NCBI GenBank assembly: GCA_946061515.1
Contig: CAMGRL010000005.1
Location: 1-64,000, forward strand
Length of the DNA stretch: 64,000 nucleotides
From: an uncultured Clostridia bacterium
GTDB lineage: Bacteria > Bacillota > Clostridia > Oscillospirales > Oscillospiraceae
Reading direction: 5' to 3'
Made by a program: the position numbers and the translations under genes
The notes under the pieces: generated by a model
Database searches by the model: none
Told to the model about the DNA's origin: nothing
The model's input: the letters and a program-made list of their open reading frames with translations, nothing else
Part shown: one piece after another, positions 1-64,000 of the stretch
Layout of the letters: every line of letters begins with the position of its first letter
Position numbering within the stretch: position 1 is the first letter of the stretch

Positions 1-1253
1 ACAACATCATCTCCAACGGCTCCATCATCGCCGTGGCCGACGGCCAGTGCATGATCATCGTGGAGCAGGGCAAGGTGGTGGACCTGTGCGCCGTTCCCGG
101 CGAATATACATATGACACATCCACCGAGCCCTCCCTGTTCTCCGGCGACCTGAGTGAGAGCATCGGCGCGGTATTTTCCAACATCGGCAAGCGCTTTACC
201 TTTGGCGGCGAGGCCCCCAAGGACCAGCGCGTCTACTATTTCAACACCAAGGAGCTGATCGGCAACAAGTACGGCACGCCCTCCCCCGTCCCCTTCCGGG
301 TGGTGGACCAGCGGGCCGGCATCGACATTGACATCTCCCTGCGCTGCTTCGGCGAATATTCCTACCGCATCACCAACCCCCTGCTGTTTTACACCAACGT
401 CTGCGGCAACGTGGAATCGGCCTATGACCGGAGTCAGATCGAAGGCCAGCTGAAAACTGAGCTGCTCACCGCGCTGCAGCCCGCCTTTGCCCGGATCTCC
501 GAGATGGGCATCCGCTACTCCGCCCTGCCGGGCCACACCCAGGAGCTGTCCGAAGTGCTCAACGAGGTGCTGTCCGCCAAATGGCGGGATCTGCGGGGTC
601 TGGAGATCGTGTCTCTGGGCGTCTCCTCCGTCAAGGCCAGCGAGGAAGACGAGCAGATGATCAAGGAGATGCAGCGCAACGCCGCCTTCATGGACCCCAC
701 AAGGGCCGCCGCCCACCTGGTGGGCGCCCAGGCCAGCGCCATGCAGTCCGCCGCCCAGAATCAGGGTGCGGGCCCCGCCATGGCTTTCATGGGCATGAAC
801 ATGGCCGGAAACGCCGGCGGCGTGAACGCCCAGAATCTGTACCAGATGGGCCGGCAGCAGCCTCAGCAGAGCGCTCCCGCGGCAAGCGGCTGGGTCTGCC
901 CCGCCTGCGGCGCACAGGCCACGGGCAAATTCTGTCCCGAGTGCGGCGCCAAGAAGCCTGAGCCCAAGCCCGCTTCCGGCAGCTGGACCTGTCCCTCCTG
1001 CGGCGCCCGGGTCAGCGGCAAATTCTGCCCGGAATGCGGCGCCAAAAAGCCCGAAGTCCAGCCTGACGGCTGGGTCTGCGCCTGCGGCGCGGTGAACAAG
1101 GGCAAGTTCTGCCCCGAGTGCGGCGCCAAAAAGCCCGCCGGTGTGCCCCAGTACAAGTGCGACAAGTGCGGCTGGGAGCCGGCCGATCCCGCCCATCCGC
1201 CCAAATTCTGCCCCGAGTGCGGCGATCCCTTTGACGACGGCGATATCCAATAA
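1..1253 (+). CDS. SPFH-domain protein with zinc ribbons, YdjI-like (5' partial)
   Basis: The reading frame is already open at base 3, so the true start lies before the window. The first ~215 residues resemble the SPFH/virion-core-like fold of Bacillus subtilis YdjI. A Met/Ala/Gln-rich linker follows, then four Cys-rich zinc-ribbon units with repeated CPxCG and FCPECG motifs up to the TAA stop. SPFH proteins scaffold membrane complexes. In Bacillus, YdjI works with YdjG and YdjH to bring the PspA homologue to the membrane, and YdjG- and YdjH-like genes follow here in the same direction. The family call is firm; the stress-response role is inferred from context. The pspA partner is not visible and could lie upstream of the window. 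Confidence 0.82.
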   Translation, partial: NIISNGSIIAVADGQCMIIVEQGKVVDLCAVPGEYTYDTSTEPSLFSGDLSESIGAVFSNIGKRFTFGGEAPKDQRVYYFNTKELIGNKYGTPSPVPFRVVDQRAGIDIDISLRCFGEYSYRITNPLLFYTNVCGNVESAYDRSQIEGQLKTELLTALQPAFARISEMGIRYSALPGHTQELSEVLNEVLSAKWRDLRGLEIVSLGVSSVKASEEDEQMIKEMQRNAAFMDPTRAAAHLVGAQASAMQSAAQNQGAGPAMAFMGMNMAGNAGGVNAQNLYQMGRQQPQQSAPAASGWVCPACGAQATGKFCPECGAKKPEPKPASGSWTCPSCGARVSGKFCPECGAKKPEVQPDGWVCACGAVNKGKFCPECGAKKPAGVPQYKCDKCGWEPADPAHPPKFCPECGDPFDDGDIQ

Positions 1254-1380
1254 ATTTTGATTGCGGCGGTCCTTCCGGTCCTTATTCTGCTTCTGCCGCG
1301 GGATAGAAAAGCTCTTCACAAAAACACCGGAAGCCTGAACGGACCGGGAGATACCGCGGATATCCTTTGGGAGGATGCCT

Positions 1381-2547
1381 ATGCCAACACAAATCACCGA
1401 TTATAAATGCCCCGCCTGCACAGCTCCTCTTCGCTTTGACAGCAATACCGAAATGCTGAAGTGCGATTACTGCGGCGAGAGCTACAGTACAGCGAAAATA
1501 GAAGCCCTCTACGCCGAAAAGGAAAAGGCAGCTGAGGCAGCCTTTTCCCGGGAAGAGAAAAAAGCCCGGAAAACGCTGCCCGTAAGCGAAGACGAAGACG
1601 AGGGCGGAGATTGGGACCTGTCCTCCCTCTCCGGCGACTGGGGCGCGGAGGCTGAGGGGATGCGGGCCTACAGCTGCCCCTCCTGCGGCGCGGAGCTGAT
1701 CACCGACGAGACCACCGCCGCCACGGCCTGCCCCTACTGCGGCAACAACACCATCATCCCCGGCCAGTTTGACGGGGCGCTGAAGCCGGACTATATTCTG
1801 CCTTTCCGTCTGGATAAGGAGGCGGCAAAGCAGGCCCTGAAAAACCATTACCGGAAAAAGCCCTTTCTGCCCCGGGCCTTCTCTTCCGCCAACCACCTTG
1901 AGGAATTGAAAGGGATCTACGTCCCCTTCTGGCTCTTTGACGCGGATGCGCAGGCGGACTGCCATTTCCACGCCACCCGCTCCCATTCCCGCCGGGAGGG
2001 GGACTACCGCATCACCACCACGGAGCATTTCCAGGTGCGCCGGGCCGGCTCCATGCGTTTTCAAAACGTCCCCACAGACGCCTCCACCAAAATGCCGGAC
2101 GACTACATGGACTCCATCGAACCCTTCGACTATCGGGACCTGAAGCCCTTCTCCACCGCCTATCTGCCCGGCTATCTGGCCGACAAATACGACGTCAGCG
2201 CCGAAGAGAGCACCCAGCGGGCCAATAAGCGCTGCCGGGCCACGGCCATCGAGGTCATGCGCCGGGATGTGCTCGGCTACGAGACCGTCTCCCCCGAGGG
2301 CTGTCACGTCCGCCTTCAGGGCGGCAAGGTGCACTATGCGCTGATGCCGGTGTGGACCCTGCGCACCAAGTGGCAGGGCAAGGATTACCTGTTCATGATG
2401 AACGGGCAGACGGGCAAGATGGTAGGCGACCTGCCGGTGTCCTACGGGAAATTCTGGGGGACCTTTGCCGCGCTCTCGGTCCTCTTCAGTGCGCTGGCCC
2501 TCTGGTCCGGCGTGGGACAGTGGCTCGCCGCGGTGTTCATGGCGTAA
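1381..2547 (+). CDS. Double zinc-ribbon membrane-associated protein, YdjG-like
   Basis: 388 residues. An ATG at 1375 directly abuts the GGGAGG ribosome site, so the second in-frame ATG at 1381, six bases downstream of it, is preferred. The protein has a TFIIB-type zinc ribbon at the N-terminus (CPAC and CDYC) and a second near residues 100-125 (CPSC and CPYC). A conserved central region follows, and a single hydrophobic segment lies near the C-terminus (about 358-388). The arrangement matches Bacillus YdjG, a membrane partner of the SPFH protein YdjI. It lies between YdjI-like and TPM-domain genes, probably in one operon. Molecular function is unknown; it is often misannotated as a helicase or RNA polymerase subunit because of the ribbons. 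Confidence 0.75.
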   Translation: MPTQITDYKCPACTAPLRFDSNTEMLKCDYCGESYSTAKIEALYAEKEKAAEAAFSREEKKARKTLPVSEDEDEGGDWDLSSLSGDWGAEAEGMRAYSCPSCGAELITDETTAATACPYCGNNTIIPGQFDGALKPDYILPFRLDKEAAKQALKNHYRKKPFLPRAFSSANHLEELKGIYVPFWLFDADAQADCHFHATRSHSRREGDYRITTTEHFQVRRAGSMRFQNVPTDASTKMPDDYMDSIEPFDYRDLKPFSTAYLPGYLADKYDVSAEESTQRANKRCRATAIEVMRRDVLGYETVSPEGCHVRLQGGKVHYALMPVWTLRTKWQGKDYLFMMNGQTGKMVGDLPVSYGKFWGTFAALSVLFSALALWSGVGQWLAAVFMA

Positions 2548-2556
2548 AGGAGGGGG

Positions 2557-3363
2557 ATGGAAATGAAGAAAATACTCTCCTTTCTGGCCGTTCTCGCCCT
2601 GCTGACGGCACTGTGTGTCCCCGCACTGGCGGCAGAGCCGGAGCTTGACAATGTGACCGACGCCGCTTCTTTACTCTCCGACCAGGAGTGGGCAGCGCTG
2701 GAAAGCAAAGCGGAGGCCCTTTCCGCCCAGTATGAATGCGGCGTCTACATCATCACCCTGGACGATTTCACCGACTATGTCAATACCAATGACGTTAACG
2801 AGGCCGCGAAAGCCATCTACAGAGCGTATTCCCTGGGCTGGGGAGCGGAGAAAAGCGGCGTGCTGCTCATGCTCTCCATGGCCGAAAGGGATTACTCCCT
2901 CATCGCCTATGGCTACGGCAATACCGCCTTCACCGACTACGGGAAAGACCAGCTGGCGAAACGCTTTCTGGACAATTTTGGGGAGGATGACTGGTACGGC
3001 GGCTTCAGCGACTACCTGAACAAATGCGGCAGTATGCTGAGCACAGCCCGGGAAGGCCATCCCCTGGATGTGGACAGTTCCCCCCAGATCCGCCTGGTGG
3101 GCATTCTGATCTCCCTGGCCCTGGGTTGCCTGGCCGCCATGGCTCTCTGCTGTGTTCTGTGCCTACGCATGAAATCCGTTGCGAAAAAGGAGGAGGCTGA
3201 CAGCTATGTTCAGCGGGAAAGCGTCCAATTCATCGTCCGGGAGGATCACTTCACCCACGCCAGCCAGACCCGCACCATGGTGGAGAACAGCTCCGGCGGC
3301 GGCGGCGGGGGCGGCACCACAGTGGACAGCGACGGATTTTCCAGCAAAAGTGGGAAGTTCTGA
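2557..3363 (+). CDS. TPM-domain protein, YdjH/YgcG-like
   Basis: 268 residues with a clear signal peptide (about residues 1-25, ending ALA). A TPM domain spans roughly 33-165. A transmembrane helix lies near 183-205, followed by a cytoplasmic tail with a Gly-rich run near the end. A strong AAGGAGGGGG site precedes two close ATGs (2557 and 2563), and the second would place the signal peptide at MKK. Only nine bases separate it from the YdjG-like gene, so co-transcription is likely. The TPM domain should face outside. In Bacillus, YdjH forms a complex with YdjG and YdjI that recruits a PspA homologue. Some TPM proteins have been reported as phosphatases, which cannot be judged here. Confidence 0.75.
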   Translation: MEMKKILSFLAVLALLTALCVPALAAEPELDNVTDAASLLSDQEWAALESKAEALSAQYECGVYIITLDDFTDYVNTNDVNEAAKAIYRAYSLGWGAEKSGVLLMLSMAERDYSLIAYGYGNTAFTDYGKDQLAKRFLDNFGEDDWYGGFSDYLNKCGSMLSTAREGHPLDVDSSPQIRLVGILISLALGCLAAMALCCVLCLRMKSVAKKEEADSYVQRESVQFIVREDHFTHASQTRTMVENSSGGGGGGGTTVDSDGFSSKSGKF

Positions 3364-3408
3364 TCCTGTTTTCCCATAAAAAAGTACAATAGAACGGAGG
3401 AAAGAAAA

Positions 3409-4227
3409 ATGGGTCTGTTCGACAAAAAATACTGCGATATCTGCAAGAACAAAATCGGCCTGCTGGGCAACCGCAAGCTGGAAAACGGAAATCTGTGCAA
3501 GGAGTGCGCGGCAAAGCTATCCCCCTGGTTTTCCGACCGCCGGCGCAGCACCGTGGAGGAGATCCGCCAGCAGCTGGATTACCGGGAGGAGAACAAGGCC
3601 GCTGTGGAGGCCTTTCACACCACCCGCAGCCTGGGCAGCGGCACCAAGCTGCTGCTGGACGAGGACGCCGGGAAATTCATGGTGACCTCCGCCCGCAATC
3701 TCCGGGAGGCAAACCCGGACGTGCTGGACTTTTCTCAGGTCACCGGCTGCCGCGTGGACGTGGACGAGGATAAGACCGAGCTGAAGCGGGAGGACAAAGA
3801 CGGCAAAGAGGTCAGCTACAATCCGCCACGCTATACCTATGACTACGACTTTTATGTAATCATCAACGTCAACACCCCCTATTTTGACGAGATCCGCTTC
3901 AGGCTCAACAGCAGCAGTATTGAATCCCCGGTTCAGATCACCAAGGGAAGCGCTGTCAGACCTTTTCCGCCTGTGGTGAAACCGGGCGTGCGGCCCGGTG
4001 TGGCTCCCCGTCCCGGCCTGGGCGGCATTCCTGTGGAGTACAGCGAATGTGAAAAGCTGGGTGAGGAGATCGTGGCGGCCCTGACCCAGGTCCGGGCAGA
4101 AGTCCGTCAGGCCGCCGAGGAGGCCAGAGCCCCCAAGGCCGCCGTCACCTGCCCCTGGTGCGGCGCCCCAACCACCCCCGACGCAGAGGGAAGATGCGAA
4201 TACTGCGGCGGCGCGGTGAACGCCTGA
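3409..4227 (+). CDS. DUF4428-type zinc-ribbon protein
   Basis: 272 residues with no signal peptide. The N-terminus has a treble-clef-like Cys pattern (CDIC near residue 9 and CKEC near 30), typical of DUF4428. The middle resembles a PH-like beta fold of unknown role. The C-terminus carries a second ribbon (CPWCG and CEYCGG near residues 249-267). An AACGGAGGAAAG ribosome site supports the ATG. It follows the YdjG/YdjH-like genes closely and is probably part of the same transcription unit. Function is unknown. A strong hairpin just downstream could end the operon. Confidence 0.7.
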   Translation: MGLFDKKYCDICKNKIGLLGNRKLENGNLCKECAAKLSPWFSDRRRSTVEEIRQQLDYREENKAAVEAFHTTRSLGSGTKLLLDEDAGKFMVTSARNLREANPDVLDFSQVTGCRVDVDEDKTELKREDKDGKEVSYNPPRYTYDYDFYVIINVNTPYFDEIRFRLNSSSIESPVQITKGSAVRPFPPVVKPGVRPGVAPRPGLGGIPVEYSECEKLGEEIVAALTQVRAEVRQAAEEARAPKAAVTCPWCGAPTTPDAEGRCEYCGGAVNA

Positions 4228-4256
4228 TTTTAAAGAACATTCGTTTTTGGTAAAAG

Positions 4257-4290
4257 GAAACAGGCCAGGAAAAAATTCCTGGCCTGTTTC
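4257..4290. terminator. Perfect hairpin after DUF4428 gene
   Basis: AACAGGCCAGGAA pairs with TTCCTGGCCTGTT around an AAA/ATT loop. It can act as an intrinsic terminator for the YdjGHI-like operon, but the same hairpin recurs twice more downstream, so it is also a repeat unit. Confidence 0.65.
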
Positions 4291-4521
4291 AGACTGTAGG
4301 CAAAGCCTCGCAGAGTTTTTTCGCCGCAGCGAAAAAATAATTTTAATGCGTTTTCTGCGGCGACATGTGCGTCGCAGAAAACACTTCTCACGAAACGAGT
4401 GCCGAAATGTGGGCCGCAGGCACACATTGAGGCATCGAGTGCAGTGCATCCTCTCTCGTAGACAAAGTCTTTTTGACTTTGTCTACGCCTTGAACAGGCC
4501 AGGAATTTTTCCTGGCATGTT

Positions 4522-4729
4522 GAGGCTGTCAAAAAACTATGCTTTAATCGTCGACAATAGAGCCGCGGGGGAGCGCGAGGGGGTTAAGACCCGCCTCGCG
4601 TTACAATAACCCGCCGCAAAAAAGCTTGATTTTTCAAGCTTTTTGGGCGAAGCAGCGTTTTGAATTTTTCAAAACGCTCGGCGGTTGAAGCGGTCAAAAA
4701 AGTCCTGCCAGGACTTTTTTGACAAGCTG
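4522..4729. repeat. Dispersed intergenic repeat, short copy
   Basis: The 5' part (TCAAAAA-CTAT through CGCGGGGGAGCGCGAGGGG) and the 3' part (AATAACCCGCCGCAAAAAAG to GACAAGCTG) match a second copy at 56065-56463 almost base for base. This copy lacks the ~190-bp central segment of the other. The 3' part holds three back-to-back palindromes: AAGCTTGA/TCAAGCTT, GCGTTTTGAA/TTCAAAACGC and AAAAAAGTCCT/AGGACTTTTTT. Confidence 0.85.
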
Positions 4730-4788
4730 AACAGGCCAGGAATTTTTCCTGGCCTGTTTTCCTCAGCTTGTCCAAAAAGCTTGAATTT

Positions 4789-5724
4789 TCAAGTTTTTTT
4801 GCGGTAGGCTGGCTTTTTTAATTTGATCTCGGCCTGGGCCAGAAGAATGGCGCCGAACATGAGCGCGCAGCCGGCAAATTCCCGGATGCTCATGCTCTCG
4901 TGCAGTACCAGCCAGCCGGAAAGGGCGCTGAACACGCTTTCAAGACTCATCACCAGACTTGCAAGCGTCGGGTTGACGTCCCTCTGCCCCAAAATCTGAA
5001 GGGTATAAGCAATGCCGCTGGAGAAAATGCCCGCGTAGCAGATGGCGGGCAAAGCCTTTAGGATGCTCTCCCAGGAGGGCCTGTCCACGAAAAGCATAAA
5101 GCCCGTGCTGATGACGGCGATAACCAGAAACTGCATCCGGGAGAGCCTTACCCCATCCACAAGGGGGCTGAAATGGTCAAGGACCATGATCTCCACCGCG
5201 AAAAGGAAGGCGCTGGCCAGCACATAACTGTCCCCCAGCTCCAGAGAGAACCGGTCCGTGGTCATGCACAGCAAATACATCCCCACCAGGGAGAGCGCAA
5301 CGCAAAACCAGATATGGGGCGCAGGCCGCTTGCGGACAAAGATGCTGAGTATGGGCACAATGATGACATAGAGCGCGGTGATGAAGCCGGCCTTGGACGC
5401 CGTGGTATAGCCCATGCCGATCTGCTGGGCGGTGCTGGCCGTGAAAAGGGTGCAGCCGCTGATGACGCCGGCCATGATCAGGAATTTCTTTTCCGCCGGT
5501 GTTCTGGGCCGGCGGTTATCCACCCCCCGTTTATCCGACATGCGGTCCATACCGTACACCACCGGCGTGAGAAAGGCCACCGCGATCCAGCTTCTGCCGG
5601 CAAGATAGGTGTAGGCCCCCACATAGTCCGCGCCGATGCTCTGGGCCACGAAGGTGGTCCCCCAGAAAAACGCCGCCAAAAACAGCATGAAAATATGGGA
5701 TTTGTTGCTCTTTTGTCCGCTCAT
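4789..5724 (-). CDS. EamA/DMT-family transporter
   Basis: About 311 residues with ten predicted transmembrane segments in two EamA repeats. The motifs FFWGTTFV near the N-terminus and a second repeat ending near residue 300 are typical. The start at 5724 (MSGQKSNK) is chosen because the upstream extension is charged and unlike the family; its ribosome site is weak. EamA proteins export or import small metabolites, and the substrate cannot be told. The last codons and the stop lie inside a hairpin that matches the local repeat (CCGCAAAAAA-CTTGA), so the C-terminal tail may be repeat-derived. Confidence 0.85.
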   Translation of the reverse strand: MSGQKSNKSHIFMLFLAAFFWGTTFVAQSIGADYVGAYTYLAGRSWIAVAFLTPVVYGMDRMSDKRGVDNRRPRTPAEKKFLIMAGVISGCTLFTASTAQQIGMGYTTASKAGFITALYVIIVPILSIFVRKRPAPHIWFCVALSLVGMYLLCMTTDRFSLELGDSYVLASAFLFAVEIMVLDHFSPLVDGVRLSRMQFLVIAVISTGFMLFVDRPSWESILKALPAICYAGIFSSGIAYTLQILGQRDVNPTLASLVMSLESVFSALSGWLVLHESMSIREFAGCALMFGAILLAQAEIKLKKPAYRKKT

Positions 5725-6396
5725 CTCTGTACTGCGCCGCCTTTTACTGCAAATAAAAATATACATTTGGCGATTATAAAGCAAAGGGCTTCAGATTGCA
5801 AGCGGCGTTTTTCCCTGCACGGATATCAGCGCAATTTTACGCCGCGGCTTCACAGAAAATTCATTATTCGAACAAGAACGACAGAACAGTATTTCAAAAT
5901 TGTACAATCTCCCATGATATAATCCGGTTCTGCCTTTTCTCCCCCCGCCGACGGGCATCTGGAAAAAATACGGGACATCTTTGAAACAGCAGCGGGCATG
6001 TATGTGGAGATCTCCGGGCTGAGCCAAAAAAGTTGATCACGGGCTGCCCCGCAACCATGAAAAGGAATAAGCTTTCCTGGCAAAACGGAAAACAGGCGTG
6101 CTGCGAAAAAATGCAGCACGCCTGTTGGTTTAATGAAAGGCTCCCGCTTGTTCATACTAGACTCCCATAAAAAAGTAGACAAAGTCTACTTTTTTATAGC
6201 GCATCAGCGCGTCGGAGTCTGCATGAGATGTCTTCTGCGCTTTTCGCGCAGAAGGACGACGCATTTAGCGGCGTCTTTCCAATAAAAAGTGTCTACTTTT
6301 TATTGGAAAATAGTATCAGGTGCACCTTGACGAAAAAAGATGAGGGATTTCAAGGCTTTCCGGCCTTGTTTAAGAAAAAGCCATCAGTATTTTTAA
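5725..6396. other. Gene-poor stretch with hairpins
   Basis: I see no intact gene. A coding-like stretch of about 30 codons ends at a TGA at 6034-6036 but matches nothing I recognise. Hairpins lie at 6090-6127 (ACAGGCGTGCTGC stem), 6168-6197 (AAAAAAGTAGAC stem), 6227-6257 (TTCTGCG stem) and 6276-6310 (TTTCCAATAAAAAG stem). The GTAGACAAAGTCTAC stem resembles one in the 4.4-kb repeat tract. Confidence 0.5.
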
Positions 6397-6786
6397 ATTT
6401 ACGCCAAAGAAGTACCGCTGAAAACGAAAAACGCCTACCGCAGTATTGCCATCTCCAAAGAGGCAGTGGAAATGCTGAAAGGAATGGAGAGGCAAAAGCG
6501 CAGCGAGTATGTGTTCCCCTCTCCTACTGGCGGACCGATCTCCCCGGACAGTGTGCGCCACATGCTCCACCGGGTGTTGAAGCGCGCAGGATTGCCGGAG
6601 CTTCGCTTCCACGACCTGCGCCACACCTTCGCCACCCTGGCCCTGCAGAACGGTGTGGACATCAAAACCGTCTCCGGTATGCTGGGCCACTACTCCGCCG
6701 GCTTCACCCTGGACACCTACGCTCATGTCACTACATCTGCGCAGAAGGAAGCGGCTCAGACTATGGGGAATGTGCTACAGGTTTGA
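6397..6786 (+). pseudogene. Tyrosine recombinase/integrase C-terminal remnant
   Basis: About 129 codons of the phage-type integrase catalytic domain remain. The frame opens after a TAA at 6394, and similarity begins at VPLKTKNAYR. The second catalytic Arg box (FHDLRHT), the GMLGH box and the tyrosine in LDTYAHV are present. The whole N-terminal DNA-binding region and the first catalytic Arg are missing, so it cannot be an active recombinase. A GTG at 6466 gives the longest closed frame but has no useful ribosome site. The 3' end of tRNA-fMet lies 1.2 kb away and faces this fragment, which suggests a decayed integrated element. Confidence 0.85.
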
Positions 6787-6843
6787 GCATAGAAAAGAAT
6801 AAAGATTTCGGAGGCGTAGATTTCTACGTCTCCGATTCCTTGT

Positions 6844-7758
6844 TAGATATTCTTATTCTTGCCGTAAAAAATTCTTCCCTGTTCCAAATTCTTTTTATAG
6901 GCACATGCAGCCGCAAACAACTGATCTGGATGAAGGCATTTTCTTGCATCACTGCATGCCTCATATCGTCCGCAGCAGCCAAATAGCCGCCCCTCTTTCC
7001 GTTAAAATAGATTCCACTTTTGCCTTACTTCCTATTGAAAACTCACCGGAGAGGACAACATTTTTTCCTTTCATATCCACCGAAGTCTGTGCGCAAGGAC
7101 AGCCATTACCAACAGGATCAATCAGCTGTTCACACACTTTATGTAACTCGTTCAGTTCGAGATCCTCGACGATACCGTCTTCCAAGATAACTTCGATCTG
7201 ACGGTAAACGGTATCATAGGGATAGTTTCCGGCTAATTCGGGATGGTCTTTGATCCAGCCACGCAGCCGTTCCATTTCCTGAAAATTGATTTTGCCATCC
7301 GCTGTAATCGCCGAAAGAACATTTAACAGTTCCAAAAGTGCATATGATTCCGATGACAGTCTGCTCTGAGAATGAATACTTTCTCTTTTATCCTCACAGC
7401 CGCACAATGTATAGCGACGGACAAAGCAGTTGACATCCATCCCTCTGCGGCACATATCGAGGAACAGTTCGGCCGTTGCTCTTGAATCACTACCAGAATC
7501 GTGGTGATTGAGAGGAATTTCTAAGTAATCACATAGTGTGTTCAGTTTGTAATCTGGAAGAAATGGGTAAATTTCTCTGGCTGCTTTCACTGTATCTATG
7601 TAATGCAAAGACTAATCCTCTATCCCATACGCAGTAAGCGTTTTCCGAAGTACAGACAAGTCGAAGCAGGCATTATGAGCAATTACTACTCGGTCGTAAA
7701 ATATCGGACGAATTTCACACCATATTTGCGGAAAAATACTGGAATTTTTTACTGCCGC
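6844..7758 (-). pseudogene. Broken DnaQ-type exonuclease with BRCT-like region
   Basis: Reading on the minus strand, a DEDDh exonuclease middle part (IAHNACFDLSVLR, about 7758-7616) runs into an in-frame TAG at about 7613-7615. It then continues as an open frame of about 215 codons with the last exonuclease motif (HHDSGSDSRATAEL), a helical region and a BRCT-like start (GKNVVLSGEFSIGS). That frame stops at 6961, but a +1 shift continues into a Cys-rich tail (CCGRYEACSDA) ending at 6844. The first exonuclease motif (DxE) is also missing. Three separate lesions make this a pseudogene, possibly from the same lost mobile element as the nearby integrase remnant. Confidence 0.75.
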
Positions 7759-7962
7759 TTATGTTTCTTCACCGCATTTGTCAAAGAAGTGGCTCAAACG
7801 ACAGTCAGAGGGTATTCTCAACGATTTAAAACTCTAGCAAAAAATTGCATTTCTGCCGCTGGTTTTCCGTTTGTTCTATGTAAAAATATCCTGTTATGGG
7901 TCAGGGTATGGGTCAAGCGGTTTGCCCATATCCTGACGCGTATTATTTTGCGCCAAAACGCG

Positions 7963-7998
7963 AAAAAAGTTCCGAAAACCAACGGTTTTCGGAACTTT
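7963..7998 (-). terminator. Terminator of tRNA-fMet
   Basis: An AAAGTTCCGAAAACC/GGTTTTCGGAACTTT stem is followed by a T-run on the minus strand, immediately after the tRNA 3' end. Confidence 0.85.
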
Positions 7999-8000
7999 GG

Positions 8001-8076
<76 letters not shown>

Positions 8077-8158
8077 ATATTTAACTCAGCTTGGATATAA
8101 TAGCACAGTCCGGGCTTGAAGTCAATACCCAGGCACAAAGTTTTTCTCCGCAGATTTT

Positions 8159-8183
8159 GACGCCCCGGCGGGGCCGGGGCGTC
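8159..8183 (-). terminator. Terminator of lipoprotein operon
   Basis: A very GC-rich GACGCCCCGGC/GCCGGGGCGTC stem lies just past the stop of the lipoprotein gene and is followed by a short T-run on the minus strand. Confidence 0.75.
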
Positions 8184-8193
8184 GAACTTCCGC

Positions 8194-9096
8194 TCACCAG
8201 AGCACATCCGTCCAGCGCTGGGCGATGATGTCCTCCATTTCCGTAGGCGCGAAGATTTGACAGCTGTCTTCACCCCGGCTTACGACCTGGCGCGTCACAT
8301 TGTCCTGATTTAGCGTCTCAATGATCAGATACTCCGCGCCCTCGCAGGGCAGGAGCTCCTCGGGCAGGGTCTCCGGCGTGTAGTCCTCCGTCTGGAGCAG
8401 CTCACTGTCCTTTGACATATGGAGCACCCGGTAACTTTTGGGCAGCTCCGCGCCCATAAAGGTGACCTCTACACGCATGCTGTAAGTCTGCGTTTCGCCC
8501 TCTGAGCTTATCGTATACTCGCTGCTCATGGCCTGACTCATGCTGGAGCCATCGACGATCTCTGAAGAGATACCCATGCCAGCCGTCAGATACACCCGGC
8601 CCTCGCTGTCCTGAAACACAGGGTTTGTATAGAAGGCCTCCAGGCCGCCGCAGTGGACATACACCGTTGCGCTGTAATCCCATTCTGTGCCTTCGTCTGT
8701 CACTGTCGAATGCAGGTTAAGGGACATGGGGCCGATATTATAAGACGCACTGTAGGGTACGCCGTCCTGCTCCCCCTGCACGCAGAATGCGCCCATGCCC
8801 TCTATGCCGAAGTCATAGCCCTCGTCAGTTTTCTCCGCGTAGAGCCGGCCGCCGTATTTCTCCATATCTCCTGGAGATACTTCCCCGCCGCCGTTCATAA
8901 CGGTGTTCAGATTATCCTCCAGGTAGCTTTCAAAATCGAAGAGGTCCAGATACTCCCGGGTGATGAACACGCCGATCATCCTATCCTGGCCCATGCCGTT
9001 CCCCTCTTCCGCTTCCGGACGGGCCAGAGAACAGCCGGACAGCAGACACAGGGCAAGCAGCAGTACAAGGACCTTAGTTTTCCTTTTCGTTTTCAT
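8194..9096 (-). CDS. Putative lipoprotein of unknown function
   Basis: About 300 residues from the ATG at 9096, which puts the basic n-region (MKTKRKTK) directly before a hydrophobic stretch and the lipobox LLSGC (Cys about residue 22). The mature protein is acidic and extracellular, with no domain I recognise. The start lies inside the 3' end of the HTH regulator gene, so translation is probably coupled. It is the last gene of a three-gene operon (membrane protein, HTH regulator, lipoprotein). A role in sensing or envelope function would be a guess. Confidence 0.7.
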   Translation of the reverse strand: MKTKRKTKVLVLLLALCLLSGCSLARPEAEEGNGMGQDRMIGVFITREYLDLFDFESYLEDNLNTVMNGGGEVSPGDMEKYGGRLYAEKTDEGYDFGIEGMGAFCVQGEQDGVPYSASYNIGPMSLNLHSTVTDEGTEWDYSATVYVHCGGLEAFYTNPVFQDSEGRVYLTAGMGISSEIVDGSSMSQAMSSEYTISSEGETQTYSMRVEVTFMGAELPKSYRVLHMSKDSELLQTEDYTPETLPEELLPCEGAEYLIIETLNQDNVTRQVVSRGEDSCQIFAPTEMEDIIAQRWTDVLW

Positions 9097-9313
9097 CTTC
9101 CGCCTCCAAATTGCCGTCAAACTTCAAAATATCCCCCACATCGCAGTCAAGATAATAGCAGATGCGGTTAATGGTGCCGAACCGGACGCCTTTGGCCTTG
9201 CCGCTGCGAAGGATGGACAGGTTTGCCTCCGTAATGCCCACCTTGGCGCAAAGCTCCTTTGCCGTCATCCCCCGGCTGCGCAGCACCTCGTCAAGACACA
9301 CGCGTATCGCCAT
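9074..9313 (-). CDS. Cro/CI-type HTH regulator (YozG-like)
   Basis: 79 residues, almost entirely a helix-turn-helix domain: MTAKELCAKVGITEANLSILRSG is the two-helix core, followed by a dimerising stretch and an acidic tail. Small regulators of this type usually sit next to a DUF2975 membrane protein, as here. It overlaps the following lipoprotein start and lies ten bases after the membrane protein gene. The palindromic ATTATCG sites at the operon promoter are good candidates for its binding sites. Confidence 0.85.
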   Translation of the reverse strand: MAIRVCLDEVLRSRGMTAKELCAKVGITEANLSILRSGKAKGVRFGTINRICYYLDCDVGDILKFDGNLEAEDENEKEN

Positions 9314-9322
9314 ACACTCACC

Positions 9323-10258
9323 TCAGACAAACAGGTCGTTGTCCTCTTTCAGCTCCTTGCCCTCGCCCAGAAGCCGGGAGAGGAGCAGAGCTGCCAGGGC
9401 CACCGCCACGGAGGACACGGGAAATTCCACCTGAAAGCTGATGGACCGGAGCTGGGGAGCCAGGACCAGCTGCAGCAGGTACACCCCGGCGCAGAGCAGC
9501 ACTTCCGCTGTCAGGGCCGCGCAGCAGAAGCGGGCAAGCCGCTGGGAAAGCGTTAACGTCTCTTCCGAAAATCTGTCCTCCGCCGCCGCGTCCAGCAGCT
9601 TCCGGCAGAGATACAGCGCAAAAAGGCTCAGCGCGCAGGGCACAGCCCCGGCCAGCGCACGCAGAACAATGACAAACCAGCTCAGTTCCAACCCGCTGCG
9701 GACAGTGTTTGCCTCATTCAGCGCCCTGATCTCCCCGATTGCTTCCGCCGGAAGCTGATAAAAGAGGCAGAACACATACACCGCCGCCAGCGCGAACAAA
9801 ATCAGCTTTCCGCATTTTTCCGCGCCCTGCCGGTCCGCGAAGGCCAGGCGCAGCAGAGCCAGCACCAACCAGGCGGCGATCAGCACCCAGACAAGACCGT
9901 TCAGCGCCGGCTTTGCCATCAGGGAATACCTGACCTCCGCAAGGGCGGGATTGATCAGCAGATAGAGAGAATAAAACAGCGCCGCGGACCCGGCTAAGAG
10001 CAGCAGATCCTCCCAGTGCCGCTTTCCCTTCAGCCGCCGGAAAAGGAACAGCCCCGCCGGGATAAGACAGATCAGCACATAGATCACTATGGCCGTCCCG
10101 TTTCCCAGACTGCCGGACAGGGACAGCCGGCGCAGCCAACCGCCGATGGGCGCCAGAGGGAAAGCGAGCACCGCATCCGCAGCGCCGCCCAGCGCGCAAA
10201 AGAGCACACAGAGCGCCGCTTCCGCGCCCAGAGCAATTGTCAGAAGCCTGTTTTTCAT
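9323..10258 (-). CDS. DUF2975-like membrane protein
   Basis: 311 residues with about eight hydrophobic segments. The C-terminal ending (LLGEGKELKEDNDLFV) is the hallmark of DUF2975 proteins, which are usually about 160 residues with four helices. This one is twice as long, so it may be a duplicated or extended form. It is the first gene of the operon, with an SD-like GGAGTGAG before the ATG. DUF2975 proteins pair with YozG-type regulators; their function is not known to me. Confidence 0.7.
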   Translation of the reverse strand: MKNRLLTIALGAEAALCVLFCALGGAADAVLAFPLAPIGGWLRRLSLSGSLGNGTAIVIYVLICLIPAGLFLFRRLKGKRHWEDLLLLAGSAALFYSLYLLINPALAEVRYSLMAKPALNGLVWVLIAAWLVLALLRLAFADRQGAEKCGKLILFALAAVYVFCLFYQLPAEAIGEIRALNEANTVRSGLELSWFVIVLRALAGAVPCALSLFALYLCRKLLDAAAEDRFSEETLTLSQRLARFCCAALTAEVLLCAGVYLLQLVLAPQLRSISFQVEFPVSSVAVALAALLLSRLLGEGKELKEDNDLFV

Positions 10259-10270
10259 ATTCTCACTCCA

Positions 10271-10320
10271 AATTATCGTTTTACGATAATCACTATAGCA
10301 GAGGAATTATCGTTTGTCAA
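10271..10320 (-). promoter_or_regulatory. Promoter with ATTATCG operators
   Basis: On the minus strand TTGACA (10315-10320) and TATAGT (10292-10297) are separated by 17 bp. A perfect palindrome, ATTATCGTTTTACGATAAT, lies just downstream of the -10 (10272-10290), and another ACGATAAT half-site sits in the spacer. The placement would let a bound HTH protein block transcription, so autoregulation by the operon's own regulator is likely. Confidence 0.8.
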
Positions 10321-10339
10321 TAATTTTCTTTGAAAAAAT

Positions 10340-10363
10340 GAGCCGGTGCAAAAGCACCGGCTC
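10340..10363 (-). terminator. Terminator of CorC operon
   Basis: A GAGCCGGTGC/GCACCGGCTC stem with an A-rich left flank lies just after the stop at 10376. It reads as an intrinsic terminator on the minus strand. Confidence 0.8.
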
Positions 10364-10375
10364 AAGAAAGCTTAT

Positions 10376-11638
10376 TTATTCTTCTTTTGGCTCGTCGGCT
10401 TTGACAAGCACCTTTTCCACTCTTCGGCCGTCCATTTCAAGGACCGTCACCGTCAGATTTTCATAGCGGAAGCTGTCCCCCGCCTTGGGGAAAGCGCCGA
10501 AGGACTCCACGGTCCAGCCGCCTACCGTGCCGCTTTCGGCCTCAAAGCTGTCCTCGTCGATGCCCAGAAGCTCCAGAAAATCGTCGATCACCATGGCGCC
10601 GTCCAGCTCGTACTCGCCGGTGTCCCGGCGGACGACCTCGTGCTCCACCGTGTCTGTCTCGTCCCAGATCTCGCCCACGATCTGCTCCAGCACATCCTCC
10701 ATGGTCAGCACGCCCAGGGTGCCGCCGTACTCGTCGGACACGATGGCCAGATGCTGGCGGTCCCGGCGCATCTGATTGAGCACCGCGGGCAGCTTCATGG
10801 TCTTATACACATAGCAGGGAGGCATGAGCAGCTTTCGGATATCGGCCCGGCCGTCGTCGGTCATGGCCTTCAGGAAGTGGTTGAGATAAAGCACGCCGAT
10901 GACATTGTCGATGCTGTCCTCATAGACCGGCAGACGGGAGAAGGGGGCCTCCTCGATAATGGTGAGAATATCGTCCCAGTCGTCGTCGATATCAATGGCC
11001 TGAACGTCCACGCGGGCGGTCATTACCTCAAAAGCGGAGATATCCGCAAAGCCGATGGCGGCCTGCAGAAGCTCGGACTGGTCCTCGTCCAGGACGTCCT
11101 CGTCCTCGGCGGTCTCGATGATGGACTGAAGCTCTTCCACAGCCTCTTCCGCATCGTCCCCATCGTCGCCCTTCATGCCCCGGGTGATCAGGTTGATGAC
11201 GGACACCACCAGCCATATGATGGGCTTGAGGATAAACATCAGGGCAGTGATGATATAGGAATCCCGCACGGCCACATTGTTGGCGCACTTTTTGGCGGTG
11301 ATTTTGGGAATGGTCTCGCCGAAGGTGATAATCAGCAGAGTGATGATCACCGTAGAAAGCCAGGTATTATCGTCCCGGCCGGTGATCAGGATCACGAACA
11401 CGGAGCCCAGAGAGGACGCCGCGATGTTCACCAGGTTGTTGCCGATCAGAATGGCGCTGAGCGCGTCGTCGTAATGCTCGGTGATGCGCACGGCGGCTCC
11501 CGCGCGCTTTGAACCCTCGTCCCGCAGTCTTTCCAGACGCAGGGGGTTACAGGAGGAATAGGACATCTCCGCCGCGGAGAAAAAGGCCGACAGGCAGACG
11601 CAGACGATGATGCCCACGATCACAAGATAAAGATTCAC
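10376..11638 (-). CDS. Hemolysin-family/CorC-like CBS-domain transporter (copy 2)
   Basis: 420 residues: an N-terminal DUF21 (CNNM-type) membrane domain with about four helices (to ~residue 190), a paired CBS module (~205-330) and a C-terminal CorC_HlyC domain (~345-415). The family is linked to magnesium or other divalent cation export; 'hemolysin' is a historical label. Its start overlaps the stop of the preceding paralogue (11635) by four bases, so the two are translated together and may form a heteromer. Confidence 0.9.
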   Translation of the reverse strand: MNLYLVIVGIIVCVCLSAFFSAAEMSYSSCNPLRLERLRDEGSKRAGAAVRITEHYDDALSAILIGNNLVNIAASSLGSVFVILITGRDDNTWLSTVIITLLIITFGETIPKITAKKCANNVAVRDSYIITALMFILKPIIWLVVSVINLITRGMKGDDGDDAEEAVEELQSIIETAEDEDVLDEDQSELLQAAIGFADISAFEVMTARVDVQAIDIDDDWDDILTIIEEAPFSRLPVYEDSIDNVIGVLYLNHFLKAMTDDGRADIRKLLMPPCYVYKTMKLPAVLNQMRRDRQHLAIVSDEYGGTLGVLTMEDVLEQIVGEIWDETDTVEHEVVRRDTGEYELDGAMVIDDFLELLGIDEDSFEAESGTVGGWTVESFGAFPKAGDSFRYENLTVTVLEMDGRRVEKVLVKADEPKEE

Positions 11639-12918
11639 TGCTCGTCGCCTCCTTCCTCAGTCTCAGGAAGCAGGACAACGTCCAGCTTCAATATACGGTT
11701 ATGCTCCATGGCGGAAACGGTCACGCTGAGGCCGTGGTAGGCAAAGCTGTCGCCCACCTTGGGGATGGCGGTAAACTGCTCATAGGCCCACTCGCCCATC
11801 AGGGTGTTCACCAGCTCCTCGTCCTCTTCCGGGTCTTCAAAGCCCAGCTGCTCGAACACGTCGCTGACGGATTCTTCCGCGTCCACGCGGTAGACGCCGT
11901 TTTCCAACCGGACAACGTTCTCTTCCACCACGTCATCCTCGTCCCAGATCTCGCCTACCAGCTCCTCCAGGATATCCTCCACGGTGACGATGCCCACAGT
12001 GCCGCCGTAATTGTCGGTGACGACGGCCATGTTGATCTTCCGCTTGGACATGATGGGCAGAAGCTCGTCGATATTGGTGCTCTGGTGGACGAAGAACACC
12101 TCATCCAGCAGAGGCCGCAGGTCCAAATTGCTGCCAAGGCGCAGATAGGCCTTGATGAATTTGCGGATCTGCAGAATGCCGATCACATTATCGATATTGC
12201 CCTCGTAGACCGGCAGGCGGCTGTGATTCTGGGACTTGATGAGGGACAAAATATCCTCATAGCTGTCCTCAATGTTGATGGCCGCCAGATCCACCCGGGG
12301 TGTGAGTATGCTCTCCACCGTGACGTCGCCGAACTGGAGGGCGGAGGAGATCAGATCGCCCTGTTCCTCGTCCAGGGTGCCTTCCTCGGTCATATCCTCG
12401 ATCAGGTCGTAGAGCTCATCTTCGGTGACGGAGATCTGGGCGTCGCCCTTGGCCAGCTTTGATGCCGCCTGACCGATCATCGTGAGCAGAGCCGACAGGG
12501 GGCCGAACAGCTTCATAAAGAAGCACAGGGGGCCGGCGCAGGAGAGCAGAAATTTTTCACTGTATTTTTTCGCGATGCTTTTGGGGAGCATTTCTCCGGC
12601 AAAAAACACCGCAATGGTGGTGACGATCGTACTGATGGACACCGCACTGAGTCCCCATGTCCGGGTGACGGCCACCGTCACCAGCGTGGCAATGGAGATA
12701 TGTACGATGTTCGTACAGATCAGCAGAGTGCTTATGGCCCGGTCAAATTCATCCAGAACATAAAGCCCTCTCTTGGCGCGGACATTTCCCCTGTCCGCAA
12801 GGGTTTTTATCTTTGTGCGGGAGGCCGACGCGATGGCGGTCTCGGTCACGGCGAAGTAGGCCGCGCAGAATAACAAAACGACTGCGATTATCCAAGGCAA
12901 TCGACTGCCATCATCCAT
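11635..12918 (-). CDS. Hemolysin-family/CorC-like CBS-domain transporter (copy 1)
   Basis: 427 residues with the same DUF21-CBS-CBS-CorC_HlyC architecture as its downstream paralogue; the two clearly arose by duplication. It starts MDDGSRLPWIIAVVLLF, leading into the first membrane helix. The ribosome site AAGGAG is about 14 bases away, rather far, so translation may be modest. It is first in the operon, with a well-formed promoter upstream. A role in divalent cation export is inferred from the CNNM/CorC family. Confidence 0.9.
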   Translation of the reverse strand: MDDGSRLPWIIAVVLLFCAAYFAVTETAIASASRTKIKTLADRGNVRAKRGLYVLDEFDRAISTLLICTNIVHISIATLVTVAVTRTWGLSAVSISTIVTTIAVFFAGEMLPKSIAKKYSEKFLLSCAGPLCFFMKLFGPLSALLTMIGQAASKLAKGDAQISVTEDELYDLIEDMTEEGTLDEEQGDLISSALQFGDVTVESILTPRVDLAAINIEDSYEDILSLIKSQNHSRLPVYEGNIDNVIGILQIRKFIKAYLRLGSNLDLRPLLDEVFFVHQSTNIDELLPIMSKRKINMAVVTDNYGGTVGIVTVEDILEELVGEIWDEDDVVEENVVRLENGVYRVDAEESVSDVFEQLGFEDPEEDEELVNTLMGEWAYEQFTAIPKVGDSFAYHGLSVTVSAMEHNRILKLDVVLLPETEEGGDEQ

Positions 12919-12957
12919 TTTAGGATATACAACTCCTTTTTAATAAAGTTACAGGAT

Positions 12958-12986
12958 AGTATAGCACAAGGGATATTTTCCGTCAA
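12958..12986 (-). promoter_or_regulatory. Promoter for CorC pair
   Basis: TTGACG (12981-12986) and TATACT (12958-12963) on the minus strand are separated by 17 bp, about 40 bp before the first CorC gene. Confidence 0.75.
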
Positions 12987-13090
12987 CAAGCAAGTCTGAA
13001 TTAAATGTAAATTGTGGAATTTGGGCTTGTGCTTTGCTATAATAGGTATATAATAATGTCTACTGAAAAGCTGCATAAGGAGGTGTTCTG

Positions 13091-13498
13091 ATGAACATTG
13101 AGCTTACAGACAAGGAATTTCGGCGTCTTTTGGACATGGTATATATCGGAAACTGGATACTGAACTCCACCCGCGGGGACGACCGTTTTGAGGACTACGA
13201 CCTGATCCAGGAAAAGCTTTTTGCCCTGTGTCCCGCCAACGGGATGCGCTCTCTGGTGCAGATCTGGCGCGGGCACATCTTCCCCTCCCAGGCCTATGAG
13301 GACGGCGGAATACACGAGGCCATCGCCGACTATGAGGACGCGGTGTTCTACAACATTCTGGCCGAGGAGCTGGCCCGGCGGGATCTGGGGCTGGAGGACT
13401 GCGACCCGGACGACTTCACCGAGCTGACCGCCCGGATGGAGGAGTATCTGGCCGAGTTTGACAAGAACGGTCTGAACACCATCAATATTGACATATAG
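13091..13498 (+). CDS. Conserved hypothetical acidic protein
   Basis: 135 residues, acidic, no membrane segment or recognisable motif. A strong AAGGAGGTG site precedes the ATG by seven bases. TATAAT-like boxes lie upstream at about 13037 and 13050. The following GreA-like gene starts 15 bp after its stop, so they share a transcript. The protein has the look of a small helical cytosolic protein; I cannot assign a function. Confidence 0.6.
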   Translation: MNIELTDKEFRRLLDMVYIGNWILNSTRGDDRFEDYDLIQEKLFALCPANGMRSLVQIWRGHIFPSQAYEDGGIHEAIADYEDAVFYNILAEELARRDLGLEDCDPDDFTELTARMEEYLAEFDKNGLNTINIDI

Positions 13499-13512
13499 AA
13501 CCGGAGAACATC

Positions 13513-14016
13513 ATGCACGACGAACTGACAAGAAAAGACATCAAAAAGATGCAGGAAGAGCTGGACTACCGCCGGCTGGAGCTGATGCCCCAGCTGATCG
13601 AGGAGGTCAAGCGCACCCGCGCTTTCGGCGATCTCAGCGAAAATTTTGAGTACAAGGCCGCCAAGCAGGCCCAGAACAAAAACCGCAGCCGCATCCGCTA
13701 CTTAGAGGGGATGATCAAATCCGCCAAGGTCATCGACGACCGCTCCAAAGCGGACGAAGTGGGGCTTTTCGACAAGGTGGAGATCTACATGCCCGAGGAG
13801 GGCGACACGGAGATCATCCAGGTGGTCACCACCGTCCGCTGCGACCCCAGAAAGGGGCTGATCAGCAAGGAATCCCCCTTCGGCAAGCAGGTGCTGGGCA
13901 AAAAGGTGGGCGACCGCTTCACCGTCCAGGTCAACGAGAGTTACAGCTATGTGGCTGAGATCCGCTCCATCACCAAAACGGAGGACGACGGCTCCGCGCC
14001 GCTGATGCAGTATTAA
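13513..14016 (+). CDS. GreA/GreB-family transcription elongation factor
   Basis: 167 residues. The N-terminal half is an antiparallel coiled coil whose tip carries GDLSENFEYKAAK, the acidic loop that reaches the RNA polymerase active site in GreA and stimulates cleavage of backtracked RNA. The C-terminal half is an FKBP-like domain. The acidic tip residues argue for a genuine Gre factor and not an inhibitory Gfh1-type protein. It is probably not the only Gre protein of the cell. It is co-transcribed with the small hypothetical gene upstream. Confidence 0.85.
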   Translation: MHDELTRKDIKKMQEELDYRRLELMPQLIEEVKRTRAFGDLSENFEYKAAKQAQNKNRSRIRYLEGMIKSAKVIDDRSKADEVGLFDKVEIYMPEEGDTEIIQVVTTVRCDPRKGLISKESPFGKQVLGKKVGDRFTVQVNESYSYVAEIRSITKTEDDGSAPLMQY

Positions 14017-14124
14017 AATGAATATCAAAATACAGCGAAAAACTGCACACGAAAGAGAGTGCAGCATGGGGAAACCTAAAACAAGGATATTTTTGACTGA
14101 CGCTCTTAAAGCGGGGCCAGCAGA

Positions 14125-14163
14125 AAGGCCACACAGCAGGCACAATGTCTGCTGTGTGGCCTT
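14125..14163. terminator. Bidirectional terminator
   Basis: An AAGGCCACACAGCAG/CTGCTGTGTGGCCTT stem lies between the convergent GreA-like and OLD nuclease genes and can serve both. Confidence 0.85.
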
Positions 14164-14174
14164 TTCAGTCAAGA

Positions 14175-15989
14175 TTATGAAAAGCGATTAAACAGTTCCA
14201 AGATTTTAGCGAATTCTGGGTCACTTTCGCAAATCACCTTATCTGTTCCTTTGAGAATCTCTCGTTTAACCATAGCAGCCAAACGAACTTTCCATCCCTT
14301 TCCACCAAGATCAATGCCTTGTGCTTTAGCGAACTCTTCAATCTGATTGCAAATCGGCTTATTATCTACAACGACATCATCAAATTCTTCATCGGTATCC
14401 TCGGGTCTGGGCAGGAAACGTGCGATTACTTTTGCTAATTTTGCTTTGGGCAGTAAGTCTTCCACTTCAGCTTCGGGAACAGAAGAAAAATCCGTAACCA
14501 TAATTAACTTATCCGTATCTGCCGCATAGAAATCAGCCTTAAGTTCGTTGGCCATCTTTACGCCCGGTTTATCCCCATCAATAAGCACCGGCGGCTTTAC
14601 TTCATTCACGCCAGAGAGAATTGCTGAAGTAGCCTTGATGCCCTTCACGCCACCTGTCGGAATAAAAACAATTTCCTTTAACGGTGAAATTTTTCCTTTG
14701 GAAATCAGCAGGTTTTTTAGCGCTGATAAGTATAGTTGATCAGATTCTCCCTCGACAAGGATAGGATTACAGTTGATTAGCAATGTATCCGATACAGAAA
14801 GCCCCAGAGCTGCATGAGCCGGATATATGGACTGCGGTTGATTTTTTCCTTTCAGCCGTTCTGCTGCGCGTAAATCGGCGCTTACTACAGTTTTGCCAGA
14901 TGCGTCGACATAAACAGAGCGTACTCTCTCCAAATGATTAGAATCAACCATAAACGGCGAATGTGTTGTGTATATCATCTGGTTGCTCTGAGATAAGTTC
15001 TCAAAGAACAGGAAAAGATCTTTTTGCGCCAATGGGTGTAGCGTTAATCCGGGCTCGTCCAACAAAAGGATAGCGTTTCTGTGGTGCAATTCACTTTCAA
15101 CCAGAAACACAAGATAAAAGCTGAAGAACCACTGGAGTCCTGTGCTGCGAGCCTCCAATTCAATAGGTTCTGGGCGAACAGAGTCAGAAACCCAAATTCT
15201 AAAATAATTACCATCTGCCTTGAAATCAAAGGTATAGTTTCCTTGTTTCCACCACTCATTAAACGACTTCGTAAAGCCTGCAGACGCTGATGAAAGAAGG
15301 ATTTCCCTCTCCTTTTTCTTTTTGGCAGTGGCATCGATCTGAGCAGGATTAGGGGTGCCGTTGATCTCAGTGCCCATCTCCGTGATTTCATTGGGGTCAA
15401 GGTTCACATACTTAAACAAAGTTTTTAGCGTTCGTACCTTTGCAGCATCTTTTACACCGAGGTCTGTCCTATTCATATTCTGCAGAACCTGAGGCAAGAA
15501 AATCTGTGAATCCAAATTTCCATAATTTGAATAATACACATATTTTGGCATATGTGATTCGATATATTCTGTAACACCATCTACATCAATGAAATCATCC
15601 TCTTCACTGTCATGTTCCGGTTCATTGGGAAATTCGTATTTGTAATTTCCATCAAAATCTCTGGAAACAATAACTTCTGAGATCTCCGCTGATTCACATT
15701 CGATAATTTCTGCAAGTTCAGCTTGTTCTTCGGCATTCAATGCATATTGAGCGCGAATAAAAATCGGCTTTTTCGATGCATTCCGGTAAATATGATATTT
15801 GTCCCGGGGCAAATCATCTTGCAGATCAATTTGACCTTCTGCTGCGGGATTAAGTTTCCAAAGTGGGAGCATTATATTCGTTTTGCCCGATTCGTTGGTG
15901 CCAATAAGTGCAGTAATTTGTTCGGCATCAATCCAACCACTATCCTGCACAGAACGAAACTCTGTTACGCGAAATTTGACCAATAGCAT
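14175..15989 (-). CDS. OLD-family ATP-dependent nuclease
   Basis: About 604 residues. The ATG at 15989 is preferred over the upstream TTG because an AGGAG site lies about nine bases before it. The N-terminal ABC-type ATPase has a Walker A (GTNESGKT, about residues 30-37) and Walker B (LLLDEP, about 305). A TOPRIM nuclease domain follows, with VEGESD and a DGD motif typical of OLD proteins. The gene is AT-richer than most of the window. It is the third gene of a minus-strand operon after mod and res. OLD-type nucleases act in phage defence systems, so a defence role with the type III enzyme is likely, but the coupling is inference. Confidence 0.85.
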   Translation of the reverse strand: MLLVKFRVTEFRSVQDSGWIDAEQITALIGTNESGKTNIMLPLWKLNPAAEGQIDLQDDLPRDKYHIYRNASKKPIFIRAQYALNAEEQAELAEIIECESAEISEVIVSRDFDGNYKYEFPNEPEHDSEEDDFIDVDGVTEYIESHMPKYVYYSNYGNLDSQIFLPQVLQNMNRTDLGVKDAAKVRTLKTLFKYVNLDPNEITEMGTEINGTPNPAQIDATAKKKKEREILLSSASAGFTKSFNEWWKQGNYTFDFKADGNYFRIWVSDSVRPEPIELEARSTGLQWFFSFYLVFLVESELHHRNAILLLDEPGLTLHPLAQKDLFLFFENLSQSNQMIYTTHSPFMVDSNHLERVRSVYVDASGKTVVSADLRAAERLKGKNQPQSIYPAHAALGLSVSDTLLINCNPILVEGESDQLYLSALKNLLISKGKISPLKEIVFIPTGGVKGIKATSAILSGVNEVKPPVLIDGDKPGVKMANELKADFYAADTDKLIMVTDFSSVPEAEVEDLLPKAKLAKVIARFLPRPEDTDEEFDDVVVDNKPICNQIEEFAKAQGIDLGGKGWKVRLAAMVKREILKGTDKVICESDPEFAKILELFNRFS

Positions 15990-16009
15990 TATTTTCAACT
16001 CCTTTACGT

Positions 16010-18658
16010 TTATAGTGTGCGGAACTGTCTGGCCAACTGCATGAATGAAGAGTTCGGCATGACTTGTTTAGACGGAATGAACAGATACCGCCATTCCTTA
16101 TAACCATTCGCCTTGCCCCAACGGGAAGTAACTTCACAATACTGAACGCCACGCTTTTTCTTGGCAATCACATCCGGGTCATTCAGCTTGTCCTCGCCTT
16201 TGACTTCCACAAGATAAATAACGCCTTCGGTTTCCACAACGAAATCCGGCTCATAGTTATGCCCGCGGTTATAGGTGATGTTGAATTCCTGCGGTGCCGG
16301 GCGCAGCCAGTTCAGCACATCGGCATCCGTTTCCAGTACCCGTGCCAGAAGCAGCTCCGGATAACTGTCAAACTTGGCTGCGCTGAACACGCCTTTCCTG
16401 ATCCCATCAAACAGAACAGACTGGATTTTTTCCGTATAAGCAGAAAAAAGATTGACGCGCTCGATGTAGCTATAGGACTGCTGCAAATTGTAATCCCGGG
16501 TGCCCACCACCTCTTCCTGTAAGAATCCATTTTCACAGTAGAAGTGCTGGAGCATCTGCTTGTAGATTTTGTTGCCGATATCACGCTTGTACATCATGAC
16601 GATGTTCTGCATGCCGTTGGCGCCATACCGGCTTTCGTAATAGTCACAGACCTGGGTGATCAGCTTGAACAACAGCCTGGAGCATTTTTCATAATCGATT
16701 TCCGGCTTTTTGCGAAGCTGCTCCAATATGACTTTTTTGGGATTATAGCCCTCAAAATCAATGGCATCGCCTTTGATACGCTGACGATCCTGCATATCCT
16801 CCAGATTTTGCACCAGCAGTTCGTTCTTGATGGGCACATGGGTGAACTCAGCCATATCCAGGGCAAAGTCCACAAACACATATTCTTCAACGCCGGTATC
16901 GGTCACCTTGATCCGGGGAATGGGAATAAACTTATTGACCGCAGCGCGGTGGGTTTCCTCTGTCTGGTACAGCATCCACGCCGCAAGCGGGTTTTCATTT
17001 TCCTTAAATATATCGCCCAGGTCTTTATCTTCAGAAACCTTCTGCTTGACCGTCTCCACAATCTGCTGGGCTTGAGTGGGAGTAACCGTGTGCGCAGGCG
17101 TATGCTGAATATGCTGCTCGACCTCTGTGCTGATGATTTCAGCGGCCTTTTTCAGCAGTGCATCCGTTGCCGCTGTTTTCTGGAGCTGGGTATGCTCATA
17201 AGCCTTTTGAAGGTTTGTTTCTGGCTCTGCCTCAATCGCCAGCTGCGTATAGGCAACCTGTTCCGGTACGATTCCTTCCGCCTTGATGATATTACCGGCT
17301 TTAAAGATAGAATCGCCCTTCTGGGCTTCAGCCAGAATGTCGTTGAATTTATCGTGAGCGGTCAGCATGACTGCATCCACATCTTTATCCCCGGTGCGTT
17401 CTCCATAGGGCAGACGCAGGCCACGGCCTACCATTTGCTCACGCAGAATTTTGGATGCAGCCGTGCGGAGCGGAACGATTGTATAAAGGTTGTTTACGTC
17501 CCACCCCTCTTTGAGCATATTAACATGGATGACAATTTCCACCGGGTTTTCAGGACTTTCCACATCCAGAAGCAGGCGGGTGTTGGCTTCGGTCTCTGCG
17601 CCTTTTTGCCTGGAATGGACGATAATGGTCTTGTTTCGATAAGCTCCGCCGCGAAATTCATCGGATTTGACAAACTTCTCCACCCAGGCGGCGTGGTCGG
17701 TGTCCTTGCAGACAACCAGCATAAACGGTTTTACAAGCCGTTTGCCGTGATTGGCAGCGTAAACTTCCAGCTTGCGTTTCGTGTTCTCATGACAGGCGAT
17801 GCCGTCCAGCAGCATCATTTTATCGAGCTGCTCATCGCCAAAGTTGTAAAAATCAATATCGGAACGGGTAACCGCAAACGGAGTACGGGTATAGCCATCC
17901 TCAATCGCTTTGGACAGCGGATACTCATATACCACATTTTTGAAAGGTATCTGCTTGTTCCCCTGAGCCACGAGGGGTGTGGCGGTCAGTTCCAGACCCA
18001 GCAGCGGATGCAGTTCGTTGAGCGCCTGCGCGCCCTTTTCTGCCCGATAGTGGTGAGATTCATCCATAATGAGCACCAAATCCGGCAATTCGGACAGATA
18101 CTGATAGAACGAGTTGCCAATCAGCTCGTTCACTTTTTTCATGTTTGCGCCTTCCTTGTTGAACTTATCGATGTTGTATACGAAAATATGAACATCGGAT
18201 TCAAACAGGGAAATCGTTTTTTCGCGGTAATCATCATCCGTGATAATCTGCGGTGCCGCGACGAAGCAGCCGAGACCGCGGAACACATATTTTTCGCTGT
18301 TGCTGTCGCTCAGATCCCTTTTCAGCTTCTCATAAATTGTTGTATTCGGCGCGACAACGAAGAAGTTGCGGATGTTGTGCTGGGTATACAGATAGGCAAT
18401 GAACGCACCCATCAGCCGGGTCTTGCCCACACCGGTAGCCAGAGCAAAGGTCAGCGACATGAAGTCCCGCTCAAAATCGGTACAAATCGGGTACATGGCA
18501 TGGACAGCGCCCAGCGCAGCCTTCAGGTTCATCCCCTTGCGAAGCTGCACAGTATTGACAATCTCCTCCAGAATTTTGAGAGACTGCGTCTGCGGCTTGC
18601 GCAGGGACATGACGCCGCTGATATAGTCTGTGGTATATTGAGGAAAATGGTTATTCAT
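16010..18658 (-). CDS. res: Type III restriction enzyme Res subunit
   Basis: 882 residues from the ATG at 18658, which overlaps the end of mod by eight bases; longer upstream reading has no ribosome site. A superfamily 2 helicase core has Walker A ATGVGKTRLM (about residue 75), a DEAH-like MDESHH box and an LTATP motif. The C-terminus holds a PD-(D/E)XK nuclease signature (EPDF then EVKGEDK). Res uses ATP to move or diffuse along DNA and cuts when two inversely oriented Mod-recognised sites are unmethylated. All key motifs are intact, so the enzyme should be active together with Mod. Confidence 0.92.
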   Translation of the reverse strand: MNNHFPQYTTDYISGVMSLRKPQTQSLKILEEIVNTVQLRKGMNLKAALGAVHAMYPICTDFERDFMSLTFALATGVGKTRLMGAFIAYLYTQHNIRNFFVVAPNTTIYEKLKRDLSDSNSEKYVFRGLGCFVAAPQIITDDDYREKTISLFESDVHIFVYNIDKFNKEGANMKKVNELIGNSFYQYLSELPDLVLIMDESHHYRAEKGAQALNELHPLLGLELTATPLVAQGNKQIPFKNVVYEYPLSKAIEDGYTRTPFAVTRSDIDFYNFGDEQLDKMMLLDGIACHENTKRKLEVYAANHGKRLVKPFMLVVCKDTDHAAWVEKFVKSDEFRGGAYRNKTIIVHSRQKGAETEANTRLLLDVESPENPVEIVIHVNMLKEGWDVNNLYTIVPLRTAASKILREQMVGRGLRLPYGERTGDKDVDAVMLTAHDKFNDILAEAQKGDSIFKAGNIIKAEGIVPEQVAYTQLAIEAEPETNLQKAYEHTQLQKTAATDALLKKAAEIISTEVEQHIQHTPAHTVTPTQAQQIVETVKQKVSEDKDLGDIFKENENPLAAWMLYQTEETHRAAVNKFIPIPRIKVTDTGVEEYVFVDFALDMAEFTHVPIKNELLVQNLEDMQDRQRIKGDAIDFEGYNPKKVILEQLRKKPEIDYEKCSRLLFKLITQVCDYYESRYGANGMQNIVMMYKRDIGNKIYKQMLQHFYCENGFLQEEVVGTRDYNLQQSYSYIERVNLFSAYTEKIQSVLFDGIRKGVFSAAKFDSYPELLLARVLETDADVLNWLRPAPQEFNITYNRGHNYEPDFVVETEGVIYLVEVKGEDKLNDPDVIAKKKRGVQYCEVTSRWGKANGYKEWRYLFIPSKQVMPNSSFMQLARQFRTL

Positions 18659-20252
18659 CCTGTTCCTCCTCTTCTGCTTCATCCTCATAGACCGGCGGAT
18701 GTACAATGTTCAGGTTGTAATCGGTCTTGCCGAACTCACAGCGGTCAAGCAGCATTTGCGGGATTTTTTTGACGGTGATATTGCCGTACGCCTTGTCCAG
18801 GCCGCTGTCAAAGGAACGGCAGGCGATAATCAGGTATTCGCCCTCCTCCATGGTGTCCTTGATGGAGTCCAGATAGGTACTGTTCAGGTGGCGGGTGGTC
18901 ACAAAGAGATAGCTGTTTTCGTTGCCCACGGACTGCTTCCAGAACAGGCTGCTGTCCGGCTGATAGCGGAAGCCCTCATGCAGGGCAACGGCCGCCGCCA
19001 GCATATCCGCATCATACGCTTCATTGATGACGTACTCATCAAAGGGGTCTTTGTTGATAAGGGTCGGCGCAACCTCATAGAAACGGTATCCGCCACCGCT
19101 CTGCCAGTTCTGTGCTTTGGTGATGCCGCCGGGGTCTTGTCCGGCAATGACCTTGTCCAGACGCACCTTGCAGTGGGTATAAGCGTGGTCACCCATTTCC
19201 ACGCCGATCCACCGCCGCCCCATTTTCTGTGCAACGGCGGCAGTGGTACCGGAGCCAAGGAAAGAGTCGAGAACCAAGTCGCCGGGGTTGGAGGCGATGT
19301 GGATAATGCGTTCAATGAGTGTTTCAGGCTTTGGCGTATCGAAGATGTTGTCCTTGCCAAAAATCTCCATTATTTCTTTTTTTGCAGAGTCTGTATGGCC
19401 AACTTCATCACTTGGCCACCATGTCCAAGGCGCTACACCTGGAACTTCTGATAGGTATCTAATTTTGTTGGGTTGGCTGTTGTTATCCTTACCGAAATAA
19501 ATTTTACCATCAGCCAGAAGCTCCTCAAAAGTCTTTTTTGACAGAGACCAACATCTGCCGGCAGGAGGAGTAAATATTTTTCCGCCAGGCGCTTGGATTT
19601 CATAAAACTGATCTGGCGTTGCATGCCCCGCTTGTGCCGTCATAGGAACAGGTCTCCAACGACCACGAGGATCGTTGTTCGGGTTCTTATATACTTTCGC
19701 CTGTTCCTCCGTCATAGGGACAAGATTCCTTATTTCTTTAAAGCGAGCAGGGTTCTTCGCATATACAAGAATATACTCATGAACATCGCCAATTGATTCG
19801 CGATTTTCACGAGAATATCGCTTTTGCCATACAATCTGCGCCATAAAATTATGCCGTCCAAATATTTCATCACACAAAACACGAATGTATGCTTGCTCAG
19901 AGTCATCGATACTTATCCAAATGCTACCCTCTGTTTCGTGTAGAAGACTCCATAAAATAGTAAGGCGCGGTCTAATCAAGTTAAGCCAAATGCTGTGTTC
20001 AAAATTATCATCGTAATGTTCAAATGCCGACCCGGTATTATACGGAGGGTCAATGTAGATGCACTTCACCTGCCCAGCGTATTTGCTCTCCAGCGCTTTC
20101 AGCGCCAGCAGGTTGTCCCCGTGAATCATCATGTTCTGGGTATCCGGGTCAGAAGCCGTGTTGGACAGGGCGGCATTTTCAATCAACAGGCGCGGCTCCA
20201 CACGGATCGGCTCATCCTTGCCGTACCAGGTCAGTTCCAGTTTATTGGCCAT
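18651..20252 (-). CDS. mod: Type III modification methyltransferase Mod
   Basis: 533 residues. A beta-class N6-adenine methyltransferase: the catalytic DPPYNTG motif is at 68-74 and the SAM-binding FLGSGT motif comes later (about 335), in the beta-class order. The target-recognition region lies between them (about 160-290). Mod both methylates DNA and gives site specificity to Res. Translational overlap with res fits the usual type III operon. I see no simple sequence repeat in the gene, so phase variation by slippage is not evident. Confidence 0.93.
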   Translation of the reverse strand: MANKLELTWYGKDEPIRVEPRLLIENAALSNTASDPDTQNMMIHGDNLLALKALESKYAGQVKCIYIDPPYNTGSAFEHYDDNFEHSIWLNLIRPRLTILWSLLHETEGSIWISIDDSEQAYIRVLCDEIFGRHNFMAQIVWQKRYSRENRESIGDVHEYILVYAKNPARFKEIRNLVPMTEEQAKVYKNPNNDPRGRWRPVPMTAQAGHATPDQFYEIQAPGGKIFTPPAGRCWSLSKKTFEELLADGKIYFGKDNNSQPNKIRYLSEVPGVAPWTWWPSDEVGHTDSAKKEIMEIFGKDNIFDTPKPETLIERIIHIASNPGDLVLDSFLGSGTTAAVAQKMGRRWIGVEMGDHAYTHCKVRLDKVIAGQDPGGITKAQNWQSGGGYRFYEVAPTLINKDPFDEYVINEAYDADMLAAAVALHEGFRYQPDSSLFWKQSVGNENSYLFVTTRHLNSTYLDSIKDTMEEGEYLIIACRSFDSGLDKAYGNITVKKIPQMLLDRCEFGKTDYNLNIVHPPVYEDEAEEEEQDE

Positions 20253-20387
20253 TTGTAGTTGCCTCTCTTTCTTTTTCGATCAGCAATGGAATAGTTCTTT
20301 ATCGCTTACAGCCATAAGACACTTCCGTGCATGGATATGAACACATATATAAATATTTTATCACGCAATCGTTACTTTTTCAATGTC

Positions 20388-20431
20388 AAGCCGCCCACTT
20401 ACAGAAAAGACTCTGTGAGCGGGCGGCTTTT
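20388..20431 (-). terminator. Hairpin downstream of tex (distal)
   Basis: An AAGCCGCCC/GGGCGGCTT stem with T-rich flanks lies between the Tex stop and the Mod start. It acts as a second terminator behind tex. Confidence 0.65.
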
Positions 20432-20440
20432 CCTCCCGGC

Positions 20441-20475
20441 AAAAAATCCTTGCGCATTTTGCGCAAGGATTTTTC
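20441..20475 (-). terminator. Terminator of tex
   Basis: An AAAAATCCTTGCGC/GCGCAAGGATTTTT palindrome lies about 50 bases past the Tex stop, with T-runs on both strands. Confidence 0.8.
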
Positions 20476-20527
20476 AAGGCGTCGACAAAGTTCGACGCCT
20501 TGCGCTTCACCGTTTACGGGTGTATTT

Positions 20528-22684
20528 TTACTTTTTCGCCTGTTTCATGGACAGGGAGATCCGGTGCTTTTTCTCGTCCACGTCCAGGACCACCACCTTG
20601 ACGACATCGCCCACGGCCACCACCTCGCTGGGGTGGCGGATGAACTTATCGCAGACCTGGGAGATGTGGACCAGGCCGTCCTGGTGGACGCCGATGTCCA
20701 CGAACACACCGAAATCGATCACATTTCTCACCGTGCCGGTCAGCTCCATGCCGGGCTTCAAGTCCTTGATCTCCAGCACGTCCTTGCGCAGCAGCACCGG
20801 GGGCAGCTCATCTCTGGGGTCCCGGCCGGGCTTTAACAGCTCGGACACGATGTCCATCAGGGTGGGGACGCCCACCGCACATTCCTCTGCCGCCTTTTCC
20901 GCACCATAGGCTTCCAGACGCCGGGGCAGCTCGGAAATGTTCCCTGCCGCCACGTCCTTCAGCGTAAAGCCGCAGAGGGCCAGCAGCTTTTCCGCCGCCT
21001 CATAGCTCTCCGGGTGGACGGCGGTGTTGTCCAGCACCTGTTTGCTCTCCGGCACACGGAGAAAGCCCGCACACTGCTGGAAGGCCTTGGGGCCCAGCTT
21101 TGGCACCTTGTTGATCTGCTTGCGGCTGGTAAAGGCCCCGTTTTCCTCCCGGTAGAGAACGATATTTTTCGCCGTAGTTTTGGTCAGGCCGGAGACCCGC
21201 TGCAAAAGAGAGGGTGAGGCGGTATTGATGTCCACGCCCACGGCGTTTACGCAGTCCTCCACCACGCCGTTGAGGGTCTCCTCCAGCTTGGCCTGGGGCA
21301 TATCGTGCTGGTACTGGCCCACGCCAATGGCCATGGGGTCGATCTTTACCAGCTCCGCCAGCGGGTCCTGGAGCCGCCGGGCGATGGACACGGCGGAGCG
21401 CAGGTTCACATCATAGTCGGGAAACTCCTCCGCCGCCAGCTTGGAAGCGGAGTACACCGAGGCCCCCGCCTCGTTGACAATGGCATAGGCCTGGCCGCCG
21501 CCCAGCTCGTGGAGCATTTCCACGGTCATCTGCTCCGTCTCCCGGGAGGCTGTGCCGTTGCCGATGGCAATATGCTCCACGCCGTGCTTGCGGATCAGGC
21601 CGGACAGGATGCGTATGGCCTCTTTCTTTTTGTTCTCGCTGAAGGTGGGATAGACCACGGCCGTGTCCAGCACCTTGCCGGTGCCGTCCACCACGGCCAC
21701 CTTGCAGCCGTTGCGGTAGCCCGGGTCCAGACCCATGGTCACCTTGCCCTTCACCGGCGGCTGCATCAGCAGGGGCTTCAGGTTCAGGGCGAACATTTTT
21801 ATGGCGCCTTCGCAGGCGGTGTCGGTCAAAGCGGAGCGGGTCTCCCGCTCCATGGAGGGGAAGATCAGGCGGTCATAGGCGTCGTCCGCCGCGGCGCGGA
21901 CAAAGGCCATGGCCGGGCTGCCCGGCTGGATCACCCGGCGGCGCAGACGCTGGAGAGCGGCGTCCCGGTCCAGTTTCAGGCCGACTTTCAAAAAGCCCTC
22001 CTTCTCGCCCCGGTTGATGGCCAGAATCTGATGACCCTGGAGCCGGTCGATCCGCTGGCTGAAATCATAATACAGCCGGTAGACCGAATCCTCCTCCACC
22101 GCGGCGGTGGATTCCAGGGCGGCGTTTCTCCAAATGAAATCCCGCAGCAGCTTTCGGATCTCCGCGTCGTCGGAGAGCATCTCCGCCACGATATCCGAGG
22201 CCCCTGCCAGGGCATCCTCCACGGTCTCCACGCCCTTATCCGGGTCGATAAACTCCTCCGCCAGTTCCTCCGGCGCGGGGCAGTCGTTCTCCTGGGCGAA
22301 AAGCCGCAGGGCCAGCGGCTCCAGCCCCTTTTCCTTTGCCACGGTGGCCCGGGTGCGGCGCTTTTGCTTGTACGGGCGGTACAGGTCCTCCAGGGCGGCC
22401 AGGGTTGCGGCGTTGTCGATGGCTTCGCTCAGCTCCTCCGTCATTTTTCCCTGCTCCTCGATGGACTTTTTCACCGTCTCCCGCCGCTCCTGCAGCGAGC
22501 GCAGGTACTCCAGCCGTTCCGCCAGGGTGCGCAGGGCGGTGTCGTCCATGGCCCCGTGGAGCTCCTTGCGGTAGCGGGCGATGAAGGGGATGGTGTTGCC
22601 CTCGTCCAGCAGCTGGATCACGTTGTCAATATGGCTCTGGTCCCGGTTCAGCTCCCGGGCGAGAATTTGATTTATACTTTCCAA
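20528..22684 (-). CDS. tex: Tex-family transcription accessory protein
   Basis: 718 residues, full length for Tex. The order is an N-terminal helical domain (the TTAKN and HhH-like segment comes near residue 490), a YqgF/RNase H-like domain (KVTMGLDPGYRNG, about 315-330), tandem helix-hairpin-helix units (about 490-560) and a C-terminal S1 RNA-binding domain (about 640-712, GMELTGTVRNVIDFGVFVDI). Tex binds nucleic acid and influences transcription in many bacteria. It appears monocistronic, divergent from the TetR operon, with terminators downstream. Confidence 0.95.
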   Translation of the reverse strand: MESINQILARELNRDQSHIDNVIQLLDEGNTIPFIARYRKELHGAMDDTALRTLAERLEYLRSLQERRETVKKSIEEQGKMTEELSEAIDNAATLAALEDLYRPYKQKRRTRATVAKEKGLEPLALRLFAQENDCPAPEELAEEFIDPDKGVETVEDALAGASDIVAEMLSDDAEIRKLLRDFIWRNAALESTAAVEEDSVYRLYYDFSQRIDRLQGHQILAINRGEKEGFLKVGLKLDRDAALQRLRRRVIQPGSPAMAFVRAAADDAYDRLIFPSMERETRSALTDTACEGAIKMFALNLKPLLMQPPVKGKVTMGLDPGYRNGCKVAVVDGTGKVLDTAVVYPTFSENKKKEAIRILSGLIRKHGVEHIAIGNGTASRETEQMTVEMLHELGGGQAYAIVNEAGASVYSASKLAAEEFPDYDVNLRSAVSIARRLQDPLAELVKIDPMAIGVGQYQHDMPQAKLEETLNGVVEDCVNAVGVDINTASPSLLQRVSGLTKTTAKNIVLYREENGAFTSRKQINKVPKLGPKAFQQCAGFLRVPESKQVLDNTAVHPESYEAAEKLLALCGFTLKDVAAGNISELPRRLEAYGAEKAAEECAVGVPTLMDIVSELLKPGRDPRDELPPVLLRKDVLEIKDLKPGMELTGTVRNVIDFGVFVDIGVHQDGLVHISQVCDKFIRHPSEVVAVGDVVKVVVLDVDEKKHRISLSMKQAKK

Positions 22685-22750
22685 AATATCGCTCCTTCCA
22701 TAGCCGCGACATTATACCACAACTGGGGCACAATGGCAAACGCATATTTC

Positions 22751-22820
22751 TTGAACGATGTTCAATTAATTCTTGACAATGTTTTTCGCCGGTAGTATAT
22801 TTTATTTGAACGATATTCAA
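22751..22820 (+). promoter_or_regulatory. TetR operon promoter with two identical operators
   Basis: TTGACA (22773-22778) and TATATT (22796-22801) are 17 bp apart. The palindromes TTGAACGATGTTCAA (22751-22765) and TTGAACGATATTCAA (22806-22820), each followed by TTAATT, flank the promoter. This layout is typical for an autoregulating TetR repressor, whose gene starts at 22844. The -35-side operator also lies near the tex start and could affect it. Confidence 0.88.
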
Positions 22821-22843
22821 TTAATTTCTCAGGGAGTGAGTAC

Positions 22844-23857
22844 ATGGCAAGAAAGCCGGTTTTAGAGGGCGGCAAGAAGGACGAGCTGATCGACACGGCG
22901 CTGGCCCTGTTTTTCGAAAACGGCTATGAAAACACCTCCATCCGCATGATCGCAAACCGCGTGGGCTGCGAGGTGGGGCTGTTCTATTACTACTTCAAAA
23001 ATAAGGACGAGGCTTTTTCCCTGGCCATGGACCGTTTCTTCTCCCGCTATGAGGGCAGGATGGAAGAGCTGGTCAGCCGGGCCGGGCGGGACCCCTACCG
23101 GATCATGACCGACGTGTTTGCCTCTCTTGCGGAGGAGACCGAGCGTTTTCGGCAGCTTTACGGCGCCAAGCTTCACTGGACGGTGCGCTGGGCCATCCGC
23201 GAGCGGGCCTTGCAGGCCCTGGAGCCCTATATCCTGCGGATCATACAGGCTTTGGCAGACTGCGGTCTGCCCTCCCGGATCAGCCCGGAGGCCACCGCCG
23301 CCTTTCTGACCCACGGTGTGGGCAGTACCATCATGCACGAGAGCGGCGCGGAATATTCAGACAAGGCTTCCGAGCTTCGCCGGGGCGTGAATCTGCTGAT
23401 GGGCATCTCCGATGAGGAGGGGGCGCTTTTCTCCCCCTACTACGCGGGCTACAGCGACATTCCGGCCCTCATTGCGCTGTTTTCCCGGGAAAAGGACCTG
23501 TTTTCTGTACTTTCCCAGAGCGGGGAGAAGTTGCTGCCCGCCCGAGTCTCTGAAAGGGAGGTCTTTGTTCTGCGAAAGGGCAGGCAGCTTGCGGGCGCAA
23601 TTTTGTTCTCACGGGACAACAAGAGTCTGGACGCACTGTTGGTGGCCCCGGAATACCGGCGGCTTGGCGGCGCGGAGCGGCTCTGCGTCAGCGCCCTGGC
23701 ACAGTTTGACGCTGGGGCGGTTATCCGCGTCCCGGGCGGCGTAGCCGAGGGCAGCCCGGTGGAGGCCCTGCTGCAAAAATTTGCCCTGCGCCGGGAGGCG
23801 GACGGCCTCATCATCACCGCGCCGGAGAAATGGAGGATCAAAAGCCATGACGCCTGA
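22844..23857 (+). CDS. TetR/AcrR regulator with C-terminal GNAT-like domain
   Basis: 337 residues, much longer than the usual ~200 for TetR. Residues ~10-60 form the TetR HTH (ENTSIRMIANRVGCEVGLFYYYFKNKDEAF region) and a helical ligand domain follows to about 190. Residues ~215-335 resemble a GNAT acetyltransferase fold (ILFSRDNKSLDALLVAPEYRRLGGAERL), though the acetyl-CoA loop is weakly conserved and activity is uncertain. It is the first gene of an operon with a kinase-like protein and an ABC transporter. Two matching palindromes at its promoter imply autorepression. The extra domain may act as a ligand sensor. Confidence 0.8.
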   Translation: MARKPVLEGGKKDELIDTALALFFENGYENTSIRMIANRVGCEVGLFYYYFKNKDEAFSLAMDRFFSRYEGRMEELVSRAGRDPYRIMTDVFASLAEETERFRQLYGAKLHWTVRWAIRERALQALEPYILRIIQALADCGLPSRISPEATAAFLTHGVGSTIMHESGAEYSDKASELRRGVNLLMGISDEEGALFSPYYAGYSDIPALIALFSREKDLFSVLSQSGEKLLPARVSEREVFVLRKGRQLAGAILFSRDNKSLDALLVAPEYRRLGGAERLCVSALAQFDAGAVIRVPGGVAEGSPVEALLQKFALRREADGLIITAPEKWRIKSHDA

Positions 23858-24392
23858 AACCCTTTCGGTAAACGGAAAAAGCTACCGGGTCCTGCGCCTG
23901 CTGGGCCACGGCAAGGGCGGCTACTCCTATCTGGTGACGGACGGAGAGGGCCAACACACCCTGAAGCAGATCCACCACGAGCCCTGCAGCTACTACCAGT
24001 TCGGCGACAAGCTGCAATCCGAATTGAAAGACTATGAAACCCTCCGCCGCGTGGGCATCCCCATGCCGGCGCTCCTTGCGGCGGACCGGGAAAACGAGCG
24101 GATATTAAAGGAATACATTGAGGGAGAGCGCATTGACGAGCTGGTGCTGCAAGACGCCATGCGGCCGGAGTATTTTGCGCAGATCCATGCTATGTGCGGT
24201 CTTTTATATCCCGCCGGGCTGAACATCGACTACTTTCCCACCAATTTTATTGTCCGGGACGGGCTGTTGTACTACATCGACTACGAGTGCAACGGCTACA
24301 TGTCCCAGTGGGATTTTGAAAACTGGGGAAGCAAATACTGGAGCAAAACTGAGGAATTCATGAAATACGCGGAGGAGAGAGAACATGCTTAA
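23847..24392 (+). CDS. Small RIO/Ser-Thr kinase-like protein
   Basis: 181 residues from an ATG that overlaps the regulator's stop by eleven bases. It has a minimal kinase-like fold: a Gly-rich loop (GHGKGGYSYLV, about residues 20-30), a Lys in LKQI, a catalytic-loop-like NIDYFPTNF (~131-139) and a metal-binding-like YIDYE (~148-152). This resembles lipopolysaccharide-kinase or RIO-type small kinases more than eukaryote-like ones. The substrate is unknown. Its place between the regulator and an ABC exporter suggests a shared role, such as handling a toxic compound by phosphorylation and efflux (inference). Confidence 0.65.
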   Translation: MTPETLSVNGKSYRVLRLLGHGKGGYSYLVTDGEGQHTLKQIHHEPCSYYQFGDKLQSELKDYETLRRVGIPMPALLAADRENERILKEYIEGERIDELVLQDAMRPEYFAQIHAMCGLLYPAGLNIDYFPTNFIVRDGLLYYIDYECNGYMSQWDFENWGSKYWSKTEEFMKYAEEREHA

Positions 24393-25098
24393 AATCGAAC
24401 ATCTGACCAAGCTCTACGGAGAGAAAAAAGCGGTGGATGATCTGAGCCTGCACATCGAAAAGGGCGAGATCTACGGCTTTATCGGCCACAACGGCGCAGG
24501 CAAGACCACCACCATCAAGGCCTGCTGCGGCATTTTGCAGTTTGACAGCGGCGAGATCCGGGTGGACGGCGTTTCCGTCAAGGGCGATCCCCTGTCCTGT
24601 AAGCGCAAAATTGCCTATATCCCCGACAACCCGGACCTGTACGACTTTATGAGCGGCATCAAGTACCTGAACTTTGTGGCGGACATTTTCGGCGTCAGCC
24701 AGAGCGACCGGCAGGAGCGCATCCGCCGCTACGCGGACGCCTTTGAGCTGACCGACGACCTGGCCCAGCCCATCGGCAGCTACTCTCACGGCATGAAGCA
24801 GAAGCTGGCCATCATCTCCGCCCTGATCCACGAGCCCAAGCTCATCATCATGGACGAACCCTTTGTGGGTCTGGACCCCAAGGCCTCCCACACGCTGAAG
24901 CTCCTCATGCGGGACATCTGCGACCGGGGCGGCGCCATCTTCTTCTCCACCCATGTGCTGGAAGTGGCGGAAAAGCTCTGCGACAAGGTGGCCATCATCA
25001 AGGGCGGACGGCTCATCAAGTCCGGCACCATGGAGGACGTGAAGGGCGACGAAAGTCTGGAGTCCGTATTCCTGGAACTGGAGGACGACCATGCTTAA
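24385..25098 (+). CDS. ABC transporter ATP-binding protein
   Basis: 237 residues with Walker A GHNGAGKTT (34-42), signature SYSHGMKQKL (~132-141), Walker B LIIMDEP (~153-159) and the switch His (FFSTHVLE). The sequence is of the multidrug/antibiotic exporter class (CcmA/NatA-like). It overlaps both neighbours by eight bases, so the stoichiometry with the permease is probably set by translational coupling. Confidence 0.93.
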   Translation: MLKIEHLTKLYGEKKAVDDLSLHIEKGEIYGFIGHNGAGKTTTIKACCGILQFDSGEIRVDGVSVKGDPLSCKRKIAYIPDNPDLYDFMSGIKYLNFVADIFGVSQSDRQERIRRYADAFELTDDLAQPIGSYSHGMKQKLAIISALIHEPKLIIMDEPFVGLDPKASHTLKLLMRDICDRGGAIFFSTHVLEVAEKLCDKVAIIKGGRLIKSGTMEDVKGDESLESVFLELEDDHA

Positions 25099-26683
25099 AG
25101 CTTTGATGCAAAAACAGTTTTCCGAAACGGTTTCCTTTATGTTTATGAGCGGCAAAGCCGGAAAGCGCCGCTCTGTGGGCGGCATGATTGGCTACGCGTT
25201 TCTGATGCTGTATGTGCTGGCCTGCTTTGGTTTTCTTTTCTTCGCCAGCGCCGGTGCGCTGTGCAAGCCCCTGGTGAGCATGGGTCTGGACTGGCTGTAT
25301 TTTGCCCTGATGGGCATCATGGCCACCGCCATGGGCGTCATCGGCAGCGTCTTTACCACCCAATCCAAGCTGTATGAGGCCAAGGACAACGAGCTTTTGC
25401 TCTCCATGCCCATCCCCAGCCGCCTGATTTTGGTGAGCCGGCTTCTTGGCCTTTTCGGCCAGGCCCTGGTCTTTGAACTGCTGGTCCTCCTCCCTGCCGG
25501 GGCGGTGTATATCGTCAATTTCGGCATGGGCCTGTCCCAGATCATCATCTACATTCTGATCTGCCTGCTGCTGCCCCTGTTCACCCTGGGCCTCTCCTGC
25601 ATATTGGGCTGGCTGACGGCCCTGGCCTCCTCCCGGATGCGGAACAAGAGTCTGGTGTCCATGATTTTGTGCGTGGGTTTCCTCTGCCTGTACTTCTACG
25701 CCTACTCCAAGGTCAACACCTATCTCCAACTGATCCTGGTCAACAGCGAGGCCGTGGGGGCCACGGTGAAAAAGGCCCTGTACCCCCTGTATCAGATGGG
25801 CATGGCCGCTGCAGGCAGCTGGACTTCCCTGCTGATCTTCGCGGCGCTGGTGCTGGTGTTCTTTGGCCTGATCTACCTGCTGCTGTCCGCCAGCTTTATC
25901 CGCATCGCCACCGGCAAGCGGGGCGCGGCCAAGGTCAAATACAGCGAGAAGCCCATGAAGCGCTCCTCCCAGGGCGCGGCCCTGCTGAAAAAGGAGGCTC
26001 TGCGCTTCTGGAGCAGCCCCACCTATATGATGAACTGCTCTCTGGGCTCCATTATGATGCTCATCGGCACCGTGGTGCTGGTGGTGAAGCTGGACGACTT
26101 CCGCCCCATTCTGGCCCAGATCCCGGAGCTGGACGCGGCGCTGCCCCTGCTGGCCGCCGGGGCCATCGCCCTGATCGGTTCTATGAACGTGGTCACTGCC
26201 CCTTCCATCTCTCTGGAGGGCAAGACCCTTTGGCTCACCCAGTCCCTGCCCGTCAGCGGCTGGCAGGTGCTGAAAAGCAAGCTGACGCTGCACATGCTGA
26301 TCACCGCCATCCCCGCCTTTGTCTGTATGCTGGTTTTAGCCGTCGTTTTGCAGGTGGATCTGGTCAGCACCGTGCTGCTACTGGTTTTCTCGGTCATTTA
26401 TGTGCTGCTTTGCGCCGCGCTGGGGCTGATGATCAACCTGAAGCTGCCCAACCTGAACTGGACCAACGAGACTGTGGCGGTCAAGCAGAGCGCCAGTGTG
26501 ATCGTGGCCATGCTGGCCAACTGGGGCATCGCTTTTCTGCTGATTATCGGCTACATCTTCTTAGGCGACAAGCTGAGCCAGGCGCTGTTTTTGCTGCTCT
26601 GCACCCTGCTCAGCGCCGCCGCTTCCGCCCTAGCTCTGCTGTGGCTGAAAAAGCGTGGGCAGAAGATCCTGGCCCATCTTTGA
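25091..26683 (+). CDS. ABC-type exporter membrane protein
   Basis: 530 residues with about twelve hydrophobic segments and no ATPase motif. It is a long permease with two six-helix halves separated by a cytoplasmic loop (GKRGAAKVKYSEKPMKRSSQ). It overlaps the ATPase gene by eight bases, so the pair forms one exporter. No substrate can be assigned. A terminator follows the stop. Confidence 0.88.
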   Translation: MLKALMQKQFSETVSFMFMSGKAGKRRSVGGMIGYAFLMLYVLACFGFLFFASAGALCKPLVSMGLDWLYFALMGIMATAMGVIGSVFTTQSKLYEAKDNELLLSMPIPSRLILVSRLLGLFGQALVFELLVLLPAGAVYIVNFGMGLSQIIIYILICLLLPLFTLGLSCILGWLTALASSRMRNKSLVSMILCVGFLCLYFYAYSKVNTYLQLILVNSEAVGATVKKALYPLYQMGMAAAGSWTSLLIFAALVLVFFGLIYLLLSASFIRIATGKRGAAKVKYSEKPMKRSSQGAALLKKEALRFWSSPTYMMNCSLGSIMMLIGTVVLVVKLDDFRPILAQIPELDAALPLLAAGAIALIGSMNVVTAPSISLEGKTLWLTQSLPVSGWQVLKSKLTLHMLITAIPAFVCMLVLAVVLQVDLVSTVLLLVFSVIYVLLCAALGLMINLKLPNLNWTNETVAVKQSASVIVAMLANWGIAFLLIIGYIFLGDKLSQALFLLLCTLLSAAASALALLWLKKRGQKILAHL

Positions 26684-26710
26684 TGTTAGTTTCCCATATA
26701 CGGTCAAAAA

Positions 26711-26743
26711 AAATCTGCAAGCGGAAAACCGCTTGCAGATTTT
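26711..26743. terminator. Bidirectional terminator after ABC operon
   Basis: An AAATCTGCAAGCGG/CCGCTTGCAGATTT stem with A and T runs lies between the convergent permease and flavoenzyme genes. Confidence 0.88.
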
Positions 26744-26761
26744 TTATTGATTTGATTGATA

Positions 26762-28819
26762 TCAGATGCGCATGCAGATATCCCATGCGCGCCAGATGAC
26801 GGTACGCAGGTTGCCGATGGCCACGCAGTCGCCCACGCGGTGGACGTGTGCGCCCTTCTCACCCACGGGAGTGGGAACAAAGCCGATGCCGTTGACCACA
26901 GCGTCGCACTCCACCTTGAAGCTGCCGTCCGGCCCCTTGACCATGGCATAGCCGTCGCCGATCTCGGTGACTGTGCTGTGCAGGTATACGGGAACCTTGT
27001 GGTACTCCATGGCGTCGCGCAGGAAGGAGGTATTGGCCAGGCAGGTAGCCTGAGCCGCTACCAGATCGTTGCCGTACTCCACGATGATGGGGTGCTTGCC
27101 CTGGAGCACCAGGTCGTAGGCTGCCTCGCAGGAGGACTGGCCGCCGCCCAGGAACAGGACCTTGTCGCCAACTTCCTTCTTCTCAACCAGCAGCTGGGTG
27201 AAGTTCAGGGTCTTTTCAAAGCCCTTGATGGAAGGCATGGTTCTGGGAACGGAACCGGTGCAGACGATGATCTCGTCAAAGCCGCGGAGGGTGCCCAGGT
27301 CGTTGATCTCGGTGTTCAGGTGGATCTCAATGCCCTCTCTGGCCACCTCGTTCTTGTACCACTGGATCAGCTCTCTGTCGTTCTCCTTGAAGCTCATGGC
27401 GGAGGCGGTGATGAACAGGCCGCCCAGCTCGCCGGTCTTTTCAAACAGGACGGGCTTGTGGCCGCGCTTTTTCAGCACCAGGCAGCACTCCATGCCGCCG
27501 ATGCCGCCGCCAATGACGGCGACCTTCTTGGGATTCTTGGTGGGGACGATCTTATAACGCTTATGCTGCATGGTGGGCGGGTTCAGTGCGCAGCGGCCCA
27601 GATGCAGGGAGTCCTCCAGAGACTGCATGTTCTCGGAACCGGCGGTCTTGGAGAAGTTGAAGCAGCCGTTGTGGCAGCGGATGCAGGGACGGATCTCGTT
27701 CTCTCTGCCGGTCTTGATCTTGGTGACCCAGTTCTCGTCCACCAGGTTCTGGCGGGCGATGGCCATTGCGTCCAGACGGCCGGCGGCGATCTCTTCGGCG
27801 GCCTTGACCGGATCCATACGTCCGGCACAGGCCACGGGGATCTTGACAAACTGGCGGATGTGCTCAACGTCTGCCAGGTTGCAGTTATCGGGCAGATACT
27901 GAGGCGGATGTGCCCAGTACCAGGCGTCGTAAGTACCGTTGTCGCAGTTGAGGAAGTCGTATCCGGCCTTCTCCAGGATCTGGACCACCTTTTCGGACTC
28001 TGCCATGTCGCGGCCGAACTCCTCGAAGTCCTCGCCGGGCATTGCGCCCTTGCGCCAGCCCTTGGTCATGGAGCGGACAGAGTAGCGCAGGGAGACGGGG
28101 AAGTCCGCGCCGGCCTGCTGCTTGATGGACTGAACGATCTCGGTAGCGAAACGCAGGCGGTTTTCCAGAGAGCCGCCGTACTGGTCGTTACGGAAGTTCA
28201 TGTTGGCAATGGCGAACTGGTCCAGGTTGTAGCCCTCATGGACCGCGTGGATCTCAACGCCGTCAACACCGGCCTCGCGCAGCTTCTTTGCGGTGGCGCC
28301 GAAGTGCCAGACCATCTCCTGAATTTCCTCCACGGTGAAGGGGCGGGAATCCAGGTTATCCGCCCAGCGGTTGGGCGTGGCGGAAGCGGAGGCGCAGCTG
28401 TACTGCACGTCCACGATGGGGCTTGCAATCTTGTTCAGCAGGTCATTTCTGCCCAGAGCGGCCATCCAGGGGGTGACGGCCATGGAGCGGCCGAAGCCGC
28501 CGGCCAGCTGAATGAACAGCTTTCCGCCGGTCTTGTGGTACTCGTCCATGTAGGGCTTCAGCTGACGGTACATGCTTCTGTTCTGATCCAGCCACTTTCT
28601 GCCCATGGTGTCGCGGATGGTCTGCATGCCGGGCAGGACCAGGCCCACGCCGTCCTTTGCTCTCTTCAGCAGGAAGTCGGCAGCCTCGGTGTCAAAGTGG
28701 GAGGGCTCCAGCCAGCCGAACAGGGAGGTGCCGCCCATGGAGCACTGAACGATGCGGTTGGGAATTTCTACACTTCCGATTTTGAACGGAGTAAATAAAG
28801 CTTCGTACTTTTCGTTCAT
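26762..28819 (-). CDS. Old yellow enzyme-family flavin/Fe-S oxidoreductase (2-enoate/2,4-dienoyl-CoA reductase type)
   Basis: 685 residues. An FMN-binding TIM barrel (about 1-350) is followed by a 4Fe-4S cluster motif (CIRCHNGC plus a later Cys in LGRCALNPP, about 350-380). An FAD/NAD(P)H-binding domain comes last (GGGIGGMECC, about 398, and GGGQSSCEAA, about 530). The His-Asn/His type active site is suggested by EIHAVHEGY. The architecture is that of FadH, clostridial 2-enoate reductase and bile-acid BaiCD/BaiH, which reduce activated C=C bonds with NAD(P)H. The substrate cannot be fixed. It follows a 69-residue small protein under one promoter. With the dehydratase operon it would fit reductive amino-acid fermentation. 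Confidence 0.9.
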   Translation of the reverse strand: MNEKYEALFTPFKIGSVEIPNRIVQCSMGGTSLFGWLEPSHFDTEAADFLLKRAKDGVGLVLPGMQTIRDTMGRKWLDQNRSMYRQLKPYMDEYHKTGGKLFIQLAGGFGRSMAVTPWMAALGRNDLLNKIASPIVDVQYSCASASATPNRWADNLDSRPFTVEEIQEMVWHFGATAKKLREAGVDGVEIHAVHEGYNLDQFAIANMNFRNDQYGGSLENRLRFATEIVQSIKQQAGADFPVSLRYSVRSMTKGWRKGAMPGEDFEEFGRDMAESEKVVQILEKAGYDFLNCDNGTYDAWYWAHPPQYLPDNCNLADVEHIRQFVKIPVACAGRMDPVKAAEEIAAGRLDAMAIARQNLVDENWVTKIKTGRENEIRPCIRCHNGCFNFSKTAGSENMQSLEDSLHLGRCALNPPTMQHKRYKIVPTKNPKKVAVIGGGIGGMECCLVLKKRGHKPVLFEKTGELGGLFITASAMSFKENDRELIQWYKNEVAREGIEIHLNTEINDLGTLRGFDEIIVCTGSVPRTMPSIKGFEKTLNFTQLLVEKKEVGDKVLFLGGGQSSCEAAYDLVLQGKHPIIVEYGNDLVAAQATCLANTSFLRDAMEYHKVPVYLHSTVTEIGDGYAMVKGPDGSFKVECDAVVNGIGFVPTPVGEKGAHVHRVGDCVAIGNLRTVIWRAWDICMRI

Positions 28820-28860
28820 CGTATATTCCTTTCTTGAATTTTTTCACATTCCTCTTTCGG

Positions 28861-29070
28861 TCAGGGCAGCAGCGCCTTCACAAAGTGAATGGGCCAGGCC
28901 AGAACGTCGCCGGCCAGTCTCACTTTGGAGAGTACGGCAAGGAACAGGTCTTCACCCATCCAGCTCATCAGCTTGTCCTGAACCTCGTCCCTCTGGCACA
29001 GCTTTACGGCCAGAAAGCCAAGTCCGCCCAGAATTGCGGCAGTAAAGAGCTTCTTTACCTTTTTCTTCAT
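28861..29070 (-). CDS. Small basic/hydrophobic protein preceding flavoenzyme
   Basis: 69 residues from the ATG at 29070, six bases after an AGGAGGG site (a longer upstream reading lacks one). It starts with a Lys-rich segment and a short hydrophobic stretch (FTAAILGGLGFLAVKL), and ends in a hydrophobic/aromatic tail. It is the first gene of a two-gene operon with the old yellow-type enzyme, 41 bp before it. No family is recognised. It may help membrane association of the flavoenzyme (inference). Confidence 0.65.
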   Translation of the reverse strand: MKKKVKKLFTAAILGGLGFLAVKLCQRDEVQDKLMSWMGEDLFLAVLSKVRLAGDVLAWPIHFVKALLP

Positions 29071-29134
29071 GTTTTCCCTCCTGTTTAAAATATTTTTCAA
29101 AAACGCGTACTATTCTTCGTACCTCGATATGGAT

Positions 29135-29163
29135 ATTATAATATTTTGCTTTTGCATAGTCAA
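29135..29163 (-). promoter_or_regulatory. Promoter of flavoenzyme operon
   Basis: TTGACT (29158-29163) and a perfect TATAAT (29135-29140) on the minus strand are 17 bp apart, about 65 bp before the small-protein start. This should be a strong vegetative promoter. Confidence 0.85.
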
Positions 29164-29290
29164 TTCATCAGGCGAAATTTTTTGGTTATAATGCTATACA
29201 ATTTCTTTAGATTGTCTTGATATTTTGTCTTAATTTGCGCTATAGCTGCATTTCTCAGGCGTATATCCGCCCTAATGGGCAAAGAAAAAC

Positions 29291-29320
29291 TGCCGCGGGG
29301 CCAATTGATCCCGCGGCAGC
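29291..29320 (-). terminator. Terminator of VOC gene
   Basis: A CTGCCGCGG/CCGCGGCAG stem is followed by TTTTTCTTT on the minus strand, about 125 bp past the VOC stop. Confidence 0.7.
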
Positions 29321-29443
29321 AAGCTTGTCAATTGTCCAAGAACTACAACGGTAACTACACCGGCTGAAGCCAGTCTGCTGAGAACAGCCATTGATTTTTC
29401 CCTTTTTGAATCGTATATTCGCTCTTGGATCTGCTTTGTTCAA

Positions 29444-29803
29444 TCAGTTTTTCTGCGTGAGATGGAAAGCGAAACCGCCGATCTCATTGTTGGAATAAAT
29501 GAGCCTGAGTTTGCCGTTTTCATCAAAGGCGGCTGAGCTGTCATCAAACTCAATTCCCTTGCTTTCCAGCCACTTGCGGGCGCCGTTAATGTCGTTTGTA
29601 CCGATGGCAAAATGCCCGAGTGTGCCGCGGAAAGGTTTTTTCATGACTTCAAACTGTTCATTGACGAACCATGAGGCCTCCGTCTCCCGAAGCGGGAAGC
29701 CAAAAAGCTCCGCCATGAGCTTTGCCGTGGCCGTCCCCTCTTCCGGGCCAGACCGGTTTATCCCCAGATGCAGCAGTTCAAAACCAAAATCTTTTGCATT
29801 CAT
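29444..29803 (-). CDS. VOC-superfamily (glyoxalase-like) protein
   Basis: 119 residues from the ATG at 29803, six bases after GAGGTG; a GTG nine bases earlier is less likely. It is one vicinal-oxygen-chelate unit with paired beta-alpha-beta-beta-beta motifs (HLGINRSGPEEGTATAKLMAE; HFAIGTNDINGARKWL). Members include glyoxalase I, epimerases and resistance proteins. The His residues at the start of each half (HLGI and HFAI) could bind metal. A 33-codon small frame lies directly upstream under the same promoter. Substrate unknown. Confidence 0.8.
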   Translation of the reverse strand: MNAKDFGFELLHLGINRSGPEEGTATAKLMAELFGFPLRETEASWFVNEQFEVMKKPFRGTLGHFAIGTNDINGARKWLESKGIEFDDSSAAFDENGKLRLIYSNNEIGGFAFHLTQKN

Positions 29804-29813
29804 ATCCGTCACC

Positions 29814-29915
29814 TCATCCGATCAGCGCAGGCCTATGGCAGCGGGAATGAACATGGGTGGTCAGGACACCTGGGCGATGAGCCGCCGGAGCCGTGCGATG
29901 ATACAATTTTTTCAT
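29814..29915 (-). CDS. Candidate 33-residue leader/small protein
   Basis: The ATG at 29915 lies seven bases after a perfect AGGAGG, and the frame stops at 29814, eleven bases before the VOC start. The peptide is basic and rich in His (five) and Arg, with no similarity I recognise. Its position between the promoter (29959-29987) and the VOC gene, and the excellent ribosome site, argue for translation. It could be a leader peptide or a coupling ORF, or its N-terminus may be a relic of an older gene. Confidence 0.45.
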   Translation of the reverse strand: MKKLYHRTAPAAHRPGVLTTHVHSRCHRPALIG

Positions 29916-30246
29916 TTGTGTTCCTCCTGTGGTTTTTCTATGTCAAAGCTACGTTTTGATACTATCATCCTGTTTTTTGTTTGTCAACAGATATACTACA
30001 TGACATGAAAATGCTCTTTCGGGCAGAAAATGTTCCTGCCGCCGCGCTTTCTTTATTGGACGGGGATTTACTGTTGATTTATGGCGAAAATCAAAGTATT
30101 ATAATGACTACTGAACAAACCGCAAAGCGGTTTATTCGCCCGGCTTATGCCGCGAAATTTCATAAAAACGGCTCTTTTAACCGCTTTTATGAAATTCAGT
30201 CATTGTAATAATGCGTGTTATTATCGCTCTGTAAGGAGAATGGGCC
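29916..30246. other. Divergent intergenic region
   Basis: It contains the minus-strand promoter of the VOC operon at 29959-29987. The remaining ~250 bases towards the exonuclease gene are AT-richer. A dyad near 30155-30200 (TTTCATAAAA-CGG and CCG-TTTTATGAAA) may be regulatory or a terminator-like hairpin. I see no convincing gene; a short open frame at 29981-30208 lacks a ribosome site. Confidence 0.5.
29959..29987 (-). promoter_or_regulatory. Promoter of VOC operon
   Basis: TTGACA (29982-29987) and TAGTAT (29959-29964) on the minus strand are 17 bp apart, 44 bp before the small ORF. Confidence 0.78.
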
Positions 30247-30915
30247 ATGCTTGAAACATTATTTGACCGCTTTGACAATATCGTCGTTCTGGACACGGAG
30301 ACCACCGGCTTCAGCCCCCGCAGGGAGGAGATCATTGAGCTCGCCATGCTGCGCATATCCCGCGGCGGCGAGGCGCAGGAATACGACAATTTTATCCGTC
30401 TCAGCCCCGGCCGCAGCATCCCGCCCAAAATTGTGGAGCTCACCGGCATTACCGACGCCATGCTGGAAAATGAGGGCGTGAGCAAGGAGGAGGCCTGCGC
30501 CGATCTGGCGGAGATGCTCAGTCTGGAGCGCCCCCTGGTGGTGGCCTACAACGCCCAGTTTGACCTGGGATTTCTGTATTACTTTCTCAATGGCTTTGGG
30601 AAGGCCGGGGTGCTGAAAAACGTACATATGCTGGACGCGCTGACGGTCTACCGGGACCGGCGGCCCTTCCCACACAAGCTGTGCAACGCGGTGGAGGCCT
30701 ATTCCCTCGTCTCCCAGAACACCCACCGGGCCATTGACGACACCAAGGCCACCTATGAGCTGCTCTGCGCCATGGACGCGGAAGAGCCGGACCTGCACCG
30801 CTACATCAATCTGTTTGGCTACAGTGAAAAATACGGGGTGTCCGGCCAGCGGATCTCCTCCGTGACCTACCGGCCCCAGGGCTATGAAAACAAGACCAAG
30901 CTGTATCTGCGATAA
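30247..30915 (+). CDS. DnaQ-like 3'-5' exonuclease
   Basis: 222 residues. DEDDh-family motifs are all present: ExoI LDTETTGFS (D16, E18), ExoII AYNAQFDLGF and ExoIII HRAIDDTKAT. Proteins of this size act as a stand-alone proofreading-type or repair exonuclease, similar to the N-terminal domain of PolC. A GTAAGGAGAATGGGCC stretch supplies the ribosome site for the ATG. It is monocistronic. Unlike the decayed exonuclease at 6.8-7.8 kb it is intact, so it could have made that copy redundant. Confidence 0.88.
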   Translation: MLETLFDRFDNIVVLDTETTGFSPRREEIIELAMLRISRGGEAQEYDNFIRLSPGRSIPPKIVELTGITDAMLENEGVSKEEACADLAEMLSLERPLVVAYNAQFDLGFLYYFLNGFGKAGVLKNVHMLDALTVYRDRRPFPHKLCNAVEAYSLVSQNTHRAIDDTKATYELLCAMDAEEPDLHRYINLFGYSEKYGVSGQRISSVTYRPQGYENKTKLYLR

Positions 30916-30962
30916 CGAAACATGAACCCCCGGCGTGAATGGATGGAGCCGGGCAGATATAC

Positions 30963-31111
30963 AAATTGGAAGTTATCGCGCACTTGGCTCCCCCTTTGGG
31001 GGAGCTGTCGGCGCAGCCGACTGAGAGGGCCCTCTCCGCCCCCTACGGGGGCACCTCTCCCATGGGGAGAGGCAAGAGAGGCTTTGCTGCCAGTACGTCA
31101 ACTTCCAATTT
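30963..31111. repeat. MITE-like element with AAATTGGAAGTT terminal inverted repeats
   Basis: AAATTGGAAGTT (30963-30974) and AACTTCCAATTT (31100-31111) bound a 149-bp element. The inside carries GC-rich dyads (CTCCCCCTTTGGGGGAG, GTCGGCGCAGCCGAC, CCCCTACGGGG, CTCTCCCATGGGGAGAG) and no gene. The internal segment is of a type widespread in clostridial intergenic regions. Confidence 0.75.
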
Positions 31112-31172
31112 TTCAAACAGATACAAGGCGCATTGCCATACGGCGTAACGCCGTATACGCGCTCTGCAAGGC

Positions 31173-31204
31173 AAAAGGCGTGACCGCGAAGGTCACGCCT
31201 TTTG
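31173..31204. terminator. Bidirectional terminator
   Basis: An AAAAGGCGTGACC/GGTCACGCCTTTT stem lies downstream of the MATE gene (minus strand) and of the exonuclease gene (plus strand). A shorter ATACGGCGT/ACGCCGTAT palindrome lies just before it. Confidence 0.85.
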
Positions 31205-31251
31205 TTTTTTTACAGTGCGCGAAAGGCCCGGGGCGCTTTGTGCGCAAAATC

Positions 31252-32613
31252 TTACGCGGACAGTCTCTTTTTTCTGAAGCGGAGATAATAGATGAAAAAG
31301 GCCAGCGAGGTCAGGCCCCAGGTGATAGGATAGCTGATGGTGACGGCCTGGATGGTATGCCAGTGGGGCACCAGAGCGAACACCCACAGCACGCGGGCAA
31401 GGCAGATCCCCACGGCGGTAATGATGGTGGGCACCAGGGTGTCCCCCATGCCCCGCAGGCTGCCGCTGAGCACCTCTACCGGCACATACAGCCAGTACCA
31501 GGGCGCGATACACAGCAGCAGCTTCACCGCCATGTCGATGATCCGCACATCGTCCGTAAACAGGAAGAAGAACACCCTTCCGCACAAGATAAACAGGGTC
31601 CCGGTCAGCACCGTCACCCCTGCCGCGATGACCATGCACAGTCTGATGCTGCTCTTCACCCGGTCGATGCGCTGCGCGCCGTAGTTCTGGCCCACGAAGG
31701 TCATCACGGCCACGCCGAAGGCGCTCATGACCAGCCAGGTCAGCGCGTCCAGCTTGCACATGGCCACCCAGGCCGCCACCGTGTCCGTGCCGAAGCTGTT
31801 CACCGAGGCGGTGATGATCATATTGGACACGCCGTAGAGCACGGACTGCAGTCCTGTGGGCAGGCCGATGCGCACCGTGCGCCGCAGCATACGCCGGTCG
31901 GCCCTGAGCAGCTTTCTGTCCAGCCGGTAGCTCTCCCGGCTTTTGGCCAGAAAGGCGCAGACCAGCACCGCGCTGACCAACTGGGCCAGAGAAGTGGCCA
32001 CAGCCACACCGGCCACCCCCATTTGAAACACGCAGACCAGCAGCAGGTCCAAAACCACATTCACCAGGCAGCACAGGATCAGGAAGATCAGCGGGTGCCT
32101 GGCGTCCCCGGCCGCCCGGAGAATGGCGGAACCCATGTTGTAGATCATCCCGGGGATCATGGACAGGTACACCAGGCGCAGATACAGCACGGAGTCCCGC
32201 ATGGTGTCCGCCGGGGCGTCCATAATTCGCAGCAGCCAGGGCGCCGTCGCGATCCCCAGAACGGTCATGATCCCGCCGCAGACCGCCGCCAAAATCATGG
32301 CCGTGTGGACCGCCCGGGACACGTCCTCTTCCTCCCTTGCCCCGATGAACTGGGCAATGATCACCGTGGCCCCGGAGGACACGCCGGTGAAAAAGCCGAT
32401 GATCAGGTTCAAAATCTGGGCAGAGGAGCCGCCCACCGCCGCCAGGGCCTCCGTCCCCACAAAGCGGCCCACGATCATGGTGTCCACGGTGTTGTACAGC
32501 TGCTGAAAAAGGCTGCCCAGCAGCACGGGGAAGAAAAAGGCCAGCAGCTGCTTCCAGATCACCCCTTCGGTGATCTCATTTGTATCTCTTTTCATGCTTT
32601 GCATGAGTCTCAC
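31252..32613 (-). CDS. MATE-family efflux transporter
   Basis: 453 residues with twelve membrane segments in two homologous halves, starting with the typical ITEGVIWKQLLAFFFPVLLGSLFQQLYNT region. MATE proteins use a sodium or proton gradient to expel drugs and cations. A GTG at 32613 with an upstream GGGAGAG site and two ATGs just after it (32604, 32595) are all possible starts. It lies 10 bp after the glycosyltransferase gene on the same strand and probably shares its transcript. Confidence 0.92.
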   Translation of the reverse strand: MRLMQSMKRDTNEITEGVIWKQLLAFFFPVLLGSLFQQLYNTVDTMIVGRFVGTEALAAVGGSSAQILNLIIGFFTGVSSGATVIIAQFIGAREEEDVSRAVHTAMILAAVCGGIMTVLGIATAPWLLRIMDAPADTMRDSVLYLRLVYLSMIPGMIYNMGSAILRAAGDARHPLIFLILCCLVNVVLDLLLVCVFQMGVAGVAVATSLAQLVSAVLVCAFLAKSRESYRLDRKLLRADRRMLRRTVRIGLPTGLQSVLYGVSNMIITASVNSFGTDTVAAWVAMCKLDALTWLVMSAFGVAVMTFVGQNYGAQRIDRVKSSIRLCMVIAAGVTVLTGTLFILCGRVFFFLFTDDVRIIDMAVKLLLCIAPWYWLYVPVEVLSGSLRGMGDTLVPTIITAVGICLARVLWVFALVPHWHTIQAVTISYPITWGLTSLAFFIYYLRFRKKRLSA

Positions 32614-32623
32614 GCTCTCCCTT

Positions 32624-34003
32624 TTACAAAAAACGGTCGATGCGCTGCGTCAATTCATCCAGTTTCCCGCGGACTTTTTCCCGGCTCTCCGCGATTTCGG
32701 CGCGTATCTCGTGCAGCTCGGTTTTGACCTCGGAAACCGCGTTCTGCTGCCGCTCCCGATTTCGGTAAAGATCCTCCATAGCCTTTGCCGCGGCGTGGCA
32801 CATCTCATCGGAAAAGCGCTCGTGCCGCGGGTAAAGGCCCCGTTTGAAATTGTCCAGCACCGCCTGATACTGGTCAACCGCGGCGGCTACAGAGCTGTCC
32901 CAGGACAGGTAAAGGTCTCTCTCCGCATTTTCTCCCACTCGTTTTATCGTCTCAGCCTCATGGCACAGCCTTTGCAGCGTCTCCGCCATGGAGGCCGCGT
33001 TTTCCTGGATAAGAAAGCCGTTCACGCCGTCCTGTACGTCCTCGGCGGCGCAGCTTCCCACCACCAGCACGCTGGGCAGGGCGCAGGCGGCCGCCTCACG
33101 CACAACCAGGCCGTTGGTGTCAAAGCTTGAGGGGAAAAGGAACAGGTCCGCCCGGCAATACCAGGCGCGGATCAGATTTCTGTCGTGTATGGCCGGGGCA
33201 AAAAACACCTTCGCGTCCAGGCCGAGAGCACTGCTGTATGCGCAGATCTCCTCTTTGTCATTTCCCGCGCCCACAAAGACCATGCGAAAATCTCTGCCGC
33301 CGTCCATCAGCGTTTTCAGGGCGTCCAGGATGATCCGGATGCCCTTGTACCACATCATCCGACCCACGTACAGGAACACCGGCAGTCCGGCCGGCAGGTC
33401 ATAGCCCGCCGTGACTTGTTCCACGAGCTCGTCCGGCACCCTGCCTTTGGGAAAATCCACGCCGTTGGGCATAACCAAGTAATCCCCCTCATAGCCCAGC
33501 TTCCGCAGATTCTCCCCCGCGCCGTGACTCACGGTCCAGACCTCGTCACAGGCGGCGATATTCTCCACCAGCAGTCTGGCCGCCTCTTCCCGCAGGAGCC
33601 TGCTTTTGACGGCGTTGGCAATGTCGATATCAAACTTGGTGTGGTAAGTAAAGACCAGGGGCACATGGATCCTGTCACGCAGGGATCTGGCCAGGATGGT
33701 GGAGGTAATGGGACAGTGGCTGTGAATGAGATTGAAGTTCTCCCCCTCCAGCCGGTTCATTACCTCCGGGGAAAAAGGGATACCGGCCCGGTAGCCCACG
33801 GCTTTTGTCGTATCCACGCTGGGATAGCGGATCACAGGAAAGGCAAAGGCGCTGTCATCCGCGTCCGGATAAAAGGGCGTCACCACCGCGGCGCTGCCAT
33901 ACCCTTTGTTGATGATCTGTGCATAGTTGGTAACGGCGTTGGCCACACCGTCTATGGCAGGCGGAAAGGAGTCGTTTACAAGGCAGACATTCAGTTTTTC
34001 CAT
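32624..34003 (-). CDS. Family 4 glycosyltransferase
   Basis: 459 residues from the ATG at 34003, preceded by AGGGAG. A GT-B fold: the N-terminal domain begins VCLVNDSFPPAIDGVANAV and the C-terminal domain has FLYVGRMMWYKG and an EX7E-like motif (SSFDTNGLVVREA, with Asp in place of the first Glu). It resembles clostridial diacylglycerol alpha-glucosyltransferases, so glycolipid synthesis is a reasonable guess. The last ~65 residues form a coiled coil (TELHEIRAEIAESREKVRGKL) beyond the catalytic core, perhaps for membrane or partner binding. Confidence 0.88.
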   Translation of the reverse strand: MEKLNVCLVNDSFPPAIDGVANAVTNYAQIINKGYGSAAVVTPFYPDADDSAFAFPVIRYPSVDTTKAVGYRAGIPFSPEVMNRLEGENFNLIHSHCPITSTILARSLRDRIHVPLVFTYHTKFDIDIANAVKSRLLREEAARLLVENIAACDEVWTVSHGAGENLRKLGYEGDYLVMPNGVDFPKGRVPDELVEQVTAGYDLPAGLPVFLYVGRMMWYKGIRIILDALKTLMDGGRDFRMVFVGAGNDKEEICAYSSALGLDAKVFFAPAIHDRNLIRAWYCRADLFLFPSSFDTNGLVVREAAACALPSVLVVGSCAAEDVQDGVNGFLIQENAASMAETLQRLCHEAETIKRVGENAERDLYLSWDSSVAAAVDQYQAVLDNFKRGLYPRHERFSDEMCHAAAKAMEDLYRNRERQQNAVSEVKTELHEIRAEIAESREKVRGKLDELTQRIDRFL

Positions 34004-34121
34004 TGGGCTCTCCCTTCTGCCGCTCAGCGGCCAGCGGCACATTGTTTTTATTTTGGGTTCTTCATCCACGAAAGATTATATCTGCCGGCGCATATTTTTC
34101 AAGAGGGAAACAGGAAAAAGT

Positions 34122-34149
34122 CTGCCGCTGCTGAAAACAGCAGCGGCAG
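34122..34149 (-). terminator. Terminator of vor operon
   Basis: A CTGCCGCTGCTG/CAGCAGCGGCAG stem lies about 30 bp past the gamma-subunit stop, with an AAAAAG left flank giving CTTTTT on the minus strand. Confidence 0.85.
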
Positions 34150-34176
34150 TTTTGTTTCATGTGATTGATGTTCGGC

Positions 34177-34713
34177 TTATCTGGCCGCTTCCATGCCGGC
34201 CAGCAGGGCTTTTTTGTTGCCCTCCAGGAATCTGGCCTTCTTCTCGCCCAGTTCGATGCGGATGGCTTCCATCATGGTCTCCACGCTGGTGATGGGTGCT
34301 TTCTCCAGCATTGCGCCCAGGATCGCCACGTTTGCGCCCTTGGGGTTGCCCACTTCCTCGGCAATGCGGTTTGCATCGCAGTAGACCACCTGGATGTCGT
34401 CTCTGTCCACCTTGCGGTCGATCAGAGACTGGTTGACGACCAGAACGCCGCCCGGCTTGACCTTGCTCTCAAACTTGAGGAGAGAGGGCAGGTTCATTGC
34501 CACGATAACGTCCGCCATATCCACCAGAGGAGAACCAACTTCCTCGTCGCTGACGATGACGGAGCAGTTTGCGGTGCCGCCGCGCATCTCCGGGCCGTAG
34601 GAGGGCAGCCAGGAGACGTGCTTGCCGTCCAGCATACAGGCCATTGCCACGAATTTGCCGATCAGAAGCATGCCCTGACCGCCGAAACCTGCAAAAATAA
34701 ACTGTTTCATCAT
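34177..34713 (-). CDS. 2-oxoacid:ferredoxin oxidoreductase gamma subunit
   Basis: 178 residues of the POR/KOR gamma family, beginning IFAGFGGQGMLLIGKF, the typical Gly-rich motif that contacts CoA. It is the last of four oxidoreductase genes. With alpha, beta and a ferredoxin-like delta subunit it forms the four-subunit enzyme that oxidises a 2-oxoacid to acyl-CoA with ferredoxin reduction. The subunit pattern is closest to Vor (branched-chain) or Kor (2-oxoglutarate); sequence alone does not separate them. Confidence 0.9.
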   Translation of the reverse strand: MMKQFIFAGFGGQGMLLIGKFVAMACMLDGKHVSWLPSYGPEMRGGTANCSVIVSDEEVGSPLVDMADVIVAMNLPSLLKFESKVKPGGVLVVNQSLIDRKVDRDDIQVVYCDANRIAEEVGNPKGANVAILGAMLEKAPITSVETMMEAIRIELGEKKARFLEGNKKALLAGMEAAR

Positions 34714-34715
34714 AA

Positions 34716-35462
34716 TTACTCAGCAGCCCCCTTGTCTTTATACACGCCCAGAGGATAGTAGGGGATCATGTTCTCTTCCAACCACTTGAGTGCTTCAACA
34801 GGGCTGTAGCCCCAGTTGGTGGGGCAGGTGGACAGAACTTCGATCATGCAGAAGCCCTTACCCTCCAGCTGATACTGGAATGCCTTTTTGATCGCCTTCT
34901 TGGTTTTGAGGATGTTTGCGTTGTTGTTGACTGCGCAGCGCTCGATATAGTAGGAGCCGGGAACCTGCGCGAGCATCTCGGACATCTTGATGGGTGCGCC
35001 GCACCAGGCCTCGTCACGGCCATTGGGGGAGGTGGTGGTCTTCTGGCCCACCAGGGTGGTGGGGGCCATCTGGCCGCCGGTCATGCCGTAAATGGCGTTG
35101 TTGACGAAGATGGTCACGATCTTCTCGCCGCGGTGGGCGGCGTGGACGATCTCGGCTGTGCCGATGGAGGCTAGGTCGCCGTCGCCCTGGTAGGTGAATA
35201 CCACGGAATCGGGCTTTGCGCGTTTGATGCCGGTGGCCACTGCGGGAGCGCGGCCATGGGCAGCCTCGAACATGTCGCAGTTAAAGTAATCGTAGGCAAA
35301 AACGGAGCAGCCCACAGGCGCCACGCCTACAACGTTGCCGTCCAGCTTCAGCTCATCCAGCACCTCGGCCACCAGACGGTGGATAATGCCGTGGTTGCAG
35401 CCGGGACAGTAGTGGAACTGTTTATCGGTCAAAAGACTGGTCTTTTCAAATATGACGGACAT
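34716..35462 (-). CDS. 2-oxoacid:ferredoxin oxidoreductase beta subunit (TPP-binding)
   Basis: 248 residues. It contains the thiamine diphosphate motif (GDGDLASIG through FVNNAIYGMTGGQ), the Mg-binding Asn pair and a CPGCNH motif near the N-terminus that contributes Fe-S cluster ligands. It starts one base after the alpha stop and ends three bases before gamma, so the set is tightly coupled. Reaction: 2-oxoacid + CoA + oxidised ferredoxin to acyl-CoA + CO2 + reduced ferredoxin. Confidence 0.93.
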   Translation of the reverse strand: MSVIFEKTSLLTDKQFHYCPGCNHGIIHRLVAEVLDELKLDGNVVGVAPVGCSVFAYDYFNCDMFEAAHGRAPAVATGIKRAKPDSVVFTYQGDGDLASIGTAEIVHAAHRGEKIVTIFVNNAIYGMTGGQMAPTTLVGQKTTTSPNGRDEAWCGAPIKMSEMLAQVPGSYYIERCAVNNNANILKTKKAIKKAFQYQLEGKGFCMIEVLSTCPTNWGYSPVEALKWLEENMIPYYPLGVYKDKGAAE

Positions 35463-36542
35463 TTATTTACCCTCCTTCATTTCGAGGATCTTCGCCTTGA
35501 TCTCTTCGGTGGTGGGCATCAGGCTGCCGCAGTGGCCGAAGAAATCCACATGCTTTGCGCCGTTGACGGCCAGCTTCACGTCCTCCAGCATCTGGCCTTC
35601 GTTGGCTTCCACATCCAGCAGAGCCTTGACGCCCTCCCGGTCCGCGGCGGCCTTGAGATGCTCATAGGGGAAGGGCCACACGGTGATGGGACGGAACAGG
35701 CCGGCCTTGATGCCCATTTCCCGAAGCTCATCCACAGCGGACCTGGCGATACGGGAGACGGTGCCGAAGGCGGTGATGATGTACTCGGCGTCCTCCAGCT
35801 TGTATTCCTCCCACATCTGCTCGTTCTTTCTGGCCTCGGCATAGATGGCCTGCAGGTGGTCGTTATGTACGGTCAGGTCCTCGGTGTTGATGAAGAGGGA
35901 GTTGATGACAGCGCGCTTGGCCGGATCGTCGCCGGGCTTCCAGCCGGTGGCGGCCCAGGGCTTCTTCTCCGGGTCCACCTTGTAGTCCACCATCTCGGGC
36001 ATTTCCACAGGCTCCATCATCTGGGCGATGATGCCGTCTGCCAGAAACAGCACGGGCATACGGTACTGCTCCGCCTTGTCAAAGGCGAACGTCATAATGT
36101 TGATGGCTTCCTGGATGGATGCGGGTGCGTAGGTCAGCAGGTGGTAGTCGCCGTTGCCGCCGCCCTTGACGCCCTGGAAATAGTCGCCCTGGGAGGCCTG
36201 GATGCTGCCCAGACCGGGGCCGCCGCGCATGACGTTCAGGATCACGCAGGGCAGCTGAGCGCCTGCGATGTAGGAGATGCCCTCCTGCTTCAGGCTGACG
36301 CCGGGGCTGGAAGAAGAGGTGATGACGCGGGCGCCGGTACCGGCAGCGCCGTACACCATGTTGATTGCCGCGACTTCGCTCTCCGCCTGGAGGAAGCAGC
36401 CGCCTACCTCAGGCATACGGGCGGACATATATTCGGGAATTTCTGTCTGCGGGGTGATAGGATAGCCGAAGAAGAAACGTGCGCCGGCGCGGATTGCGGC
36501 CTCCGCAATCGCTTCGCTACCCTTCATAAGAGTCAATGCCAT
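35463..36542 (-). CDS. 2-oxoacid:ferredoxin oxidoreductase alpha subunit (Vor/Kor type)
   Basis: 359 residues. It holds the pyrimidine-binding domain (FFGYPITPQTEIPEYMS near residue 24), a conserved Glu in the QAESEVAAINM segment that activates TPP, and a transketolase-C-like domain. The sequence resembles proteins named 3-methyl-2-oxobutanoate dehydrogenase subunit VorB, so branched-chain 2-oxoacids are the likeliest substrates (annotation habit, not proof). It follows the small ferredoxin gene by 13 bp. Confidence 0.92.
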   Translation of the reverse strand: MALTLMKGSEAIAEAAIRAGARFFFGYPITPQTEIPEYMSARMPEVGGCFLQAESEVAAINMVYGAAGTGARVITSSSSPGVSLKQEGISYIAGAQLPCVILNVMRGGPGLGSIQASQGDYFQGVKGGGNGDYHLLTYAPASIQEAINIMTFAFDKAEQYRMPVLFLADGIIAQMMEPVEMPEMVDYKVDPEKKPWAATGWKPGDDPAKRAVINSLFINTEDLTVHNDHLQAIYAEARKNEQMWEEYKLEDAEYIITAFGTVSRIARSAVDELREMGIKAGLFRPITVWPFPYEHLKAAADREGVKALLDVEANEGQMLEDVKLAVNGAKHVDFFGHCGSLMPTTEEIKAKILEMKEGK

Positions 36543-36555
36543 TTTCTATTCCTCC

Positions 36556-36765
36556 TTAATCCTTCTCTATCCTGATTGCCACATCGGGGCAGGTGCGTGC
36601 GCAGGATGCGCAGCCAATACAAGCTTCCTGGTCGACCACTTCTGCTGGATGGTAGCCTTTTGCGTTGAGCTTGGTTTTGGAAAGGGCGAGGACATTTTTG
36701 GGGCAAGCTCTTGCGCAAAGTCCGCATCCCTTACAAACAAGCTCGTTGATCGTTACCTTAACCAT
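36556..36765 (-). CDS. 4Fe-4S ferredoxin-like delta subunit
   Basis: 69 residues with two complete CxxCxxCxxxC motifs ([14 protein letters not shown] and [14 protein letters not shown]). It is the size of the delta subunit of four-component Vor/Por enzymes, carrying electrons from the TPP-linked cluster to free ferredoxin. It precedes the alpha gene within the operon. Confidence 0.92.
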
Positions 36766-36847
36766 GATTCAACCTCTTTTCTTTTATTATTTCCTTGTTT
36801 AGTGCTTACAATTGTTCAACCGCATCCGCGGGAATATACAAATTTTT

Positions 36848-37555
36848 TTACAGGCTCAGTCCCTTTACCCAGCTGTCCCAGTCGCGGTGCATATAGGTGT
36901 CGATGGCGATGGGTGTGCCGATGTATTTGGGGTCGTGCCCTTCTGCCAGGAAAATGTCCAGCAGTTCCTTCCGCCCGGAAGTGTAGGCCACCGGGACGCC
37001 GGTGATCTCAGACACCTGTTTGATCATCTCATAGCCGTCCCGCAGTTCAGCCGGGCCGGTCATCTGGGCCAGGTTGGTGTTGTTGATCATTCCGGTGATC
37101 TTCAGCCGGGAATGGAGCTCCATCTCCTCCTGAAGGTGGATGATCTTCTCCACCGTGCCTGCCAGCGGGCGGCGGATGTTGACCACGTTCAGCACCTCCA
37201 GCTCCCCGGGAGCCAGGGCCATGAAATCCTCATGGTAGCGGCCCAGCGCCGTGGAGCCCACAGCGTCTCCGCCCACGTCGAACACCACGGTATCCCAGTC
37301 CATGTCAAAGGCGGAGGCCACCTCCGCGGGCAGGGACAGGGTCTCGATGCCGGAGCAGGCGTAGTTGGGGGAGACGAGCCTGATCTCCTTCATGTTGACC
37401 AGCTTGCCGTGCTCGGCCAGGCGGAAGTAAGTGTTCACCATGTCCAGATCCAGAAGCTCCGTGCGGCCGTGCTGCGCCGCCTTCATGGCAAAGTTCATGG
37501 CCAGCTCGGTTTTTCCGCTGCCGTAGTTGCCGATCATCACATAATATTTTTTCAT
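36848..37555 (-). CDS. P-loop ATPase preceding the vor genes
   Basis: 235 residues. A Walker A motif, GNYGSGKTEL, is near residue 8, and a Walker B-like VVFDVGGDAVG is near residue 90. The protein resembles Mrp/ParA-like SIMIBI NTPases but lacks the deviant Walker A. It is the first gene of the transcription unit, 82 bp before the ferredoxin-like gene. Such ATPases are seen beside Vor/Por genes in other clostridia, in my recollection. A role in cofactor assembly or regulation is possible, but I see no direct evidence. Confidence 0.75.
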   Translation of the reverse strand: MKKYYVMIGNYGSGKTELAMNFAMKAAQHGRTELLDLDMVNTYFRLAEHGKLVNMKEIRLVSPNYACSGIETLSLPAEVASAFDMDWDTVVFDVGGDAVGSTALGRYHEDFMALAPGELEVLNVVNIRRPLAGTVEKIIHLQEEMELHSRLKITGMINNTNLAQMTGPAELRDGYEMIKQVSEITGVPVAYTSGRKELLDIFLAEGHDPKYIGTPIAIDTYMHRDWDSWVKGLSL

Positions 37556-37606
37556 TGTATCGCCTGAACCCCCCTTTTCATTTTTACGAACTTTTTACAT
37601 GATATA

Positions 37607-37635
37607 TATTAACATTTGCAGCCTGTCCGCGTCAA
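37607..37635 (-). promoter_or_regulatory. Promoter of ATPase-vor operon
   Basis: TTGACG (37630-37635) and TAATAT (37607-37612) on the minus strand are 17 bp apart, about 50 bp before the ATPase start. Confidence 0.65.
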
Positions 37636-37772
37636 TGATCAATATGCCTATATTTTGCCCTATTCAAATTGCAAATTGACGAACAAAGAAAATTTTTGCA
37701 TCGCCTAGAAGGCACTTTTTCGATTTTTGCCCGTTTTTTGCACTCACTCTCCTTGCTGTAGCGCGCTAAATC

Positions 37773-37806
37773 AAAAAGTACAGGCGGTTTTCCGCCTGTA
37801 CTTTTT
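37773..37806 (-). terminator. Terminator of atp operon
   Basis: An AAAAAGTACAGGCGG/CCGCCTGTACTTTTT stem directly abuts the epsilon stop codon. Confidence 0.9.
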
Positions 37807-38069
37807 CATTCCATATTCATCGTTGAGACCAGTACCGTCACTTCATTGTCCGCCACATTGGCTATCCCGTCGCTGACGGAAAGGCGGAAAAGGCTGTCCT
37901 CTCCCACGCGGTATTTCAAAATACCGCTCTTCACCGCGCAGAGCATGGGGGCGTGGCCGGACAGCACACCCACCGAGCCGAAGGCCGTGGGTATGGAGAC
38001 GTAACTGACCATTTTCTCGTGGTTTTCGCCTTCGGCGGTGACCACGCTGAGTTTGATTCTGTCCGCCAT
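37806..38069 (-). CDS. atpC: ATP synthase epsilon subunit (short form)
   Basis: 87 residues, only the N-terminal beta-sandwich of epsilon (LSVVTAEGEN..., VSIPTAFGSVGVLSGHAPML). The usual C-terminal two-helix domain, which inhibits ATP hydrolysis, is absent; normal length is about 130-140. The stop is followed at once by the operon terminator, so the shortness is not a local frameshift. Natural short forms are known, for example in Chlorobium. Epsilon should still couple gamma to the c-ring, but lack of the inhibitory tail means other control of hydrolysis. Confidence 0.93.
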   Translation of the reverse strand: MADRIKLSVVTAEGENHEKMVSYVSIPTAFGSVGVLSGHAPMLCAVKSGILKYRVGEDSLFRLSVSDGIANVADNEVTVLVSTMNME

Positions 38070-38077
38070 TTTCCACC

Positions 38078-40343
<2,266 letters not shown>

Positions 40344-40371
40344 CCGCGCACCTCCCCTCCGCTGTGTAGTA

Positions 40372-42615
40372 TTAGCTGAAGTTTCTGCCGAATTCCGTAA
40401 TCAGTTCCCTGAGCTTGCTCCGCTGCTCGTCGCTCAGCTTCTTTCCGCTGTCGATGATGGCGGTAAGCTCCGGCCAGCTGTTGTGGATGAAGGGTATGAG
40501 CTCCCGCTCGTAGCGGCTCACACTCTTGATGTCAATATTGTCAATAAAGCCTTCGTTGGCGGCAAAAATGGCGATCACCTGGTCTGCCGCGTCCATGGGG
40601 CTGTACTGCTTCTGTTTCAGAAGCTCCGTCACCTTGCGGCCCCGGTTCAGGGCGTCTCTGGTGGCCTTATCCAGATCAGAGCCGAACTGGGCAAAAGCCT
40701 CCAGCTCTCTGTGCTGGGCCAGGTCCATTCTCAGCCGGCCGGAGACCTGCTTCATGGCCCCCAGCTGGGCCGCGCCGCCTACGCGGGACACGGAAAGGCC
40801 CGGGTTCACGGCGGGACGGATGCCGGAGTTGAACAGCTCCTCCTCCAGGAAGATCTGTCCGTCGGTGATGGAGATGACGTTTGTGGGGATATAGGCGGAG
40901 ATGTCGCCCGCCTTGGTCTCCACAATGGGCAGTGCGGTCATGGAGCCGCCGCCCTTTTCGTCGCTGAGGCAGGCAGCCCGCTCCAGCAGACGGGAGTGGA
41001 GATAAAACACGTCGCCGGGGTAGGCTTCCCGTCCGGGCGGACGGCGAAGCAGCAGGGAAATCTCCCGGTAGGCCACGGCCTGCTTGGACAGGTCGTCATA
41101 GATGATCAGCACATGGCGGCCCTTATACATGAAATACTCGCCGATGGCCGCGCCGGCATAGGGCGCGATATAGAGCATGGGCGCCGGCTCAGAGGCTGAG
41201 GCGCAGACCACGATGCTGTAATCCATGGCCCCGTTTTCCCGCAGCTTCTCCACGATGCTGGCCACGGTGGATTCCTTCTGGCCGATGGCCACATAGATGC
41301 AGATCACATCCTTGCCCTTCTGGTTCAGGATGGTGTCGATGGCGATGGCGGTCTTGCCCGTCTTTCTGTCGCCGATGATCAGCTCGCGCTGGCCCCGTCC
41401 GATGGGGACCAGGGCGTCTATGGCTTTGATACCGGTCTGCAGGGGGATCGTCACGGGCTTTCTGTCCAGCACAGCGGGGGCCGGACTCTCGATGGGCCGT
41501 GTCTCCTCGGTCCGGATCAGACCCATGCCGTCGATGGGGCGGCCCAGAGCGTCCAGCACGCGGCCGATCAGCCCCTCGCCCACGGGCACCTCGATGATGC
41601 GCCCGGTGCGGCGGACCTCGTCGTCTTCCTGCACCTTGCCGTAGTCGCCCAGCAAAACCACGCCCACGTCGTCCTTTTCCAGGTCCATGACCATGCCGCG
41701 AAGCTCGCCCTCAAATTCGATAAGCTCGCCGGCCATGACGTCGGACAGGCCGGAAACCCGGCAGATGCCGTTGGAAAGGCTCTTCACCCGGCCGGTCTGG
41801 TACACGTCCACCCCGGCACGGACCTGGGACAGCTTCTCCTTCAGCGCCCCGGTCATATCCCCTTCCAGGGCGTCGCCCTGTTCCAGGCTCTTTTTCACCT
41901 GGCGGAGCATACCGGACAGACTGCCGTCAACCACGGTGTCCCCGATCTGCAGGCGCACGCCGCCGATCAGTGAGGGGTCTTCCAGAGCCTCCGCCCTGAC
42001 CTCTGCCGCGCCGAATCTGCTTTTAACCAGCGCAGCCACCCGCTCCACGTATTCCGGCCCGGGCTGTTTTTCCGCGCTGATCTGGATATGGACGGCCTCT
42101 CCCCGCTCCGCTCTTGCCAGATCGCAGGGGCTGGGGTTCAGCTCATGTTCAAGATATTCAATAAAGCGCTCTTTCAGCTGCGCTCTCTCTTTTGCCCGAT
42201 CCTCGCCGCCCAGAAGTCTGCCTGCGGCAGCGGTAACGCTGTCCGCTGCCATGTCGGTCAGTTCTCTTCTGGCGTCGTACATCTCATGCCGGTTCTCCCG
42301 GTTTGTCTCCCGCAGGACCTCATCGGCCGCAGCCTGGTCTCCGTCCTGCTCCCTGAGACTGTTCTCCCGGGCCCGGTCCTCCGCGTCGCTGATGATCTGC
42401 CGGCGGAGTTTTTCCGCCTCCGCGCCGCTGGCGTTCAGATCGTCCTGCAAAGCGGCGGCGTTCTCTCTGGCCTGTTGGGCCCGCTCTAAATCACCGGCTA
42501 TCCTGTCCCGACGGCCTTTGAACATTTTCACAACCATTTTCCTGCCGGCAAAGTACAATATCGCGGCAAGAACGGCGAAGTTCAACAGTCCGTAAAATAT
42601 GTTCCATCCGCCCAT
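40372..42615 (-). CDS. ATP synthase b-delta-alpha fusion protein
   Basis: One uninterrupted frame of 747 codons. Residues ~5-24 are a membrane helix and ~30-160 a b-type coiled coil (second stator b subunit). Residues ~175-245 are the C-terminal domain of delta ([21 protein letters not shown]). Residues 254-747 are a complete alpha subunit with P-loop GDRKTGKT (415-422) and the VSRVGGAAQ motif. The delta N-terminal six-helix domain is missing. Mycobacteria have a b-delta fusion, but an additional join to alpha is unusual. Three fused copies per F1 would give three b and three delta, which conflicts with the standard stator. An internal ATG at 41856, preceded by GGAAGGGG, could supply free alpha (494 residues). 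Confidence 0.9.
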
Positions 42616-42656
42616 ATGTGGGACATTCCTCCTCTCCTGCTGATTTGTTTTTCCGC

Positions 42657-43097
42657 TTATTCTCCTGCGGCGTAACCGCTGCTGAGCAGCCTGTCGGCAA
42701 GCAGGGCGGCAAGCTCGGTCTCGCTGTCTCTGAGCTTCCCGGATTCACTCTCCTGAAGCCTGCAGAGTTCTTCTCTTGCCCTGCTCCGGCTCTCCTCGGC
42801 GCTCTGCCGGGCCTGCCGCAGCGCAGCCTCCCGGCGCTGCTCGTCCGCGTTCCGGGCCTGCTCCACGATGCTCTTTGCCTGGTCCATGCTCTCTTTCCGC
42901 CGGGCCTCCAGGAGCATCTCATTGGCCTGCACCGCGGCGAGAGCCTGCTTCTCCGCGTCCAGTCCCTCTTCGATGCGGGCATTGCGCTCGTCCATGAAGC
43001 GGATCAGCGGGTCATACAGAAAACGCTTGAGCAGGAAAAACAGCAGGAAGAAGCTTATCGCGGTCAAAACCAGCTCGGAAATATTTATGCTAAGCAT
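42657..43097 (-). CDS. atpF: ATP synthase b subunit
   Basis: 146 residues: an N-terminal membrane helix ([22 protein letters not shown]) followed by a long coiled coil (about 30-140). It is the first of two b-type segments of the operon; the second is the N-terminal part of the fusion gene downstream, so the stator should be a b/b' heterodimer. A separate full delta gene is not present. Confidence 0.93.
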
Positions 43098-43133
43098 ACC
43101 GCATCTTCCTCCGAATATTTGCTTATTTTCGGC

Positions 43134-43361
43134 TTAAATCTTGCTGACCAGCATAAAAGCGATGAGCAGACCGTAAATGGTCAACGCCTCAATAAGGCTC
43201 AGTGCAAGGATCAGCGAAATGCGTATATTGCCTGCCGCCTCGGGCTGGCGGGCGATGGACTCCATGGCCTTGGATGCCACCATGCCCTGAGCGATGGCGG
43301 GGCCGCATACGCAAAGACCCATCATGATTGCGACTGCAAGTGCGATTGTTCCGGATGCCAT
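43134..43361 (-). CDS. atpE: ATP synthase c subunit
   Basis: 75 residues from the ATG at 43361, eight bases after GGAGG. A helical hairpin with the ion-binding Glu at 58 ([10 protein letters not shown]) and the polar loop (ARQPEAAGN). Gln25 matches the Gln of Na+-binding c subunits, but the residue after Glu58 is Ala instead of the Ser/Thr used for Na+ coordination. The first helix has [12 protein letters not shown] in place of the common GxGxGxG run. Ion specificity is therefore undecided. Confidence 0.95.
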
Positions 43362-43404
43362 AATTTTTTCCTCCAAAAAATTAGTTTTTATTTATAGTTC
43401 AGCG

Positions 43405-44076
43405 TTATTCTTCAGCCGCCTCGGACACATAGATGCCCAGCAGCATGGTGAACACCATGGCCTGAATCAGGCAGAAGATCAGGCTCAGTACATTCATCAG
43501 CAGCGGCAGCAGGATGGGAAACAGATTATATAACTGCTCCAATACCATCTCCTCGCCGTACAGGTTGCCGTATAGACGCAGGGCCAGAGAAAAGGGCCTC
43601 ACGATCTGCTCGATCAAGTTAAGGGGCAGCATAATAAAAAAGGGCATAATAAATGTTTTAAGATAATGCCCCAGCCCCCGCTCCCGGATGCCGATGGTGT
43701 GCGTGGTAAAAAAGGCAACAATGCCGAGGGCCGCCGTTACCGACAGGCAGGCCGTGGGCACCGCGAAGCCTTTCAGATGCCCCGCTCCCGGCAGCAGTCC
43801 CGAGTAGTTGCAGACCACAATAAAAATAAAGAAGGTGGCAAAAATGGGAAAATACTTTTTCGCCGTTTTCGCGCCCATAATGCCGGCAAAATAATTTTGC
43901 AGGCTCTCCACGGCCATCTCGGCAATATTCTGCAGCGGGCCGGGCACATCTTTCAGTTTTCTTGTGGCAAGAATGGACAGAACTGTGAGGATCAGTATAA
44001 TGACCCACATGGTCGTAAGGGTACTGGTGATCTGCACCGGGCCTATACTGAACAGCACATTGGTTTCTTCCATCAT
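43405..44076 (-). CDS. atpB: ATP synthase a subunit
   Basis: 223 residues with five to six membrane helices. The essential Arg is in SLALRLYGNL (about residue 160). Two ATGs in a row follow GGAGGTGAT; either may start. It is the first gene of the atp operon, with no atpI before it. Order: a, c, b, b-delta-alpha, gamma, beta, epsilon. Confidence 0.95.
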   Translation of the reverse strand: MMEETNVLFSIGPVQITSTLTTMWVIILILTVLSILATRKLKDVPGPLQNIAEMAVESLQNYFAGIMGAKTAKKYFPIFATFFIFIVVCNYSGLLPGAGHLKGFAVPTACLSVTAALGIVAFFTTHTIGIRERGLGHYLKTFIMPFFIMLPLNLIEQIVRPFSLALRLYGNLYGEEMVLEQLYNLFPILLPLLMNVLSLIFCLIQAMVFTMLLGIYVSEAAEE

Positions 44077-44109
44077 ATCACCTCCGTCTCCGTTGATCGC
44101 AACGTTTGT

Positions 44110-44138
44110 ATTCTATCGCATTTCGTAGCAAATGTAAA
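44110..44138 (-). promoter_or_regulatory. Promoter of atp operon
   Basis: TTTACA (44133-44138) and TAGAAT (44110-44115) on the minus strand are 17 bp apart, 35 bp before atpB. Confidence 0.7.
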
Positions 44139-44183
44139 TGTCTTTTCTGTACATTCCGGGGGATTTTGTATATTTTTTCACAT

Positions 44184-44750
44184 TCACAGCCGGCCTGTAG
44201 CCCACATCCAGCTGAAGGCCAGGGCCCAGGAGCCGAAAAGGGTGGTCTTCTGCCGCTCCAGTATCTCACTGCGGGTATACCAGCGGGCCTCAATCTCCTC
44301 GCCGGTGGCCCTGTCCGGGTGGAATTCCCCCTCCGCCGTGACAAAGATGCAGATGGTCCGCTCGTCCCCGATGCCCACGGTACAGGCCGCGGCGGGCAGG
44401 ATCTCCCTGATCTCCACCAGGTCCAGCCCGGTCTCCTCCTTCAGCTCCCGCCGGGCGCACATCTCCGGCGTCTCCCCCGGGTCGATCAGTCCGCCGGGAA
44501 AGCCGTAGATTTTCTGGCCCAGCTCCATGCGGTACTCATGGATGAGTGCCATGTGTTCGTTTTCCCTGTCGGTGACGATCATCACCACCGCATCCGCCGG
44601 GTGGTTTACCAGCTGGTCAAAGCCCTCAATATCGTCCCTGCGGCTGACCATCTCATAGCAGCGCTCCACCCCCAGCGGGTCCACATAGTGCAGGTCATAG
44701 CGGTGCAGGAATTTCCCGCCGTCCTTTTTTTCTATACTTTTGAATTCCAT
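44184..44750 (-). CDS. NUDIX hydrolase (ADP-ribose pyrophosphatase-like)
   Basis: 188 residues from the ATG at 44750, seven bases after AAAGG. The Nudix box is complete (GGLIDPGETPEMCARRELKEE, about 93-115), with the catalytic REELKEE-type Glu residues. The family hydrolyses nucleoside diphosphates linked to another moiety; ADP-ribose is the commonest guess for this size. It is monocistronic, upstream of the atp operon and on the same strand. Confidence 0.88.
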   Translation of the reverse strand: MEFKSIEKKDGGKFLHRYDLHYVDPLGVERCYEMVSRRDDIEGFDQLVNHPADAVVMIVTDRENEHMALIHEYRMELGQKIYGFPGGLIDPGETPEMCARRELKEETGLDLVEIREILPAAACTVGIGDERTICIFVTAEGEFHPDRATGEEIEARWYTRSEILERQKTTLFGSWALAFSWMWATGRL

Positions 44751-44948
44751 TTTTAAGCCTTTCCCGTACAAACAGCTGATATATGTCTGGATTATACCAT
44801 ATTATCTGCCCTGCTTCAATCGCTTCGCCGCCGGAGAAAAGCTGTTTTTCGTTCTATTGACAAGCGGCGAATCTGCTGATAAACTACATGAACATAGTAT
44901 TTTAATAGGATTATCCGAACCAATAACAGGAATAGGGGGATCACCGCC

Positions 44949-45125
44949 ATGTGCAACCGTGTGGGGCCGGAGGGCGAGATCGTCTTTGCCGGCCAGTCCC
45001 TGGTCGCCGGGCCGGACGGCGGTCTGCTGTTCAAGGCGGACGGCAGAGAGGGCCTGCTTATCGTGGACGTGCCCCTGGAAAAGGCGGCCCGGGAGCGGGC
45101 GGGGCGGCCCTGGCTCACGCTTTGA
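44949..45125 (+). pseudogene. C-terminal remnant of a nitrilase-family amidohydrolase
   Basis: A 58-codon frame beginning CNRVGPEGEIVFAGQSLVAGPDG, which matches the last part of carbon-nitrogen hydrolases (nitrilase family). The catalytic Glu, Lys and Cys regions, about 200 residues, are absent. An AGGGGG site precedes the ATG, so a peptide may be made, but it cannot be an enzyme. The ~190 bases upstream hold no more of the gene. Confidence 0.65.
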
Positions 45126-45201
45126 GCAAAAACGGCAATTGCACAAAAGCCGTTCCTGATTTATAATTTTTGTCAATACTACGATATAAAGAGGTGGGAT
45201 C

Positions 45202-45471
45202 ATGCGCAGGCAATTTCAGGAGATCCTTGCGCTTGTCCGCGCCGAGGAGCCGGCGGAGCGCAGTTTTACCGTGGAGGACACCGAGTATGTCCGCAATTTT
45301 TACCCCAGAGAGCGCCTTATCCTTTTAGGCTGTGGCCATGTCTCCCAGCCGGTGTGTCAATATGCCGCCGATCTGGGCTTTGCTGTGACCGTGGGACAGG
45401 CCCTGGTTTTGTACGACGGTGACCTGGTCGTCGGCGGCGGCACCATTTCCCTGATGCCTGAAGAAAAATAA
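45202..45471 (+). pseudogene. XdhC-like/MnmA chimeric remnant
   Basis: An 89-codon frame with a good ribosome site (GAGGTGGGATC). Residues ~25-62 resemble the Rossmann part of XdhC/CoxI proteins (RLILLGCGHVSQPVCQYAADLGF). From about residue 64 the text changes to the C-terminus of tRNA 2-thiouridylase MnmA (GQALVLYDGDLVVGGGTI). The join at AVTV may reflect recombination at a short match. Neither enzyme is complete. MnmA needs a cysteine desulfurase, and a deleted one lies 1.4 kb downstream. Confidence 0.6.
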
Positions 45472-45635
45472 GGGAAGCTCTGATTAAATCAAAGTGTCCC
45501 AGATTTGCGGCAGAAATTTTTGCTGGCGAGGAAGAAAAGTGCAGGAATACTTTGTGTATTTCAAACTTTTCTGACGACGTCCAGCGGGAATTTATGCCGT
45601 GAAGATGGGTGCTGGGATTAAATCAGAGGTTCCTA
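45471..45635. repeat. MITE-like element with imperfect terminal inverted repeats
   Basis: GGGAAGCTCTGATTAAATC at the left end pairs with GATTTAATCAGAGGTTCC-type sequence (read inverted) at the right end (about 45616-45635). The ~165-bp element has no gene. It begins at the stop codon of the chimeric remnant and ends inside the first codons of the next frame. Confidence 0.75.
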
Positions 45636-46052
45636 AGAACTGGATGTGATTTTTTGGATAAAACTCCCGGATGCGGGCAAAAACAGTGCGGCGCCTGCTG
45701 CGGCGGCGCCTGTTCGGGCTGCGGCGGCACGCTGCAGCTGACCCAGGGCGAGATCGACCTGCTGTTTCGCTTTGCCCAGATCCCCTTTCTCCCCGTGGCC
45801 CGGCAGGCCGGTTCCGAGCAGCCCGTCTGCATGGAAGAGGGCGAGGCGCGCTGGGAAGAACTGTCGCCCATCATCAGCGCCCTTTCCCAAAAGGGGCTGA
45901 TCCGCCTGGATTATGACCTGCCCCTTACCCATTTTGATTACGCGGAATACCGGGACTTTCCCCTGCGTGGGAGCATGGCCCTGACCGCCGCGGGGCAGCA
46001 GGCGGTAGATCAGCTGGAGATACAGGGAATCGAGGATGAGAGCGATGCTTAA
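45609..46052 (+). CDS. Cys-rich hypothetical protein
   Basis: Up to 147 residues. A Cys-rich N-terminus (CGQKQCGACCGGACSGCGG) may bind metal or Fe-S, and the rest looks like a winged-helix-type domain ending LTAAGQQAVDQLEIQGIE. The start is unsure: the GTG at 45609 lies within the mobile repeat and lacks a ribosome site, and a TTG at 45654 is another option. The repeat may have replaced the original N-terminus. Its end overlaps tcdA, so co-translation is likely. Function unknown. Confidence 0.65.
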   Translation: MLGLNQRFLRTGCDFLDKTPGCGQKQCGACCGGACSGCGGTLQLTQGEIDLLFRFAQIPFLPVARQAGSEQPVCMEEGEARWEELSPIISALSQKGLIRLDYDLPLTHFDYAEYRDFPLRGSMALTAAGQQAVDQLEIQGIEDESDA

Positions 46053-46812
46053 TCAATTTTCAAGGACACAGCTCCTCCTGGGCCAGGAGGGCATGGAAAA
46101 GCTGTACCGGGCAAGGGTTGCGGTGTTCGGGATCGGCGGGGTCGGCGGCTACACCGTGGAGGCTCTGGCCCGCAGCGGCGTGGGTACGCTGGATCTGATC
46201 GACGACGACAAGGTCTGTCTGACCAATCTGAACCGGCAGATCTTCGCTACCCGCAAGACCGTGGGCCAATACAAAGTGGATGTGGCCCAGCAGCGGATAT
46301 TGGAGATCAATCCCAAGGCCGTGGTCCACACCTACAAGACCTTTTACGCACCCCAGACGGCGGAGCAGTTTGACTTCAGCCAATACGACTATGTGGTGGA
46401 CGCCATAGACACCGTCACCGGCAAGCTGGATCTGGTGGAGCAGGCGGAAAAGGCCGGCGTCCCCATCATCAGCAGCATGGGCGCCGGAAACAAGATGGAC
46501 CCCACGGCCTTTGAGGTGGCGGACATCTATGAGACCTCCGTCTGTCCTCTGGCCCGGGTCATGCGCAAGGAGCTGAAAAAGCGGGGCATCAAAAAGCTGA
46601 AGGTGGTCTACTCCAAGGAGCCCCCCATGACCCCCATTGAGGACATGGCCATCAGCTGCCGCACCAACTGCATCTGCCCGCCGGGGACGGCCCGGAAATG
46701 CACCCAGCGGCGGCAGGTGCCGGGCAGCAATGCCTTTGTACCCTCGGTGGTGGGGCTGATCATCGCAGGCGAGGTGGTCAAGGACCTGACCGCCATGGGA
46801 GGCAGACCGTGA
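46036..46812 (+). CDS. tcdA: tRNA threonylcarbamoyladenosine dehydratase (TcdA/ThiF family)
   Basis: 258 residues of the E1-like family. The Rossmann ATP-binding motif FGIGGVGGYTVEALARSGVG is at about 31-50, an Arg finger and DLIDDDK follow, and a Cys-rich segment (CRTNCICPPGTARKC) comes later. TcdA cyclises t6A37 in tRNA to ct6A using ATP. The start is either 46036 or the ATG at 46045. It overlaps the Cys-rich gene at its start and the cysteine desulfurase remnant at its end (GTGA). Confidence 0.9.
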   Translation: MRAMLNQFSRTQLLLGQEGMEKLYRARVAVFGIGGVGGYTVEALARSGVGTLDLIDDDKVCLTNLNRQIFATRKTVGQYKVDVAQQRILEINPKAVVHTYKTFYAPQTAEQFDFSQYDYVVDAIDTVTGKLDLVEQAEKAGVPIISSMGAGNKMDPTAFEVADIYETSVCPLARVMRKELKKRGIKKLKVVYSKEPPMTPIEDMAISCRTNCICPPGTARKCTQRRQVPGSNAFVPSVVGLIIAGEVVKDLTAMGGRP

Positions 46813-47429
46813 TTTATCTGGATTACATGGCCAATACCCCGGCGGACCCTGCCGTGCTGGAGGGTGTGGACACCATGAGTATCGCGCCCCACAAGTTTTA
46901 CGGCCTCAACGGCAGCGGACTGCTGCTGAAACGAAAGGACCTGGTCATTGAGCCCCAGATTCGCGGGGGAAGCAGCACCACCATCTACCGCAGCGGGACC
47001 CCGGCCCTGGCGCTGGCAGTCTCCGTGGAGAAGGCCCTGGCGCTGACGCTAAATAACCAGGCCCGGCGGATACAGGTCGTCAATGAGCTCAACAGGGAAC
47101 TTCGCGCCGCCCTGTCCCGGTACCCGATGGTGCGCATCAACAGCCCGGAGGGCGCCGTGCCTCACATTCTCAATCTCAGCGTTACCGGCGTAAAGGGCAC
47201 CGCTTTCCAGCGGGCACTGGGAGAAGAGGGCGTCTGCGTATCGGTCAAATCTGCCTGCTCCACAGACGGCACCCCCTCCAAGGCGGTGTTCGCCGTCAGC
47301 CGGGACCGGAAAAACGCCCTGTCCTCCTGGCGGATCAGTCTGAGCCATCTGACCACCCGGGAGGAGCTGGCCCAATTCATGCAGGCCTTTGACCGCTGCT
47401 ATCACCGGCTGGCCGCTCACTCCCTCTGA
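46809..47429 (+). pseudogene. Cysteine desulfurase with large internal deletion
   Basis: A 206-codon frame starting at the GTG that overlaps the tcdA stop. The first ~18 residues are the normal NifS/IscS start (IYLDYMANTPADPAVLE). The sequence then jumps to the PLP-lysine region (SIAPHKFYGLNGSG) and runs to a normal C-terminus including the SACSTDGTPSK active-site loop. About 165 residues, including most PLP contacts, are gone without a frameshift. A normal enzyme has ~380. It is unlikely to be active, although Lys and Cys remain. Confidence 0.8.
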
Positions 47430-47436
47430 TAAAAGA

Positions 47437-47467
47437 AAAGCCGCTCTCCTTCACAGAGAGCGGCTTT
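47437..47467. terminator. Bidirectional terminator
   Basis: An AAAGCCGCTCTC/GAGAGCGGCTTT stem lies between the desulfurase remnant and the convergent Rrf2 gene. Confidence 0.85.
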
Positions 47468-47479
47468 GGTATTCTTTTG

Positions 47480-47911
47480 CTATATCACGTAATTGTCACC
47501 GGCGGAGTCCGGCAGTACCAGGTCTGACAGCAGGATACCGTCCAGATACTCGTTGATTACCTTGTCCAGCCCCTGCCACATGGGCAGAGTACGGCATTCC
47601 GCCGCTCTGGTGCAGGGCAAAGCCCCCTCTTCAAGACAGGAGACCGGAGCGAGAGACTCTTCTGTCAAGCGCAGGATCGATCCCACCGTGTACTGCTCGG
47701 GGGCTTTGGTCAGCTTATATCCGCCGCCTTTTCCCCGCAGGCCATCCAGCATTTTCGCCCTTACCAGTATCTTGATGATGCTCTCCAGATATTTTTCCGA
47801 TATCTCCTGCCGCTCCGCGATCTCTTTGAGCGGGATATAACCTTCGCTCTGGTGCTCCACAAGATCGATCATCACGCGCAGAGCGTAGCGCCCCTTCGTT
47901 GAAATCAGCAT
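47480..47911 (-). CDS. Rrf2/IscR-family regulator
   Basis: 143 residues from the ATG at 47911, preceded by GGAGGG; this gives the canonical MLISTKGRYALRVM start. The winged helix fills residues 1-75. Three Cys (CLEEGALPCTRAAEC, about 92-106) match the spacing region that binds a [2Fe-2S] cluster in IscR, so it may sense Fe-S or sulfur status. Its natural target, an isc-type desulfurase, survives only as a deleted remnant next door. It is divergent from pdxS. Confidence 0.88.
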   Translation of the reverse strand: MLISTKGRYALRVMIDLVEHQSEGYIPLKEIAERQEISEKYLESIIKILVRAKMLDGLRGKGGGYKLTKAPEQYTVGSILRLTEESLAPVSCLEEGALPCTRAAECRTLPMWQGLDKVINEYLDGILLSDLVLPDSAGDNYVI

Positions 47912-47939
47912 GTTTGATCCCTCCAAATTGATTAAACCT

Positions 47940-47968
47940 ATTATACAACACGGTTTATAGGGTTTCAA
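47940..47968 (-). promoter_or_regulatory. Promoter of Rrf2 gene
   Basis: TTGAAA (47963-47968) and a perfect TATAAT (47940-47945) on the minus strand are 17 bp apart, about 30 bp before the ribosome site. Autoregulation, common in this family, would act here. Confidence 0.8.
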
Positions 47969-48072
47969 GAATTTTTTATCTGACCTTATACTTTTAACCT
48001 GAACTGGTTATTTCAATATGCTCAGAATTTGATATTATATTCCTACCATTTCGGTATGGAGGTAGCAAAAAA

Positions 48073-48948
48073 ATGGAGAAATCAAGATATGAACTGAATA
48101 AAGAACTTGCCCAAATGCTCAAGGGCGGCGTCATCATGGACGTGACCACGCCGGAGCAGGCCCGGATCGCTGAGGCGGCAGGCGCCTGCGCGGTCATGGC
48201 GCTGGAGCGTATCCCTGCGGATATCCGCGCCGCCGGCGGCGTGTCCCGTATGAGCGACCCGAAGATGATCAAGGGCATACAGGAAGCGGTGTCCATCCCG
48301 GTCATGGCCAAGTGCCGTATTGGCCACTTTGTGGAGGCCCAGATTCTGGAGGCCATTGAGATCGACTACATCGACGAGAGCGAGGTCCTCTCCCCCGCCG
48401 ACGATGTGTATCATATCGACAAGACCAAATTCAAAGTGCCCTTTGTCTGCGGCGCCAGGGATCTGGGCGAGGCTCTGCGCCGCATCGCCGAGGGCGCATC
48501 CATGATCCGCACCAAGGGCGAGCCGGGCACCGGCGACGTGGTGCAGGCTGTGCGCCACATGCGCGCCATGAACGCGGATATCCGCCGGGTGCAGAATCTC
48601 CGGGAGGACGAGCTGTTTGAGGCGGCAAAGCAGCTTCAGGTTCCGGTGGAACTGCTGCGCTATGTCCATGAAAACGGCAAGCTCCCTGTGGTGAACTTTG
48701 CCGCAGGCGGCGTGGCCACCCCTTCCGACGCTGCGCTGATGATGCAGCTGGGCGCGGAGGGCGTGTTTGTTGGCTCCGGCATCTTCAAGTCCGGCAACCC
48801 GGCAAAGCGGGCCGCCGCTATCGTCCAGTCCGTCACCAACTACACCGACGCCAAGCTGATCGCCAGGCTGTCTGAGGATCTGGGCGAGGCCATGGTGGGC
48901 ATCAACGAAAACGAGATCGCCCTGCTGATGGCGGAGCGGGGAAAATAA
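48073..48948 (+). CDS. pdxS: Pyridoxal 5'-phosphate synthase, PdxS subunit
   Basis: 291 residues, full length. Family motifs are all seen: [31 protein letters not shown] with the catalytic Lys (about 78), and [20 protein letters not shown] with the phosphate-binding Gly motif. PdxS condenses ribose 5-phosphate, glyceraldehyde 3-phosphate and ammonia to PLP. A GGAGG site lies 9-10 bases before the ATG. pdxT follows after one base. Confidence 0.97.
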
Positions 48949-48949
48949 A

Positions 48950-49519
48950 ATGCGTATCGGTATACTTGCGCTCCAGGGCGCCTTTGTGGAGCACGCCGCC
49001 ATGCTGGACCGGCTGGGCGCGGAGCATTTTGAGATCCGCCAGCGCCGGGACATCGACCGCAGTTTTGACGGCCTGATCCTCCCCGGCGGCGAGAGCACCG
49101 TTATGCGCAAGCTCCTGCACGATCTGGACCTGTTCGCCCCTTTGCAGCAGCAGATCCGGGAGGGGCTGCCCGTATTCGGCACCTGCGCGGGGCTGATTTT
49201 GCTGGCAAAGTCCGTGGAGGGCGGGACGCCCTGCTTTGAGACCATGGATATCTCCGTCCTGCGCAACGCCTACGGCCGTCAGCCGGGCAGCTTTTACGCC
49301 GAAGAGCACATGGAGGGCCTGGGCCGGGTGCCCATGACCTTTATCCGCGCCCCCTATATCCGCTCGGTCTCCGGTTCGGCGGAGGTGCTGGCCGTGGTGG
49401 ACGGAAATATCGTAGCCGCCCGCCAGGGAAATCAGCTGGTCACCGCCTTCCACCCGGAGCTCTGCGATGATCTGCGGGTACATCTGGTTTTTCTGAACAT
49501 GATCCGGAATAAAAATTGA
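48950..49519 (+). CDS. pdxT: Pyridoxal 5'-phosphate synthase, PdxT glutaminase subunit
   Basis: 189 residues. The glutaminase nucleophile is in FGTCAGLILLA (Cys about 78), the oxyanion motif is PGGEST, and the His-Glu pair is in AFHPEL (about 170-172). It hydrolyses glutamine and channels ammonia to PdxS. It is followed by a long perfect terminator hairpin. Confidence 0.97.
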   Translation: MRIGILALQGAFVEHAAMLDRLGAEHFEIRQRRDIDRSFDGLILPGGESTVMRKLLHDLDLFAPLQQQIREGLPVFGTCAGLILLAKSVEGGTPCFETMDISVLRNAYGRQPGSFYAEEHMEGLGRVPMTFIRAPYIRSVSGSAEVLAVVDGNIVAARQGNQLVTAFHPELCDDLRVHLVFLNMIRNKN

Positions 49520-49523
49520 AGTC

Positions 49524-49569
49524 CTGATAAGAAATTGCCGCCGGAAAACCGGCGGCAATTTCTTATCAG
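49524..49569. terminator. Bidirectional terminator
   Basis: CTGATAAGAAATTGCCGCCGG pairs perfectly with its complement, a 21-bp stem with an AAAA loop. It lies between pdxT and the convergent lipoprotein gene, touching the stop of the latter. Confidence 0.92.
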
Positions 49570-51740
49570 CCCTGCTCCGCTTTGAAAACGCTGAGCCGGG
49601 AGGCAATATCATTTGACACCTGTTCCAGGCTTTTTTCCCCGGAAAAATAGCTCTGGGCCAGCGCGTATACCGTGTCATACAGCTCATCGCCGCCCCGGCA
49701 CACGCCATCTGCGCTGTCAATGAGGTTCTGAAACAGCTCATCGTAGTACAGAGGATCGTAGGCATACTCCACGCCATTGGCTATCAGAACGCCGCCGGCG
49801 TTTTTCGCCGCCTCCGCCGCCAGCTCCAGGGCTGAGGCAGTAATGGGTATCCCACCTCTCAGGAAAACGGCGTTCCCAAACGCGGAAACCAGATAGCGGT
49901 CCGAAAGCATAAAGTGCAGAAAGGCCCAAGCTCCCTCTTTGTTCGCCGCGTTCAGGGGGATCATCAGCTCCCCGTTTGGGCGGAGGAACAGCTGCCCCTG
50001 TGCGCCATCGGGCAGGCCCAGAAAACTGATTTTTTCCCCGAAATACATCTCCTCACCGGCCAGACCCACCGAGCTTGTGTCTCCGCTGCTCCAGATGGGG
50101 CCGGTGATGTTCACCAGTTCAAAGCGCTGCTCCCCGGAGAGGATCTGCTCATGGTCGACCATGTCCGGCATTTCTTCCTCTGCTGTGTTTTCCAAAGTCT
50201 CCGGCAAAAGGGCGGCAAAGCTCAGGATATCCGCCACTTGTTCGGCGGTATAGTCCCGCTTGTCGTTGGCAAAGACCCACAGCAAGAAATTTCCCCGGGT
50301 CACGCTGCCGGCAAAGACCCGCTCCCCGCCGCCCGCCAGTGCGGCCAGATCGGAAAAGCGCTCCACAGTCTGCCCCTCCAGCAGAGAAGCCGGGCCCAGA
50401 ATGGCGGTGATGCTGAAGCTGGGGATCAGGCTCAGAAGCTTTCCCTCGGACAGCATGGCCTTCAGCGGCCCTTGCAGCAGGCAGTCCGTCCCCATGTCTC
50501 TTTCCATATAGGGCAGCAGGTCCACACAGTTGGCCGCGGTGAGCATCCCGGCGTCAAAGCCGCCCATATCCACAATATCCGGCGCCGCGCCTGCGGCAAT
50601 GTCCGCGTTCAACGCCGCCTGGGGGTCCGGACAGTCGGCGTAGTTCTTTACCACGATTTCATACTGGAGATTCACGGTGTTGAAATCCAGAATTTCCTCC
50701 TGATACCGGCCATACTGGTTATAAAAGTCCTCCGGTATGGCTTCGTTGATGGCCAGGACAAGCTGCTGCTTTTCCGGGGGCAGGGAATTTTTGTCCACCG
50801 GGTAGGCCATCCGGTAGGGGCTGGCCTCATTGCGCATATCAAAGAAAAAGAAGCTGTCGCTGCCGCCGATGGGCACCGGGGCTGACTGGTCGGAGAGATA
50901 CAGCTTGTCATAGCGGAAAAGGGCCTCCCGCTCCCCGCCGCCGATGGGGCGGCGGTACACGCAGACGCCGTCCGACAGATAGAGCTGTCCCTGATTGATG
51001 CCGCACAAATAGCAGTCCTCATCCACACTGTCCACCCGGTTGAGGGCAAAGCTCTCCCCGTCATAGGCAAAGATGTCGTAGCTGTCTCTCCCCGTAAAAT
51101 AAATCTCGGCTCCGTCCCGGCGCAGTTCAAACCACTCGCTCAGTTCACCGGTGTGGAGCAGATTTCCGCCGGTGTCGTAAACCTCCAGGGAGTAATGGCC
51201 GGCGTTGTCCTCGTCCCAATATTGTTTTGTGATGAGAAGCTGTTCATTGGCGGCGATCAGCGCCGCCGTCCCCTGCTCCGTGCGGAAGCGGAAAATTTCT
51301 GTCTCCACGCCGCCCTCGTCCAGACGGAAAACGGTATAATCCATGTGACGGTCGTTAGGGTCCCCCTTGTTTTCCCGGCCGTCCAGTTTCCACAGGGTCC
51401 CGTCCGGGGCAATGCCGCCAAACTGCACTTGCCCCAACGCCCGGAGGAAGTGTCCCTGGGCGTCAAATTCATAGGTTTCATCGTCCATATCCCTGACATA
51501 AAGGCCCCTGGGTGAAGTGGCAAAGGAGATGGGATAGTTCATGGGCCGGTCAAATTCAAAGATCCCTGGTACATACACCGTCTCAAAAGTTTCTCCGTCG
51601 GGCGTAAGGTTCTCCTCTCCGCCCACCACCCGGGCGCCCTCCTGCTCACCGCTGTCCTTTTTCCCGCAGCCGGTCAGCCCCAGAGAGAGCAGCAGGGCGG
51701 CAGCAAGCAGGGCTGCAAGACCGCGCTTTTTCCTGTTCAT
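49566..51740 (-). CDS. Solute-binding lipoprotein with N-terminal beta-propeller-like region
   Basis: 724 residues. A signal peptide ends in a lipobox (LGLTGC, Cys about 25). Residues ~55-325 show repeated beta-strand units suggestive of a propeller. Residues ~330-715 resemble an ABC-type family 1 extracellular substrate-binding domain (PDIVDMGGFDAG and AWAFLHFML motifs). No permease or ATPase gene is adjacent, so it may use a distant transporter or act as a sensor. It is monocistronic. The substrate is probably a sugar or oligomer by family (inference). Confidence 0.78.
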   Translation of the reverse strand: MNRKKRGLAALLAAALLLSLGLTGCGKKDSGEQEGARVVGGEENLTPDGETFETVYVPGIFEFDRPMNYPISFATSPRGLYVRDMDDETYEFDAQGHFLRALGQVQFGGIAPDGTLWKLDGRENKGDPNDRHMDYTVFRLDEGGVETEIFRFRTEQGTAALIAANEQLLITKQYWDEDNAGHYSLEVYDTGGNLLHTGELSEWFELRRDGAEIYFTGRDSYDIFAYDGESFALNRVDSVDEDCYLCGINQGQLYLSDGVCVYRRPIGGGEREALFRYDKLYLSDQSAPVPIGGSDSFFFFDMRNEASPYRMAYPVDKNSLPPEKQQLVLAINEAIPEDFYNQYGRYQEEILDFNTVNLQYEIVVKNYADCPDPQAALNADIAAGAAPDIVDMGGFDAGMLTAANCVDLLPYMERDMGTDCLLQGPLKAMLSEGKLLSLIPSFSITAILGPASLLEGQTVERFSDLAALAGGGERVFAGSVTRGNFLLWVFANDKRDYTAEQVADILSFAALLPETLENTAEEEMPDMVDHEQILSGEQRFELVNITGPIWSSGDTSSVGLAGEEMYFGEKISFLGLPDGAQGQLFLRPNGELMIPLNAANKEGAWAFLHFMLSDRYLVSAFGNAVFLRGGIPITASALELAAEAAKNAGGVLIANGVEYAYDPLYYDELFQNLIDSADGVCRGGDELYDTVYALAQSYFSGEKSLEQVSNDIASRLSVFKAEQG

Positions 51741-51846
51741 GTTTTCGCCTTCCCTTCACAATCAGATTCACCGGTTTTTTATATGGTAGCAAAGTCTTGC
51801 ATACTTTCGGCAAATTTCAGATGAACAAACGATGAACAATCTTGCT

Positions 51847-52126
51847 TTATCTCCGGTAAAATGCCTCTATGGCCCGGGCGAAGAATGCTGAAGCGCCCGG
51901 GCCGTATTTCCGGTCGATCTCCGGGGCCACCAGCTCGCTGCGGTAAGACCGGGCCAGGGAGAGCATCATGCCCTCTTCCTCCTTCATCTGCAAAAGTTGC
52001 TTCATCACAAAGCCGGTATCCCGCCTCGCTTTTCTCCGTGGGTCTGAGCAGCCCGATCTCATCGTAATAGTGAAGCGTGCGCACGCTGATGCCTGTGATG
52101 GCTGAAATTTCTTTTACCGTTCTCAT
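51847..52126 (-). pseudogene. Frameshifted and shortened MerR/TipA-type regulator
   Basis: The first ~45 codons encode a normal MerR helix-turn-helix start (VKEISAITGISVRTLHYYDEIGLLRP). The frame then loses similarity, while another frame resumes with the end of a TipAS-like ligand domain (EIDRKYGPGASAFFARAIEAF), stopping at 51847. Nearly 150 residues between the two are missing and the frames differ, so it is a pseudogene with a deletion. Confidence 0.78.
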
Positions 52127-52283
52127 GTTCTCCGGCCTCCCTGTTCCTGATGTTTACACTATGACGTTCTGTGAGAGTCAAGGATTTTTTTGCGATTTTT
52201 CCGGCTTTTCTTTTCCAGCGCAGCCGGTTCTACCGCTGGTCGGTTGCGTTTTTGGCCCTCTCATTTAAATATTTGCATAAAAC

Positions 52284-52314
52284 TATCCCTGCGCGGCTGG
52301 GCCGCGCAGGGATA
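52284..52314 (-). terminator. Terminator of dehydratase operon
   Basis: A TATCCCTGCGCGGC/GCCGCGCAGGGATA stem lies 14 bp past the last gene's stop on the minus strand. Confidence 0.85.
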
Positions 52315-52327
52315 AGTTCTGACTGGG

Positions 52328-52510
52328 TTAAATTTTTCTGTCTCTCACCTGAGAGTCGTAGTGCTTGTTCAGGAAGGGGCGGATCACATAGTAGATGAGC
52401 TTGTTCTCCCCGTTGAACATGTACAGGGCAAAGGTGGCCACAAAGGCAATCAGCGCCACAAGCAGGGTCTTGCCCAATATCTTGAATAAAACTTTCCAAA
52501 ATTTCTTCAT
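52328..52510 (-). CDS. Small single-pass membrane protein of dehydratase operon
   Basis: 60 residues: a basic start (MKKFWKVLFKILGK), one membrane helix (TLLVALIAFVATFALYMF) and a charged C-terminal tail ending RDRKI. An AAAGGCGG-type site precedes the ATG. It is the last gene of the operon, 16 bp after the large dehydratase subunit. No known family comes to mind. Its place suggests it anchors or regulates the enzyme. Confidence 0.68.
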   Translation of the reverse strand: MKKFWKVLFKILGKTLLVALIAFVATFALYMFNGENKLIYYVIRPFLNKHYDSQVRDRKI

Positions 52511-52526
52511 TGCCTATCCGCCTTTC

Positions 52527-54134
52527 TTAATATGCCTCGGAGTCGTCAAACTCAACGATGGTGGGGTCAAGAGGCTTCTCGTTGAGCACAACGGACATAT
52601 AGTTGTTGACGCAGTTTCTCATGGCCTGGCGGGAGACGGTGCGGCAGTCCTCCAGATCGTGCTCGATGAAGATGAAGTGGAAGCCCAGATCTCTGGCCTG
52701 CTCCTCCATGACCGCGTGGACGCCCAGCATACCCTTGCAGGCGATGTTGTCGTTGAAGAGGACCATGTCGCAGTTGAAGTTCTTTGCCCACTCCCACACG
52801 GCGTTCACATTGTCCCAGCCGCCTACGGCGTGGTGGCGCATAACGCCCTTTTCGGAGAAGAGGGCCAGATCCTTGATGGCCTGCTCCGGGTCGTCGGTGC
52901 TGATCATGTTGTGGCCCATGGTGGAGTCCATATTCAGCACGATATTGATGCCCCAGCAGTTCTGTACCCAGGTGGGGAAGTCGGTGTAGTACACGGCGGA
53001 GGGGCCCCACAGGAAGGCGCGGTGGCGGGTCTTGCCGCCGAAGGGCTGGTACCGCTCCTCGTAGGCCTTGCGCATGATCTTGATGACCTTCCGGTCGGTC
53101 TTGGTGAAGTAGTCTTCCTGGCCGTTGACAGAGGCCCAGGAGTACAGCCGGTACAGGGTCTCCGCAATGCCCACCAGAGCGGAATAGGGGGTCTTGAAGT
53201 AGTCCCACTTCTCCAGCTCGATGGTGTTCTGCTCGTTCATATGCTTTGCCCGGGCAAACAGCGCGTCCCAATCGTACTTTACGCCGTATTCCTTCTCGAT
53301 AAAGTCGATGGCGTCTTTCAGCTCCTGGGTGGAGTAGGGGTGTGCGCCCGGCTCGTTGTGGATCATGGCCATGGTGACGGGCTGGTCAGGCAGACCCAGA
53401 CGGCGGCGCTGGAACATAGAGGTGGCCTCAGAGGCGTTGCAGGGCATGTTGGTGGTCAGGAAGGCCTTGCCGAAGATGGGGAAGGCGTCGTCAATGGCCA
53501 CGCCGGTCTCCGCCGCGCAGCGGGAGCACACGTCGGCAGGCAGGCCGTAGGCCTCGGCCACGTCGATGTAGTAGGGCTCGATGTGCTGGTCAACGTCGCA
53601 GATGATGAACTCAGGCAGGGTCTGCAGGGGGATGGGGATCAGCTCTTTGAAGCCGGCCATGAACAGCGGAGGCAGCACCTCGTCCATGGGTACCATCACG
53701 TCGCTGAGGGGGCCGCCGCCCAGGCGCTTGTCGTTTGCCAGGACCAGGGCGATCTTCTTGGTCAGGCTCTGCACGATGGCGTGCATGTTCTTGTGGGCAA
53801 CACGCAGCTCATAGCCCCGGTAGCCCTCGAACAGGCGGTCGATAAACATGAAGGTGCCCAGATAGGAGCCCATCCAGCGGTATTCCCAGAAGCCCTTCAG
53901 GCAGGGGATGGGGGCGGAGCCCACCATCAGCGCCATGGAGCCCAGGTTCTTCAGCCACTGGGTGTAGTCATAGAAGGTGTCCTTCACGCCGCGCCATTCG
54001 CGGTATTTGGCAACGCCGGTCTTGTCGTAATAGCGGTCACGCTGGCCGCCCAGACCGTTCTCGGCCCGCCAGATGGGATCAAAGCGCTGAAGCTTTTTAT
54101 CAATGGAAGCGATAAGCTTGTCAGTTATCTTCAT
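52527..54134 (-). CDS. 2-hydroxyacyl-CoA dehydratase family protein, large subunit
   Basis: 535 residues from the ATG at 54134; longer reading into the upstream gene is spurious. The sequence belongs to the HgdB/BcrB-type family (pfam 2-hydroxyglutaryl-CoA dehydratase D-component), with Cys residues in TTNMPCNASEATS and near VDVCSRC-like positions that can bind a 4Fe-4S cluster. It is longer than the usual 380-480. The enzymes dehydrate (R)-2-hydroxyacyl-CoA by a ketyl radical after ATP-driven activation. It starts one base after the partner subunit ends. Confidence 0.82.
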   Translation of the reverse strand: MKITDKLIASIDKKLQRFDPIWRAENGLGGQRDRYYDKTGVAKYREWRGVKDTFYDYTQWLKNLGSMALMVGSAPIPCLKGFWEYRWMGSYLGTFMFIDRLFEGYRGYELRVAHKNMHAIVQSLTKKIALVLANDKRLGGGPLSDVMVPMDEVLPPLFMAGFKELIPIPLQTLPEFIICDVDQHIEPYYIDVAEAYGLPADVCSRCAAETGVAIDDAFPIFGKAFLTTNMPCNASEATSMFQRRRLGLPDQPVTMAMIHNEPGAHPYSTQELKDAIDFIEKEYGVKYDWDALFARAKHMNEQNTIELEKWDYFKTPYSALVGIAETLYRLYSWASVNGQEDYFTKTDRKVIKIMRKAYEERYQPFGGKTRHRAFLWGPSAVYYTDFPTWVQNCWGINIVLNMDSTMGHNMISTDDPEQAIKDLALFSEKGVMRHHAVGGWDNVNAVWEWAKNFNCDMVLFNDNIACKGMLGVHAVMEEQARDLGFHFIFIEHDLEDCRTVSRQAMRNCVNNYMSVVLNEKPLDPTIVEFDDSEAY

Positions 54135-54135
54135 T

Positions 54136-55323
54136 TCACTTGCCTCCCTGAATGTTCTTGATTTCCAGCGACTCGATAAAGGCCTGGAAGCGGGTGCGCA
54201 GCTGGCCCACGGCGCCCAGGGCGTATTCCTTCTCGATGGTGCAGGTGGGGATGTGCAGCTCGTTGACAAAGATATGGGAGGCCAGGACCTTCTCATAGCT
54301 CCAGAACTCGCAGAACTTCATGTTCTCGTAGATCACACCGTCGGCCTTGAATTCGTCCACCAGGCGCTTGACCTCGCTGGGGCGCTGGTCGATCTTCATG
54401 CCGTCCATGAAGCGGGCACACTGGTTCCAGTGCAGGTAATGGCGGCAGATGGCGTCAAACGCGGTCTCGCCGGGCAAAATTTCGATCTGCTCCCGGCTGG
54501 GGAAGCTGCCGAAGCAGTAGCGGTCGGCCACCACCATGGCGCCGCAGCTTTCGATGAGCTTGGTGAAGTCCGGATCGTCGATCTCGGAGCCCACCAGAGC
54601 CACTCTGGCCCGGTAGGGGAATTTCTCCTCCGGCTCGCGGGTTTTGATCTCTTCCAGGGTCTCCTGCAGGTAGGGCAGGATGAGATAATGGGGGCACACC
54701 TGGCTCACCAGCTGGATCACATGGAACTCATAGCCGGTGATGGGCGGGTTGTCCAGCTTTCTGTACTCGCCGATCTCGGTGATGACCCGGCTGATCTCGT
54801 TGTGGTCGGCGATGGCGGCTCTCATGGCCTCCTCAGACACGTCCACGCCGAAGCGCTTCTCCAGCTCATCCACCACTTTCAGCTTGAGCTGGGCCTTGTA
54901 GTAGTCCAGGTTGGTTTTGTTCCCCTTCATGGGCGGGTCGATTTGGGTGACAAAGAAGCTGTCCTTCTTCACCAGGTCCAGCAGGAAGAAGTGCTCCTCC
55001 ATACGCTCCATAGCGGCACAGTTTTCCGCGCCGAAGAGAGCGTCCAGATAGCTGTATCCGCCTTCGATGGCCCGTTCCAGGATGGAGCGGACATAGGGGC
55101 AGGTGCGGTTGGTCATATAGTAGCTGGCCACGTCCGTGGAAGTGCAGCGGGGGGCGCGCAGGCGGCTGGAGAAGCAGCCGGGCAGGTTGAGCAGGGTCTC
55201 CGGAATGTAATAGCAGTTATATCCCAGGGCACGCTTCCCATCCTCGACCGCCTTGGTCACCAACTCGTTTTGGGCCTCCTGCAGCAGATTCTCAAAGTAA
55301 ATCAGATGCTTCAGGTCTTTCAA
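54136..55323 (-). CDS. 2-hydroxyacyl-CoA dehydratase family protein, small subunit
   Basis: About 395 residues. No ATG is near the start; the TTG at 55323, six bases after GAGGTG, fits best, with a TTG at 55344 as the alternative. The fold and Cys pattern (SRLRAPRCTSTDVASYY; NRTCPYVRSIL) match HgdB/HadC-type subunits. It forms a heterodimer with the downstream 535-residue protein. An activator ATPase (HgdC/HadI type) is not in the window. First gene of a three-gene operon. Confidence 0.82.
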   Translation of the reverse strand: MKDLKHLIYFENLLQEAQNELVTKAVEDGKRALGYNCYYIPETLLNLPGCFSSRLRAPRCTSTDVASYYMTNRTCPYVRSILERAIEGGYSYLDALFGAENCAAMERMEEHFFLLDLVKKDSFFVTQIDPPMKGNKTNLDYYKAQLKLKVVDELEKRFGVDVSEEAMRAAIADHNEISRVITEIGEYRKLDNPPITGYEFHVIQLVSQVCPHYLILPYLQETLEEIKTREPEEKFPYRARVALVGSEIDDPDFTKLIESCGAMVVADRYCFGSFPSREQIEILPGETAFDAICRHYLHWNQCARFMDGMKIDQRPSEVKRLVDEFKADGVIYENMKFCEFWSYEKVLASHIFVNELHIPTCTIEKEYALGAVGQLRTRFQAFIESLEIKNIQGGK

Positions 55324-55380
55324 GCAATACACCTCTTTTTCCAATTTGACATGAAATACTTTCCGGTTTTGTCCGTAGAA

Positions 55381-55409
55381 ATTTTAACATGTTCGTTCAA
55401 CATCGTCAA
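55381..55409 (-). promoter_or_regulatory. Promoter of dehydratase operon with dyad
   Basis: TTGACG (55404-55409) and TAAAAT (55381-55386) on the minus strand are 17 bp apart. The spacer contains TGTTGAACGAACA, an inverted repeat in the ideal place for a repressor. Its TTGAACGA half is the same as in the TetR operators at 22.8 kb. Confidence 0.75.
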
Positions 55410-55601
55410 GACTTTATGGTCGGCAGTATGTCACCTTGGGCTAAATTGTCTAAAAACGCGGGGTTTCCCCTGCCAGAATATCCCTTTTATATGCTTTTGA
55501 AAATTTACGGTGGATTCATTTTTATTTTCATTTATCCTATTGCGCGATTGCAAGAAAAATGGTAAGCTATTGGTACATACAAGAAAAGGAGCGTGGTTAT
55601 C

Positions 55602-56015
55602 TTGGTTAAGATCATCATGGGACTGAAGGGCTCCGGCAAAACCAAAAAGCTGGTGGAGCTGGTGCGCGAGGCCGTTAACGAAGGCAACGGCGACGTTGTC
55701 TGCATTGAAAAGGACAGAAAGCTCACTTACGACATCCCCTATCAGGCCCGTCTTATAGACGCCGGTGCATACGCCATCGGAACATACGAATTTCTTAAAG
55801 GCTTCATCAGCGGCATTCATGCCGGCAACTACGACATCACCCATGTCTTTGTGGACAACTTCTACAAGCTGGTAGAGGACAAGTCTCCCGAGTCCTTTGA
55901 TGCCTTTATCGCCTGGCTGGACAAGTTCTCCGAGGCGGAGAAGATCGAGTTTGTCATCAGCGTCTCTGCAGACGCCGCGACCGCAAGCGAGAGCGTAAAG
56001 AAGCACTTTATTTGA
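55602..56015 (+). CDS. Small P-loop NTPase-like protein
   Basis: 137 residues from a TTG at 55602, ten bases after AAAGGAG; a GTG at 55593 is too close to that site. Walker A is GLKGSGKTKK near residue 7. A Walker B-like THVFVDN is near residue 85. Such proteins are sometimes labelled PilT-like in databases, but no pilus genes are near. Monocistronic, with its own terminator. Function unknown. Confidence 0.75.
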   Translation: MVKIIMGLKGSGKTKKLVELVREAVNEGNGDVVCIEKDRKLTYDIPYQARLIDAGAYAIGTYEFLKGFISGIHAGNYDITHVFVDNFYKLVEDKSPESFDAFIAWLDKFSEAEKIEFVISVSADAATASESVKKHFI

Positions 56016-56026
56016 TTATATATTAT

Positions 56027-56062
56027 GAAAACACTGGCGGACAAATGTCCGCCAGTGTTTTC
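56027..56062 (+). terminator. Terminator of P-loop gene
   Basis: A GAAAACACTGGCGGACA/TGTCCGCCAGTGTTTTC stem directly follows the stop. Confidence 0.9.
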
Positions 56063-56064
56063 AT

Positions 56065-56463
56065 TGAGACTATCAAAAACTATACTTCAGTCGTCGACAG
56101 CAGAGTCGCGGGGGAGCGCGAGGGGTAGCGAAGCGGCGCTGCGGTAGTGAATGACATGCCGGTGGCATGTCAGAGCCGCAGCGTGACCGAGCCTCAGCGA
56201 GACCAAGGCCCCTTGCTCGCCTTGCCGCAAAGCCATTTGCGGGCCTGTTTCGCGACGGCCCGCAAACGGCGCGGCTGCAGAAATTGCGCATCGCCTTCAT
56301 CTGCCGCTGGCAGCGGCGAAGCGCAATTCTCGCAGTTCAATAACCCGCCGCAAAAAAGCTTGATTTTTCAAGCTTTTTGGGCGAAGCAGCGTTTTGAATT
56401 CTTCAAAACGCTCGGCGGCTGAAGCGGTCAAAAAAGTCCTAACAGGACTTTTTTGGCAAGCTG
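56065..56463. repeat. Dispersed intergenic repeat, long copy
   Basis: It has the same ends as the copy at 4522-4729, with about 190 extra central bases, GC-rich and with dyads such as GACATGCCGGTGGCATGTC. Three palindromes make up the right end. It lies between two terminators and holds no gene. Confidence 0.85.
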
Positions 56464-56468
56464 CATGA

Positions 56469-56501
56469 TAAACCGGCCGGACACATGTCCGACCGGTTTA
56501 T
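56469..56501 (-). terminator. Terminator of rqcP
   Basis: A TAAACCGG(C/T)CGGACA/TGTCCGACCGGTTTA stem lies just after the S4-protein stop on the minus strand. Confidence 0.85.
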
Positions 56502-56502
56502 T

Positions 56503-56745
56503 TTATTCCAGCTCCTTATACATGGCCGGAGCGGAAGCCTTGTTGGCCGTCTCGTTGATCTCCGTGACCTCCACCTTCAGCGTGCGCTGGCCAAAGGCGA
56601 TCTCAATGATGTCGCCCACCTTCACCTGGTAGCTGGCCTTGACCTGCCGGCCGTTGACGCTGACCCGCTCCCCGTCACAGGCCTCGTTGGCCACGCTACG
56701 GCGTTTGATCAGGCGGGACACCTTTAAGTATTTGTCAAGTCTCAT
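56503..56745 (-). CDS. rqcP: S4-domain RNA-binding protein RqcP
   Basis: 80 residues from the ATG at 56745, preceded by AAAGGAG. It starts MRLDKYLKVSRLIKRR, the S4 alpha-L motif that characterises RqcP/YabO and Hsp15. RqcP binds stalled 50S subunits and helps RqcH add alanine tails for ribosome-associated quality control. As in many Firmicutes, it lies next to the HU gene. No odd features. Confidence 0.9.
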   Translation of the reverse strand: MRLDKYLKVSRLIKRRSVANEACDGERVSVNGRQVKASYQVKVGDIIEIAFGQRTLKVEVTEINETANKASAPAMYKELE

Positions 56746-56761
56746 ATCTTCTCCTTTTAGC

Positions 56762-56793
56762 AAAAACAGCAGCCGGTCAGGCTGCTGTTTTTT
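56762..56793 (-). terminator. Terminator of HU gene
   Basis: An AAAAACAGCAGCC/GGCTGCTGTTTTT stem lies between the HU stop and the rqcP start. Confidence 0.88.
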
Positions 56794-56796
56794 GTC

Positions 56797-57072
56797 TTAC
56801 TTGGATACTGCGTCCTTAAGGGCCTTGCCGACCTTGAAGGAAGCCACGCGGGATGCGGGGATCTCGATGGTCTCCTTGGTCTTGGGGTTGCGGCCAACGC
56901 GGGCGTTGCGCTCCTTGACCTCAAATGCGCCGAAGCCTACAAGCTGTACCTTCTCACCGGCGGCCAGAGCCTCGGTAATGGAATCGAATGCTGCGTTGAC
57001 TGCCTTTTCGCTGTCCTTCTTGGACATGCCGGTCTTCTCTGCAACAGCAGCAACCAGTTCGGTTTTATTCAT
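56797..57072 (-). CDS. hup: HU-family DNA-binding protein
   Basis: 91 residues, full length. The signature [20 protein letters not shown] (about 47-66) and the Lys/Arg-rich beta arms are present. HU bends and compacts DNA. A GGAGGATTACAC site precedes the ATG. It is one of the most conserved proteins in the window. Confidence 0.97.
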
Positions 57073-57243
57073 GTGTAATCCTCCTAAAATACGGCAACAA
57101 TGCCATGTTTATGATGAGTCTGCCCGAAAACGCGGCAGAATACTCATGCCAATGAATTTTTCCCGCCGGAAAACAGCGGCGAAGTGTATGCTACCATATT
57201 TTGCTCATATTATCAAGACCTATTTCTTAAAAAAAGCGGTTTT

Positions 57244-58860
57244 TTAACGCATATGCAGGATTTTTGCCACTTTTTCACCGCCGGGGATGAGCTTCATGTC
57301 CTCTCTGGTGATCCCCCGCAGGGCAATGACCGAGACAAAGTATACGATCACCGCCGCGGCCATGGCCAGCGCCATGCAAAGCAGCATGGTCAAACGGCTG
57401 TCTGCGCCCACAAACCTTGCGGAAAGGCCATATACGCCCCAGGCCGCCGCGCCCATGAGAAGGCTGCTGACGCCGGGCCGGATCAGGATGCGGCTGAGTC
57501 TGGGATTCTTGTCCAGGGCAAAGCACATGAACACAAAGTTCATAATGAACATGACCGCATAGCTCACCAGGGTGCCGATAGGCGCGCCGTAGATGTTGAT
57601 ACGGGGGTCTGCCACCAGAAACCAGTTCACCGCGATTTTCACCACGCCGCCGGCAAGCATGGAGTACATGGGCAGCTTTTCCTTGCCGGAGGCCTGCAGC
57701 ACAGCGTTTTCCATCAGCACCACGCATACAAAGATGGAGGCGATACCCATAATGGCCAGCAGCACCGGGCCGGCGCTGTGGCTGCCCGGGTAGATCACTT
57801 TCATAATAGGGTAAGACAGCACCGCAAGACCCACGCCCATGGGCATGGCCAGGACAGCGGAGACGCGCATGGAGTCCTCGGAGATCTGGGTGGCGCTGTC
57901 GTTTTCGCCGCGAACGATGGCGGAAGCGATGGCCGGGACCACGGAGATGGTCAGGGGGGTGATAAAGGCGGCAGGCAGGTTAAACAGGGTCTGGGCCTTG
58001 CCGTACACGCCGTAGAGGGTCTTTGCGTCCTGATAGGCAAAGCCCGCGGCGGACTGGAGCCGGTCCATGCAGAGGCTGGAGTCCACCAGGTTCAGCAGAG
58101 ACAGCACACTGGAGCCCAGGGCGATGGGTATGCCGATGTGGAGAAAGCGTCTGAGGATCTTGCCGGTACTGTCCGGCGTGTCCGGCGTGTCCGGCGTTTC
58201 CAGCTCCTCGTCCCGGTAGTTTTTTCGCTTGTATACGAACATGTATACCAGAGCCGCCAGAGAGCCTGCGGTCACGCCGAAGATGGCCCCGGCGGAGGCC
58301 AGGGGCTTGCCTTTTCCGGCCTTCATGATCGCATAGGCCAGGATCAGGCCCACGATGACCTTGACCAGCACTTCCAGCACCTGGCCCACGGTGGTGGGGA
58401 TCATGTTGCCGAAGCCCTGGCAGTAGCCCCGGTAGGCGGACACCAGGCACACCAGCAGCACGGCCGGGGCCATGGCCCGGATGCTGGGGGCAGCGTCCGG
58501 ATTGTGCAGCACGCTGTCCGCCAGCTGCTGGGGGAAGCAGAACATAATGAGCGTACACACAAGGCCCACCACAAAGAAGGTCCACCAGGCCACGGAGAAG
58601 GTGCGCTTTGCCTGCATGGGCCGCCCTTCGGCGTTGGCCTCAGAGATCATGCGGGACAGGGCGATGGGCAGCCCGGCGGTGGCCAGGGTCAGGAATACGT
58701 TATATATGTTATAGGTGGCGAGGAACATGGAATACCCGTCGTCGCCGATGATATTGCCAATGGGAACCTTGTAGATGAAGCCAAGGATCTTCATTATTAC
58801 AACGCCCGCCGTGAGAATGGCCGCGCCGTACATGTAGTTTTGTCCTTTGGTTTTTGCCAT
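57244..58860 (-). CDS. SpoVB/MurJ-like polysaccharide flippase
   Basis: 538 residues from the ATG at 58860 (MAKTKGQN), with a GGAGGATCACC site; upstream reading is spurious. About fourteen membrane helices of the MOP superfamily, starting with GVVIMKILGFIYKVPIGNIIGDDGYSMF. Related proteins (SpoVB, YtgP/Amj partners, MurJ) flip lipid-linked sugars such as lipid II. A cytoplasmic loop carries a short repeat, TPDTPDTPD, caused by a tandem GTCCGGCGT DNA repeat (about 58168-58197). Confidence 0.9.
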   Translation of the reverse strand: MAKTKGQNYMYGAAILTAGVVIMKILGFIYKVPIGNIIGDDGYSMFLATYNIYNVFLTLATAGLPIALSRMISEANAEGRPMQAKRTFSVAWWTFFVVGLVCTLIMFCFPQQLADSVLHNPDAAPSIRAMAPAVLLVCLVSAYRGYCQGFGNMIPTTVGQVLEVLVKVIVGLILAYAIMKAGKGKPLASAGAIFGVTAGSLAALVYMFVYKRKNYRDEELETPDTPDTPDSTGKILRRFLHIGIPIALGSSVLSLLNLVDSSLCMDRLQSAAGFAYQDAKTLYGVYGKAQTLFNLPAAFITPLTISVVPAIASAIVRGENDSATQISEDSMRVSAVLAMPMGVGLAVLSYPIMKVIYPGSHSAGPVLLAIMGIASIFVCVVLMENAVLQASGKEKLPMYSMLAGGVVKIAVNWFLVADPRINIYGAPIGTLVSYAVMFIMNFVFMCFALDKNPRLSRILIRPGVSSLLMGAAAWGVYGLSARFVGADSRLTMLLCMALAMAAAVIVYFVSVIALRGITREDMKLIPGGEKVAKILHMR

Positions 58861-58920
58861 GGTGATCCTCCAGGTTTTATATGAGGATATAATAATACGC
58901 CTGTACAGCAAAAAAATCAA

Positions 58921-58951
58921 GAGAACCGGGGCCCATCGGGTCCCGGTTCTC
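58921..58951 (-). terminator. Terminator of Ech/Mrp-like operon
   Basis: A GAGAACCGGGACCC/GGGCCCCGGTTCTC-type stem with a T-run on the minus strand lies 10 bp past the last gene's stop. Confidence 0.88.
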
Positions 58952-58960
58952 GTTTTCTTG

Positions 58961-59593
58961 TTACATGATGATGCACTTTTTGGGGCAGGCATCGGCGCAG
59001 GTGCCGCAGCCGACGCATTTTTCCTCGTCCAGCTTCCAGGTCTTGTTGGCCCGGTCCACCTCGATGGCCCCGGCGGGGCACTTCTTGGCGCAGAGGGTGC
59101 AGTAGACGCACTTGGACGGGTCACTGATGGGCTTTCCGTCCTCCCGGGGAGCCACGGCGCAGGCGGGAGCCGCCTCCGCGGGCTTTTCCTGGGCCGCCGC
59201 AGGGGCAGGGGCCGCTTTCTTCACCGGGGGCTTTTTGATAAAGCTTCCGGTAACGATCAGGTCTTCCTCCTTGGTGGCCACCATGTGGTAGTCGCCGGTC
59301 AGCTCGATGGCATTGCGGCTGCAGAAGTCCGCGCAGTGTGAGCAGAAGGTGCAGGAGCCCAGGTTAAAGCTCATCGTCACCTTGTCGCCCTCTTCGGTCT
59401 TTTCGATGGTGCGGGAGATGGCGCCGCCGGCGCAGACCCGCTCGCACATGCCGCAGGCGATGCAGCGGTCAGGATGGTAGACGATCCTGCCCCTGTAGTG
59501 TGGGGCAGCCTCACTGGGAACAGCGGGGTACATGGCGCAGCTTGATTTGCTGAAAAGCTGAGATATGGCCTCTTTTACAAACGGAAAATCCAT
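58961..59593 (-). CDS. EchF/NuoI-like polyferredoxin with extra ferredoxin domain
   Basis: 210 residues. The first part (about 33-115) is NuoI/EchF/MbhN-like, with two 4Fe-4S motifs (Cys 44-54 and 81-91). An Ala/Pro/Lys linker (118-150) leads to a second pair of 4Fe-4S motifs (162-172 and 193-203), like a tethered ferredoxin. Four clusters in all. It begins at the last base of the NuoB-like stop (TAATG), with no gap. It is the last gene of the operon and probably takes electrons from soluble ferredoxin. Confidence 0.88.
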   Translation of the reverse strand: MDFPFVKEAISQLFSKSSCAMYPAVPSEAAPHYRGRIVYHPDRCIACGMCERVCAGGAISRTIEKTEEGDKVTMSFNLGSCTFCSHCADFCSRNAIELTGDYHMVATKEEDLIVTGSFIKKPPVKKAAPAPAAAQEKPAEAAPACAVAPREDGKPISDPSKCVYCTLCAKKCPAGAIEVDRANKTWKLDEEKCVGCGTCADACPKKCIIM

Positions 59594-60033
59594 TACATCT
59601 GTTCCCTCTTTTCCTTGAGAATTTTGGTGGCCAGGGCCAGGCCGTCGATAACGGCCTCAGGCTTGGGGGCGCAGCCGGCCACGTCCACGTCCACATGCAC
59701 ATACTTGCTCAGGGGGCCTGCCACGGAGTAGCTGCCCTTGAACACGTTGCCGGACTGGGGGCAGGAGCCCATGGTGACGATGCAGCGGGGCTCCGGCACC
59801 TGGGAGATGGCTCTCAGCACGCGGGGCAGGGACTGCTTGGTCACAGGGCCGGTGACAACCACGATGTCGGCGTGGCGGGGGGTGCCCGTCAGCTTGAAGC
59901 CCAGGCGCTCCGCGTCGTAGCGCGGGGTCAGGACGGAGACCAGCTCGATATCACAGCCGTTGCAGGAACCGGCGTTGATGTGAAAGAGCCAGGGGGATTT
60001 TGCGGCGCTTTCCGCGATCAATTTCTTAAACAT
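59593..60033 (-). CDS. NuoB/EchC-like small subunit
   Basis: 146 residues. Cys24 and Cys27 (GSCNGCDIE), Cys91 (MGSCPQSG) and Cys121 (AGCAPKPEA) give the four ligands of the proximal N2-type 4Fe-4S cluster of complex I-like and group 4 hydrogenase small subunits. In Ech and Mbh it docks on the large NiFe subunit, and in complex I on NuoD. Neither is encoded beside it. It lies between NuoH-like and NuoI-like genes. Confidence 0.92.
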   Translation of the reverse strand: MFKKLIAESAAKSPWLFHINAGSCNGCDIELVSVLTPRYDAERLGFKLTGTPRHADIVVVTGPVTKQSLPRVLRAISQVPEPRCIVTMGSCPQSGNVFKGSYSVAGPLSKYVHVDVDVAGCAPKPEAVIDGLALATKILKEKREQM

Positions 60034-60045
60034 GTTCTCCCCTCC

Positions 60046-61017
60046 TTACAGTCCGTACCAGGCCAGGACAAGGCTGATGAGCGCAAGCCCGGAGACCACG
60101 GTCCAGTAATACTTGAATATCTGCTCGATCTTCATTCTGGCAGTGACGGCGTGCACCAGAGAAATGGTGAGGATCGTCAGCACCACGCACAGCAGAAACA
60201 GGATGATGCCGTCCACCAGCATGATGCCGGTGCCGATACCGCCCAGAAACAGCGCCACGAACAGAGAAGTGAGGGTCAGCATCTTCACGGCGTGGGTCAG
60301 CTTGTAGACCGCCAGAGGCGCGCCGCTGTACTCAGCCAGCAGACCTTCGCAGATCTCGGTCTCCGCTTCCGCCGCGTCAAAGGGGTGGTTGCCGGTCTCG
60401 CCGGGGATGACCAGCAGCATGGCGATGGCGGCGGGGATCATGCTGGCCTTGGTGATCAGGCTGCCGTTTGCCGCCTGATAGGCCGCGATATCGGTCAGGG
60501 AGAAGGTGATCCCCGTGCCGAGGAAGCTGCCCACCGTCTTGCCCACGGCCAGAAGGATCAGCACCAGGGGCAGCTCGCAGGAGATGATGGTGACCATCTC
60601 ACGGCTCAGGCCCACGCCCGCATAGGGGGAGCCGGAGGCCGCGCCGCCCAGAATGGCGGCCATGGCCGGGATCAGCAGCAGGTAAAGGATGACGATCACG
60701 TCCGCCACGCCGGTGAACACGGTGAAGCTGAACACCGGGATGAAAAGCTGGATCACCACCAGGGCCGCAAAGCCCACCAGAGGGGCCCCGAGGAACACCA
60801 CCTTGGAGGCCGCTGCGGGGACGATGGTCTCCTTGCCCAGGAGCTTGAAGAAGTCATAGAAGGGCTGGAGTACGGGAGGGCCCACGCGCTTTTGCATCTT
60901 TGCCACTACCTTGCGGTCGATGCCGCAGAGGAGCATACCAGCCAAGAAGCAGAACAGGAAGCCGGGGAAAATCAGGATATAGCCCAGATATTGCAGGGCA
61001 GTCAGAACTGTACTCAT
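60046..61017 (-). CDS. NuoH/EchB-like membrane subunit
   Basis: 323 residues from the ATG at 61017, preceded by AAGGAGGTG. Eight membrane helices. The loop motifs AKMQKRVGPPVLQPFYD and HPFDAAEAETEICEG are typical of NuoH and of hydrogenase-4 membrane anchors, forming the site where electron transfer is linked to ion pumping. It stands in Ech-like order after the antiporter subunit and before the NuoB-like gene. Confidence 0.93.
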   Translation of the reverse strand: MSTVLTALQYLGYILIFPGFLFCFLAGMLLCGIDRKVVAKMQKRVGPPVLQPFYDFFKLLGKETIVPAAASKVVFLGAPLVGFAALVVIQLFIPVFSFTVFTGVADVIVILYLLLIPAMAAILGGAASGSPYAGVGLSREMVTIISCELPLVLILLAVGKTVGSFLGTGITFSLTDIAAYQAANGSLITKASMIPAAIAMLLVIPGETGNHPFDAAEAETEICEGLLAEYSGAPLAVYKLTHAVKMLTLTSLFVALFLGGIGTGIMLVDGIILFLLCVVLTILTISLVHAVTARMKIEQIFKYYWTVVSGLALISLVLAWYGL

Positions 61018-61030
61018 ATTTCCCACCTCC

Positions 61031-62959
61031 TTAAAGAACTATCTGCAGGAACACAGTGACAAGGGCCAGAGCGACCACCGCCCACAGGGCGTAGTCGTTG
61101 ACGATACCGCTGTGCAGATCGTGCATAAAGCTGAAGTAATGCCGCCAGTTGTGCTTAAAGCCCCAGAACAGGTCTCCGCCGCCGACCTGAGAGTAAACGC
61201 TCTCCTCGCCGCCGAAGAACAGGTCGTACTTGCTGTCGGTAAGGGCCGCGCCCTTATTCTCGCTGACCTGGTCATACTTGCCGCAGACGGCGACCAGGGT
61301 GACAGCCAACAGCGCGATGGCCAGAACCAGCAGCCAGGACACGGGATTCCAGCAGCCCACCTCCACGAAGGTGCAAGTCTGCACCGCGGGGAGGCTTTCG
61401 CCCATGACGCTCTCGGCGTAGCCGGAGCCCATCATGGAATTGATGTAGTTGGTCACGTTGAACACGGCGTTTGCGGCAGGCTCGGTCAGGTACTTGGTGA
61501 CCAGGTTGGGGAAGAGGCCGGTGACAACACAGAGCAGTGCGAAGATGCACATGGCAAAGCGCATACCGAAGGAGACCTCTTTCACGTTCTCGTACTCCTT
61601 GGGGAGCTGGCCGAAGAACACGGACTGGCTGACCTTCACGAAGGAGGCCAGGGTCAGAACGCTGGTGATCAGGGCAATGATGGTGACCAGAAGGAAGCCG
61701 ATATTGCCGGACTCCACAGCCTTTTCATAGGTGGCCTGATAGATCATCCACTTGGAGGCAAAGCCGTTGAAGGGCGGAATGCCGCTGATGGAGAAGGCGC
61801 CGATGAGGAAGAGGACCGTGGTCCAGGGCATTTTTTTGGAAAGGCCGCCCAACCGGTCCAGATCGGTGGTGCCGGTCTGATGCAGCACAGCGCCGGCGGC
61901 AAGGAACAGCAGGCCCTTGAACAGGGTGTGGTTCATTGCGTGGTAGAGGCCGGCGGAGATGCCCAGGGCGGTGCACAGGCCCACAGCCGTCAGCACATAG
62001 CCGATCTGGGAGATGCTGTGGAAGGCCAGCAGACGCTTGAAGTCGTGCTGAGCCAGCGCCATGGTCACGCAGATGAACATGCTCATGCAGCCGAAGAACA
62101 CCAGCATGAACTGAACGGTTCCCAGGCCCATGCTCTGGAACAGGAAGTAGCTGAGACGGATGATGCCGTAGATGCCGGACTTGGTGAGCACGCCGGAGAT
62201 CAGAACCGAGATGGAGGCGGGAGCCGCGCCGTGGGCGTCCGCCGCCAGGGGGTGGAAGGGTACAATGAAGGCCTTGGTGCCAAAGCCGATGAACAGCAGT
62301 GCAAAGGCAAGCTTTGTGGCGTTGTTCAGGTTGCCGGGGATCAGCGCGGACAGCTGGGCAAAGTTCAGGGTATGTACCTGGGCGTAGAGCATGATGGTGC
62401 CCACCAGGATGCAGGTGGAGCCCATGGAGCCGACCACCAGATACTTGAACGCCGCTTCCAGCGCGCCCTTGGCCGTATTCCGGAAAGCGGTAAGCGCCAC
62501 TGCCGCGAAGGTGAGGATCTCCACCATGATGAACATGTTGAAGATATCGCCGGAGAGGACAAGACCCATAACGCCGCCGGAGAGCATGAGAAACAGCGTG
62601 TAATACTCACGCACATTGTGGTCGTGGCTCATATACTGGATGGAGTATATGCAGGAGACGAGCACAGCGGTGGCAACCAGCAGGCCGAAGAACAGGCTCA
62701 GGGCATCCACCTCAAGGGCGATGCCGATGGCATAGCCGCCGGCAGGGGCTCTGCCGCCCATCCAGTAGGCGATGATCTCGCCGTTGATCATCACAGGCTT
62801 TACCAGCGCCGCCAGGAAGCAGAAGGACGCTGTGACCGCCAGCAGGGCGAGAATATTTCTCACGGCCTTGTTTCTGCCCAGCATCACGATCAGGAAGGCG
62901 CCCAGGAAAAGCACCATGATGGAATAGATGGGGAAGTGCTGATAGCTTAACATACTCAT
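61031..62959 (-). CDS. MrpD/NuoL-type antiporter subunit
   Basis: 642 residues with about fourteen or more membrane helices. A conserved Glu in FIMVEILTF and Lys residues in FKYLVVGS, GTKAF and LTKSG form the ion path of Mrp/Nuo antiporter subunits. The C-terminal extension (about 540-642) has an additional helix and soluble segment. Its start overlaps the stop of the MrpC-like gene by four bases (ATGA). Confidence 0.93.
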   Translation of the reverse strand: MSMLSYQHFPIYSIMVLFLGAFLIVMLGRNKAVRNILALLAVTASFCFLAALVKPVMINGEIIAYWMGGRAPAGGYAIGIALEVDALSLFFGLLVATAVLVSCIYSIQYMSHDHNVREYYTLFLMLSGGVMGLVLSGDIFNMFIMVEILTFAAVALTAFRNTAKGALEAAFKYLVVGSMGSTCILVGTIMLYAQVHTLNFAQLSALIPGNLNNATKLAFALLFIGFGTKAFIVPFHPLAADAHGAAPASISVLISGVLTKSGIYGIIRLSYFLFQSMGLGTVQFMLVFFGCMSMFICVTMALAQHDFKRLLAFHSISQIGYVLTAVGLCTALGISAGLYHAMNHTLFKGLLFLAAGAVLHQTGTTDLDRLGGLSKKMPWTTVLFLIGAFSISGIPPFNGFASKWMIYQATYEKAVESGNIGFLLVTIIALITSVLTLASFVKVSQSVFFGQLPKEYENVKEVSFGMRFAMCIFALLCVVTGLFPNLVTKYLTEPAANAVFNVTNYINSMMGSGYAESVMGESLPAVQTCTFVEVGCWNPVSWLLVLAIALLAVTLVAVCGKYDQVSENKGAALTDSKYDLFFGGEESVYSQVGGGDLFWGFKHNWRHYFSFMHDLHSGIVNDYALWAVVALALVTVFLQIVL

Positions 62960-63306
62960 CCTCTCAGCCTCCTTATCTCCCTGGTGTCAAGGGTGCCGTA
63001 CTGCTCCTCAAGCTTGATCACCAGCGCCAGGGACATCGCCGTAACACAGGCGCCGATAACGATGCTGGTGAGCGTGAGGGCCTGGGGAATGGGGTCAACG
63101 AAGAAACTGTTCGGGTTAAGTTCGCTCCAGGTAAAAATTGGGGCGGTGCCGCCGGGGTTGAACCCGATGCTGATGATCAGCAGGTTCACGCCGTAGTCCG
63201 CGATGGACAGGCCGATAACGGTCTTGACCAGGTTATATTTGGTGACCACGGTGTAAAAGCCCAGGCAGATCAGAAAGAAGGCCACGATGTAATTCATTAA
63301 TATCAT
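62956..63306 (-). CDS. MrpC/NuoK-like subunit
   Basis: 116 residues, three membrane helices. The sequence GLSIADYGVNLLIISIG and the late PIPQALTLTSIVIGACVTAMSLAL match MrpC (MnhC). A NuoK-like carboxylate lies in the second helix region. It is part of the Mrp module in order B, C, D. Confidence 0.9.
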   Translation of the reverse strand: MILMNYIVAFFLICLGFYTVVTKYNLVKTVIGLSIADYGVNLLIISIGFNPGGTAPIFTWSELNPNSFFVDPIPQALTLTSIVIGACVTAMSLALVIKLEEQYGTLDTREIRRLRG

Positions 63307-63317
63307 ATCGTCTTACC

Positions 63318-63782
63318 TCACTTTTTGTAGTCCACATCTATGCTGTTCAGCACGCCCAGCATAATGAGTGATAAGGATCCGATACCGGTAATGACCTTGA
63401 TTCCCACCGTTACATTCATCCAGAAAATCGTTCCGGAGCTGTACAGGTCGCCCTGATTTCCCACCGTGTAGAGTACGTTCTGGCAAAACTGTGCGCCCAC
63501 AGCCACGCCCAGCATGGCAAGCGCCACATACATGGTGGAGGCAAAGCCCTCCGCCTCATGCAGCAGACCGAAGCTCACCGCTTTTGTGGTTCTCTCATAG
63601 CCGTGGCCCAGATACATCAGGATGACCACTGCCGTCATAAGTACGCCGCCCTGGAAGCCGCCGCCCGGGGAGAGATGACCGTGGAGGATCAGGTAGAGGA
63701 TATAGACCAGCGTCAGCGGAAGGATGGTATCGCAGCCGCATCTCTGTATCACGCGCTTGATCTGAATGTTGTTATTCTTCAC
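63318..63782 (-). CDS. MrpB/MnhB-like subunit
   Basis: 154 residues, four membrane helices, with HGHLSPGGGFQGGVLMTAVVIL, the MnhB signature. It starts at a GTG (63782) that overlaps the end of the upstream gene by eleven bases. The N-terminal IKRVIQRCG is cytosolic. It belongs to the Mrp module. Confidence 0.9.
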   Translation of the reverse strand: MKNNNIQIKRVIQRCGCDTILPLTLVYILYLILHGHLSPGGGFQGGVLMTAVVILMYLGHGYERTTKAVSFGLLHEAEGFASTMYVALAMLGVAVGAQFCQNVLYTVGNQGDLYSSGTIFWMNVTVGIKVITGIGSLSLIMLGVLNSIDVDYKK

Positions 63783-64000
63783 CCTTGCCGCCCTCCTTCT
63801 CTTTCTTTTCCTTATGCGTAAAGAGAATGACCATACTGCCAGCCACGGCGGTTATCAGGATAAACGCCTCGCCCATGGTGTCGTAGCCACGGAAGTCGAA
63901 AACGATGGAGGTGACGTCGTTTACGGCATGAGTCTTCTCCAGGTTCTGCTGGATAATGGCGGCCGCGGCGCCGTCGGCAGTGCTGTCGTCATAGGAAGAG
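63772..64000 (-). CDS. MrpA C-terminal/MbhE-like subunit (5' partial)
   Basis: The last ~75 codons of a gene running off the window. The stretch IVFDFRGYDTMGEAFILITAVAGSMVILF is the hallmark of the MrpA C-terminal or MbhE-like domain that precedes MnhB. The tail is Lys/Glu-rich. Upstream members of the Mrp module (E, F, G or A) are expected beyond the edge. Confidence 0.85.
   Translation of the reverse strand, partial: SSYDDSTADGAAAAIIQQNLEKTHAVNDVTSIVFDFRGYDTMGEAFILITAVAGSMVILFTHKEKKEKEGGKGEE

Follow-up and report, generated by a model that had tools for sequence, protein, structure and literature searches.

The ATP synthase operon and its fused gene

The window, as we call the whole 64,000-nucleotide stretch that was analysed, derives from a draft genome of 2.22 Mb in 118 contigs (81% complete) and holds an F-type ATP synthase operon on the minus strand, with the genes in the order a, c, b, fusion, gamma, beta and epsilon (Table 1). 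The operon is ordinary apart from the fused gene, which the ORF list gives as a single 747-codon open frame running from an ATG at 42615 down to 40372. The preliminary description did not name the strand; it is the minus strand, and the plus strand of 40372-42615 is interrupted by stops.

Table 1. Coordinates of the fused gene, its parts and the other genes of the ATP synthase operon in the window.
Feature	Position	Strand	Size, basis or remark
b'-dCTD-alpha fusion, stop codon included	40372..42615	-	747 aa; Pfam and NCBIfam
b' arm: membrane helix and long helix, residues 1-160	42136..42615	-	Pfam ATP-synt_B 6-135; model helices 5-135 and 138-158
Delta C-terminal domain (dCTD), residues 172-246	41878..42102	-	OSCP 173-244; delta N-terminal domain absent
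Junction, residues 247-253	41857..41877	-	residue 253 is ATG (41859-41857), GGAAGGGG upstream, unconserved among relatives
Full alpha subunit, residues 254-747	40375..41856	-	Pfam and NCBIfam
a subunit	43405..44076	-	ORF and Pfam
c subunit	43134..43376	-	ORF and Pfam
Separate short b subunit	42657..43097	-	146 aa, without the C-terminal helix of ordinary b; ORF, Pfam, alignment
gamma subunit	39480..40343	-	ORF and Pfam
beta subunit	38078..39463	-	ORF and Pfam
epsilon subunit	37806..38069	-	87 aa, beta-sandwich domain only; ORF, Pfam, NCBIfam

Pfam placed ATP-synt_B on residues 6-135 of the fusion (41.2 bits against a curated cut-off of 28) and OSCP/delta on residues 173-244 (46.3 bits against 22.3), followed by the barrel (274-338), the nucleotide-binding domain (395-610) and the C-terminal domain (617-742) of alpha, each above its curated cut-off. 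NCBIfam matched residues 253-746 to F0F1 alpha (atpA, TIGR00962) with 787.9 bits against a cut-off of 484.45. These matches bear out what had been read from the letters, namely a b-type helix, a delta C-terminal domain (dCTD) and a full alpha subunit in one 747-codon frame. As the OSCP/delta match spans only positions 101-172 of the 172 profile positions, the delta N-terminal domain is absent from the fusion, and no second delta was detected in the source genome (81% complete) at E-values up to 10, the sole match being the domain within the fusion. The missing N-terminal domain of the preliminary description is thereby confirmed, and the complete delta (OSCP) expected of an F-type ATP synthase was found neither in the window nor in the source genome. 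Nor did we find a second F-type alpha; a search of the source genome, at 81% completeness, with the whole fusion returned the beta of the operon alone, at 27% identity.

All seven operon genes match F-type families above the Pfam cut-offs, and the beta subunit reaches 777 bits against the atpD cut-off of 462.85 in NCBIfam, where b (61.7 against 65.5) and epsilon (63.4 against 67.25) fall slightly under the cut-offs. Directly after epsilon lies a gene for a P-loop-like protein of 235 aa (36848-37555, minus strand), for which Pfam gave no family above cut-off and CbiA as the best match (18.6 bits against 25.4). Downstream of the operon on the same strand, at 34716-36542, are genes resembling the two core subunits of a 2-oxoacid:ferredoxin oxidoreductase (POR_N, PFOR_II; TPP_enzyme_C).

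Retention of the join in related genomes

An open frame with five collinear family matches that is retained by relatives is far beyond chance. The preliminary description had proposed to search for the join in related genomes, and took relatives that all carry separate atpH and atpA as a sign of error or private mutation; the join was found, and the relatives keep it. With a fusion profile at 1e-100, 70 of the 102 genomes of the genus gave a match, and 61 of these hold the fusion at full length, 60 of them stop-free by our count of the listed rows. Within the 61, G006 has two such fusions, the G1238 fusion stops at position 733 close to the end of its contig, and G1191 has a single in-frame TAG inside b'. 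The two full fusion operons of G006 (L005 and L027) differ from each other, and this draft is either a mixed genome or one with two copies. Of the loci from named records, L028 is 96% identical and L030, L031 and L034-L039 are 53-64% identical to the window fusion, each in one stop-free frame. The fusion is cut by contig ends in G005, G016 and G021, split across two contigs in G1187, broken mid-alpha in G1210, and in G002 both cut by a contig end and interrupted by a single in-frame TAG inside the alpha barrel.

Some members of the genus are built differently. In G1178 and G1193 the place of the fusion is taken by a different operon (L218, L219), in which the dCTD is joined to alpha without b' and the a, b and c genes are divergent. 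In G1237 delta and alpha are separate genes; their contig looks chimeric, and the contamination of this genome is 7%. Six of 24 same-genus genomes gave no fusion match at 1e-50, and none of these six had an atpA above cut-off; four showed weaker matches only, as V/A-type subunits give, and two none.

An assembly error or a private mutation as the source of the join might be argued from the draft state of the source genome, with its 118 contigs, and from the fact that most relatives are metagenome-assembled. We regard this as a practically negligible prospect, as the same join recurs in named records from several assembly projects and occurs not only throughout the genus counts given above but in four further families; the relatives refute it.

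Distribution in the order and origin of the fusion

The hosts of the fusion are uncultured gut and rumen bacteria. In a survey of 394 genomes across the order, at least 17, the source included, carried the full-length b'-dCTD-alpha frame among the matches listed, the lowest scores of which lay far below those of full fusions. Among the matches listed, the fusions come from five families (f1, f18, f19, f20 and f23), and all 17 also match separate b', dCTD and alpha profiles. A b'+dCTD profile run on 391 genomes of the class gave a stop-free fusion in the source genome only, and the same result was obtained among the matches listed for 398 genomes of the phylum.

We placed the loci in a tree of 137 rows, computed from alpha alone by a quick maximum-likelihood method with SH-aLRT support; in it the fusions form one clade of 43 rows with support 99. 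The clade has two subclades, one of 27 rows (own genus and L039; support 98) and one of 16 rows (other families and L054; support 100). Three of its rows have no fusion label, L019 and L020, which are cut by contig starts, and L016, which is the G002 locus with the TAG. It should be noted that the tree was made without eight loci (L001, L002, L029, L032, L033, L108, L129 and L179; own copies, duplicates and others), exact duplicates, 16 separate-alpha Pelagibacteraceae rows and rows with a first alpha-core match below 500 bits (the fusion loci L035, L038 and L132, and L177). The clade in the alpha-only tree and the retention across families point to a single origin and a long retention of the b'-dCTD-alpha fusion.

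Two loci assigned to other phyla were considered as candidate fusions. L075 (Blastocatellia) has a 749-codon open frame with no b' or dCTD match before alpha, and we ascribe it to chance. L054 (JAFRIR010000133.1), labelled Flexilinea (Chloroflexota), is a true fusion operon, but as it nests in the clade of this order we reject it as a separate origin; it is a misbinned contig or a transfer.

Other joins of delta and alpha occur in the same order and class. The dCTD is fused to alpha without b in L162-L165, L167, L169-L172, L174, L176-L178 and L023, and L160 (G122, 3023-5065), of the same family, reads as two tandem dCTD copies fused to alpha (dCTD-dCTD-alpha). According to Pfam, the alpha of L159, L161, L166 and L168 is joined to a delta that keeps most of the N-terminal domain, and by length and sequence the same holds for L173 and L175. 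The delta-alpha fusions present in the tree make up a separate clade of 22 rows with support 98. In L180 (G432) and L181 (G561), from other families of the class, b is followed by one TAA and then dCTD-alpha in the same frame, and loss of this single stop would yield b-dCTD-alpha; both loci stand apart from the two clades, on branches with supports of 86 and 94, below the starred level of the tree. Judged from these sequences the fusion of delta and alpha has arisen more than once. As L159, L161, L166 and L168 keep a near-full delta, fusion is not always paired with loss of the N-terminal domain, and they count against a simple rule, being fused and yet retaining the domain thought to limit the number of stalks.

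Comparison with known systems

In passages of Ueno et al. (2025; PMC12229609) the delta N-terminal domain, which lies on the pseudo-threefold axis, is described as limiting FoF1 to one stalk. When these authors deleted the domain and joined the dCTD to alpha, up to three stalks were obtained, and every stalk seen bore an a subunit. By SDS-PAGE the engineered enzyme had 2.2 times the a and 1.8 times the b of the wild type, its H+/ATP was 5.8 as against 3.0 and its equilibrium pmf about half, and the three-stalk enzyme could form ATP at a weaker gradient; in cryo-EM, a small fraction of the particles bore three stalks, and in many the number was lower (PMC12229609). The same source presents several stalks as a route to higher H+/ATP that differs from nature's, and calls for a stably bound multi-stalk FoF1 to link the number of a subunits with the H+ stoichiometry. 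It also names Acidaminococcus fermentans and two UniProt entries as natural dCTD-alpha fusions, probably multi-stalk and awaiting proof.

The window operon shares with the engineered Bacillus PS3 FoF1 dDeltaN-alpha (PDB 9JC1 and 9JC2; PMC12229609) the loss of the delta N-terminal domain, a short dCTD-alpha linker, the lack of a full delta and an epsilon without C-terminal domain. The fusion thus has both changes made in the engineered enzyme, and a b-type arm in addition. In the PS3 enzyme the stalks are b2 homodimers of separate chains and their number was measured, whereas in the window b' lies inside the alpha chain, a short b is separate, and the stalk number is predicted from the genes alone. 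The natural dCTD-alpha fusions (L162-L165, L169-L172 and others, and A. fermentans as described in PMC12229609, which is the basis of our comparison) likewise carry the dCTD on alpha, lack the N-terminal domain and are predicted to be multi-stalk. Those of the order differ from the window in having no b' in the chain, a b of ordinary length and an alpha in a separate clade.

The preliminary description knew of no earlier b-delta-alpha fusion. For the b' part this stands as regards the PMC12229609 passages, in which it is unmentioned; for the remainder it does not, since the dCTD-alpha fusion and its multi-stalk meaning are already in print there. A search of the open-licence literature, mostly titles and starts of abstracts, gave no earlier account of an alpha fused to both b' and the dCTD, and likewise none of a single origin of this fusion, of the shorter b or of a start-codon test at the junction. 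As far as our searches show, the added b' arm, the single origin with long retention, the shortening of b and the junction test are new here.

The delta part of the mycobacterial b-delta fusion is complete. This fusion of Mycobacterium and Gordonia (PMC5709465; NCBIfam NF009961) resembles the window in having a b-type arm on delta beside another single b gene, but its alpha is separate while that of the window lies in the same frame, and window residues 1-251 scored 25.2 against the NF009961 (b/delta) cut-off of 328. In subunit b of the N-ATPases (alternate F1F0; TIGR03321) a b part is followed by a dCTD-like domain as in the window; an example is L199 (G1129, 1360-2175), a 271-aa N-ATPase-type b above the TIGR03321 cut-off with a dCTD-like C-terminal part and alpha separate. 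The N-ATPases, unlike the window, have alpha as a separate gene and the order beta-epsilon-a-c-b-alpha-gamma (PMC5709465), and the window operon does not begin with beta and epsilon. The window alpha scored 656.6 against the TIGR03324 cut-off of 750.5, and its b'-dCTD 49.2 against the TIGR03321 cut-off of 224.7. The V-type ATPases have three stalks (PMC6131620), the number predicted for the window enzyme; their E/G stalks are different subunits and are not covalently joined to the head, unlike b', which is covalent with alpha.

Structure model

An AlphaFold2 model of the fusion as a single chain, built from 26 sequences, had a mean pLDDT of 74.4 and a pTM of 0.56. It shows a helix at 5-135, a second helix at 138-158, a confident dCTD at 163-246, a short linker and the alpha N-terminal helix at 254-264, while the stretches 394-420, 519-541 and 567-616 within alpha are poor, in parts with pLDDT below 50. 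The top three Foldseek hits among 350,542 PDB chains were 9JC1 I, K and J ('Engineering of ATP synthase'), with 566-572 alignment columns and query TM-scores of 0.48-0.52. This rank reflects the shared dCTD and alpha and the sequence and is no proof of an equal domain arrangement, and 9JC1 was absent from the best 50 entries of VIA-align, which match mostly over alpha. By sequence, the window junction aligns with 9JC1_I as a collinear run of dCTD into alpha (1.1e-28), the natural linker being three residues shorter, and residues 1-340 matched 9JC1_I at 7e-28, with the next PDB chain at 1.7e-17.

The junction and the question of free alpha

In the window, residue 253 at the start of the alpha part is encoded by an ATG (41859-41857) preceded by GGAAGGGG, and L003, L004, L028 and L030 have a comparable junction ATG preceded by AAGG or GAGG. 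An enzyme of one fused and two free alphas, the latter arising from an internal start near residue 253 or from proteolysis of the linker, would have a single stalk, and these ATGs are what speaks for it. We therefore counted start codons in the junction, taken from the end of the dCTD to the alpha barrel, in 40 fusion loci (L035, L038 and L132 left out). Neither ATG, GTG nor TTG occurs in 7 of the 40, or in 9 of 42 when L035 and L038 are included, and ATG is missing in 19 of 40 (21 of 42). Start codons are at background frequency, with 84 observed against 85.3 expected from the codon use of each frame, and 32 against 36.1 for ATG.

Relatives have M, L, V, I, F or A where the window has this ATG, as would be the case for a buried helix position. 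The junction length is nearly fixed, at 31-33 codons in the own subclade except for 37 in L038, and at 36-37 in the other subclade. As an internal start for free alpha, the window ATG and its upstream SD-like sequence are rejected, being neither conserved nor enriched across the clade. With a junction that has no conserved or enriched start codon, a separately made alpha seems unlikely, and we judge the mixed enzyme to be improbable; a lineage-specific free alpha is possible given the SD-like sequence at the window ATG, and some alpha may be released by proteolysis, on which the sequence has no bearing. Of the two outcomes that the preliminary description offered, a new stator arrangement is consequently favoured over a need for free alpha, there being no second alpha gene found and no conserved internal start.

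The shortened b subunit and selection on the arm

All 28 fusion operons listed have the order a, c, b, fusion, gamma, beta; each has a single separate b upstream of the fusion, and neither delta nor alpha occurs as a gene of its own. Counted from where the b match begins to the end of the protein, the separate b is 137-148 residues long in all but one of 42 fusion operons, the exception having 158. In delta-alpha operons (22) the range is 154-165, and in ordinary Bacillota operons (23, our own pick from the retrieved loci) it is 156-163. In an alignment of a selection of sequences the separate b is shorter by about 20 C-terminal residues, which correspond to the last helix, and b' keeps this helix just before the dCTD. 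In known enzymes the C-terminal end of b docks on delta. The simplest reading would be a division of labour, in which b' carries the join to F1 and b serves as stalk partner.

In seven pairs dN/dS stayed below 1 in the alpha core (0.06-0.11), the barrel (0.06-0.22), b' (0.04-0.59) and the dCTD (0.15-0.67). The 23-codon linker gave noisy values, 1.10 in one pair, undefined in one and 0.03-0.44 in five. Hence b' and the dCTD appear to be under purifying selection.

A proposed stator with three stalks

F1 has three alpha subunits and we saw no other alpha and no conserved route to one; three dCTDs and three b' arms are therefore expected unless the chain is cut. The earlier stoichiometric argument, that three alpha per F1 mean three arms or three delta domains if all are fused, holds. 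We suggest that the operon probably encodes an F-type ATP synthase with a roughly threefold-symmetric stator, in which every alpha chain would contribute a dCTD and a b' arm that reaches into the membrane. Each b' would pair with a single copy of the short b, which makes three peripheral b/b' stalks in one enzyme, the loss of the delta N-terminal domain removing the piece on the F1 axis that normally permits one stalk only. Each stalk could then recruit an a subunit to the c-ring, and multiple a subunits would mean more ions per ATP and could allow function at a low ion gradient. We infer three stalks, the b/b' pairing, the number of a subunits, a high H+/ATP and the direction of use; in particular, by analogy with the engineered enzyme, three b would join the arms and up to three a subunits may be working.

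The covalent linkage of b' to alpha argues against a single peripheral stalk. It might nevertheless be that all alphas are fused and one arm only reaches an a subunit, with the other two b' arms unpaired or idle and the ion cost normal. Each operon has a single gene for a and a single one for the separate b, although gene number is silent on copy number, and many engineered particles had fewer than three stalks (PMC12229609). Against idle arms stand the purifying selection on b' and the dCTD, the fixed gene set and the shortened b, which favour use of each arm, and the a subunit on each stalk seen in the engineered enzyme (PMC12229609); we find this explanation rather unlikely.

Several observations also count against the three-stalk stator itself. 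They are the near-full delta-alpha fusions of the same order, the dCTD-alpha without b of G1178 and G1193, the separate genes of G1237, the single stops in G1191 and G002, the SD-like sequence at the window ATG, the moderate quality of the model and the missing 9JC1 among the best 50 entries of VIA-align.

A fuller claim, which we put forward tentatively and hold to be slightly on the doubtful side of even, is that of a natural enzyme with three b/b' stalks covalently built into it and as many as three a subunits at each c-ring, with one origin in the order and retention in five families of anaerobes. With the ion cost per ATP taken as c-ring size times the number of a subunits divided by three, the cost would rise up to threefold, and ATP could be made at gradients too low for ordinary enzymes. 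If the enzyme is assembled as the sequence implies, nature made both of the engineered changes and then built the stalk into the chain. Selection would then have produced in nature an enzyme whose stalks are covalently held, of the kind sought in PMC12229609, and this would suggest how anaerobes live on small ion gradients.

Ion-translocating subunits and gradients

RnfC, a marker of a membrane ion pump, was present in all 21 fusion genomes tested (20 above cut-off); these were fusion-bearing genomes only, and its presence is compatible with a life on small gradients and nothing specific to the fusion. Epsilon has 86-90 aa in 8 of the 11 fusion loci where it was seen, and 94, 107 and 136 aa in the others. 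The arginine motif of the a subunit and the glutamate of the c subunit are present in 42 of 42 fusion loci in which these genes were seen. Coupling to Na+ was considered and set aside, as in the c subunits of the 42 loci the ion-binding Glu is followed by Ala or Thr, which we take to differ from the usual Na+ signature.
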